Virus record (IMG/VR): IMGVR_UViG_3300021356_000065
Span: 1 to 36,744 of that record
Source of the DNA: a virus
Reading direction: 5' to 3' (one strand)
Length of the DNA stretch: 36,744 nt
The position numbers and the translations under genes were made by a program. The notes under the pieces are model-generated. The model ran no database searches and was not told where the DNA came from. It was given only the letters and a program-made list of their open reading frames with translations. This document shows positions 1 to 36,744 of the stretch, in pieces; the first letter of the stretch is position 1, and every line of letters starts with the position of its first letter.

Positions 1-458
1 TATTAGGGCTGCATTACTTGGGTCTAGCTTTAAAACTTTTGCATTGCTTGGCTCAATTAAAAATTTAGTAATCCCCATGGGTGCGAATACTTGAGTAGCT
101 ACACCTCCAACACCTTGTTGTAACTCATCTCCACCCCTTGCAGCGATTTCAGTTTCAGCACCTACACCTGCTGCTTCAACACCAAGAACTTTCAAAGGTT
201 TTTCTTTGATTTCCTTGTTCATTGATTGGAAGAATCTTTTTAGACCGGGAATGTATTTACCCACAGCTTGAGTAAGGCCATAGTAAGTAAAGTAACTAAG
301 GTACTCTCTAGTTTTGTTTCTAGCAATCTCACTCCTAGTTTGTGGGTTTTCGATATTAGCCAATTCTGCTATATCTGCTTTTAGTCTTTGTGCTAATACT
401 TTAGGGGCATATAGCTTAGCATTATAAGCAAATTCTCTACCATACCCAGCATCAGCTA
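1..458. repeat. Terminal overlap, copy 1 (pairs with 36287-36744)
   Basis: Positions 1-458 align without gaps to 36287-36744. The first 46 and the last 127 bases are identical, and about 29 mismatches lie between 47 and 331. The same minus-strand frame is open through both copies and most differences are synonymous or conservative. This looks like circular closure of the contig between two strain variants. A diverged direct terminal repeat or a tandem partial duplication is less likely but cannot be excluded. Confidence 0.9.
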
Positions 459-1095
459 AAGTAGGGTCATCTAGAACAAAGGCCAAACCTTTGTCCATAA
501 GTTTGAGAGCTCCAATACTAGTATCAGATGCCATGGATACCAAATTAAGAGTAGGCTCTACAGCAGCTTCATACACATCTCTTTTTAGTGCATCAGTACC
601 TGTACCACCTTGTTGCTTTTGAATCTCTTTTTGATAATCCCTCTCAGGGAAAACATAAGTTGGCAATTCTTTTTCGCCACTAGACATTCTAGCAGGCTCT
701 CTTTGCAATACTTGAAACTCTTCGTTACTAAGGTCTAAAAATCTTTTAGGTAAAATACCTTGTCTACTCCAAATAGTAGCTTCCTTGGTGGTAATTGGCT
801 GCAAGTCTTTTGTAATTTCTTCATAGGTTCTAGACTTTCTACCCTCAAATTTTCTATTTGGGTAAGTAATAGCCATGCTATCTACATCTTCATTAGACCA
901 CCACTTCTTTTCAGATTCAGATTTTAGTTCATCACTTCCTTGGAATGCAACCTCATCTTCGAGCAAGCCACTAACTATAGGGTCTTTTTGGTCTCCATAT
1001 ACTCTCAAAAAATTAGGGTCTATCTCTGTTACATTAGATATACCCTGTTCTTCTAGTGCGGCAATTTGCCTATCAGATAATTTTGTTACTCCCAT
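1..1095 (-). CDS. Very large late virion protein, N-terminal part (runs off left edge)
   Basis: An open minus-strand frame starts with ATG at 1095 (MGVTKLSDRQ) and stays open to base 1. Phase is kept across the terminal overlap, so on a circle it joins the frame at 34007-36286 into a protein of about 1124 residues. I recognise no enzymatic motif in the N-terminal 365 residues. It is the last gene of the structural arm, after the nozzle and collar genes, where podoviruses usually encode internal or DNA-ejection proteins, so that role is inferred from size and position. The start follows the previous stop by two bases and has an AT-rich leader with no clear Shine-Dalgarno site. Confidence 0.8.
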   Translation of the reverse strand, partial: MGVTKLSDRQIAALEEQGISNVTEIDPNFLRVYGDQKDPIVSGLLEDEVAFQGSDELKSESEKKWWSNEDVDSMAITYPNRKFEGRKSRTYEEITKDLQPITTKEATIWSRQGILPKRFLDLSNEEFQVLQREPARMSSGEKELPTYVFPERDYQKEIQKQQGGTGTDALKRDVYEAAVEPTLNLVSMASDTSIGALKLMDKGLAFVLDDPTLADAGYGREFAYNAKLYAPKVLAQRLKADIAELANIENPQTRSEIARNKTREYLSYFTYYGLTQAVGKYIPGLKRFFQSMNKEIKEKPLKVLGVEAAGVGAETEIAARGGDELQQGVGGVATQVFAPMGITKFLIEPSNAKVLKLDPSNAALI

Positions 1096-1097
1096 AT

Positions 1098-2282
1098 TTA
1101 TTTATTGTCAACAGCCCCATAAGGTTTACCATTCAAGTATAGTATATCACCGTCTTTGTAATTAGATGTGTCTAGGTTTTCTATTTCTTCTACGCTAGTA
1201 AAATTAGTTTTCAAGGTACTTCCTTCATTAGGTTGTGGTTCGCTAGTTTTACCTTTCTTAATTTTATCAAACTCACGATTTACATAATCTACAACTTGGT
1301 TCTCAGGCAACATCAAGAAATCATTTATTCTTCGATTTATCTCATATGGGTCAGTAATACCTTGAGACCTTAGTTGGCTCAACAACTTCATGGATGCTTG
1401 TTGGTTTTCAGCACCTTTTCTCAACGCTAGTAATATTTTAATATTACCATCTTTGGTCTTTTCTAAAGATGGAGACCATGATGCAAACTTAGCCATTTCT
1501 CTATCAGAAATAGCACCTTTTGTATTTTGAATAAAGTTCATCATCGTTGGCTCGATTTGATTCCTAAACAACTCTTGATTAGAAATATCAAAGTCTGTAC
1601 CAAAGAATGTATTACCAAGACCTTTTAAGTTGACTATCAAATCTTGGCCTATACCTGTTTCAAAATCTTCCTTAGTAAGCAAATCAATACCAGTGTTAGC
1701 TGTTTGTATTCTACCTGATGAATTTGCCGCATTTTCAACTAATGGTTTTACAAAGCTCTCGAATCCTAGTTCTAGGAATGGGTCTTCACTTGATACGATT
1801 TCTTTTACATTTGGTGCATATGTTCCAACATCTTCGGTGACTTTATACATCATCTCACCTTGTTCATTTCTTTGACCAGTTGGTTGTCCCTTAATGTTTA
1901 ATCCTTTACCACGGCCTTCAAGTAACTCAGATTCAGAATAAAGGATACCAGCACCTCCACCTTGTAAGTCAATAACGCTCTCAATGCTAGAAAGAAAATC
2001 TTCTTCTTTCTCTAGTGTTTTAAGCAAAGCATCGTACCCCGGTGTACCTTTTTTATACTCCTTAGGAAGGTTTGCACCTTGTAGGACAAAATCAATAGAC
2101 TCTCTTCGTACTTTTTCTTCTTTCTTTTTTTCTCGTTCTTCTTGTAGGCCTATAATAGCATCATCTATGCTTTTACCCATAGATTGATAACCTTTAATAA
2201 TTGTGTCTGTAGCCTCAGAAGCAGGTGAGAAATCTATTGCTCTCAACCTAGGGTCAATTGGTGTTCCTTTTGCGAATGCCAT
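1098..2282 (-). CDS. Probable internal/late structural protein, 394 aa
   Basis: I do not recognise a family. The protein starts MAFAKGTPIDPRL, has a charged, probably coiled-coil segment at about residues 45-65 rich in E and K, and no signal peptide or membrane helix. It lies between a 312-residue protein and the giant protein at the end of the late arm, and the three together resemble the internal-virion-protein cluster of podoviruses. That is positional inference only. The leader before ATG is pure A/T with no Shine-Dalgarno site. Confidence 0.75.
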   Translation of the reverse strand: MAFAKGTPIDPRLRAIDFSPASEATDTIIKGYQSMGKSIDDAIIGLQEEREKKKEEKVRRESIDFVLQGANLPKEYKKGTPGYDALLKTLEKEEDFLSSIESVIDLQGGGAGILYSESELLEGRGKGLNIKGQPTGQRNEQGEMMYKVTEDVGTYAPNVKEIVSSEDPFLELGFESFVKPLVENAANSSGRIQTANTGIDLLTKEDFETGIGQDLIVNLKGLGNTFFGTDFDISNQELFRNQIEPTMMNFIQNTKGAISDREMAKFASWSPSLEKTKDGNIKILLALRKGAENQQASMKLLSQLRSQGITDPYEINRRINDFLMLPENQVVDYVNREFDKIKKGKTSEPQPNEGSTLKTNFTSVEEIENLDTSNYKDGDILYLNGKPYGAVDNK

Positions 2283-2309
2283 AGTTAAAATAAAATAAAA
2301 TAAATAGTT

Positions 2310-3248
2310 TTAGCTACCAAATAGTTGCGAACCAATATCAAATGCTTTATTAAATGTACCCCCAAGACCTTGATAAAAGGCTGCGTCACCTTTAGCCTTG
2401 ATTCCTAGTTTTTGCATCATTAGGTTTGCCATGTACTCATCTTCGGCCATTCCTAGATTTATAGCTTGGCCGGGGTCTGTTGATACACCTCCCGGTGTTC
2501 CACCTAGGAATGCACTAGCTAATGAACCTCCCGGAGTAGATGCTGCAGTGGTTTCAAATGAATATGGGTCTACAGCCATATTTGCGATAGATTTTTCTGC
2601 ACTACTTAAAACACCAAGTGCTCTATCTAGTTTCTTTTGTCGATAATCTTCTCTACCAAGTGTAGCTTCAGCTATAGCACGATTGCTTAAATCAGTCCCA
2701 CTAAGGAATTGACTACCAGCGACATCTCTAGATATGTTTCTTTGCTCTTGGAAAGAAAGTGGAGCATCAGTCTCATCTAACATCTTGTTAGCTATATCCA
2801 TTTTTCTTTCGGCCATTTGTCTTAGCCTTGGGTCTTCTAGAGTTTCTCTAATGTAATCACCAGTTCTTTCTATTCTTTTTAGGCTTTTGTCTCTAAGACT
2901 AGCTTGTATATCTGCTAATCCACCTTCGCCAAGTAAAGCCTCTCTAGCTTGCATTTTTTGCAAGTCAATAAATTGTGGCATGATTCTTTCTTCAGTACCA
3001 ATAAGTCTATCCATGACATCTTGAGAGAACATACCCTCTTCGCCATAGGTGTCCATCAATATCTCTTTTGCACTTCGAGTATCGTCAGCTATTCTTTGAA
3101 TGCCAGCGGACATTTTTTTGGCGGCTTTCCTTGCACCAAAGCCACTAATTAAATCACCTAGAATAGGTTTGATGAAACCACTCTTAACCATAAGGTTAAA
3201 AATGATAGTATCTAATGGACTAAAAAAATTAAGTAAAAGTTTTTTCAT
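2310..3248 (-). CDS. Probable internal/late structural protein, 312 aa
   Basis: I place the start at ATG 3248 (MKKLLLNFFSPLD) rather than at the longer in-frame Met at 3326, because the collar gene upstream ends at 3250 and the TAA-T-ATG junction leaves one base between them, as at the portal/lysozyme junction. The N-terminus has a hydrophobic stretch (about residues 4-30, including IIFNLMVKSGFIKPILGDLI). A long helical, charged middle (about 40-220) and a Gly/Ala/Pro-rich C-terminal third follow. This is compatible with a helical internal or membrane-active ejection protein, but I recognise no family. Confidence 0.75.
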   Translation of the reverse strand: MKKLLLNFFSPLDTIIFNLMVKSGFIKPILGDLISGFGARKAAKKMSAGIQRIADDTRSAKEILMDTYGEEGMFSQDVMDRLIGTEERIMPQFIDLQKMQAREALLGEGGLADIQASLRDKSLKRIERTGDYIRETLEDPRLRQMAERKMDIANKMLDETDAPLSFQEQRNISRDVAGSQFLSGTDLSNRAIAEATLGREDYRQKKLDRALGVLSSAEKSIANMAVDPYSFETTAASTPGGSLASAFLGGTPGGVSTDPGQAINLGMAEDEYMANLMMQKLGIKAKGDAAFYQGLGGTFNKAFDIGSQLFGS

Positions 3249-3249
3249 A

Positions 3250-3945
3250 TTATACCGTTCTTCTCCACATGTAAACAATTTGATATGGTTGTAAATTGGT
3301 GTGAGCTTGTGAAGCGTCTGTGCCACCAGTTGTACCGGTTTGACCTAAATCAGAATTTCTATTGTTTCCGGGCTCAATTCCAACGCCACCATCAAATCCT
3401 CCACCAAGTTGTGAATGGCTATGAGCTGGTAGACCAGATTGTTCGTGAGTTAGTGTAACTTCTTCAACACCACCAGTTCCACTTGCAGCATCAGGAGCAT
3501 GATTGAATGTACCACTAGTATTATTGTATCCGACTAATACTTCTCCTTCGATTCTTACCCATGTAGTGTGATTAAATCCTCCAAATAAAATATCATCAGG
3601 GTCTCCACTATTAGTGTATGACATATAGATAGAACCTACAGGATATATAGCATTTATAATACCATAGTAACCAGTAGCAGTTAATGCCGCCAAATCTGTA
3701 GTAGGTGTTGTAGATAGTTTTTCAAATGCAATATTACCATTCTTGATTTGTAGTTGCCCTGTAGTAGAACTAACTTCCAAACCTTGGTTTGTGGTACATG
3801 TTCCATTCCCTGTAGGGGTTACGGCATTGCCAGCTGAGTCCACAAACTTGCCGGCATTGATTGCATTATTTAATTTAGCTGCAGTTACTTGTTCTCCAGA
3901 ACTAAAACCGCTACCACTATTTGTTCCTGTATTTAGAATAGCCAT
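3250..3945 (-). CDS. Tail-collar/receptor-binding type tail protein, 231 aa
   Basis: The C-terminal half (about 100-231) has the layout of phage tail-collar proteins: YPVGSIYMS at 101-109, FGG..W at 121-129, GEVLVGYN near 134-141, LPAHSH at 172-177 and AHTNLQPYQIVYMWRRT at the end. HSH (175-177) and the later AHTN motif resemble metal-binding sites in receptor-binding needle tips of such proteins. The N-terminal third is Gly/Ser/Thr-rich and probably attaches to the particle. It follows the nozzle-like gene. I infer a role as a tail tip or short fibre. Confidence 0.8.
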   Translation of the reverse strand: MAILNTGTNSGSGFSSGEQVTAAKLNNAINAGKFVDSAGNAVTPTGNGTCTTNQGLEVSSTTGQLQIKNGNIAFEKLSTTPTTDLAALTATGYYGIINAIYPVGSIYMSYTNSGDPDDILFGGFNHTTWVRIEGEVLVGYNNTSGTFNHAPDAASGTGGVEEVTLTHEQSGLPAHSHSQLGGGFDGGVGIEPGNNRNSDLGQTGTTGGTDASQAHTNLQPYQIVYMWRRTV

Positions 3946-3954
3946 CTTTATTTA

Positions 3955-6207
3955 CTATTGTACACTACTTGTCGAGCGATATGTCTCTGAACCAGCGACC
4001 TTTAAAGCTCTTAATCTTGGTCTTCCAAGGGTACTTGTTAATTTTAATTGTAGACCATAGGCTCTTATGTTTCCTATACGGCCTCTTATGGAAATATCTT
4101 CATCTGGGCGGATGTTTTCACCTATATAAAAGTTTGCATCTTTTAAGTCAATGGTTGTATCAACACCTTGTCCATTTACTGAGTCTGGGTTTTCGGCTAT
4201 CGCTTCAATACTTAGGTTAGATGAGCTATCTGAGCTACTTTGAACATGTAATTCAAAGTTATTCCACTTCTTTCTATCTATTGATTTTAAGTTAAACATT
4301 CTAGTTGTGGCAATAGCTCTTATTGGTTCTTCGCTTTCTGAGCCACCAATAGATGTAATTACGAAATCTGACCCGGAATCAATTTGGTCTAACTTATGTA
4401 GACCACCATCAGAATTTACAACATATACACCCCTAGATGCTCCTTTGCCAGCAACAATTAAGTTAGTGTATGCAAAATTTTCATCGCCTACATTATCTAC
4501 AGACTCCCAAGATTTATTTAAAAAATTGTAAATAATTAGCCTATTGTTAAAGGGTTGGTTTGAACCTACAGGTATAGCTAAGAAATATCTATTATCAAAA
4601 TATAGGCCAACTGCTTTTTCAGCATTATCACTATCAATTTGATTGATAATTCCTTGTATAGATTGAGACAATGGTATCTCATTTCCTCTAAGGTTATACA
4701 AGTCTTGGAAATTTAAACCATATACACCATTATCGGATAGGAATAGAACTTGATTTCCTATTTGTACTGCCGATTTTCTAGCAATACAACCAACTTCATT
4801 TGTTAGTAGTTCTACCTTAGATGATTCCAATGGTATAGAATCAGTAACTAGGTGTATACTATTTCTATTGAATACAACTAGCTTATCATCAGAAAAAGAT
4901 AACATACCTACATTAAAGTCTGCACCACCAGCATTGAACCTAAATTGTGCATACAATTGGTCATATGAATCGGTGTTTAATAAATCAGATAAAAGTATTT
5001 CATCTAAATTTTTTCTTTCTGTGAAAACATTATCACTAGCAGTGGTTTCATATTTATATGGAACACAAAGCCTTCTTTGGTGGTATACACCATATTTAGG
5101 TGCAGGCATATGAGTAAATCCTAATCCAGCTGAAACCTCTTGTGATAGGACTACACCTGTTACATTGCCACCCGTGTTTGGTAATTGTATAAAAAATTTA
5201 AATGTAGGCCCAGCATCATTTCTTTCATGTACTACTACTTTTGTTCCTACTGTAAATGTAGAAGGACTACCAGTGGATTCAATTGTAATCTCATCTCCAA
5301 CCCTTACAGCACCCATCGCAGATGAACTAGAAAAAGTAGCGGTAGCTTCACCATCGGTGATAGTAATAGCAGATGGTGATAATTGTAGAGGTGCCGCAAA
5401 AGAGCCACTTTCTACCAATGAAAACTTGGTACTACCTAGGTTAGTTATATCATTTTCTGCTAAATCTATTTCAAAAGCTGTTTTTCCTTCTCTAAATATA
5501 AATACTTTGTTGAATGTTTGTATCATATCAACATCTGTACTAACTGTTTCACCACTTGCTGGATATGGAATATCGTATTGGTTAGCTGTATTAGAAATAT
5601 CAATTGCTACGGCCTTTGTATTTGCCGCTAAAATAATATATTCTTTTTGTGATGTCCTAGGGTCAGAAAACAAACAAGAACCATATACATTATTAATAAC
5701 ATCATCGTTTAATATTTGTATTTTTAGTGTACAACTTCCTGTATAAGTAAATGAACCAGTTACAACTAATGTAGAACCACTTCTAGTATATGTGTGATTT
5801 TTATCTACATCCGAATCACTTGTTCCACTAATATTTAGTGTACCTTTATCGCCATCAGAACCAAATTTATCAATTTGACTAGCGGGTGTAATTACTAAGT
5901 TTGAGCCACTACCACTAGATAAAGCAATAGTACCAGCTACTGTCTCAGCACCACCACCAGCATCACTTAGCATATCGAATGGTAAAGTAAGAGCACTATC
6001 CCCAACTGACAATGGTGCTAATTCATTGCTAATACCTTTTCTAGTTTGCCACTCACCATTAATTGAAAGTCTACCATTTTGGCTATTGGCCAACATACCA
6101 GCCTCTAGTTGGTCTGCTCTTAGACGATTATTAAATCCAATGAATCCACTATCGGCCTCTTCTTTGAATCTATCATCGCCACCTATATATGTATCATATC
6201 TAGCCAT
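3955..6207 (-). CDS. Tail nozzle / tail-tube-B-like or stabilisation protein, 750 aa
   Basis: This is a large beta-rich protein. Its N-terminus (GFNNRLRADQLEAGMLANSQNGRL) and its repeated beta strands around residues 380-600, with segments such as VYGLNFQDLYNLRG and LIIYNFLNKSWES, resemble the beta-propeller-like nozzle proteins of podoviruses. There is no signal peptide or membrane helix. It overlaps no neighbour and starts directly after the preceding stop (TAA-ATG). The assignment rests on fold-type impression and position between small genes and the collar protein, so the exact homologue is uncertain. Confidence 0.65.
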   Translation of the reverse strand: MARYDTYIGGDDRFKEEADSGFIGFNNRLRADQLEAGMLANSQNGRLSINGEWQTRKGISNELAPLSVGDSALTLPFDMLSDAGGGAETVAGTIALSSGSGSNLVITPASQIDKFGSDGDKGTLNISGTSDSDVDKNHTYTRSGSTLVVTGSFTYTGSCTLKIQILNDDVINNVYGSCLFSDPRTSQKEYIILAANTKAVAIDISNTANQYDIPYPASGETVSTDVDMIQTFNKVFIFREGKTAFEIDLAENDITNLGSTKFSLVESGSFAAPLQLSPSAITITDGEATATFSSSSAMGAVRVGDEITIESTGSPSTFTVGTKVVVHERNDAGPTFKFFIQLPNTGGNVTGVVLSQEVSAGLGFTHMPAPKYGVYHQRRLCVPYKYETTASDNVFTERKNLDEILLSDLLNTDSYDQLYAQFRFNAGGADFNVGMLSFSDDKLVVFNRNSIHLVTDSIPLESSKVELLTNEVGCIARKSAVQIGNQVLFLSDNGVYGLNFQDLYNLRGNEIPLSQSIQGIINQIDSDNAEKAVGLYFDNRYFLAIPVGSNQPFNNRLIIYNFLNKSWESVDNVGDENFAYTNLIVAGKGASRGVYVVNSDGGLHKLDQIDSGSDFVITSIGGSESEEPIRAIATTRMFNLKSIDRKKWNNFELHVQSSSDSSSNLSIEAIAENPDSVNGQGVDTTIDLKDANFYIGENIRPDEDISIRGRIGNIRAYGLQLKLTSTLGRPRLRALKVAGSETYRSTSSVQ

Positions 6208-6459
6208 TTAGCAATTCCAAGCTCTCCTAGACCAATAATTGGCTGACAACTTGTTTGATTTACCTTTGATGCCACCACTACGAGCACAATAACTTTTTTT
6301 GCGAGCAGGTCTATTTTTTTTAATTGTCATATTAGCATCACCGAATCTAACAATTTTTTCTTTGCCACCCTGACATGCTTTTACGACAAACTTTTTACCC
6401 CCTTGAACTTGTCTACGAGGTACATTACATTTCATCTTGTCTTTGTTGAGCTTAGACAT
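6208..6459 (-). CDS. Small basic Cys-containing phage protein, 83 aa
   Basis: The protein is strongly basic with four Cys (MKCNVPRR, VKACQGGKEKIVRFG, KSYCARSGG and the C-terminal WNC). The pattern VKAC.GGKEKI.RFG followed by ARKKSY.ARSGG...K.SANYWSRR..W recalls a widespread uncharacterised family in marine podoviruses and cyanophages. Function is unknown. A good Shine-Dalgarno (AAGGAAG) lies about 5 bases before ATG, inside the preceding 35-residue gene. It is one of several basic mini-proteins here that might bind DNA or another virion component. Confidence 0.8.
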   Translation of the reverse strand: MSKLNKDKMKCNVPRRQVQGGKKFVVKACQGGKEKIVRFGDANMTIKKNRPARKKSYCARSGGIKGKSNKLSANYWSRRAWNC

Positions 6460-6461
6460 AA

Positions 6462-6569
6462 TTACTTCCTTTTTCTTAAAGCCTTAAAATCAGCTTCTGT
6501 GATTTTGTTTCTAGGTGGGGCTATCCTAGCTAACTTCCTTTGTTTGGCACTATATTTTCCGGGAGGCAT
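6462..6569 (-). CDS. Basic mini-protein, 35 aa
   Basis: ATG at 6569 is preceded by AAGAAGGT about 4 bases upstream. The product begins MPPGKYSAKQRKLARIAPP and ends ALRKRK, with one third basic residues and a central APPRNKIT segment. Short proteins with SAKQRKLA...APPR.KIT are known to me from other marine phages, always without an assigned function. It sits between two equally small genes with 2-base gaps, and its 3' end supplies the Shine-Dalgarno of the next gene. Confidence 0.65.
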   Translation of the reverse strand: MPPGKYSAKQRKLARIAPPRNKITEADFKALRKRK

Positions 6570-6571
6570 AA

Positions 6572-6661
6572 TTACCTTCTTTTTCCTTTCATAGCAGTGC
6601 GAGTTTTCTTATTACCTTTGGTGACTTTTTCACCACAACTTCCGGGGCCATAATGTGACAT
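6572..6661 (-). CDS. Basic mini-protein, 29 aa
   Basis: The start at 6661 has the ribosome site AAGGAAA about 6 bases upstream, provided by the end of the PEP-CTERM-like gene. The product is MSHYGPGSCGEKVTK, then Lys/Arg-rich to the end (KGKRR). I do not recognise it. Gap-free packing, a good ribosome site and the series of similar genes around it support a real gene. Confidence 0.55.
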   Translation of the reverse strand: MSHYGPGSCGEKVTKGNKKTRTAMKGKRR

Positions 6662-6663
6662 AG

Positions 6664-6951
6664 TTATTTCCTTTTTATGAATGTTAATGTTAGTAAACAA
6701 AGCCCCATAAATAAACCAATAAATGATGGCTCCGGGACACTATTATAATCTACTGAAAGTCTATAACTAACCTCATCCCAATTGTATTGCTTGCCTTCAT
6801 AAAGCAATCCATCGAACTCACTATATGCCCACTCTGGAAGAGATGGTACATAAAAATAGTTTAGGTTAGTTGTTGTTGATGTAATAGAATCATCCCAATC
6901 ATAGTTTGGTTCTACTACTAATAAAGGTTTTGTTTGGGCTTCGTGGCTCAT
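6664..6951 (-). CDS. Membrane-anchored protein with PEP-CTERM-like tail, 95 aa
   Basis: Residues 72-76 are VPEPS. They are followed by a hydrophobic helix (about 77-92, FIGLFMGLCLLTLTFI) and a basic end KRK (93-95). This is the tripartite layout of PEP-CTERM signals, which host exosortases are known to process. The N-terminal 70 residues are acidic and aromatic (many W, Y, D, E). There is no N-terminal signal peptide, and an in-frame stop two codons upstream rules out an extension. The start overlaps the end of the 54-residue membrane gene by ATGA. The protein may simply be a C-tail-anchored membrane protein, possibly in lysis or host-surface change. Confidence 0.7.
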   Translation of the reverse strand: MSHEAQTKPLLVVEPNYDWDDSITSTTTNLNYFYVPSLPEWAYSEFDGLLYEGKQYNWDEVSYRLSVDYNSVPEPSFIGLFMGLCLLTLTFIKRK

Positions 6952-7112
6952 TTTTTAAATAAAGTTGTAAAAATAGATGTAAATTCTTTAAATATTTTCT
7001 TGATGAAATTGTCTTTAGGCAAAAACATCATGATAATAGATATTATACCAATGTATGCAAATGCCATACCTAGTAAGTTGTCTTTATAGTTTGTTAATAT
7101 ATATTCTATCAT
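6948..7112 (-). CDS. Small single-pass membrane protein, 54 aa
   Basis: The gene is ATG 7112 to TGA 6948. The product begins MIEYILTNYKDN, has a hydrophobic helix at about 13-33 (LLGMAFAYIGIISIIMMFLP) and a basic C-terminal tail ending LFKK. It overlaps the upstream 272-residue gene by ATGA (7109-7112) and the downstream gene by ATGA (6948-6951), so the three are probably translationally coupled. Size, one helix and a charged tail fit a holin-like or accessory membrane protein, but there is no family match I can name. Confidence 0.7.
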   Translation of the reverse strand: MIEYILTNYKDNLLGMAFAYIGIISIIMMFLPKDNFIKKIFKEFTSIFTTLFKK

Positions 7113-7927
7113 GATACAGGTGATACTTGTCTTATACTTGAATGAGGCTTCATATCGTCATTCATTTGTTCAAATGGTGTTTCTATTAAAGGTATAGGCT
7201 TGACATTATCAGATTTTGACTCAGAATCGGATGATGATTTACTTTCTTGAGTTTCTTGCTTATTCTCAGTTTTTTGTTCTTGGCTTGGTTCTTGCTTACC
7301 TTTGTTATCTTTTTCTGAATCGTTATCTTTAGATGAATTTTCTCCTTTTGATTCTTGCCCTTTGTTTTGTGGCTCTTGTGATTTATCAGTTTGTTGTGGC
7401 TGACCGCTTTGAGCGGGAGTTTCGGAGGAAGAACTTTGTGAAGAAGGAGAGGTTTCTTGTGTGGTGTCCGAAGCGTCAACAGGTGGTTGAGAAATCTGTT
7501 GTAGTTCGGAAACCGCAGCGACCTTCTCAGCGATAACAATTTGACCCCAATCATTCAATGACTCAAAGTCCACGAATGAATCTATGAAAGTAGGTACTTC
7601 AAATCTTTCTTCTACTACATCATTTGCTACACTAGCAATAAAAACTTCGGTTTGGTCTATAGCTACACCCGTTTGAGCAACTGCCGCCGTAGACACAGCT
7701 ACACTACCAGCAGTTCCTAGCTCGCTTACTTTTTGTACAACAGGAAGGTCTTTTATTTTCTCAATAAGAGATTTTTTAAGCGTATTACTAGCTTTTTTAG
7801 CCGAAGCAATTGCTTCCTTAGATTGCTCTCTAATTTCGCTAGAGGTTTCATACTCTTTACCATCCAAGACTTCGGACAAAGAATCTCGCAGTTCCCTGAG
7901 TTTATTTTTGGCAGTTTTGTTATCCAT
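7109..7927 (-). CDS. Low-complexity, disordered late protein with hydrophobic segment, 272 aa
   Basis: Residues 1-65 are charged and helical. Residues about 70-95 form an Ala/Val/Thr-rich, mildly hydrophobic stretch (GTAGSVAVSTAAVAQTGVA). Residues 100-145 look folded, and 150-245 are an extreme Ser/Gln/Glu/Lys low-complexity linker. The last 25 residues are more ordinary (PIPLIETPFEQM). A long linker after a possible membrane segment resembles spacer regions of cell-envelope-spanning or virion-anchored proteins, but I recognise no family. It is the first gene of a coupled three-gene set with two membrane proteins. A Lys-rich alternate frame inside 7186-7554 is a shadow. Confidence 0.75.
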   Translation of the reverse strand: MDNKTAKNKLRELRDSLSEVLDGKEYETSSEIREQSKEAIASAKKASNTLKKSLIEKIKDLPVVQKVSELGTAGSVAVSTAAVAQTGVAIDQTEVFIASVANDVVEERFEVPTFIDSFVDFESLNDWGQIVIAEKVAAVSELQQISQPPVDASDTTQETSPSSQSSSSETPAQSGQPQQTDKSQEPQNKGQESKGENSSKDNDSEKDNKGKQEPSQEQKTENKQETQESKSSSDSESKSDNVKPIPLIETPFEQMNDDMKPHSSIRQVSPVS

Positions 7928-7959
7928 TTACATTGCTCACACTTTTTCATATAATAAAT

Positions 7960-8067
7960 TTATTTAGATGTCTTTTTTTTACGAGTAGCACTCCAATCGA
8001 TACCATCATAGTTTTCCTCGTATTTCTTTTGGTTGTACCCTTTTTTGGGTTGCATTCCTTTTCCCAT
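7960..8067 (-). CDS. Basic mini-protein, 35 aa
   Basis: ATG 8067 to TAA 7960. The product starts MGKGMQPKKGYNQKKYEEN and ends in RKKKTSK, with the central motif YDGIDWSATRKKK. It has no Shine-Dalgarno site, but the start lies two bases after the stop of the preceding basic protein. The composition matches the other Lys-rich mini-proteins in this block. Function is unknown. Confidence 0.6.
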   Translation of the reverse strand: MGKGMQPKKGYNQKKYEENYDGIDWSATRKKKTSK

Positions 8068-8069
8068 AG

Positions 8070-8312
8070 TTAAGCGTTTTTTACTTTTGCTCTTTTTGTG
8101 TTTGAGACGAATTGTTTTCCTTTTGCTCCTGCAGCTTTTTTCTTGCGAGCTGTAGCCGCTCTTTCAGATTTACTGAGACTCTTGGCTTTAGCCAAGGGAA
8201 GACAGCGGTCGGGGTTTTTTTTGTTTTTTGATGTTCCACAAGCTCCCTTGATACTCCCATCAATACCAATTCTTACCCACTTTTGTTTTCGCCATTTTGC
8301 TAACTCTCCCAT
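8070..8312 (-). CDS. Basic conserved phage protein (CGTSK...PDRCLP...ERAATARKKK), 80 aa
   Basis: I choose ATG 8312 (MGELAKWRKQKWVRIG), which overlaps the preceding TAA as TAATG, over the longer frame from 8351. The protein contains DGSIKGACGTSKNKKNPDRCLPLAKA and then ERAATARKKKAAG, a pattern I know from uncharacterised small proteins of marine phages. Two Cys in CGTSK and DRCLP, with the strong positive charge, suggest nucleic-acid or metal binding. Function is not known. Confidence 0.75.
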   Translation of the reverse strand: MGELAKWRKQKWVRIGIDGSIKGACGTSKNKKNPDRCLPLAKAKSLSKSERAATARKKKAAGAKGKQFVSNTKRAKVKNA

Positions 8313-8461
8313 TACACTTTCTTTCTCTTCCCATAATTTGGGTCTTTGCAATACTTAGATGCGGCCATGTTAGCATAAGCACTAGGATACTTGTCAAAAG
8401 TACGCTTTGCCCAAGCAATTCCTTTAGCACAAATTTTATTAGACTTTTTTCCTTTTGCCAT
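8312..8461 (-). CDS. Basic mini-protein, 49 aa
   Basis: The start at 8461 is supported by AGGAAG about 8 bases upstream, so the longer frame from 8527 is not needed. The product MAKGKKSNKICAKGIAWAK continues RTFDKYPSAYANMAASKYCKDPNYGKRKKV. The pattern of a helix with W-A-K..F..YPSAYAN..ASKYCK.P is shared with small phage proteins known to me from marine phages. It starts inside the 46-residue gene (23-base overlap) and ends in a TAATG junction. Confidence 0.7.
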   Translation of the reverse strand: MAKGKKSNKICAKGIAWAKRTFDKYPSAYANMAASKYCKDPNYGKRKKV

Positions 8462-8579
8462 AATTTTGCTTCCTAACAATTCTTTTTGCTTCTTCTTCAG
8501 CGGCACAAGCAGGGCAACAAGGTTCACCCTTGTCTTTCTTTCCTACTACTACTACTGAAAATAATCTATTGTTGGCCAT
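8439..8579 (-). CDS. Small Cys-motif protein, 46 aa
   Basis: ATG 8579 lies one base after the TAG of the holin-like gene. The product begins MANNRLFSVVVVGKKDKG and carries EPCCPAC (19-25), then an Ala/Glu helix and the end NYGKRKKV. The clustered Cys could bind zinc or iron. No Shine-Dalgarno site is clear, but the gene fills an otherwise empty 119-base gap and carries the next gene's ribosome site. It is reasonably but not surely real. Confidence 0.5.
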   Translation of the reverse strand: MANNRLFSVVVVGKKDKGEPCCPACAAEEEAKRIVRKQNYGKRKKV

Positions 8580-8580
8580 A

Positions 8581-8988
8581 CTATTTACTTACTGCTGCAC
8601 TTCCAAAGTAAAAAGATATAATACTGATAACAGCAGTCTTAATCTCCGGGAGTATGATATATCCATGTAGTGTCTGGTAAGTTGTGCCTGATGCAAAACC
8701 AAACCACTTGCTATACTCGCTTGCTACTGTTACACCTTCTTCGCTATGAGCTAAAATAAATGGTGCAATAATAACACCAAACAATACTGTTAATACAATA
8801 ATTCGTCTAGTCCAAGCACCAAAGGCATCTACCCTTGCCGCTGCGGCATCTGCACTTTCGTCCGATGCTTTTTGTTTCTTTATAAGTCCTTCAGTAATGG
8901 CTGCTTGGTTTTGAACCATAGTGCCAATTAGCTTAAATACGAACCCGGAGAATCCTCCTCCTAACATTGCTAATAATTCTGTAGTCAT
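8581..8988 (-). CDS. Multi-pass membrane protein, holin candidate, 135 aa
   Basis: Hydrophobic segments lie at about 4-25 (weak, Gly-rich), 62-81 (RIIVLTVLFGVIIAPFILA) and 113-132 (IKTAVISIISFYFGSAAV), with a charged, Ala-rich helical linker at 30-60. Its start overlaps the stop of the 54-residue membrane gene by ATGA. Two adjacent small membrane proteins next to fibre genes fit a holin/antiholin pair, but the lysozyme gene is 8 kb away, so the role is inferred. Confidence 0.7.
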   Translation of the reverse strand: MTTELLAMLGGGFSGFVFKLIGTMVQNQAAITEGLIKKQKASDESADAAAARVDAFGAWTRRIIVLTVLFGVIIAPFILAHSEEGVTVASEYSKWFGFASGTTYQTLHGYIILPEIKTAVISIISFYFGSAAVSK

Positions 8989-9149
8989 TTTTTAAGTTCC
9001 TTCCACATTTTGTAAATAGACAATACGGTAAGTGTAATCACCACACCCCTTGATGCTATTTCCATTAGTAAATTAACATATTCCATTGATTCGACTGCTA
9101 TAAAGCCAAATATTCCAACAGATAATCTTTGTAAAGTCTCTTCCATCAT
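8985..9149 (-). CDS. Small membrane protein, 54 aa
   Basis: I favour ATG 9149 (MMEETLQRLSVGIFGF) over 9191, because the latter overlaps the upstream gene by 35 bases. SVGIFGFIAVESMEYVN at about 9-25 and ASRGVVITLTVLSIYKM at about 32-48 form two possible helices before the basic end WKELKK. The stop overlaps the 135-residue membrane gene by ATGA, so they are probably coupled and may act together in lysis. I know no family. Confidence 0.6.
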   Translation of the reverse strand: MMEETLQRLSVGIFGFIAVESMEYVNLLMEIASRGVVITLTVLSIYKMWKELKK

Positions 9150-9156
9150 ATGTATT

Positions 9157-9462
9157 TTACGATAATTGCTTTCTTTTGAATGGACTTCCATCTAACTCTT
9201 TTCTAGAAATTTTTTCAGTATCAAATATACTAGTAAAATCCGGGACACTTGTATCACTACTTGGTGACTTAGTTTTCTTTTTACTCCCCATGGATTTAAT
9301 ATCATCATTTAGTTTTGTACTTGGCTTAGATATATCTATGTTTGCTCTTTCATAAGACAAATCACTATCACTAGCTCTTACTTCAAAGTCTGGTAAGTTA
9401 TAAGTAGGCAAGTTTGAATCATCTCTACTCTTACTTTTTCTTCTATTGTATTTTATACTCAT
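9157..9462 (-). CDS. Hypothetical basic, disordered protein, 101 aa
   Basis: The start has a strong Shine-Dalgarno (GAGGAAG, about 6 bases before ATG 9462). The product is rich in Ser, Lys and Asp, with few hydrophobics and no helix or signal, e.g. KKKTKSPSSDTSVPDFTS in the middle and SPFKRKQLS at the end. It is probably a disordered linker-type or scaffold-associated protein. Not recognised. Confidence 0.65.
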   Translation of the reverse strand: MSIKYNRRKSKSRDDSNLPTYNLPDFEVRASDSDLSYERANIDISKPSTKLNDDIKSMGSKKKTKSPSSDTSVPDFTSIFDTEKISRKELDGSPFKRKQLS

Positions 9463-9463
9463 G

Positions 9464-9718
9464 TTATACTTCCTCAGGCTCTGGGAATGTTACACTAGTA
9501 ACAATAGAAGACTCTTCATCTTCTGTTAGTTCGTATCCATCTACGACAAGGGCATACTTGCTGTCAGCAGTCACTTGTGGGTAAGTATGATAACGAGTAC
9601 CAGAGCCTACTCTGTGGTAAGCATAGCCTCGTCTAGCACCCTCTGTGTCTGCTCTTGCAATCGCATCAGCCTCTGTGTCGTATACTAAGTAATTGATTGT
9701 AATTTCTTCTTCGCTCAT
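9464..9718 (-). CDS. Small structural-region protein, 84 aa
   Basis: The product begins MSEEEITINYLVYDTEADA and contains ARRGYAYHRVGSGTRYHTYP, then a short beta-rich acidic C-terminus (FPEPEEV). Its N-terminus resembles small proteins that follow tail fibre genes in marine phages, where they may be fibre chaperones or accessory units. It starts 2 bases after the TAA of the large fibre gene and has no Shine-Dalgarno site. No firm function. Confidence 0.65.
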   Translation of the reverse strand: MSEEEITINYLVYDTEADAIARADTEGARRGYAYHRVGSGTRYHTYPQVTADSKYALVVDGYELTEDEESSIVTSVTFPEPEEV

Positions 9719-9720
9719 AA

Positions 9721-12285
9721 TTATGAAATATTATAATAATTGATTGCATCGTTTTCTATATCAACAATGTCATTTGGTAATCTCTCATTGTGAAAGTAAA
9801 ATTCTTGTGCTTTCATTGTTTGGTATTGTGTAGTACCACTCAATGTATAACCAGCACCCATATCTCTTATGCCAATAGCAGCAGTTATGTTATTTGTACC
9901 ACCAACTGTTTTAGCAGAACCATTTTCTCTTATGCTAAAGTTATCTTCAGATGGACATTGAATTGACAAAACTAATTGAGAGCCAAGTGTAGCACTTACT
10001 GTTGTGTCATAAATTGTGCTACCATTATCTCTAAATTGATATGTTCCACTATATGGAGCAGCAATCCAGTTTTTAGTTGCACCCTCATCACCTAAGAATG
10101 ACCTACTACCAGCAGTATTTTCACCTACAAACATTATTGTGTTAACTGGTCGGGTTAAACTTGTTGGTTCTAAATTAAAATTTAAACTATTAGTAAATGT
10201 AAAATAATTATCTACTCCATCAAAATCAATAGATGGTTTGCCATTTAGCTTTACTATTCCTCCATTTTTAACAATAGATGGTTGCTCTGTAGCAGTTGCT
10301 TGTACAGCATCATTACCATTACCACTTTGGTCGTACCAAGTTTCTACGAAACCATTACGAGCTATGCGAGATACTTTAATGTTACTAATTGTAAATATAG
10401 CATTGTCATCTCCCTCTGACCAAACAATACCACTAGCTGCACTATTTGTAGATGTAAGTTGAAATGAATTAAATCCTTCTGTTACAGTTCCCTCATTGGA
10501 GTAAAGAGTTCCATTAAGGGATGAATCAATGTTTCTTAATCCCACTTTTGGACTAGCAGTAAAAGAACCTTCGTCCAAAGAAGCATTAAAAGAAACAAAT
10601 ATAGAATCACCAATAACCACATCTGAAGCAAACTTTGCCCCAGCATAAGCTGATGCTGTTTGAACATCTAGTGTAAATTGAGTTAAATCAGATGATGTAC
10701 TTGTTCCACCACTTCTTTCATTTAAAAATCTAAAGGCAGTTTCGTCACTTGCGAACTCATTCGCATCATTGTACAAACCATAATAGTTATTGATGTTGGA
10801 CTCAATCTTGAAGCGATTGTCTGATTGGTCTGAAGTGTAAAGAATTACCTCAGACATAGAACCTTGCATAAATATATTGCCAGATATACCACTTCCTAAT
10901 CTAGTCCAAGCATTAGCTGGGTCTCCAGAGCCATATATTATACTAATTAAAGAGTTAGTGTCCGATGGTATATCTCCATAAGTTCCAAGGTTTCCTCCAG
11001 CTGAAGATAATGTCTTTCCGTTTGAAGCATATTGTCCACTATCGCTGGCTGCACCATCTATTGATATTGCATAAGAATTAAATGCTGAGTTGTTATTAGA
11101 TACAAATATATAGCTATTCGTTCCAGCTGTTCCAAGTAATGAACTAATACCATCTTGACCATATCCATTTAGACCTCCAGCAGTTGTATCTATGTTTTGA
11201 TTAGTTACTGCAAATATAGACCTACCAGATACACCATTAGTTATAGTAAAGTTATCACTATTTCCGTTGAACTTTAAGCCATCAGCAAGCAATGCTCCAT
11301 TCTCTGCAATCTTTGGTTGGCTTCCATAAGTATTTTGAGTTGCATTGTTTGACCCAGCTTGGTCGTACCAAGTTTGGACAAATGCTTGGTGATTATGAGA
11401 TACTATTTCAAAGTCGCTAATTGTGTACGAACCAGTATTAGCATCAGCAAACATAAGGTGATTTCCATCTGCTGATGCAGTTAAAGTATCTGTATATGTT
11501 CCATTAGCAGTAAATGTAGTACCGACAGATGCTACACTAGTTACATTATTAGTGTTTGTTACCCCTCTAATCTGCGGACTTAAACTGGATGTGCTACTAA
11601 AATTACTTACTGTATACCTTACTACAATTACATCATTAGTGGCAAAACTATAAGGGAATCCAGCTGAACCAACTCCTCCAGAACTATTGTCAGCAGAAAA
11701 ACCAGTTGTGGTTGCATTAGTTACAGTATAATTATCAAAAGAACCAGTACCATTTACCGCTGTACCTACTGTTAGTTTTTCATTTAAAAATCCATTAAGG
11801 TCAGTAGCACTTGTACTTCCACTTACTAAGGATATAGATGAGCTTGAACTTACCTTATCATCTGAATCAAAAGCTACATTAACTTCAGTGTTATCTGAGT
11901 CTCTACGAATACGAACTGCATTGCCACTATAACTAGCTTTTACTTTACGAAGACTGTAAGCAGCTGCGGCTGTTGCTACATCTGCTGGTAGCGTACTCTC
12001 TAGTTTACCATTTACCCAATCTTCTAATGCACCGCTTTGGACTTGATTAGCTGAGAAGTCTTCTTCTGGGTCTGAACCTTGTCCATCTACATCTCTACGA
12101 ACTTTAACAACTCTGCCGTTCATTGCACCAATGTCTCGCAATGAGTACGCAGCTGATGCACCACCGAATCTACGAGCTATTCCTAAGTCTGTATAGTTAG
12201 CATTGGCACCTGATAATATATTCCAAGCAGCACCAAGCTCTCCCTTCAACTCTGTTTCGGCAGATGCTAGATGTTCTGAAGACAT
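9721..12285 (-). CDS. Large tail-fibre/receptor-binding protein with repeated lectin-like modules, 854 aa
   Basis: Two modules near the N-terminus, AAYSLRDIG...VVKVRRDVDG (about 47-75) and AAYSLRKVK...AVRIRRDSDN (about 108-133), are followed by two modules with FVQTWYDQAGSNNATQ (about 298-314) and FVETWYDQSGNGNDAVQ (about 640-660). The patterns AYSLR..Y.G.AVR.RR..D, TWYDQSGNGN.A.Q and FDGVDNYF are those of an arabinofuranosidase-like or concanavalin-like fold common in marine phage tail proteins. I infer host glycan binding. Catalytic residues cannot be judged. The 17-base string TTGGTCGTACCAAGTTT recurs at both WYDQ modules in DNA. Confidence 0.75.
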   Translation of the reverse strand: MSSEHLASAETELKGELGAAWNILSGANANYTDLGIARRFGGASAAYSLRDIGAMNGRVVKVRRDVDGQGSDPEEDFSANQVQSGALEDWVNGKLESTLPADVATAAAAYSLRKVKASYSGNAVRIRRDSDNTEVNVAFDSDDKVSSSSSISLVSGSTSATDLNGFLNEKLTVGTAVNGTGSFDNYTVTNATTTGFSADNSSGGVGSAGFPYSFATNDVIVVRYTVSNFSSTSSLSPQIRGVTNTNNVTSVASVGTTFTANGTYTDTLTASADGNHLMFADANTGSYTISDFEIVSHNHQAFVQTWYDQAGSNNATQNTYGSQPKIAENGALLADGLKFNGNSDNFTITNGVSGRSIFAVTNQNIDTTAGGLNGYGQDGISSLLGTAGTNSYIFVSNNNSAFNSYAISIDGAASDSGQYASNGKTLSSAGGNLGTYGDIPSDTNSLISIIYGSGDPANAWTRLGSGISGNIFMQGSMSEVILYTSDQSDNRFKIESNINNYYGLYNDANEFASDETAFRFLNERSGGTSTSSDLTQFTLDVQTASAYAGAKFASDVVIGDSIFVSFNASLDEGSFTASPKVGLRNIDSSLNGTLYSNEGTVTEGFNSFQLTSTNSAASGIVWSEGDDNAIFTISNIKVSRIARNGFVETWYDQSGNGNDAVQATATEQPSIVKNGGIVKLNGKPSIDFDGVDNYFTFTNSLNFNLEPTSLTRPVNTIMFVGENTAGSRSFLGDEGATKNWIAAPYSGTYQFRDNGSTIYDTTVSATLGSQLVLSIQCPSEDNFSIRENGSAKTVGGTNNITAAIGIRDMGAGYTLSGTTQYQTMKAQEFYFHNERLPNDIVDIENDAINYYNIS

Positions 12286-12287
12286 GA

Positions 12288-12605
12288 TTAATCAGTAAAC
12301 TCAGTTAAATACAAATTAGATGTAGTACTACCAGCTCTAATAAAACTAGCATTTTCTAAAGCTACTTTACTAAATGTATAAGAGCGACCAGCATATAAAC
12401 GATGGCCTGTCGACTGACTAACGGCTGTTCCATCAAAGCGAACTCGTGCATCAGCATCTTGAACATCCATAGCAATATATTTAGTTAATGAGCTATAAGT
12501 TGTAGTTTTACCTTCAGGAGTAGAATCGCTATCAAGAGCAATCGTTTCCATGGTTGTTCCCGGAGTTGGTTTTGGGTACAAGTTAGTTACAAATGAATTA
12601 GGCAT
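12288..12605 (-). CDS. Small structural protein, 105 aa
   Basis: This is a beta-rich, Thr/Ser-rich protein beginning MPNSFVTNLYPKPTPGTTME, with a VRFDGTAVSQSTGHRLYAGRS segment. DGTAVS...G..L.AG.S.......N..FI.AGST..NLYLT is the layout of small beta-sandwich virion proteins. It sits between the connector-like and fibre genes, so an adaptor or fibre-base role is inferred. No Shine-Dalgarno site, A/T-rich leader. Confidence 0.65.
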   Translation of the reverse strand: MPNSFVTNLYPKPTPGTTMETIALDSDSTPEGKTTTYSSLTKYIAMDVQDADARVRFDGTAVSQSTGHRLYAGRSYTFSKVALENASFIRAGSTTSNLYLTEFTD

Positions 12606-12626
12606 AGGTATATTTTATATTAGTTG

Positions 12627-13643
12627 TCAACGGCTTTGGCGATTGACATAGGTTGAAAATTTGCGGTTTATAGTATTGTTATTAGACATTAAATCTACTT
12701 TTTCTAGCTCTAGTGCTAAAAACTCATCTGCTATTTCACTTTCTTTAATAGACTTACCATGTTGGCCATCCATTCTTAGGAAATCTGAATATGCCGCATG
12801 TGCCAAATAGTTAAAAAACTCACCGGGTATATTTGTAGAACTTGTGTTAAAACCAGACCGATTATCTTCGGATAGAACTTCATCTGAAAATAATCTTTTC
12901 TTGTAGGTTACAAATACACCATCTACCGGTGTTGCACTAGATATTGGATTCAATAAGTTAGCACCTTGTTCATCTACATAAAAATCATACTCTACAGTAG
13001 ATAAATTTAAGAATGCTTGGCTTCTATTGATTCTAATAAAGTCATTGATGCTTTCTCTATTGGCCTCATCAAATGGTATTAAGTTTTTGAAATCAGCGAC
13101 AAGTGTTGAATCAGCAGTAGTAATCGCTTTGTCATACCAAGAAACTTGATTTAAGGAACTCTCAGGTGTAACATTAGAATCATATGTAGCACTACTTTGT
13201 GTAATACTTGTTGTATAAGTTCCATCACTTTGTTCTATCGCTGTACCTTCTCCTACAGACCATCTACCATTTGCATCGGTAATACTAAGCCCTGCATCTG
13301 TATATTTTTGTTGAGCTAAGAAAACATTTGTTGTACCAATCTTTTTATAAACATTTAAATCTGTTAATGTGCTATCGGCCGCTTGCGAACCAATTAATTC
13401 ATAGTATCCATTGATACTTGTTCGATTGCTTGCTCTTCCACTTAGTCTAATGCTTGCTGATGCAAGTTTTCTTAATTCTGATACAACCAAATATCTATTC
13501 CAAACTGGGCTTCGGTTGTATGCTTCATACATTCTTCTATTAACAAAGTATTGAATATTCACTACCTCTTCTTCGGTAAATGAACTAACCCCGGCTAGGG
13601 CTTCAATTAAGTTTTGTAAATCTGAATATGTTCTGTCTTGCAT
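12627..13643 (-). CDS. Putative head-tail connector/neck protein, 338 aa
   Basis: The N-terminus (TYSDLQNLIEALAGVSSFTEEEVVNIQYFVNRRMYEAYNRSPVW) has the helical pattern of phage adaptor proteins that dock beneath the portal. Beta-rich middle segments and a helical C-terminus (YLAHAAYSDFLRMDGQHGKSI) follow. Its position just after the capsid genes supports a connector or tail-tube-A-like role, but the family match is by impression. TAATG overlap with the preceding gene. Confidence 0.55.
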   Translation of the reverse strand: MQDRTYSDLQNLIEALAGVSSFTEEEVVNIQYFVNRRMYEAYNRSPVWNRYLVVSELRKLASASIRLSGRASNRTSINGYYELIGSQAADSTLTDLNVYKKIGTTNVFLAQQKYTDAGLSITDANGRWSVGEGTAIEQSDGTYTTSITQSSATYDSNVTPESSLNQVSWYDKAITTADSTLVADFKNLIPFDEANRESINDFIRINRSQAFLNLSTVEYDFYVDEQGANLLNPISSATPVDGVFVTYKKRLFSDEVLSEDNRSGFNTSSTNIPGEFFNYLAHAAYSDFLRMDGQHGKSIKESEIADEFLALELEKVDLMSNNNTINRKFSTYVNRQSR

Positions 13644-13951
13644 TAGGCTTTATTTGGGGATAGGTCAGAAAACTTCTTGTTAAAATATTTTAAAAATTCT
13701 TTAGAATGAACTTCTTTGTGTCCATACTTTTGTGTAAGTCTAAAAAACTCACGAGCGGGCATAGTAGCTACAGGTTTGCCCAATGTAGGGTGTGTAGTCC
13801 CAGCAAGCTCTTTGGCTTCTTTTCTAGCAATGGCAACACGCTCATGCTCAGTAGCCTTTTCTCTTTCAAATCCTGTTAGGATTTCTTTCATAAACTCACG
13901 ATTGATTTCTCCATCTGAGTATCTAGGTAATTTTGTAATAATTTGAGTCAT
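13643..13951 (-). CDS. Hypothetical late protein, 102 aa
   Basis: A charged, helical, soluble protein (MTQIITKLPRYSDGEINREF). I recognise no family. Its ATG lies directly after the T-rich tail of a GC-rich hairpin (13961-13986), leaving no room for a Shine-Dalgarno site. Expression may therefore depend on read-through. It overlaps the next gene in a TAATG junction. Confidence 0.7.
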   Translation of the reverse strand: MTQIITKLPRYSDGEINREFMKEILTGFEREKATEHERVAIARKEAKELAGTTHPTLGKPVATMPAREFFRLTQKYGHKEVHSKEFLKYFNKKFSDLSPNKA

Positions 13952-13960
13952 AAAAATAAA

Positions 13961-13990
13961 AGGTAGGGGGCTTTCGCCCCCATACCAAGA
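13961..13990 (-). terminator. Attenuator/terminator after the capsid-decoration gene
   Basis: On the minus strand GGGGGC-GAAA-GCCCCC forms a 6-bp stem closed by a GNRA-type loop, followed by TACCTTTTATTTTT. It lies between the capsid/decoration genes and all connector and tail genes, so it probably sets a high capsid to tail ratio. On the plus strand it also forms, but without a following T-run. Confidence 0.7.
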
Positions 13991-13996
13991 ATTTAA

Positions 13997-14473
13997 TTAG
14001 TTAGAGAAGAAATCTCCAGCAGTTGGATAGTATTCTAATAGAACACGAATCTTACCGCCATCAGCGAGAGCTTCGTCTGCTTCACCTGCAGAGGTGAATG
14101 TAATATCGAGGTTATCGATAGCAGGTGCTAAGTACACATCATCACCTGTGTTAGTAAGAATAGTTCCTACTTCAACTGGTGTTTGCCCAACACAAAGTTC
14201 TGCTGATGCGATTAAACCATCTGTATCTCCATCATCACCTACGATTACTGTATAACCAGTATATGTAGTGCCAGATGTTGATGTAGCTGGTACTTGTTCG
14301 TCTACTACGATAGATGCTTTACCGATTTTTCCAGCAAGTTGTGAACCTCCAGATGTGACATTTAAGACACCTCCAGTTGGTACATCTGCTGCAATATCAA
14401 TAGTTGCTTCATGTGTATAACCTAAAGCTAGTGTTTGGATATCTCCAATCTTTTTTAATGCTAATGTTGACAT
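13997..14473 (-). CDS. Putative head decoration/stabilisation protein, 158 aa
   Basis: A beta-rich, acidic, Gly/Thr/Val-rich protein with no charged helix or signal (MSTLALKKIGDIQTLALGY...VLLEYYPTAGDFFSN). It lies 18 bases after the major capsid gene and before a terminator, the usual place for a decoration or head-stabilising protein. It has the clearest ribosome site of the late arm (CGGAGGT, about 8 bases before ATG), which fits high expression. The family is not certain. Confidence 0.6.
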   Translation of the reverse strand: MSTLALKKIGDIQTLALGYTHEATIDIAADVPTGGVLNVTSGGSQLAGKIGKASIVVDEQVPATSTSGTTYTGYTVIVGDDGDTDGLIASAELCVGQTPVEVGTILTNTGDDVYLAPAIDNLDITFTSAGEADEALADGGKIRVLLEYYPTAGDFFSN

Positions 14474-14490
14474 AATAATTTACCTCCGGG

Positions 14491-15534
14491 TTATGCACTT
14501 AAGTCTGTTATTTTACCATGAGCTTGTGGGTGATATACTGCAAGTGTTAATGCACAATCAACGAATCCACGCTCACCACCACCTAAGTTAGGTAGACGAG
14601 TTGAACCCATAGGGATTAACTCATTAACACCAACATACTCAGGGTTGATAATATAACCAACATCTCCAACAGCACCAGTAGAACCTTGGGCACCAGCAGC
14701 TGAGAAACATGCAGGGTTAGCATTTACGATAGAAACAACTCCATGGTCAGACTGATATAAATCAACTGAGAATTTAATCTCACCAGCATTACCATCGAAA
14801 TTGAAGGTACGCTCTGACTTGTCAGCTGTAGCACTTGTGCGAGCGAAATCAGAGATTTCACGGCGAAGGTTAGTGTCAGCAACAAGCATTAGGTTGTCTA
14901 CATTACCAGTTTGACGGAAGATTGAAGAAATCTGAGCATTGAAGCTAGACTCTGTGAAATCTCCAGTTGTGTGGTTGTTAGCAGCAGGTGTGCGATAGTC
15001 TGCAGGGATATCAGTATCTGCAGCAATATCACCAGTTGCACCAGTTGCAAGCCATTTACCAAGACCTTGCATTTGGTAAGGTTGGTTAGTACCATTTTCA
15101 GCTTGCATAGCATTGTTAGATGCAATAGCAGCTTCGATGTTTCTTTTAAGCTCACGAATTGCTTTAGCTTCTGCTTGAGCAACTTTAGCTGGGCCTACAG
15201 AATCAATAGCTTCTTGTAAATCAGAAACCATGTAATCTTTACGGAACTTTTGGATATAGTTACCTAGGCGAGCACGACCAGCGAATTTATCGGAGAAATT
15301 AAGGACATCAACACCTTCAGAGACACCAGTTGTTGTTGGGTCATCTAATTTGTCGACTGTCCATTCTACGAATGTACTACTAGCACCACTTTTTGAAGCG
15401 GATGAAAGGATTGGTGTTTCTTCAGGAGCAAGAATTGACAAAACATCAGTCAAATCTTCTCTATTAGAAATAGCCGACCCTTGACCTGTTACTCTTGAAG
15501 GAGCATTAGGTGTAAATGTATCTGAGAATGACAT
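14491..15534 (-). CDS. Major capsid protein (SU10/DUF5309-like), 347 aa
   Basis: The N-terminus SNREDLTDVLSILAPEETPILSSASK..ASSTFVEWTVDKL followed by VSEGVDV and the segment YIQKFRKDYMVSDLQEAIDSVG are typical of the SU10-type major head proteins with an HK97-like fold. The C-terminus (STRLPNLGGGERGFVDCALTLAVYHPQAHGKITDL) matches the beta P-domain end. The length is normal for the family. It lies downstream of the scaffold-like gene. The leader is A/T-rich without Shine-Dalgarno, odd for such an abundant product. Confidence 0.85.
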   Translation of the reverse strand: MSFSDTFTPNAPSRVTGQGSAISNREDLTDVLSILAPEETPILSSASKSGASSTFVEWTVDKLDDPTTTGVSEGVDVLNFSDKFAGRARLGNYIQKFRKDYMVSDLQEAIDSVGPAKVAQAEAKAIRELKRNIEAAIASNNAMQAENGTNQPYQMQGLGKWLATGATGDIAADTDIPADYRTPAANNHTTGDFTESSFNAQISSIFRQTGNVDNLMLVADTNLRREISDFARTSATADKSERTFNFDGNAGEIKFSVDLYQSDHGVVSIVNANPACFSAAGAQGSTGAVGDVGYIINPEYVGVNELIPMGSTRLPNLGGGERGFVDCALTLAVYHPQAHGKITDLSA

Positions 15535-15546
15535 AATTTTTAATAA

Positions 15547-16620
15547 TTAACGATTTTTTAATTGTAGAGTTCTAAGAGTAATGAAATCACTTTTGTTTCC
15601 ACTTTGTCTAAATCGTTGACTAAGGTCTTTAAGTGCCTTGGTAGACTTTCCCACAGGTTTTTCAGATATAGATGAACCACTTGCTCCTAGGTTAGTAGGG
15701 TTCAAGGTAGGTGACGAAGAGTTACCTTTAACGGGTGTTCTACCATAAATACTATTAGCAGCATGTGCTATTAAGTAATTAAGTTGAGCCCTTAACTCTG
15801 GGTCTGCCGTTTCATTTAACTTTGAGAATCTTTCATCGGACACCATAGCTTCGTAACGATTACGAATATCATTGTCTTCTCCCTCAAGCCATTTTAATTC
15901 TTCTTTGGCTTTTTGGTCAAAGGCAGTTTTTAATTGCTTTGAATGCTCAATTTTTCTTAGAGTCTCTAACTGTGCAGGTAAGAATTTATCTCTAGCCTTA
16001 CGGCCATTTAATAAACTTTTTCTAACATCAGCTTTTGTAAGCGGTCGACCTTCTACTTCTGTGACTACATCGTCAGCAGAATAACCATCGGAATTGAATA
16101 ATACCTCCTCTGCCCACTCGATAACTTGATTTACTTCTTTAGCTTTTTCTTGCAAATCGGGTAATGATTGCACCGAATCGTAAGGATTGTTAGCTACTTC
16201 TTGAGTATTTTCGAGAGGATTCTTTCGACTAAGTTCTGACTCTAACTCTTGTAATCGTGTCTCAGCCGCCTTTCTTTTGGCAGTAAGTTCACCGAATCGA
16301 GCTACAGCTCTTGAGCCTAGCTTTTCCGATAATTCCCGGAGGTCTTCCTCCGACATATCATCTAAATCTAACTGTGAAAGAACATTATTAGAATCTTGCG
16401 ATTCTTCTAATTGTTCAGCAACTTCAGTTTCGCTAGAAACCTCTTGAACTTCCTCTTGGACTTCCTCTTGGTTAGTGACTACTTCTTCTTTTGCTTCAAC
16501 TAAAGGGTCTTTGGTATTTTGACCCAACCGGCGAGAAACAAATTCCGCTGGTGACATATTTGACTGTATCGCTGTATTTTGTGCAGGTTCAGCGTTTCCT
16601 GCTTGGATTTCATCTGACAT
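15547..16620 (-). CDS. Putative capsid scaffolding protein, 357 aa
   Basis: An acidic, Gln/Glu-rich, coiled-coil protein between portal and capsid genes, the classic scaffold position. Glu-rich repeats at about 45-70 (EEVQEEVQEVSSETEVAEQ) are followed by helical regions at 90-140 and a basic C-terminus (FRQSGNKSDF...LQLKNR). No protease motif is seen. The identity is inferred from composition and order. A 70-base non-coding leader precedes it and holds a TATAAT box. Confidence 0.7.
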   Translation of the reverse strand: MSDEIQAGNAEPAQNTAIQSNMSPAEFVSRRLGQNTKDPLVEAKEEVVTNQEEVQEEVQEVSSETEVAEQLEESQDSNNVLSQLDLDDMSEEDLRELSEKLGSRAVARFGELTAKRKAAETRLQELESELSRKNPLENTQEVANNPYDSVQSLPDLQEKAKEVNQVIEWAEEVLFNSDGYSADDVVTEVEGRPLTKADVRKSLLNGRKARDKFLPAQLETLRKIEHSKQLKTAFDQKAKEELKWLEGEDNDIRNRYEAMVSDERFSKLNETADPELRAQLNYLIAHAANSIYGRTPVKGNSSSPTLNPTNLGASGSSISEKPVGKSTKALKDLSQRFRQSGNKSDFITLRTLQLKNR

Positions 16621-16654
16621 AATGTTTACGCTTTTTAACGCTAAGCGGTAGCGA

Positions 16655-16690
16655 TGTGTTTATTATAAACTATATAGCAATAGTTAAAAT
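16655..16690 (-). promoter_or_regulatory. Candidate promoter for scaffold/capsid genes
   Basis: The non-coding gap before the scaffold gene holds a perfect minus-strand TATAAT (16667-16662), which would place transcription start near 16655, about 35 bases before ATG. No good -35 TTGACA lies 16-18 bases upstream (the site reads T/A-rich). Further on, AGCGTTAAAAAGCGT can form a small leader hairpin. It might provide extra capsid transcripts. Confidence 0.35.
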
Positions 16691-16915
16691 TTATTTTAAT
16701 CGTTCAGAAAATTTATATTGTAATTCCTTCCAATTGCACATTTGCAAAATTTGGTCATAGGTAATAATTCTACCAGATATTTGTTGTATATTTTCTACAG
16801 TAGAATTATGTAGTTCTTCGATTGTTTCTTCTCTTAAGCTTTCTATAACATTAAGAAAGCGAGCAAAATGCTCATGTTTGCCTAGTGCTTCTAGGTCTTC
16901 TTGTAGATTTGGCAT
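16691..16915 (-). CDS. Small helical late protein, 74 aa
   Basis: An acidic, mostly helical protein (MPNLQEDLEALGKHEHFARF...SGRIITYDQILQ) with no membrane helix. It starts 4 bases after the lysozyme-domain gene and precedes the scaffold promoter. Small proteins with LEALGKHEHFARFLN.I..LREE are common beside portal genes of marine podoviruses in my knowledge, function unknown. Confidence 0.7.
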   Translation of the reverse strand: MPNLQEDLEALGKHEHFARFLNVIESLREETIEELHNSTVENIQQISGRIITYDQILQMCNWKELQYKFSERLK

Positions 16916-16919
16916 GTTG

Positions 16920-17666
16920 TTATTCTGATGGTGTGTTTTTTAATTGTTCGGCATAATCCTTTAGTGCATTAGCCATATTTTCCATTCTCGTTTTAACGCC
17001 GCCTTTTTCAGTCTTAATGCCTAATTTCTTAGCTCTTTTGACTTCCTCGACTACATCAAAGTACTCATCATTTTTTAAAAACTCTTTGGATGCCTCCTCA
17101 AACTTACCTTCATTCATAAGTCCGATTGTTTTAGGGCTACCACTTAGTCCACCCCTAAACCAAGAACCAACAATGTTATCTCTTAGGTATTTAGGCATAC
17201 TATCAAAACCCTTAATGTTCTTTTCAATAACAGGAAGCCTTTTAGCAATATTTTCAAGCAACTTTGGTTCTGCTTCTTCTTCGGTAATAGTATCGCCTTC
17301 TTTGATATGTTCACCATAATCACCATGACCAAGTGTCAAGTATTCCTCAAACTCATACTTACCTGTTCTAGGATTGTATTTCTTGAGCCTTGTTGCTTTG
17401 CCATGAAAACCTTCTAGGGGCTTTACGACATCTACATATTCCTTGGGGTCTAGTGCAATACTTGTATTTACCTCATACATTCTCTTGTCACCATCTTCTG
17501 GGATATTACTAATTTTTTCTTGCATACCTAGCATGTAACTTTCCATCTCCGGGGAAAGTTTAGACTCTTGGTATTTTGGTTGTGAGCCAATCATAGGCAA
17601 ATCACCACTAGTCTCTTGTTTGGGATTTAAGCCTAACAAGGAACTAAATACATCTGAAAACTTCAT
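16920..17666 (-). CDS. Lysozyme-domain (GH24-like) protein, 248 aa
   Basis: The start is ATG 17666 (MKFSDVFSSLLG), with AAGGAAG about 8 bases upstream and one base after the portal stop. The longer frame from 17915 overlaps the portal gene. Residues about 76-200 resemble T4-type lysozymes: VKPLEGFHGKATRLKKY with candidate catalytic E85, LTLGHGDYGEHIKEGDTIT (111-128) in place of the GIGH core, LRDNIVGSW and LSGSPKTIGLMN matching the C-terminal lobe. The N-terminal 75 residues are extra, with no secretion signal. It may be a virion-carried muralytic enzyme or the endolysin. Confidence 0.75.
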   Translation of the reverse strand: MKFSDVFSSLLGLNPKQETSGDLPMIGSQPKYQESKLSPEMESYMLGMQEKISNIPEDGDKRMYEVNTSIALDPKEYVDVVKPLEGFHGKATRLKKYNPRTGKYEFEEYLTLGHGDYGEHIKEGDTITEEEAEPKLLENIAKRLPVIEKNIKGFDSMPKYLRDNIVGSWFRGGLSGSPKTIGLMNEGKFEEASKEFLKNDEYFDVVEEVKRAKKLGIKTEKGGVKTRMENMANALKDYAEQLKNTPSE

Positions 17667-17667
17667 A

Positions 17668-19767
17668 CTAGTAACTTCCTTGCTCCATAGATTGTGTTTG
17701 AACTCCACCCATTTGTGCTGGGTTTGTTCCAATCTTTCCGATTTGTGCATTTCTTGCTTGTTGTATTTGGAATGTGTATTGTCCCATATACTTTTCGAGT
17801 CTTCCTGCAAAGGATTCATCGGTTTGCAAACGCTCAGAAACATCAGGCTGAGAAGCATACTGTTGTATAGTTTGTATCGCAATTTGTGCACCATTAGGTC
17901 TAGCTGGCATTTCAATACCTGCGAATATCTTCGCTAGGTCATCAGTAACTTGTTTTACAATTTGTTCTGAAGCTACTTGTTGTGGTTGTAATACACTATC
18001 AGCTAATACAGGGTCAATACTAAATGCCGCCAAATCAAGCAAAGCATTAATGTTAATACGGCCACTTCTATCAAGTTGAGTTAATGCTACCATTTGTTGT
18101 AGCTTTTTCTCTTGAACTTCTGGGTCTGTATTTAGTACATCGTAGTTAATTACAATATCAAAGTTTTCATCTGGGTTGCCTTTTGTAAATACACCAGCAT
18201 CAGGTGAACCTGTTACCCTAAAGAATATTTCGTCTGGGCCAAATCGTTGAAAACATTTGTAGCACATTTTTAGTACATCAGCACAATGTGTTAAAAATTT
18301 ATCAGTTAAGAATTGTTTTCTTATTTGAGATATTTGACTAGTTTCATCAAGGCCACATAATCTATCGGCTTGAGCTTCCATAGTTTTTTCCATCTCAATA
18401 GAACCCACAGGACTTGGTGGTGTAGGAGCAAAATCTAAGTCACCTTTTCTACGATAAGGTATCATTCTTCCCGGCCCCCAATCTGTTGGTGCTTGTCCAA
18501 CTGGGTGCATGATAGGAGGCAATGTAGCTAGTGAGTTTCTATCTATTCTAGAATCACGCTCTACTTTTACTTGATTTTGTATACCTCTAAGAATATCAGG
18601 TATTGTTTGAGTATCGTACAAACGCTTACTATCTTCGGATAGTTTTGTAACTACTACAGGATAATCTTCGTATCCATTAAGTAGCTCAAACTTAGCATAG
18701 CCATTTGCTACATCATTACCATCAAATTCTCTATGGAATACCGTACAATAAATGCCTTCTGAACCATCGGCCTTATCGATTAATCTTTGGTATCCATAGA
18801 CTATTTCAACCAACTCATCGGCTGTATTCGTGACATCATAATCAAAATGACTTCTTCGATTTGTAGCATCTCTTTCTATAGAGTCTACATTAACACCACG
18901 AAAATGTTCTATAACATAATCAACAAAGTCTTCATCCCAACCATCGGTTACTACTTTGTTTTGTAACTCTTGTGGTGTGTAGAATGTTCGCCAAAAGCAA
19001 TATGGTGCTCTTTGTGGGTCTGTGACATAACTAGGGAACAAGAAATCACCATCAGGTGCAAGTGTTTTTACATCAGGTGCATTTACTTGCCTACGAACTA
19101 TAGGTAATTCCGCTGTACCACCTTTTCTTAGTTCTTTGATTGCTTTCTTAGCTCTTTTGTTAATAACTCCCGGAAATGTGGATTCTAGTAATACAGCTAG
19201 TTCATCATCGTTTCCTCCTTCAATAATAGCTTCGGCCACCTCTTGTGACATTTGTGCTATTTGATTTAAATCTAATTTTTGTAGATAACTTCTATCTTCT
19301 CTTTGCCAACCAACATAAGTAACTAAAATACCTCTTTCTAATAAGTAGTTAGCACCTAGTTCCATTTCTTTCTTGAATCTTGGAATATAACCAGATGTTG
19401 ACATCCACTTCAAGAAATCGGAAACCATAGTAGCTCTAGGCAAATCATTTACTTCAACTGGGAATGCTTTTACATTAGCTCTACTTAGAGATGACATAAA
19501 CAAAGAAACTAATCTTGTTATACGCTCATCGATAGTATGGGCTTCCATATCGGCAGCACCTTCCCATGGAAAAGCATTAGCTCCATGCTTCCTATGGTCA
19601 CGAGTTTTACCCGCCCACCAATTTCGCCTATCATCGTAACTATTTCTACATAAATCAAAGTAACTCTCTAATTCAGTTGTAGTTTGGTCGAAGGCCGTTC
19701 TTAAAGTTGTAACACTTGGCTCTTTGCCAACATAGGTAAGAGCTTTTGAGGTTTTTTCGTTATCCAT
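17668..19767 (-). CDS. Portal protein, 699 aa
   Basis: Near residues 45-75, DRRNWWAGKTRDHRKHGANAFPWEGAAD is the characteristic start of podovirus portals, followed by a helical and beta wing region and PIMHPVG/GPGRMIPYRRKGDLDF (about 440-470). The C-terminus is Gln/Pro/Ala-rich and disordered. About 700 residues is typical. It sits between terminase and lysozyme/scaffold genes as expected. ATG 19767 has an A/T-rich leader and no Shine-Dalgarno site. Confidence 0.85.
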   Translation of the reverse strand: MDNEKTSKALTYVGKEPSVTTLRTAFDQTTTELESYFDLCRNSYDDRRNWWAGKTRDHRKHGANAFPWEGAADMEAHTIDERITRLVSLFMSSLSRANVKAFPVEVNDLPRATMVSDFLKWMSTSGYIPRFKKEMELGANYLLERGILVTYVGWQREDRSYLQKLDLNQIAQMSQEVAEAIIEGGNDDELAVLLESTFPGVINKRAKKAIKELRKGGTAELPIVRRQVNAPDVKTLAPDGDFLFPSYVTDPQRAPYCFWRTFYTPQELQNKVVTDGWDEDFVDYVIEHFRGVNVDSIERDATNRRSHFDYDVTNTADELVEIVYGYQRLIDKADGSEGIYCTVFHREFDGNDVANGYAKFELLNGYEDYPVVVTKLSEDSKRLYDTQTIPDILRGIQNQVKVERDSRIDRNSLATLPPIMHPVGQAPTDWGPGRMIPYRRKGDLDFAPTPPSPVGSIEMEKTMEAQADRLCGLDETSQISQIRKQFLTDKFLTHCADVLKMCYKCFQRFGPDEIFFRVTGSPDAGVFTKGNPDENFDIVINYDVLNTDPEVQEKKLQQMVALTQLDRSGRININALLDLAAFSIDPVLADSVLQPQQVASEQIVKQVTDDLAKIFAGIEMPARPNGAQIAIQTIQQYASQPDVSERLQTDESFAGRLEKYMGQYTFQIQQARNAQIGKIGTNPAQMGGVQTQSMEQGSY

Positions 19768-19794
19768 ATATATTTAGTTATAATATCATATCTA

Positions 19795-20172
19795 TCAACC
19801 TCTTTTAGGTGTAGGTATCCATTTGTACTTTACTTTTGTGCCTTCTGTATAGGATTCAACATATACTATCTTATTAGCAAACTTGGATTGCTTTTCTCGC
19901 ATAGGTATTTTAGCTTGAATCTTTTGTGTTATTTCCTTGATGTACACAGTTAGAAAACTAGGATTTGGGGGTAGTGCTACTACCTTTCCCCTATATAAAA
20001 CAGGCATTGGTACTAGCTCCTCAAGAACCCTTTGTCCATCTTCATTAATCCAAGTGTTTCCACCCTTACCGGTAACCATGTCTTCATCTAGGTTGTTGAA
20101 GACAAGTTCTAGGCCTTCCTCGAAAGGTATGCCGTATTCATTTGTAATATCTTTTAGTTTCTTCTTTGGCAT
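19795..20172 (-). CDS. Small protein between terminase and portal, 125 aa
   Basis: The N-terminus KKKLKDITNEYGIPFEEGLELVFNNL looks like a short helix-turn-helix (compact, basic), followed by a beta-rich C-terminus ending in PTPKRG. It has the best ribosome site of the packaging genes (AAAGGGAGG, about 6 bases before ATG) and overlaps the terminase stop as TAATG. It might help packaging or portal assembly. No family recognised. Confidence 0.7.
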   Translation of the reverse strand: MPKKKLKDITNEYGIPFEEGLELVFNNLDEDMVTGKGGNTWINEDGQRVLEELVPMPVLYRGKVVALPPNPSFLTVYIKEITQKIQAKIPMREKQSKFANKIVYVESYTEGTKVKYKWIPTPKRG

Positions 20173-21830
20173 TAGTAGCCTCCCTTTGTATTATTAGTTG
20201 TTAATAGATTTCTACCATCAATATGGTCTGGGCCTTCCCCGGAATTAGACATTCGTAAATATCTAATTACATCGAAGAAATCCTTTAGTGGTTCATCATT
20301 TTTTCCATTAGAACTGTAGTTAATTAAACTATCTATGAGATTTCCACAATCCTCGTGTATATAGCATAGCGGCCTATTGGCCTCATCTATGTCTACATTA
20401 GGGTTGTAACTAAACCATTCGTCTAGTGCACTAATCCCTATTTCTTCTTGTCTTCCATCACTAGGCACAAAGTGCATTCCATAATCATAGAATGATGTAA
20501 ACAAGTCATCATTGTTTTCATTTTCTCTCGCAAAGTATCTAGAGTCACCTATACGCTCAACAACCTCTATCCCTAAGTCTTGTTCTATTTCCTTGAAGAG
20601 CTCTACATATCCTTCTACATTGTAACCTATTTTTTTGGATGCTGGCCCAAATCGCCACTTTGGTTCTCCAAAGACAGCCCACTCTCCATATGTACTACGG
20701 TCAGGAAATTCTTTCCTGATATAGACCTCACCTTCATCATTAACTGCAGCCCAAATTGATACATAGTTTCTTGCTCCTGCGGGGTCAACCACTTGATAAC
20801 AGCTGTATTTCCTTTTGTCAGAAATATCTGGAAATCGCATTTTATATCGGTTTTCTTTTTCAGATAGTACATTTACTTCGGTGTTAAATAATGGTAGCAA
20901 TGATGTCATGGATTTTACAGGTACACCATATGCACGAACAAGTATTTCGTCTTCCGGCCTTCCTCGCAAATCCTTTGCTATTCTATCATAACCACCAAAT
21001 GGGTTTTCGTCAGAATGTAAGTACACAATTCCAGCATCTCTATCAGGGCTATATTGCTCTATAGGTACTTCCCTATTGCCAAGGAGTTCAGCACCTCTGG
21101 TTTGTTTTGTTTCTGAACCCTTTAAATAATCACTAATAAATGGTGTATAACCATCAATAGGTGTAAAACCTATTACCATCTTAGCGTTCCTTGTAGCTAA
21201 TCTAAATCTAAGAGTATTTACCAATGAAGCATCACCAAGGTACTCATCAAGCCATGCACCTAGGTTTACACCTTTGCAATCCTTGAACCCAAACTCAAAA
21301 CCTTCTAAGATAGTTTGGTTGTTACTATATTGAGTATATGTCTTGAAATCTACCCTAGTCTTAGTATCAGGGAAAATAAAGCTACTACCAGTAAATCCAT
21401 TTTGCATAGAAAAGTTAATATACCCATCTATGCTCTTTGTCTTTCTCTTGAACTCTTTGGGCATCATCTCCCAAATTGCAGCTTGTTGAATCTTTACACT
21501 AGTATCAGCATTCTGAGAAAAACAAACAATATGACCATTATTACTTTCCATGACGGATTGCATAACCATTTTTGCACATCCAGTAGTCTTACCACTACGA
21601 TTACCCCCAAGTACTAAACACTCATTGTACTTATTGAGACTTGTTCTCATTCGCTCCCAACCATCTAAATCAAACCCATATCGTACAGGGTCTTCTTCCG
21701 CGGCCTTGATTCTACCCTCGTGGTTTTCATACAATGCCTTTAGCAACGATGGGTCATTCTTACCAAGAAGAACTATCTCTTCATCGGTAGGTGGCTTCAA
21801 GAATGGATGATTACTAAATTTCAGTTCCAT
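20172..21830 (-). CDS. terL: Terminase large subunit (TerL), 552 aa
   Basis: This is the DNA-packaging motor: ATPase plus headful/cos nuclease. Walker A is GGNRSGKT (75-82), and the Walker B-like strand with catalytic acid is LGAWLDE (190-196). The C-terminal RNase H-like nuclease shows D349 in YQVVDPAG and D429 in ERIGDSRYF. Length is normal. A GGAGGAGG stretch lies upstream of ATG 21830, in the end of the upstream gene. The nuclease acids are my best visual assignment. Confidence 0.92.
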   Translation of the reverse strand: MELKFSNHPFLKPPTDEEIVLLGKNDPSLLKALYENHEGRIKAAEEDPVRYGFDLDGWERMRTSLNKYNECLVLGGNRSGKTTGCAKMVMQSVMESNNGHIVCFSQNADTSVKIQQAAIWEMMPKEFKRKTKSIDGYINFSMQNGFTGSSFIFPDTKTRVDFKTYTQYSNNQTILEGFEFGFKDCKGVNLGAWLDEYLGDASLVNTLRFRLATRNAKMVIGFTPIDGYTPFISDYLKGSETKQTRGAELLGNREVPIEQYSPDRDAGIVYLHSDENPFGGYDRIAKDLRGRPEDEILVRAYGVPVKSMTSLLPLFNTEVNVLSEKENRYKMRFPDISDKRKYSCYQVVDPAGARNYVSIWAAVNDEGEVYIRKEFPDRSTYGEWAVFGEPKWRFGPASKKIGYNVEGYVELFKEIEQDLGIEVVERIGDSRYFARENENNDDLFTSFYDYGMHFVPSDGRQEEIGISALDEWFSYNPNVDIDEANRPLCYIHEDCGNLIDSLINYSSNGKNDEPLKDFFDVIRYLRMSNSGEGPDHIDGRNLLTTNNTKGGY

Positions 21831-22065
21831 CTATATCATCCTCCTCCTCTTCTTGCCATTGTATTTCTAAGCCATCTAAGGCAGTCATAGTCATATCGGC
21901 ATGGGTTTCGTATATCAACATTCTACCTACCCTATGATTACTATAGTCATAGAACAAGTTACCCTTGTCATCCATAACTATAAACATATAATTACTAAAG
22001 TGCTCACCTAGGTTGCCCTTTACATTATCAAACAAATCATCGTATTCTTTACCTATCTTCGACAT
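21814..22065 (-). CDS. Small acidic protein beside terminase, 83 aa
   Basis: The protein begins MSKIGKEYDDLFDNVKGNL, has a beta-rich centre (YMFIVMDDKGNLFYDYSNHRVG) and an extremely acidic tail (QEEEEDDIDGTEI). It overlaps TerS by 17 bases and TerL by 17 bases, so the three are a coupled packaging set. A possible role as accessory packaging factor is inferred from position only. Confidence 0.7.
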   Translation of the reverse strand: MSKIGKEYDDLFDNVKGNLGEHFSNYMFIVMDDKGNLFYDYSNHRVGRMLIYETHADMTMTALDGLEIQWQEEEEDDIDGTEI

Positions 22066-22651
22066 CTATATCTATTGCATTATCTTTGAGTTTCTGCAAT
22101 CGTTCTTGTGCTGCCTTCAAAGTATCTTCGTAATCTTGTTGTGTTACAATTTGCCGCTCTTCTGATATAGAGGTAGCCTCACCTCTAGCCGTCATAGTTT
22201 CCCTATAAGCATTACTCTTAGCTATGCTCAACTCCTTCAAGTCCTTGAAGCTAACCTCTAGTTCCGGGTCATTCTCTAGCCGCTCACGAACTTTGCCTAT
22301 TAAGTCCTCCTCTAGACTACTTAGTTGCATATAGTTCCTAGCCGCCAATTTGCCAGCTACATCTCGTAACTTGCCCAAATGGTCAGCGTAGTCTACCAAC
22401 ACTTGTATTACAGTATGCCTATCTATGTTGTACTTCTTAACTATATGAGTTTGGCTTTTGCCAATACTATACAAGTACAATATCTTAGCAACCTTCTCTG
22501 GTTTGTGCCTAGATAGACTTTTAACCTTTAGTAACTCCTTGTCCTTCGATATCTCTTGTATCGCTTCTTCAATAGCAGCATTTAACTTAGACTTATCTTT
22601 ATCCTTTGGCACATTATTGAGATTGTGTCTCAATAGTAATGGTGTCAACAT
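22049..22651 (-). CDS. terS: Terminase small subunit (TerS) candidate, 200 aa
   Basis: A helix-turn-helix is visible at about 62-88 (SIGKSQTHIVKKYNIDRHTVIQVLVDYAD), followed by long helices (95-180) that could oligomerise, the usual plan for small terminase subunits that recognise phage DNA. It lies directly upstream of TerL. The start at 22651 has AAGGGG about 5 bases upstream. A perfect inverted repeat (22615-22635) lies within the first codons, which could be a TerS target (pac-like) or an mRNA hairpin. Confidence 0.7.
   Translation of the reverse strand: MLTPLLLRHNLNNVPKDKDKSKLNAAIEEAIQEISKDKELLKVKSLSRHKPEKVAKILYLYSIGKSQTHIVKKYNIDRHTVIQVLVDYADHLGKLRDVAGKLAARNYMQLSSLEEDLIGKVRERLENDPELEVSFKDLKELSIAKSNAYRETMTARGEATSISEERQIVTQQDYEDTLKAAQERLQKLKDNAIDIDVEDR
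22614..22635. repeat. Operator-like palindrome, copy A1
   Basis: Arms TATTGAGA and TCTCAATA, 8 bases each and perfect, flank TTGTG. The site overlaps codons 6-12 of TerS. A second copy with two mismatches occurs 128 bases to the right (22742-22763). It fits a dimeric protein's operator, a pac site or a leader hairpin. Confidence 0.75.
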
Positions 22652-22686
22652 AAAAACCCCTTGAAAGCTAATTTTTTTTAACGGCC

Positions 22687-22713
22687 ACTATATGAGTCAA
22701 TGTACTGTTACAA
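22687..22713 (-). promoter_or_regulatory. Candidate leftward (late) promoter
   Basis: On the minus strand a TATAGT (22692-22687) is preceded, about 15-16 bases upstream, by TTGTAA/TTTGTA. Transcription would start near 22680 and reach TerS after roughly 30 bases. It matches a sigma-70 type only partly. No better site exists upstream of TerS. Confidence 0.35.
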
Positions 22714-22741
22714 AATTTAATTTTTAACCCCCACCCCCCTC

Positions 22742-22763
22742 TTATTGAGATTGAGTCTCATTA
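22742..22763. repeat. Operator-like palindrome, copy A2
   Basis: This copy aligns to 22614-22635 over 22 bases with two mismatches, keeping the core TGAGA-TTGAG-TCTCA. It lies upstream of the candidate late promoter. Two copies at 128 bases would allow looping if bound by one protein. Confidence 0.75.
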
Positions 22764-22772
22764 ACATTAAAT

Positions 22773-22825
22773 AATAGTGAACATTTGTATACTAGTGCTC
22801 AAAAAAATAGTGAACATATGTATAC
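22773..22825. repeat. 20-bp direct repeat pair B1/B2 with 33-bp period
   Basis: AATAGTGAACATTTGTATAC (22773-22792) recurs at 22806-22825 with one change. The 33-base period equals about three helical turns, so both copies face the same side of DNA. Each contains a TATACT/TATACA box. They are likely a regulator or initiator binding pair and lie upstream of the rightward genes. Confidence 0.7.
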
Positions 22826-22826
22826 A

Positions 22827-22843
22827 TGGCCAGTTTTTGGCCA
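22827..22843. repeat. Small hairpin TGGCC...GGCCA
   Basis: TGGCC-AGTTTTT-GGCCA gives a 5-bp stem. Its 14-base part CCAGTTTTTGGCCA is the exact reverse complement of 24102-24115, where TGGCCAAAAACTGG follows another terminator. This may be a minor terminator or a shared protein site. Confidence 0.5.
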
Positions 22844-22909
22844 ACATTGGTTTTAAACCATATTTTTTTCATGAAAATAAATAATTTTTGCATAAAATCT
22901 AATATGTCT

Positions 22910-22934
22910 AAAGGCCATATATTAAGGCCTTTTT
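22910..22934 (+). terminator. Hairpin with T-run in the control region
   Basis: AAAGGCC-ATATATTAA-GGCCTTT forms a 7-bp stem and is followed by TTTTT in the plus direction. In the minus direction it is followed by a shorter run, so it could insulate both arms. Similar AAGGCC hairpins follow early genes at 23532 and 25392. Confidence 0.55.
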
Positions 22935-23009
22935 ATGGGGGGATTTTAGGGGGAAAATAAATGATTTTTTTTATTGATTTTTTAAGGAAAATTTACCAAT
23001 ATAAAAAGC

Positions 23010-23522
23010 ATGGAAAAAATACATAAAAACATAATCAAAAATACACTTTCAAAATTTGAAGGCGTTCAAACATTATACCATCATGAAACAAATGATGTTT
23101 TATTATCTAACTTAAACGCAATTGAACAATTGCATGAAATAAATGAATATCATGAAAAAAATTATAAATTAGGGGGAAATAAAAGAGACCATTTTCAAAG
23201 GAAATGGGAAAATATTTCCTATGGAAATGATTTATGCGATTCATTTATGTTTGGCGAGGAATTGCCAACTTATGAAAATGATTATAAATATTCTTATATA
23301 TTATTTTTACCAAATTCAAAAAATGATAATAATGATAACGAGGAATATAATTATTTCTATTTTGTAAAAAGAGACATTAATGAAAATGTAGTATATGATG
23401 AATATTTTAAAGACATGGAATCTTTTTGCACTTTTTGGAAAGTTGCATGTCGAGCAATCGTAGATGATTGGAAAGTCGACGAAGTTGAAAAATGGAATAA
23501 GCATAATGTTCAATTCCACTAA
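23010..23522 (+). CDS. First early protein, 170 aa, unknown
   Basis: A very AT-rich reading frame coding for a soluble, acidic, Asn/Tyr-rich protein (MEKIHKNIIKNTLSKFEG...KWNKHNVQFH). Not recognised. It has no Shine-Dalgarno site. TTGATT lies 36 bases before ATG, similar in spacing to the TTGACA boxes of later early genes. It is followed by a terminator. As the first gene of the early arm it is a candidate host-takeover protein, but this is positional inference. Confidence 0.75.
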   Translation: MEKIHKNIIKNTLSKFEGVQTLYHHETNDVLLSNLNAIEQLHEINEYHEKNYKLGGNKRDHFQRKWENISYGNDLCDSFMFGEELPTYENDYKYSYILFLPNSKNDNNDNEEYNYFYFVKRDINENVVYDEYFKDMESFCTFWKVACRAIVDDWKVDEVEKWNKHNVQFH

Positions 23523-23531
23523 TGATTAATA

Positions 23532-23560
23532 GAAGGCCTTCTATTTTTTGGAAGGCCTTT
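23532..23560 (+). terminator. Terminator after first early gene
   Basis: AAGGCCTTC-TATTTTTT-GGAAGGCCTT forms a stem of about nine base pairs with the GGCC core, then a T-containing tail (TTTCATTTAATTATTT). The stem is palindromic, so it may act in either direction. Confidence 0.6.
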
Positions 23561-23573
23561 CATTTAATTATTT

Positions 23574-23852
23574 ATGAATACAAAACAAATATCAAAAACC
23601 ATGTTCGAAAAGTCTCATGAAATATTAGATGATGATTTTTCAACTTATAGCGAGTTGGAATTGATTCCAACTTTTTTAGACCATAAAAGAAAATGTAAGG
23701 CCATTATATGTAATGATACATTATGGCACTTTTTTGAAGCATTAGATGAAAGGCCAAATAAATTTTCATGTATTGTTTTAAATGATACATATGAGTTTAA
23801 AGATAGAAATGCATGCATTTCCTTTTTAAAAGAAAAATATTTAACCATGTAA
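23574..23852 (+). CDS. Small early protein, 92 aa
   Basis: A soluble protein (MNTKQISKTMFEKSHEILD...FLKEKYLTM) with no recognisable motif. ATG lies shortly after the terminator hairpin and has no Shine-Dalgarno site, with TTTATTTATG context. Same AT bias as its neighbours. Probably an early host-directed protein, by position only. Confidence 0.65.
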   Translation: MNTKQISKTMFEKSHEILDDDFSTYSELELIPTFLDHKRKCKAIICNDTLWHFFEALDERPNKFSCIVLNDTYEFKDRNACISFLKEKYLTM

Positions 23853-23859
23853 AAAAAAT

Positions 23860-24063
23860 ATGAAAAACGAAATAAAAATAGAAAACCATAAATTGCGATT
23901 GGAACAATTAAAGCTAATCGTAAAAGCCACTAGTGATGAAAATTTAATTCATGCTATTGAAACAATCGAGGAAAAGCTTCCTTTTTATGTAAAATCATTT
24001 TCACCTAAAAGTGTATTTGTAGAAAATAAATTTAATGATTCTAGAATATGGGTGATGCTATAA
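23860..24063 (+). CDS. Small early protein, 67 aa
   Basis: An amphipathic, helical protein of mixed charge (MKNEIKIENHKLRLEQLKL...SRIWVML) starting 8 bases after the previous stop, in an A-rich leader. Not recognised. It is followed by the strongest terminator in the arm at 24074. Confidence 0.6.
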   Translation: MKNEIKIENHKLRLEQLKLIVKATSDENLIHAIETIEEKLPFYVKSFSPKSVFVENKFNDSRIWVML

Positions 24064-24073
24064 AAGAAAATGC

Positions 24074-24098
24074 AAGGGGGATTTATTCCCCCTTTTTT
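24074..24098 (+). terminator. Strong rho-independent terminator
   Basis: AAGGGGGA-TTTAT-TCCCCCTT forms an 8-bp stem with a 5-base loop and is followed by TTTTTT. It is a textbook terminator closing the first early transcript, and a new promoter lies 100 bases downstream. Confidence 0.85.
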
Positions 24099-24148
24099 AT
24101 ATGGCCAAAAACTGGGGAAAGCTTGCGAGGCCATTTTTCAAGCGGCCG

Positions 24149-24163
24149 TTTGAGCTGCTCAAA
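24149..24163. repeat. Operator-like dyad upstream of early promoter
   Basis: TTTGAGC-T-GCTCAAA is a perfect 7-base arm palindrome. It sits immediately upstream of the AGCTAA repeats and about 38 bases before the -35 box, a suitable position for a regulator site. Confidence 0.55.
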
Positions 24164-24164
24164 T

Positions 24165-24201
24165 AGCTAAATTTATTAGCTAATTTTTATAGCTAATTTT
24201 A
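24165..24201. repeat. Three AGCTAA repeats with 13-bp spacing
   Basis: AGCTAA begins at 24165, 24178 and 24191, each followed by A/T-rich TTTAT-like bases, giving a 13-bp tandem pattern. The last copy ends just before TTGACA (24202). The same hexamer occurs four times around the promoter of the methyltransferase gene. Possibly activator sites or an AT-rich UP-like element. Confidence 0.7.
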
Positions 24202-24236
24202 TTGACATTTAATTTCTAAAATTTTTAAATAAAAAC
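24202..24236 (+). promoter_or_regulatory. Early promoter TTGACA-N17-TTAAAT
   Basis: A perfect -35 hexamer (24202-24207) and a 4/6 -10 (24225-24230) are 17 bases apart. Transcription would start about 24236-24238, on the ATG at 24237, implying a leaderless or nearly leaderless mRNA. There is no room for a Shine-Dalgarno site. Confidence 0.65.
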
Positions 24237-24602
24237 ATGGAAAAAATTATTGAACAAAAAAACAAAATCCAAGTTGCTGGCGAAGGCCACCAGCTTTTTA
24301 TTGATGAGATAGATTCACTTGCACTTGTAACAATTCAAAGTGCTCTAATGCTTTGTGGGATTAATAAAACAAATCCAAACAAAGCTTATTATCCATACAT
24401 GGAAAAGTATCATGATTATTGCAACGCCAATGATTTTTATTATTCCGATTGCCAAAATGCAATGGATTTCATGAAAAGGAAAAGATTGCTTCCAAAATTA
24501 AATGGAACATATCATGTCTACCAATTAAAAAGATTGGCCAATATTCAAAATCAATTAGGATATTTAGACAAATCTTATTCATTTGAATTTCAAACAAAAT
24601 AA
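24237..24602 (+). CDS. Early protein, 121 aa
   Basis: A soluble protein beginning MEKIIEQKNKIQVAGEGHQ, with four Cys and Asn/Lys-rich patches. No motif recognised. It is the first gene behind a strong-looking promoter and starts within a few bases of the predicted transcription start. Its first codons resemble those of the first early gene (MEKI). Confidence 0.7.
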   Translation: MEKIIEQKNKIQVAGEGHQLFIDEIDSLALVTIQSALMLCGINKTNPNKAYYPYMEKYHDYCNANDFYYSDCQNAMDFMKRKRLLPKLNGTYHVYQLKRLANIQNQLGYLDKSYSFEFQTK

Positions 24603-24607
24603 TAAAA

Positions 24608-24757
24608 ATGAATACATATATCTGCGACAAGGATTTAATCCCCTTAATTTTAGATTTAGGATGGATAATAAAAAATAATACATGGTCTAATATTCCATGT
24701 TCAATTTATAACCAATTAAAAAAAGAAAAAAACAATGGAAACAAAAATAGAAAATAA
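24608..24757 (+). CDS. Small early protein, 49 aa
   Basis: ATG 24608 to TAA 24757. The product starts MNTYICDKDLIPLILDLGW and contains NNTWSNIPCSIYNQL. It fills the gap between two genes with 5 bases upstream and a 23-base overlap with the next. The AT bias matches its neighbours. No family recognised, and it may be a short early protein. Confidence 0.5.
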   Translation: MNTYICDKDLIPLILDLGWIIKNNTWSNIPCSIYNQLKKEKNNGNKNRK

Positions 24758-25382
24758 AGAAAAAACATGCTTAGAAAAACATGAAACAACGATTCCTTTT
24801 TATGGATTTTATGAATCATATGATTCACTTGCAACTAATATAATAGAAATGGAAGTGGAACATTTAGCAGAGGAAAATAATTTAGATGAAACTGAGAAGG
24901 ATAATCTTTATCAAATATTGGAAAATAATTTAGATGAAAGTGATTATAGAAAGCAAGTCTGCCAAATGTATGTAATTGAATACATGAATATTTTGCAAAA
25001 TGAATTAGATGAGAAATTTAATTCACTTGTATTTGTGGAATTAGATTCACCTAAAGAATATAATTTTCTCAGCGATAGAATATTTTGTTCCTTAGATACA
25101 TATGATTTAATCAAATTACATAAAATAATCATGCGAGACTACGCAGATGATTTTAAAGAAATGATTAAAAAACGATTCACCTCTTATGATGGATTTTTTT
25201 CTTTTTATCCAAATGATTTAGAAAAATGGCCTGCTAATGTATGGGAATGGGATTATAACCAAATTGGAACAATGTTTGAATTATTCAACTACCATGATGT
25301 TTTTGATTATTTTCATGAAATAATTCAAGATTGCATTTGGCAAAATGATAAGCCAATCATGGAAATCTTAAATAAATCATAA
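24735..25382 (+). CDS. Early acidic protein, 215 aa
   Basis: A very acidic, mostly helical protein (long E/D/N-rich segments at 40-85, FEMIKKRFTSYDGFF-like centre, WPANVWEWDYNQIG near 165-180). Acidic early proteins can mimic DNA, but I have no direct support for this. Not recognised. Start context AAAAAACAATGG, no Shine-Dalgarno site. A terminator follows. Confidence 0.7.
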   Translation: METKIENKEKTCLEKHETTIPFYGFYESYDSLATNIIEMEVEHLAEENNLDETEKDNLYQILENNLDESDYRKQVCQMYVIEYMNILQNELDEKFNSLVFVELDSPKEYNFLSDRIFCSLDTYDLIKLHKIIMRDYADDFKEMIKKRFTSYDGFFSFYPNDLEKWPANVWEWDYNQIGTMFELFNYHDVFDYFHEIIQDCIWQNDKPIMEILNKS

Positions 25383-25391
25383 AGATTTATC

Positions 25392-25422
25392 GAGGCCTTT
25401 TTTAATCTTTACTAAAGGCCTT
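25392..25422 (+). terminator. Bidirectional GGCC hairpin terminator
   Basis: AGGCCTTT and AAAGGCCT form an 8-bp stem around a 13-base loop, followed by a T/A-rich tail. It belongs to the group of AAGGCC-armed hairpins at 22910 and 23532. Confidence 0.55.
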
Positions 25423-25460
25423 TATTAAATTTTTATAAATTAAATTAAATTAAAAACATT

Positions 25461-25688
25461 ATGAAAAATAAATCTATAAATAAATCTTATTCCACTTATT
25501 TTAGCACTTTAAAAATAGGTGAAAAATTCCATCAAAATGGATATTCTTATGTAAAGAAAAGCAATAAAAAGGCCATGAATTTAAATCCACTTTACAATTT
25601 TCGTTTGTGGAATTTTGAAAAAAATGAAATAATAAATGTAGTGGCCAATAGTATGGCTAATGCAATAAGCAAATTAATTAAAAAATAA
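25461..25688 (+). CDS. Small basic early protein, 75 aa
   Basis: A Lys/Asn-rich protein (MKNKSINKSYSTYFSTLKIG...VANSMANAISKLIKK). Not recognised. The leader ATTAAATTAAAAACATTATG is shared with the following gene's leader, and no Shine-Dalgarno site is present. Confidence 0.6.
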   Translation: MKNKSINKSYSTYFSTLKIGEKFHQNGYSYVKKSNKKAMNLNPLYNFRLWNFEKNEIINVVANSMANAISKLIKK

Positions 25689-25708
25689 AATATTAAATTA
25701 AAAACATC

Positions 25709-25984
25709 ATGAATATTACAAAAAAAATATTAGACGAACAAGTAAGGCACTTGAATAATCAAACAAATAATCCAATCGAAGCAATCACCTATGATTCAAA
25801 AACCAAAATTGGAACATGGAACAAAGGATGTTATTGTTTAGATGGGGCTTATGGGGGATATCAATTATCGCAAGTATATAATGAAAGCGGTGCCATGAAA
25901 CAAATCACAGATGGCTATGTTTCAAAAAGGGAATTATACGAAGCAATCAAATACATTAGATTAGGAATCCAAATAGCTAAATAA
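25709..25984 (+). CDS. Conserved phage hypothetical protein (DGAYGGY type), 91 aa
   Basis: The central CLDGAYGGYQLSQVYNESGAM and later VSKRELYEAIKYIRLG match a recurring uncharacterised small protein of tailed phages (DGAYGGY.L.....GG......KRELY). Helical at both ends. Function unknown. Leader without Shine-Dalgarno site, resembling the preceding gene's. Confidence 0.75.
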   Translation: MNITKKILDEQVRHLNNQTNNPIEAITYDSKTKIGTWNKGCYCLDGAYGGYQLSQVYNESGAMKQITDGYVSKRELYEAIKYIRLGIQIAK

Positions 25985-26004
25985 TTTTAATCCAAGGAAT
26001 AATT

Positions 26005-26028
26005 GACTGCTCGACTGCTCGACTGCTC
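26005..26028. repeat. Three tandem 8-bp GACTGCTC units
   Basis: GACTGCTC is repeated three times head to tail without spacers. It lies just after the stop of the 91-residue gene. Confidence 0.85.
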
Positions 26029-26033
26029 AAAAG

Positions 26034-26071
26034 GCCAGCATGGTTTCCGGGATTTTCCCCCGGAAGCTGGC
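26034..26071. repeat. GC-rich two-part hairpin
   Basis: GCCAGC pairs with GCTGGC as outer stem. After a 5-base bulge (ATGGT), TTCCGGG pairs with CCCGGAA around ATTTTCC. The 13 pairs are unusually GC-rich for this area. There is no T-run after it, so it is not a typical terminator. Confidence 0.7.
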
Positions 26072-26079
26072 ACCCTGAC

Positions 26080-26116
26080 GGCCACAACTAGGGAACAAAG
26101 GCCACAACGGCCACAA
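26080..26116. repeat. Three GGCCACAA boxes (iteron-like)
   Basis: GGCCACAA occurs at 26080, 26100 and 26109 in the same orientation. The spacing (20, then 9 bases) is irregular. They may be initiator sites or GGCC-type methyltransferase targets. Confidence 0.55.
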
Positions 26117-26143
26117 TCAAAAGGCCGCTCGCTGCTTTTCTTG

Positions 26144-26185
26144 AAAAGCTAATTTATTTTATCCTAAAAGCTAATTTATTTTATC
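26144..26185. repeat. Two perfect 20-bp direct repeats
   Basis: AAAAGCTAATTTATTTTATC occurs at 26144-26163 and 26166-26185, a 22-base period. Both contain AGCTAA, like the repeats upstream of 24202, and are highly AT-rich. Confidence 0.85.
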
Positions 26186-26209
26186 TAATAAAAAAAGCTA
26201 AATTAACTA

Positions 26210-26238
26210 TTGACATGCGAAAAGCTAAATAATATTTT
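26210..26238 (+). promoter_or_regulatory. Promoter TTGACA-N17-TATTTT for methyltransferase
   Basis: TTGACA (26210-26215) and TATTTT (26233-26238) are 17 bases apart. Transcription would start about 26244-26246, at the ATG. A further AGCTAA lies inside the spacer (26223), where a bound protein could repress. Confidence 0.6.
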
Positions 26239-26245
26239 TTAAATC

Positions 26246-27127
26246 ATGAACAAAAAACTTAATAATGTACTATCCCTATTCGATGGAATGTCATGTGGCC
26301 AGCTGGCCCTCAAAAGAGCAAACATCGACTACGAAAATTACTATGCTAGTGAAATCAAGCCAATTGCTATAAAAGTAACAAAAGCTAATTTCCCTAATAC
26401 AATCCATGTTGGAGATGTCACAAAGCTAAATGCTAGTGATTTTCCAAAGATTGATTTACTTATAGGTGGCAGCCCTTGCCAAGATTTTAGTATTCTAAAT
26501 AAAGATAGAAAAGGCCTTGAAGGTTCTCGCAGTTCTTTGTTTTACGAATACCTAAGATTGCTAAAAGAACTAAAGCCTAAATATTTCTTACTTGAAAATG
26601 TAAGAATGAAAAAATCATGTGAAGAAGAATTAAATGAATATCTTGGAGTCAAAGGTATTCACATTAATTCTAATCTAGTTTCATATCAAAATAGATATCG
26701 AATCTATTGGACTAATATTCCTAATGTAGCTGCACCTATTGATAGAAATGTAAACTTTCAAGATTTCAAAGAAAGGAATCATGAGATAGCTAAAACCTAT
26801 AAACTTAATCCAACACCTTCAAGAATTAAAATGTGGAGCAATGGAGAAGGTAACAAGGCGAACTCAATAAAAGCATGTAACAATATCACTAATGCAGCAA
26901 AAATTGGTTGCATCACAAGAAAACAAGATAGAAGCCCAAATAGTGGCCTAATAGAATGTGAAGATTTTTGTAGATATTTAACAAGGGAAGAATTAGAGAA
27001 AGGTCAAACAGTTCCTATTGGATACACCTCAAGTGTCTCATATAACCAAGCTCAAGATTTATTAGGTGATGGTTGGACTGTTGAGGTGATTGCACATATA
27101 TTTAATTATATTAACCAAGATAGTTAA
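26246..27127 (+). CDS. DNA (cytosine-5) methyltransferase, 293 aa
   Basis: Transfers a methyl group from S-adenosylmethionine to cytosine C5. All main motifs are present in order: LSLFDGMSCGQLAL (I, 9-22), GGSPCQDFS (IV, 74-82, catalytic Cys78), ENV (VI, 117-119), QNRYRIYW (VIII, 148-155), RYLTREELEKGQ (IX-like, 243-254) and DLLGDGWTVEVIAHIF (X, 271-286). IGGSPCQDFSIL...RKGLEG resembles the Dnmt3-like branch seen in some phages. The target region (160-240) is short. No partner restriction enzyme is seen, so protection of phage DNA from host restriction is the likely role. The promoter's AGCTAA boxes include possible AGCT sites. Confidence 0.9.
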   Translation: MNKKLNNVLSLFDGMSCGQLALKRANIDYENYYASEIKPIAIKVTKANFPNTIHVGDVTKLNASDFPKIDLLIGGSPCQDFSILNKDRKGLEGSRSSLFYEYLRLLKELKPKYFLLENVRMKKSCEEELNEYLGVKGIHINSNLVSYQNRYRIYWTNIPNVAAPIDRNVNFQDFKERNHEIAKTYKLNPTPSRIKMWSNGEGNKANSIKACNNITNAAKIGCITRKQDRSPNSGLIECEDFCRYLTREELEKGQTVPIGYTSSVSYNQAQDLLGDGWTVEVIAHIFNYINQDS

Positions 27128-27221
27128 ATGCACATCGAAACAAACCAGAAGCTGACTCTTTTTATGATTCCTTCTTTGTTATCTTAAACGAATTTTTAAC
27201 CAATTATACTCATAATAAATT

Positions 27222-27563
27222 ATGTGTCAAGAACAAAATGAAACAAGACAAGCCGCCGAAATCGAGAGAGAGTTCTACGATTTAGATGGCAACGAATGCT
27301 TTGCAGTAATAACTGTGGAAAGTGATGTGCATCAAGAACATAGTGTAGAGCATTTTGAATATTGGGGTTCAACCATATCAAGAAACGAAAGTGAATTAAT
27401 CGTAGAAAACCAAGAAATCACATGCTGTGATGTATATTGGGGTGACGATGAAAACAAAGTTTTTGAAGGTATTGAGGCCGAAAAACTTATAAATAATTTC
27501 TTTACAAGTGAAGAAAGAGATTCTATGCTCATGGAAGCTCAAGAAAAAATTGAAATAAATTAA
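27222..27563 (+). CDS. Small acidic protein, 113 aa
   Basis: An acidic protein (about 30% D/E) beginning MCQEQNETRQAAEIEREFYDL, with a beta-rich middle ending in CCDVYWGDDENKV and a helical C-terminus. Not recognised. A TATACT box 12 bases before the ATG (27205-27210) could be a -10, but its -35 is poor. It lies 95 bases after the methyltransferase gene. Confidence 0.65.
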   Translation: MCQEQNETRQAAEIEREFYDLDGNECFAVITVESDVHQEHSVEHFEYWGSTISRNESELIVENQEITCCDVYWGDDENKVFEGIEAEKLINNFFTSEERDSMLMEAQEKIEIN

Positions 27564-27564
27564 A

Positions 27565-27963
27565 ATGAATATATTAACACATAACCAAAAACACATAAAC
27601 ATATGTGGCACTTGCTTTAAAGGCAATCTAGTTTGCAGCTATAAAACGCTTGTTAGACTATTCGGAGAACCAACCAGGGGAGATGAATATAAAACTGATG
27701 CTGAATGGCATTTAGAGATTCATGACCCACAAAGTGGTGATGTCGAAACTGTAACGATTTACAATTGGAAAAATGGTAAATCTTATCTAGGCGAAATACT
27801 TGGCAGAGATGTCAAAGATATTAATGATTGGCACATAGGCGGCCGCTCTCAAGAAGCTCTAAGGATAATCGAGGTTGTAAAAGCTGCAAGGCTGGCCTTA
27901 CATGGATTCGATGAGTTCTTTTCACCTTTACCTTATTTTGAAAGTGAGGTGATAGATGTTTGA
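27565..27963 (+). CDS. Conserved phage hypothetical protein (FGEPTRGDEYKTDAEW type), 132 aa
   Basis: LVRLFGEPTRGDEYKTDAEWHLEI, then TIYNWKNGKSYLGE and DINDWHIGGRS, match a widespread phage protein family of unknown function. No signal or membrane helix. The downstream gene overlaps by 8 bases. Confidence 0.75.
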   Translation: MNILTHNQKHINICGTCFKGNLVCSYKTLVRLFGEPTRGDEYKTDAEWHLEIHDPQSGDVETVTIYNWKNGKSYLGEILGRDVKDINDWHIGGRSQEALRIIEVVKAARLALHGFDEFFSPLPYFESEVIDV

Positions 27964-28162
27964 GGATTCAATCAAGCTGCAAGCTAGGAAAGTTGGCCTA
28001 AATAATGGCGAATACACAATGGTCATGAGTGGTATGAATGACCATTTTACAAATAAAAAATATGTCACAAGATGGGAGGAGTTAGTACACTTATCTAATC
28101 AAGGTGATATTAGTTTACAAGATGCTTTAGTAACAGTTTTAAAAATGGAGGACAATAATTAA
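27956..28162 (+). CDS. Small protein, 68 aa
   Basis: A helical soluble protein (MFEDSIKLQARKVGLNNG...VTVLKMEDNN). A good Shine-Dalgarno (GAGGTG about 4 bases upstream) contrasts with the early genes. Not recognised. Confidence 0.65.
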   Translation: MFEDSIKLQARKVGLNNGEYTMVMSGMNDHFTNKKYVTRWEELVHLSNQGDISLQDALVTVLKMEDNN

Positions 28163-28164
28163 CC

Positions 28165-28251
28165 ATGGACTTTATAAACTTTATGATAAATGCTGCACTT
28201 GTCATTATTTTTGTGGCGATGAATGTAGCAAAAAATATTCCATCATTATGA
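28165..28251 (+). CDS. Membrane microprotein, 28 aa
   Basis: ATG 28165 to TGA 28251. The product is essentially one hydrophobic helix (MDFINFMINAALVIIFVAMN and then VAKNIPSL). A GGAGG lies upstream at about 14 bases. The TGA overlaps the next ATG in an ATGA junction, so the two are probably coupled. Possible small membrane effector; its short length makes it uncertain. Confidence 0.5.
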   Translation: MDFINFMINAALVIIFVAMNVAKNIPSL

Positions 28252-28631
28252 ATAACAATACTAAAAAATCAAATAGCGTAGATTTTCACATCTACCCCAA
28301 GGGGCCAGCTGATTCCATGGGACAAGAGGAAATCGTTCTTGTAAGAACTGATTTTGGTAATATTGAAAATAAATATGTAGGGGATTTAATACAAGGGGAT
28401 TACTACACTCCCAGGATTCCGGCACCCTTTCCTCCAAGGAATGGTGACGATATATTAAAATTCATCGCTGCCCATAAATTATCATTTAATTATGTTAAAG
28501 ATGAAAATGGTTCTACTCTTTTAGTTGAGGTTATAAAAGATGGTTTAATACAATCACAAGTATCTCATGGAGATGAATCCACTTGCATCAGGGAAGCTAT
28601 TGAACCCTTGATGGATTGGGAGGAATTGTAA
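28248..28631 (+). CDS. Hypothetical protein, 127 aa
   Basis: An acidic, beta-rich protein (VDFHIYPKGPADSMGQEEIV; IPAPFPPRNGDDILKF). Pro-rich turn at about 60-72. Not recognised. Its start is coupled to the microprotein (ATGA) and its end to the next gene (TAATG). Confidence 0.65.
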   Translation: MNNNTKKSNSVDFHIYPKGPADSMGQEEIVLVRTDFGNIENKYVGDLIQGDYYTPRIPAPFPPRNGDDILKFIAAHKLSFNYVKDENGSTLLVEVIKDGLIQSQVSHGDESTCIREAIEPLMDWEEL

Positions 28632-28813
28632 TGCCAAAAGATACAACGCAGCCCAAAACGCAGCCCAAGCAAGTTCTTACTGAATTTGAGGTCATCGAAA
28701 GATATGTGGTAAAAGCTAAAACATTAGATGAAGCATATGACATGGTAGACAACAATGATTTTCAGTATGAAGGAATAGATAAATATAACCTAACCATAAA
28801 CCCCAATTTTTAA
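28631..28813 (+). CDS. Small protein, 60 aa
   Basis: I choose ATG 28631 (MPKDTTQPKTQPKQVLTEF), with GGGAGG about 8 bases before, over the upstream ATG at 28616. The C-terminal 40 residues (FEVIERYVVKAKTLDEAYDMV) look like a small alpha-beta domain with amphipathic helix. Function unknown. Confidence 0.65.
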   Translation: MPKDTTQPKTQPKQVLTEFEVIERYVVKAKTLDEAYDMVDNNDFQYEGIDKYNLTINPNF

Positions 28814-29016
28814 TGGCCTTTATTGATGAATCCACAACAAGCGATGTATCGCACTCTTCACAAACGATTGAAAAGTTTGAGGAGGTATTCGAGAGAGTAC
28901 AAGCTAATAGAAAGAAAATGAAAGAAGGCAGAGATGCTGTAATGACCTTTAGGCTGCTAGGCCTACTAAAAGATGAAGGTTGTGGCGAATTAAGAAAGTG
29001 GGATAAAATACCATAA
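28813..29016 (+). CDS. Small helical protein, 67 aa
   Basis: A charged helical protein with a probable coiled-coil (about 20-45). TAATG junction with the preceding gene. A hairpin with a T-run follows. Not recognised. Confidence 0.6.
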   Translation: MAFIDESTTSDVSHSSQTIEKFEEVFERVQANRKKMKEGRDAVMTFRLLGLLKDEGCGELRKWDKIP

Positions 29017-29043
29017 TACACTAATTCGTGTTTTTCATTTGAC

Positions 29044-29082
29044 AAGTTTCACATGTCTATAGAAGATGTGTGAAACTTTTTT
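29044..29082 (+). terminator. Terminator/attenuator abutting the exonuclease start
   Basis: AAGTTTCACA (29044-29053) pairs with TGTGAAACTT (29069-29078). Further pairs extend the stem to about 15, with two wobble pairs and a five-base loop. TTTTTT (29077-29082) then runs straight into the ATG of the exonuclease. The gene would be read only by read-through or by a leaderless transcript. TTGACA lies at 29039. Confidence 0.75.
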
Positions 29083-29841
29083 ATGGCACATTTCTACACT
29101 TCTTCCAAAGACCCTAAATTCTTACCCCACATCGAAACGGCACCACAAGCTAGAAAACATGGAAGAGCTTGGCCATCAGTAACAACAGTTCTAGGAATAG
29201 TTAAAGACGATTTTTTAGATAACATTTATACTTTAAGGGAAATAACAAGATTGGCTAGAGAGAACCCTAGCTTGAATTACATGACCTTGAAGGAAATGAC
29301 ATATGGATTCCGGGAGCACCCATTTACGGGCGAAATGATTCCAAGCAGCGAGTTTGGAACGGCCGTCCACAAAAGGATAGAAGAATTATTATTAGATGGT
29401 GACGATGGTGCTCACCCTTATGACGATTGGGCAAAACCTTTTATTTCATGGGTAGAAGAAAACGATGTCGATGTAGTTGATTGTGAATATATTGTTTCGG
29501 ATTCTAGATTTAAAATCGCTGGTAGTATTGATTTTATTGGCCTAGATAAAAACAAGAAAGTTTTCATGGCTGATTACAAGTGTAGGAGCTGCGATGGTAA
29601 AGGAAAGTTCTATGGAAAAGATTGTAAACAATTAGCAATTGAAAGTGTCATGCTTGCAAAAAAGCTAGAGCTAAATTATTTCCCTGAGATTCGTTCTGTT
29701 TGCATTTGTACAAACACAGCAGAACACTACCATAGGGTATGGACTCAAGAAGAGTTTGATTATTATTTACAAGGTGCTAAACTAGCGGCCAAGATTTATT
29801 GGCAAGAAAGAATATTAAAACCCAAGAAGAAAAAGAAATAA
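29083..29841 (+). CDS. PD-(D/E)XK exonuclease (RecB/Cas4-like), 252 aa
   Basis: Motifs in order: GTAVHKRIEE (92-101), IAGSIDFIG (145-153, metal ligand D150), MADYK (162-166, catalytic D164 and K166), then QLAIES (183-188). This is the PD-(D/E)XK exonuclease arrangement of phage nucleases that resect ends for recombination, and the ERF protein downstream is the natural partner. The C-terminus is Lys-rich (KKKKK). No Shine-Dalgarno site is possible because of the adjoining hairpin. Polarity cannot be told. Confidence 0.8.
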   Translation: MAHFYTSSKDPKFLPHIETAPQARKHGRAWPSVTTVLGIVKDDFLDNIYTLREITRLARENPSLNYMTLKEMTYGFREHPFTGEMIPSSEFGTAVHKRIEELLLDGDDGAHPYDDWAKPFISWVEENDVDVVDCEYIVSDSRFKIAGSIDFIGLDKNKKVFMADYKCRSCDGKGKFYGKDCKQLAIESVMLAKKLELNYFPEIRSVCICTNTAEHYHRVWTQEEFDYYLQGAKLAAKIYWQERILKPKKKKK

Positions 29842-29842
29842 C

Positions 29843-30115
29843 ATGGCTAAATATGATTCAGCAGATATAACAAGAAGAAGCTCAGTAAATATACAAGCTA
29901 AATTAGATTTTGGTTTCGATGAAGAGCTCACAGATGGAGAATGGCACTCATTAAGAGCTATACTTGAATCCCAGTTTTTAAAACAAGATTATGAGCCTTA
30001 CTTTCGATATATAAAGCATTACTTAGTAGAGCTTAAGAGAGGTAAAAGCACAAGGGAACTCATGGCCAATAGCCATAAAGTATTCAAGGAGATAAGAGAT
30101 GGAATACTGCAATGA
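29843..30115 (+). CDS. Hypothetical protein in recombination module, 90 aa
   Basis: A helical, charged protein (FGFDEELTDGEWHSLRAILES...RELMANSHKVFKEI). It starts one base after the exonuclease and overlaps the next nuclease gene by 17 bases. Not recognised. Confidence 0.65.
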   Translation: MAKYDSADITRRSSVNIQAKLDFGFDEELTDGEWHSLRAILESQFLKQDYEPYFRYIKHYLVELKRGKSTRELMANSHKVFKEIRDGILQ

Positions 30116-30446
30116 TTTTAAATATGACCTAGAGGTGGGTCAAGTTGCCGAAAAAGAGGTTGGCGAAATGCTCAAAGGTAAAAAGGTTGAGGTGAAGAAA
30201 GACCTCAAGGCCAAAGAAACTGGCAATATATTTATTGAATACCATTCAAGGGGTAAGCCAAGCGGCATAGCCAAAACACAATCAGATTTTTATTGTTTTG
30301 TGGTAGAGGATTTAGTTGTGTTTTACCCAACCGAAAAACTTAAAGAACTAGTTAGGCCTATGATAGGAACATCAAGAGATGTTCTTGGAGGTGACAATAA
30401 TACAAGTAAAGGAATATTATTCCCATTAAAAAAACTAATACCATAA
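30099..30446 (+). CDS. Putative PD-(D/E)XK nuclease-like protein, 115 aa
   Basis: KVEVKKDL (29-36) provides an E-x-K like motif, and GNIFIEYHSRGKPSGI (42-57) is a conserved segment of a phage endonuclease-like family (GNifvEy.srGkpSGi..t.aDyy.f). Such small proteins have a restriction-endonuclease-like fold. A good ribosome site (AAGGAG, 7 bases) precedes ATG. Possible Holliday-junction or structure-specific nuclease; not proven. Confidence 0.6.
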   Translation: MEYCNDFKYDLEVGQVAEKEVGEMLKGKKVEVKKDLKAKETGNIFIEYHSRGKPSGIAKTQSDFYCFVVEDLVVFYPTEKLKELVRPMIGTSRDVLGGDNNTSKGILFPLKKLIP

Positions 30447-30634
30447 TGGCTTGGAGATACGAAATAATATATAAGCATAGTGACATGCACCCGGATTACA
30501 CTGGGTATACTATCAAGTGGGGGAATGATAAGAAATCTGTTTTACAAACATTTTTAAAAAAGAAACCATATATCAAAGTAATAGAAATAAATGAACTATC
30601 TACCTCAGAACAAGCTGCAAAAATGGAGGATTGA
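30446..30634 (+). CDS. Small protein, 62 aa
   Basis: The product starts MAWRYEIIYKHSDMHPDYT and ends in EINELSTSEQAAKMED; about one fifth aromatic or basic. TAATG junction upstream and a 44-base overlap with the endonuclease VII-like gene. Not recognised. Confidence 0.6.
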   Translation: MAWRYEIIYKHSDMHPDYTGYTIKWGNDKKSVLQTFLKKKPYIKVIEINELSTSEQAAKMED

Positions 30635-31028
30635 AAATGAACCCCAAGTTTGCCCTTTACTTAATTACAAGGCCAAGTCCTGGGTTGTAGACCATTGCCA
30701 CACTAATGGCCAAGTTAGAGGTGTTGTATCCTACGATGGCAATATGTTTCTAGGTAAGATAGAAAATGCTTTCAAGAGGTGCTCAAAGGAAGCGGCCAAA
30801 TCAGAACTATCGCATGTTCTTAGAAATATAGCTGATTACCTAGACAAAGAAGATACAAAATTAATACACCCAGTTGGCTTTAGACAACTTTACAAAAGAT
30901 TTAATTCGCTAAATAAAGATATTCAACTTGACATACTATTCAAATTAGGTGGTAATAGGGACGAAATCGCTAAGTGTGAAAACACAAAGCAGCGAACTGA
31001 AATATATAAAAAGTTAATAAAAAAATAA
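30591..31028 (+). CDS. Endonuclease VII-like His-Me nuclease, 145 aa
   Basis: VCPLLNYKAKSWVVDHCHTNGQVRGVVSYDGNMFLGKIENAFKR is split into the catalytic DHCH..G.VRGV (34-45, H35 key) and N.F.GKIENAFKR (51-63), typical of phage recombination endonuclease VII, which cuts branched DNA. As in other short phage versions, the four zinc Cys of T4 are absent (only C21 precedes the motif). The C-terminal half is helical. No Shine-Dalgarno site is apparent. Confidence 0.8.
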   Translation: MNYLPQNKLQKWRIENEPQVCPLLNYKAKSWVVDHCHTNGQVRGVVSYDGNMFLGKIENAFKRCSKEAAKSELSHVLRNIADYLDKEDTKLIHPVGFRQLYKRFNSLNKDIQLDILFKLGGNRDEIAKCENTKQRTEIYKKLIKK

Positions 31029-31480
31029 TGAAAAATATACTTAATAAATTATCAAAGATACAATCAAAGGTTGTATCCAATAAAGACAATATAAACAAGT
31101 TTGGTGGCTATGGCTATCGAACAAAGGAAGGTATTATTGCAGATACAAAACCAATCTGCGAAGAGTTCAATTGTGTGTTAATTGTATCTGACCAAGCTGA
31201 GATTATTGGCACATGGCAATACATAAAATCCACAGCATCACTAGTAGATTGTGAAACAAGTGAACAAATATCAGCATCAGCATATGCTCGTGAGCCGTTG
31301 ACACAGAAGGGTTTACAAGAACCACAAATGTCAGGCTCTGCTAGTAGCTATGCAGGTAAGTATGCTTTAGGAAATCTTTTGGCAATTTCGGATTCATCAC
31401 TTGACCCAGATGCAACGAATACACATGGTAAAACATCTAGAGCTAAAAAAGCTATAGTTGAAGATGAAGGTTTAATTTAA
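31028..31480 (+). CDS. erf: ERF-family single-strand annealing protein, 150 aa
   Basis: YGYRTKEGIIADTKPI (28-43), SAYAREPLTQKG (84-95) and GSASSYAGKYALGNLLAISD (103-122) are the ERF signatures, followed by a DPDATNTHG end. ERF proteins anneal complementary single strands in phage recombination. About 150 residues is on the short side. The gene is next to exonuclease and SSB-like genes. TAATG start overlap with the preceding gene. Confidence 0.9.
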   Translation: MKNILNKLSKIQSKVVSNKDNINKFGGYGYRTKEGIIADTKPICEEFNCVLIVSDQAEIIGTWQYIKSTASLVDCETSEQISASAYAREPLTQKGLQEPQMSGSASSYAGKYALGNLLAISDSSLDPDATNTHGKTSRAKKAIVEDEGLI

Positions 31481-31496
31481 TTGGAGAATAAAATTT

Positions 31497-31733
31497 ATGT
31501 CATACGATAACTCAAACAAAGGAGCGTTGTTCAAAAATGAAAAACAAAATGAACGACAGCCCGACCTGCGTGGCCCAGTTAATGTAGATGGTAAGGAATA
31601 CGAACTATCTGCTTGGCTGAAAAACAGCGAAAAAGCCGGCAAGTATTATTCACTTGCTGTTCAACCTAGAAAGGTTAATGGTGGTAGCTTGAAAGCTAAA
31701 GAATCGGATAACGATGAACCAATGCCATTCTAA
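31497..31733 (+). CDS. SSB-like mini-protein with acidic tail, 78 aa
   Basis: NKGALFKNEKQ (7-17), then RGPVNVDGKEYELSAWLK (25-42) and KYYSLAVQP (49-57), form a small beta-domain like DUF736-type phage proteins. The end DNDEPMPF is like the acidic SSB tip that ends in PF and recruits partners. GGAG lies about 11 bases before ATG. I infer single-strand DNA binding with ERF and exonuclease. Confidence 0.65.
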   Translation: MSYDNSNKGALFKNEKQNERQPDLRGPVNVDGKEYELSAWLKNSEKAGKYYSLAVQPRKVNGGSLKAKESDNDEPMPF

Positions 31734-32104
31734 TGCAAAATCTAGGCAAAGAAAAACAATCATTGCCTGATAGTGGGTCTAGAACTGCCTTCTCTACGGG
31801 GGCAGTTCGAGATGCCATGCAAGGTAAGGGAGTTCCTAGTATGATACCAACATGTGCTATTACGGCCGTGGCAAAAAGATTTGAAGATGGGGCATCTAAG
31901 TATGGGCCTGACAATTGGAGAAAAGGTATACCAACATCTAGGTATTGCGATGCTGCTTATAGGCATTTAATGGCTTGTAGAGATGGTAAAGTAGACGAAG
32001 ACCATTTTGGTGCAGTTCTTTGGAATATGTCATGTTGGCTTTGGACTTTACATGCTATTGAAGATGGTAAATTACCTAGGGAATTAGACGATATTTTAAG
32101 GTAA
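31733..32104 (+). CDS. dATP/dGTP diphosphohydrolase-like protein, 123 aa
   Basis: DSGSRTAFSTGAVRDAMQGKG (13-33), FEDGASKYGPDNWRKGIP (51-68), YRHLMACRDGKVDEDHFGAVLWN (76-98) match the phage family once called DUF5664 and now linked to dATP/dGTP diphosphohydrolase N-domains (MazG-like helical fold). E52, D53 and the DEDH (89-92) are candidate metal ligands. It could alter the nucleotide pool. No PurZ or polymerase accompanies it. Confidence 0.75.
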   Translation: MQNLGKEKQSLPDSGSRTAFSTGAVRDAMQGKGVPSMIPTCAITAVAKRFEDGASKYGPDNWRKGIPTSRYCDAAYRHLMACRDGKVDEDHFGAVLWNMSCWLWTLHAIEDGKLPRELDDILR

Positions 32105-32134
32105 GTATTTACCTAAATGTTATATTAATATTCT

Positions 32135-32332
32135 ATGCCTAAAGATATTATTAACACCCTAAGTGATGGTGTTGAGTTAGCAATATATCTCCAAGAGGAG
32201 CTTCGTGACTCAACAGAAATAAGTGAAAAAAGAAAACAAATAAAGTACCTAGGCCAATGCCTTGGTGCGATGATGGAACAAATAAGTGATTTTAAACAAC
32301 GAAGAGACGGGGAAGATACCAACGAACCTTGA
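32135..32332 (+). CDS. Small helical protein before helicase, 65 aa
   Basis: A charged helical protein (MPKDIINTLSDGVELAIYL...RRDGEDTNEP). It overlaps the helicase start by 47 bases. Adjacent position suggests a possible helicase accessory, as with small loaders, but there is no motif. Confidence 0.6.
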   Translation: MPKDIINTLSDGVELAIYLQEELRDSTEISEKRKQIKYLGQCLGAMMEQISDFKQRRDGEDTNEP

Positions 32333-33626
32333 TGCCGAAGAAAGGGTTTTAGCTACTTGCCTTAGAGATGGTAACTCAGATTTTTACGATAGTATAGCCA
32401 CTAAGCTAGAGGCTGAAGATTTCTATCTATATAAGCACCAGCTTATATACAAAAGTATTGCATCTATTGCACTAAATGGCCAAGAGCTTTCGGAAATTAC
32501 ATTAATCGAAGAGCTCAAGAAAAAATCAGAATTAGATGAGGTGGGTTCTGCATTAGATATTGTAGAGCTCATGGACAAAGCTGCTTCACCATTGCAAAGT
32601 CTTTCTTTGGTTAATATTATCAAAGAAAAGTCCAACCTCAGAAGGCTTATTAGAACTTGTAAGGTTGCATTAGAAAATGCCGAAGATGAATGCAAAAGCC
32701 CGGACGATATTAGGTCTTCTATAGAAGATGGACTTATGTCAATAGAGCTTGGCTCTAGCCAAGACATGAGCCTCAGAAACAGCGTAGAATTGCTTGAGGA
32801 AGAGATTGAATCTCAATTAGATGGTACATATAAGGAAGAGTCCATAAAGACCCATATAGACCACTTAGACGAGCGTCTAGGGGCAAATGGTGTAGGCCTT
32901 GGGGAGGTTGTTGTAATTTCAGCACCTACATCATGTGGAAAGTCACAATTAGCACTCAATATTGTCACAAGAGCAGCTATGAAAGATAATATATCATGTG
33001 GTATATTTAGCTTAGAAATGCCGCAAAAACAAGTGGCCAAAAGAATGCTTACCATAAAATCACAAGCCAACCTCAAGCAAATCAAGGATAGAGTCATAAA
33101 TGACAAAGCTATGTCTAGGGTAAGAGAAGGCTGTGAGCAACTCAAAGAGTTTCCATTGTACTCAATACATCATGTAAAGAATGTAAGTGAGCTATGTTCT
33201 TATGCTAGAACTATGGTTAGGAGACATGGTGTAAAACTTTTAGTTATAGATTATTTGCAACTCATACCTTGGGAGAACAAAAATATGTCTAAGAATGATG
33301 CTGTAGCAGACATATCTCATAGAATCAAGCAACTAGCACTTGAGCTAAACATAGGTATTTTGCTATTGAGCCAAGTTAATAGAGAAGGTGCTAAGAGAGA
33401 AGGTGGCCTAGCTATATATGATTTAAAGGATTCCGGGGACATAGAGAACGATGCAGATGTTATTATACTCATGTGGCCAGCGAATAATGACATAGAAGCA
33501 TCAAAAAATGTTGACTCCAATGGGGCTTTTATTAATATGAAATACAATATAGCAAAGAATCGAGAAGGAGAAAGAGATATTAAGGGGAACTTCAAGTTCT
33601 ATCATACCAAAGGTTTATTTTACTGA
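32286..33626 (+). CDS. dnaB: Replicative DNA helicase, DnaB family, 446 aa
   Basis: The N-terminal domain (15-150) has LDAEERVLATCLRDGN like other DnaB proteins. The motor has Walker A APTSCGKSQ (213-221), FSLEM (241-245), Walker B LLVIDYLQL (318-326), LLLSQVNR (359-366), the DLKDSGDIENDADVII segment (379-394; usual DLR is DLK here), and AKNREGERD near the end. The start is GTG 32286; no ATG fits before the conserved N-terminus. It unwinds DNA at the replication fork; no polymerase or separate primase is encoded. Confidence 0.9.
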   Translation: MILNNEETGKIPTNLDAEERVLATCLRDGNSDFYDSIATKLEAEDFYLYKHQLIYKSIASIALNGQELSEITLIEELKKKSELDEVGSALDIVELMDKAASPLQSLSLVNIIKEKSNLRRLIRTCKVALENAEDECKSPDDIRSSIEDGLMSIELGSSQDMSLRNSVELLEEEIESQLDGTYKEESIKTHIDHLDERLGANGVGLGEVVVISAPTSCGKSQLALNIVTRAAMKDNISCGIFSLEMPQKQVAKRMLTIKSQANLKQIKDRVINDKAMSRVREGCEQLKEFPLYSIHHVKNVSELCSYARTMVRRHGVKLLVIDYLQLIPWENKNMSKNDAVADISHRIKQLALELNIGILLLSQVNREGAKREGGLAIYDLKDSGDIENDADVIILMWPANNDIEASKNVDSNGAFINMKYNIAKNREGERDIKGNFKFYHTKGLFY

Positions 33627-33633
33627 GATTAAT

Positions 33634-33707
33634 TTGACATAGGTAGTCCATCTATTAAGACGATGGTGGGTTTTTTTTGTTTATATTCCCTTTCGCCGCC
33701 TATGTCA
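33634..33707 (+). terminator. Hairpins and T-run after helicase
   Basis: CCATC-TATTAAGAC-GATGG (33648-33666) precedes TTTTTTTT (33671-33678). An outer 9-base inverted repeat (TGACATAGG at 33635, CCTATGTCA at 33699) encloses it. The inner stem is short, so termination may be partial. Confidence 0.5.
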
Positions 33708-33726
33708 CCATTTTTTTAAAAAACAA

Positions 33727-33761
33727 TTGACACAATAAAAACAATAAACCAAGATTAAATC
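33727..33761 (+). promoter_or_regulatory. TTGACA box 35 bases before ATG
   Basis: TTGACA at 33727-33732 is 35 bases before ATG 33762. At 17 bases the -10 would be CAAGAT, weaker than at 24225 or 26233. Similar placement to the other two supports a common design. Confidence 0.4.
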
Positions 33762-33923
33762 ATGCAACCACTACCAGAAATTCTAGAGCAAGAAAGATTA
33801 CAAGTTAAAATAAACTTGATTCGAGATGAGTCTAGGCAAATCTCATACCAAATAGAACACCTACAAGAGAAAAGGAAAGCTCTTCAAGAGCAAAAGAAAA
33901 AACTCAAAGAAAGATTAGCGTAG
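33762..33923 (+). CDS. Small coiled-coil protein, 53 aa
   Basis: ATG 33762 to TAG 33923. The product is MQPLPEILEQERLQVKINL, then highly charged (SYQIEHLQEKRKALQEQKKK) with a heptad-like pattern, a likely coiled coil. Ends in ERLA. It is the last rightward gene and lies behind its own TTGACA box. Not recognised. Confidence 0.6.
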   Translation: MQPLPEILEQERLQVKINLIRDESRQISYQIEHLQEKRKALQEQKKKLKERLA

Positions 33924-33964
33924 GAAAAAATTTCCATTATCTGCTCGTTCATAAATAAAGGAAG

Positions 33965-34008
33965 CTCCTATTACCATTTAGTATTTGCTGGTAGTAGGAG
34001 TTTTTTTT
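33965..34008 (+). terminator. Strong terminator between convergent arms
   Basis: CTCCTATTACCA (33965-33976) pairs with TGGTAGTAGGAG (33989-34000), twelve pairs with one G-T, around a 12-base loop. It is followed by TTTTTTTT (34001-34008), which overlaps the stop codon of the leftward giant gene (34007-34009). It ends the rightward arm. Confidence 0.85.
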
Positions 34009-36744
34009 ATTTCATACCTTCTAGGCTTCTTAGAGTATTACCATTAGGTATAGTACCAAAGTCATTAGGTGCCGGGGCATTTCTCATGACATCCATGCCT
34101 TGGCTTACACCCTCTTGTATAGGTGCTCTTATACTATCAATCAATGATTGAGCTATAACTGATTGCTCATCTAGGTCTAATACATCTAGTAAAGCAGTAG
34201 GGTTTTGTGTTATCATAGCACTTTGCTGCAAAGCACTTAAACTTTCTAGCTCCCTTTGTCGAACACCATTAATGAAATTAGTTATAATATTTCCATCTCT
34301 AGCTCTTAACTCTTCTGCTTCTTTTTTGTATTCTTCGGTTTGACTATCTGCTGCCACATCAATACCTCTAGTAAGTAAGTATTTGCGAAGGTACATTGCA
34401 CTTTGAGCTTTCTCAACAGGTGTTTCAAATAATAACTTGTACAACTTAGGGTCTCTCATAGCATCACCAAGGATTCTATCCAGCTCACCCTTCTTCATGT
34501 CGGATAGAACTTCAAGAGTTTTTCTCTTTGCAAATGAAACAGCTTGCAAAGAAGCAGCTCCGGGGATTGCTTTACCAAATGCGGCACCATTCAAAATAGC
34601 CATCATTTGCTCACCTAAGGTTAAGTTAGACAACTCATCAAGGCTACCTTTTCTCCCCTTATAAAGATTGAAGGCCTTCACAGTTTCAGTAAACTTCTTT
34701 AATCTTTGTAATTCCCCAGGATTGAATATTTGTCTTAGGCCTTGGTATACTGATTTGTCTTTTAGTAAGTCATCAATAGTAGATAATTTAAAATCAGTTT
34801 TTGCAGTACCAATACTAACAAGAGTATCATATACAGAATCTTTTACACCTTGTAGAACATCACCTCTAGTAACACCAAGTTTTTCAAAAGAAGCATCAGG
34901 TGTAGCCTTAATTAAATCCATCAATTGCTTGACTTGCATTTTGGGGTCTCCTGCAAATAATATCTTTGACATTCTATCTTTGACAGGTGCATTAAAGAAT
35001 AAGTTGGCCGCTGCTTGGCTTTTTGTGCCAAATTGTGATGTAGCTGTTTCTAATATATCATCTGCTTGAGGTCTTAGTGCATCTGTCGCATTTACAGATG
35101 TTCTAAGTTGTAGCTTCAAACCTTTGAACTCAGGCAAATCTAATGTAGGTGCATGTTTGTTGAAAAAGGATTCTGCTAAATCTTTATCAATTACTCTTAC
35201 ACCATCTACATTCCTTGTGGCCTCTTGAACAAATAAGTTCTTAATATGTTCAGAATAAGCACCAATAACAGCTGGTACCCTAAATGTATCCTTGTAACTA
35301 ACTAATTCACCAGCTTTAGCGGCCTTTATAGCTTCTTGGAAATCTATCTTGCCATCGGTGTAATCACTAAAAACTTTGTCGAAACTAGTTTGTGGTCTTA
35401 CATTACCTTTATCTAGCAAACTACCAGCGAACCCACCATCAAATGTTTTGTATCCAATCCTAGAAGCATTTATAGCTCTCTTAAGGGCAACCCCAGCTCC
35501 GGGGATTTTATCCATGTCATCTAATATAGCTTTTCTGATTGCTGTGGTAGTTTGACTTAGGGTTGAGTTACCCTCTCGTCTAGCTAAGTCACCAATCTCG
35601 CCAAGTTTAGAATACAAAGCATGAAGCTCACCAACAGTTTGTGGCATTTTATCACCACCTAAAATCTTAACTGCCTCCTCTGGAATATCATCCATGTTGA
35701 TATTCTCAAACTTGTTAGCTCTTAAATTCTTAAATACTTGCTTTGTCTTAGATACATTTTGAGGTGAAAGAGTTTGAGCTAGATTTAAGTTCGGAGAGCT
35801 CCACAAGGATTCTAACCAAACATTGTAATCAACTTTAGATTCATTGATTGCATTAAATATAGCATTATTATATTCTTCACCAGTTGCTTGACCTTTCTTA
35901 AGTGCAGTAACTTGGTCTAGATTTCTTTTTGTATTTAGACTTAGAATAGTATCTATATTCTTTTGAGCTCTTTCTTTCTCGAACCTAATTAAGTCAACAA
36001 CATTATCTACCTTACTTGCATTTCTAAGAGTACCAGCTAATTCATTTAAATAGTTGATATCTCTTTCATTTAAATCAATCTTACCCGCACTTCTTTGTGC
36101 TATAATTTTTTCCAAGTAGGTGAGGCCTTTGTCTCCCGCAAGTATTTCAGCGGGTATATCTTCAAATATTGACTCAAATGGATTTTCTAAAACTTCATCT
36201 ATCTTAGCCGCGGCAGCTTTTGGATTGTCTACAATATCTTGTATATAGCTCGCAGCTCTATTCCAATCGACTTGTTTGTATTTTTCTATTAGGGCTGCAT
36301 TACTTGGGTCTAGCTTTAAAACTTTTGCATTGTTTGGCTCAATTAAAAATTTAGTAATCGCCATGGGTGTAAGTACTTGAGTAGCTACACCTCCACCAGC
36401 TTGTTGTAACTCACTACCACCCCTTGCAGCGATTTCAGTTTCAGCACCTACACCCAAGGCTTCAACACCAAGAACCTTCAAAGGTTTTTCTTTGATTTCC
36501 TTGTTCATCGACTGGAAGAATCTTTTTAGACCGGGGATGTATTTTCCTATAGCTTGAGTAAATCCATAGTAAGCAAAGTAACTAGCATACTCTCTAGTCT
36601 TGTTTCTAGCAATCTCGCTCCTAGTTTGTGGGTTTTCGATATTAGCCAATTCTGCTATATCTGCTTTTAGTCTTTGTGCTAATACTTTAGGGGCATATAG
36701 CTTAGCATTATAAGCAAATTCTCTACCATACCCAGCATCAGCTA
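34007..36744 (-). CDS. Very large late virion protein, C-terminal part (runs off right edge)
   Basis: The frame is open from the stop at 34007 to the window end. The first internal Met is at 36649 but is not the start. It continues in phase into 1095-1 (terminal overlap), giving about 1124 residues. The part seen is mostly helical and charged, rich in Leu, Lys, Asp and Ala, without recognisable catalytic motif, signal peptide or clear membrane helix. Near the start it shows LKRFFQSMNKEIKEKPLKVL and later segments such as FNAPVKDRMSKILFAGDP. The last residues are Gly/Asn-rich. Size and position argue for an internal or DNA-ejection protein. Confidence 0.8.
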   Translation of the reverse strand, partial: ADAGYGREFAYNAKLYAPKVLAQRLKADIAELANIENPQTRSEIARNKTREYASYFAYYGFTQAIGKYIPGLKRFFQSMNKEIKEKPLKVLGVEALGVGAETEIAARGGSELQQAGGGVATQVLTPMAITKFLIEPNNAKVLKLDPSNAALIEKYKQVDWNRAASYIQDIVDNPKAAAAKIDEVLENPFESIFEDIPAEILAGDKGLTYLEKIIAQRSAGKIDLNERDINYLNELAGTLRNASKVDNVVDLIRFEKERAQKNIDTILSLNTKRNLDQVTALKKGQATGEEYNNAIFNAINESKVDYNVWLESLWSSPNLNLAQTLSPQNVSKTKQVFKNLRANKFENINMDDIPEEAVKILGGDKMPQTVGELHALYSKLGEIGDLARREGNSTLSQTTTAIRKAILDDMDKIPGAGVALKRAINASRIGYKTFDGGFAGSLLDKGNVRPQTSFDKVFSDYTDGKIDFQEAIKAAKAGELVSYKDTFRVPAVIGAYSEHIKNLFVQEATRNVDGVRVIDKDLAESFFNKHAPTLDLPEFKGLKLQLRTSVNATDALRPQADDILETATSQFGTKSQAAANLFFNAPVKDRMSKILFAGDPKMQVKQLMDLIKATPDASFEKLGVTRGDVLQGVKDSVYDTLVSIGTAKTDFKLSTIDDLLKDKSVYQGLRQIFNPGELQRLKKFTETVKAFNLYKGRKGSLDELSNLTLGEQMMAILNGAAFGKAIPGAASLQAVSFAKRKTLEVLSDMKKGELDRILGDAMRDPKLYKLLFETPVEKAQSAMYLRKYLLTRGIDVAADSQTEEYKKEAEELRARDGNIITNFINGVRQRELESLSALQQSAMITQNPTALLDVLDLDEQSVIAQSLIDSIRAPIQEGVSQGMDVMRNAPAPNDFGTIPNGNTLRSLEGMK
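36287..36744. repeat. Terminal overlap, copy 2 (pairs with 1-458)
   Basis: This repeats the first 458 bases of the window with about 29 mismatches, all between the points equivalent to positions 47 and 331. Encoded differences are mostly conservative (for example Phe for Leu, Ala for Thr). See the entry for copy 1. Confidence 0.9.

Follow-up and report, generated by a model that had tools for sequence, protein, structure and literature searches.

A PEP-CTERM-like tail on a late phage membrane protein is conserved among relatives and retained when the ectodomain is exchanged

The virus analysed here is a marine virus of bacteria, and the third gene (g3) within a conserved set of its late membrane genes encodes a small protein with the C-terminal layout of a bacterial PEP-CTERM protein. 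We propose, at a probability of roughly 0.45, that g3 ends in a host-type PEP-CTERM tail and works outside the cytoplasm, on the envelope, late in infection and probably through the host exosortase. The tail may itself be a true sorting signal of the PEP-CTERM type, which we hold at the same slightly less than even odds. With considerably greater confidence, g3 can be regarded as a protein that is anchored outside the cytoplasm and belongs to a lysis-linked gene cassette, whether or not it is processed. The conservation of such a tag while the rest of the protein is swapped suggests that protein sorting by the host is put to use by the virus. Our literature search found no paper describing a phage-encoded PEP-CTERM signal, in agreement with the initial annotation, which named no described phage use of this system.

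Results

Tail architecture of g3 and its conservation

The window, i.e. the whole stretch of 36,744 nucleotides analysed here, is derived from an IMG/VR virus record and encodes g3 on the minus strand (6664–6951). The product of 95 residues (MSHEAQTK...VDYNSVPEPSFIGLFMGLCLLTLTFIKRK) consists of an acidic ectodomain containing no Cys (residues 1–71; 6739–6951), a VPEP motif (residues 72–75; 6727–6738), a hydrophobic helix (residues 77–92 by hydropathy, predicted helix 77–94; 6676–6723), and the basic end KRK (residues 93–95; 6667–6675), so that VPEPS, helix, and KRK follow one another at the C-terminus. The tripartite tail that the initial annotation had described in this reading frame is therefore real. 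Its remark that the protein has no N-terminal signal peptide also stands, since the MSHE start is not hydrophobic. An AF2 model of g3 (pLDDT 68.7) displayed a helix-hairpin-helix at residues 40–66, and Foldseek and PDB searches for structural homologues of g3 and of the product of gene 1 (g1) gave no significant match.

Relatives of g3 are encoded at 56 viral loci, and the 57 distinct proteins gathered from all loci, which share the MSHE start, are referred to as family A. PE is invariant in family A, and the complete PEP is found in 51 of the 57 proteins; the third proline is missing in the other six, which have serine (4), alanine (1), or glutamine (1) at this position. PEP is conserved in related phages, so the lack of conservation that the initial annotation had named as grounds for refutation was not found, and the motif holds while the helix residues diverge. 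The charge following the helix is always positive (+1 to +8), and five members have tails extended 24–34 residues beyond the helix. The family A ectodomain has a net charge of −8 to −17, 0% Cys, 3.7% Lys plus Arg, and 8.9% Ser; neither Thr (4.2%) nor Asn (4.7%) is clearly elevated. According to Haft et al., the ectodomains of PEP-CTERM proteins contain few basic residues, very little Cys, and elevated Ser, Thr, and Asn, and approximately 97% of PEP-CTERM proteins carry an N-terminal signal peptide (PMC1569441). Family A, with its MSHE start, lacks the latter feature. An overlooked upstream signal peptide was rejected, as an in-frame stop codon often lies directly before MSHE. The strongly acidic N-terminal domain and the basic C-terminal end suggest that family A proteins may cross the membrane without a signal peptide. 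The same charge pattern contradicts the opposite topology, a tail anchor with the N-terminus inside and the C-terminus outside.

Profile scores and comparison with chance

Scoring of the tail against TIGR02595 (curated cut-off 16 bits), which the initial annotation had proposed, gave 16.7 bits at 6667–6738 (residues 72–95) in a six-frame search of the window and 14.8 bits with g3 alone as the protein, which puts the window protein at the edge of the cut-off. PF07589 gave 15.3 bits (cut-off 20.7); this sub-cut-off score says little here, because PF07589 misses the entire Verrucomicrobium spinosum set (Haft et al., PMC1569441). The best TIGR02595 score among the relatives was 22.7 bits (VPEPSTYALLAGFAVLIFTMIKRRNK in L079), and scores below 16 were obtained for other relatives. 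Besides the window, 3 of 14 and 7 of 24 relative phage records (10 of 38) exceeded the cut-off. Each matching record among the 38 contained exactly one match (E ≤ 1), which was gene 3 wherever it could be mapped.

An independent HMM was built from 27 genuine bacterial tails from Pseudomonadota genomes. Among 5,439 non-redundant phage ORFs, the 28 gene-3 proteins occupied the top ranks with 7.3–17.8 bits (13.8 bits for the window), and the best ORF other than gene 3 reached 6.8 bits. We also compared g3 with 108 other phage ORFs possessing a C-terminal helix and a basic end, a set from which three gene-3 variants missed by the filter had been taken out. PE was found just before the helix in two of the 108, and PEP in none. 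A chance motif was rejected on the basis of the HMM ranking, the single match per record, and the comparison with the 108 anchors. The scores of the g3 family (7–23 bits) are nevertheless well under those of the strongest genuine tails (26–35 bits, matches at E ≤ 1e-4). When the family alignment was searched against 84,980 genomes, the sole genome match was a Sphingomonad PEP-CTERM protein, with which the sequence VDYNSVPEPA is shared. Since g3 has the motif, the helix, the basic end, and most compositional features of PEP-CTERM proteins but not the usual signal peptide, we do not class it among the proven members; it resembles a PEP-CTERM protein and is probably recognized as one.

Exchange of the ectodomain on a constant tail

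In other phages, the g3 position is occupied by an unrelated protein of approximately 200 residues (family B; 12 distinct proteins), the N-terminus of which is a signal-peptide-like stretch (MKILIPLLFISTALIANVFLNS). The tail motif of family B is PEM in eight, PES in two, and PEP in two of the 12 proteins. A start codon overlapping the preceding gene 2 (g2) is common to both families: ATGA in family A and GTGA, with a GTG start, in L205.

A comparison of L205 with L207 showed 94–95% identity throughout g1 and g2 and 94% identity again from within the tail. The stretch that follows g2 and precedes the tail, in contrast, encodes unrelated ectodomains (approximately 535 and 223 nt, respectively). 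Likewise, the last 45 nt of the tail DNA are identical between L187 (family B) and L004 (family A), and the similarity drops to the background level just upstream of PE. Because its DNA hardly changes when the ectodomain is swapped, the tail is a unit kept in its own right; the tail is the constant part, and the ectodomain is the variable part. L205/L187 compared with L207/L186 represent a clean domain-level cassette exchange between near-identical phages, the boundaries of which fall where g2 ends and within the tail.

The signal-peptide-like start suggests that the family B ectodomain faces outward, and since family B would be exported, the family A ectodomain probably faces outward as well. 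The presence of PEP in just two of the 12 family B proteins suggests that the full PEP is dispensable for the function shared by the two families. No homology was detected between the family B ectodomain and 32 genuine PEP-CTERM frames, NCBIfam, or PDB; its likeness to PEP-CTERM ectodomains is an impression by eye.

The three-gene cassette and its neighbourhood

Three successive genes on the minus strand, g1 (7109–7927, 272 residues), g2 (6948–7112, 54 residues), and g3, overlap one another by ATGA, and almost all relatives retain the coupling of g2 to g3. This cassette, its holin-like neighbours, and the swappable ectodomains go beyond what the initial annotation had described. The g2 product (50–56 residues in the family) has a single span and, in the window, an amphipathic basic C-terminus. 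The g1 product (250–300 residues in the family) is composed of N-terminal helices, a weakly hydrophobic segment, a linker of more than 100 residues rich in Ser, Glu, Gln, Lys, and Pro, and a conserved C-terminus; it belongs to no known family, and its AF2 model is poor (pLDDT 50.1), with the linker disordered. The weakly hydrophobic segment (LGTAGSVAVSTAAVAQ) and a C-terminal peptide (ETPFE..DDIKPHS..RQVSPVS) are conserved in g1. A frameshift fusion of g2 and g3 was rejected; the overlap is always a stop/start, and there is no conserved slippery heptamer. In L162, two more small membrane proteins (94 and 93–96 residues) are encoded between g2 and g3 (952–1517), and their counterparts in L166 are sited away from g2, which represents local gene shuffling.

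The cassette is found in at least three podovirus backbones. It precedes a head-closure-like/tail gene in the window-type backbone and the gene for tail tubular protein A in the T7-like backbone, and in the third backbone the scaffold and capsid genes come after it. In 40 of 59 distinct relatives, no more than 70 nt separate g1 from an upstream gene for a holin-like protein, so called by layout only (135 residues, approximately three hydrophobic segments; phrog_38283). The distance in the window is approximately 650 nt; here the holin-like gene (8581–8988, minus strand) is next to a gene for a small single-span partner protein (8985–9191, minus strand). The likely endolysin is encoded farther away (16920–17915, minus strand); it contains a phage lysozyme domain at approximately residues 190–281 (PF00959, 22.8 bits, cut-off 22.3; phrog_7 endolysin), and the true start of this ORF is probably further in.

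Relatives and probable host

The TerL, portal, and capsid proteins of the window exhibit 65–75% identity to those of 'Phage C75C1', whose record names no host and on which our literature search found nothing. Among 50,697 phage records, the holin-like protein matched three, namely two records of verrucophage P8625 and C75C1. The identity to the P8625 protein is 44% (E 5e-24) for the window and up to 63% for the cassette phages. Further matches of the cassette phages to P8625 are in the small partner gene upstream of the holin-like gene, in a dNMP kinase, and, at a weak level, in a tail fibre. P8625 is the sole host-assigned phage among these matches; its host, Puniceicoccales sp. IMCC8625, is a marine relative of Coraliomargarita (PMC4642752). 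The homology to P8625 points to a verrucomicrobial host, which we consider somewhat better than an even bet. We go no higher because the G+C content of the window (31–38%) differs from that of P8625 (51%; PMC4642752). A search by TerL found nothing in 398 Pseudomonadota genomes and is uninformative about the host.

Verrucomicrobium spinosum is the verrucomicrobium in which PEP-CTERM was first found (PMC1569441), and both EpsH and 21 PEP-CTERM proteins are present in Akkermansia (PMC3048395). The cassette g1–g3 is absent from P8625 and C75C1, and P8625 contains no PEP-CTERM match. A phage-encoded exosortase was also considered and rejected, as none is encoded in 22 phage records. The L068 MAG contains at least 13 PEP-CTERM matches, yet PF09721 finds no exosortase in it; an empty PF09721 result in a draft genome therefore proves little.

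Discussion

Proposed mechanism and alternative explanations

The start of g3 is coupled to g2, and the operon g1–g2–g3 sits behind a holin-like gene, from which late synthesis and action at the envelope would follow. The protein would be inserted with its N-terminal domain outside the cytoplasmic membrane and its C-terminus inside, and would first be held by the tail, i.e. PE(P), the helix, and the basic cytoplasmic end. The tail would imitate surface proteins of the host, which is probably a verrucomicrobium, or would have been taken from them. The host exosortase would then most likely recognize PE(P), cut at PEP, and transfer the ectodomain to the outer envelope. Once there, the ectodomain may assist release by opening or clearing the envelope, or it may alter the cell surface. 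The wider proposal, that a lytic phage lineage exploits the host exosortase by presenting exchangeable ectodomains on a constant tail, so that the host sorts phage proteins to its outer envelope in a late step of lysis or surface remodelling, is more tentative.

The main rival explanation is a plain membrane anchor, in which PE is simply the point where the ectodomain meets the membrane surface, exosortase plays no part, and the likeness to PEP-CTERM arises from generic features (proline, an acidic residue, a helix, and Lys/Arg). We regard this as a real possibility that falls somewhat short of even odds. The predominance of PEM and PES in family B, the tails extended past the helix, the start of family A without a signal peptide, and the low TIGR02595 scores are all consistent with it. 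A plain anchor does not readily explain, however, why PE is present in all members of two unrelated ectodomain families but in only two of 108 other phage C-terminal anchors (PEP in none), why the HMM of genuine tails picks the g3 family alone, or why PEP is kept in 51 of 57 proteins despite divergence of the helix residues. A spanin-like lysis apparatus, in which g1 with its long linker, g2, and g3 with its tail would act jointly in the last step of lysis, is compatible with either sorting by exosortase or a plain anchor rather than exclusive of them, and appears less likely than not. The late region, the holin-like gene adjoining the cassette in 40 of 59 relatives, the N-terminal helices and disordered linker of g1, and the family B layout, with a signal at the N-terminus and a span at the C-terminus as in unimolecular spanins, argue for this role. 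Against it, g3 has no lipobox Cys (the family A ectodomain contains no Cys at all), no spanin match was found in Pfam or PHROG, and the AF2 model of g1 is poor.

Two other roles for the cassette were weighed. The clean replacement of ectodomains between near-identical phages is what would be expected of a diversifying specificity part, and swappable ectodomains on the infected cell might block other phages or host receptors, an idea already raised in the initial annotation. Such superinfection exclusion or surface change is quite improbable, however, as a site beside late virion and lysis genes is ill-suited to an early exclusion function. We give still less credence to a virion-associated or ejected membrane protein: the position of the cassette between capsid and tail genes, where the next gene is head-closure-like/tail in the window and encodes tail tubular protein A in the T7-like phages, would fit this explanation, whereas the holin-like neighbour, the signal peptide in family B, and the absence of the cassette from the relative C75C1 do not.

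Comparison with known systems and significance

Unimolecular spanins of phages are late, lysis-linked proteins with an N-terminal signal, an outward domain, and a C-terminal span. g3 resembles them in being late and lysis-linked and in its outward domain and C-terminal span, but has no lipobox Cys, outer-membrane anchor, or spanin family match. With substrates of the PEP-CTERM/exosortase (EpsH) system (TIGR02595/PF07589), g3 shares PE(P), the helix, the basic C-terminal end, and a low content of Cys and basic residues in the ectodomain; several relatives exceed the curated score, and the probable host of the window phage belongs to a phylum having the system. Unlike them, g3 is phage-encoded, lies in a lysis-linked operon, and occurs once per genome; in addition, family A lacks a signal peptide, the third proline can be lost, and some tails are extended. 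The MYXO-CTERM/myxosortase, PGF-CTERM/archaeosortase, and LPXTG/sortase systems have tripartite C-terminal sorting signals of the same layout (PMC11980579), whereas the g3 motif has no invariant Cys, PGF, or LPXTG. The holin-like pair of P8625 (P8625_27/28) is homologous to the small single-span and three-span genes of the cassette phages; P8625 differs in having neither g1–g3 nor a PEP-CTERM match.

If the tail works as a sorting signal, a bacterial system for surface sorting is exploited by phages. Neither the substrates nor the enzyme of this system are easy to assay, and g3 would be a compact natural exosortase substrate, with variants (PEP, PES, PEA, PEQ, and PEM) for testing recognition. 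If the tail is an anchor only, the analysis nonetheless delineates a late membrane cassette of three genes, with ectodomains that can be swapped, in several podovirus lineages. This cassette probably has a link to lysis in Verrucomicrobiota, and we found one isolated lytic phage for that phylum.

Other genes of the window

Very small proteins rich in Lys and Arg (e.g., KICKKGIAWARRTFDKYPSAYANMAASKYCKDPNYA...KKKK and MGELKKWREQNWVRIG...) are encoded on the minus strand around the cassette (6208–6459, 6462–6569, 7960–8067, 8070–8351, and 8312–8527). Their order and number vary between phages, and they are possibly DNA-binding or packaging proteins. A protein of 854 residues with repeated lectin-like segments (of the VETWYDQSGNGNDA... 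type) is encoded among the structural genes (9721–12285, minus strand) and is possibly a glycan-binding decoration or fibre. The early region contains a gene for a probable cytosine-5 DNA methyltransferase, a reading made from its sequence (26246–27127, plus strand), and the annotation of C75C1 likewise includes a DNA methyltransferase.
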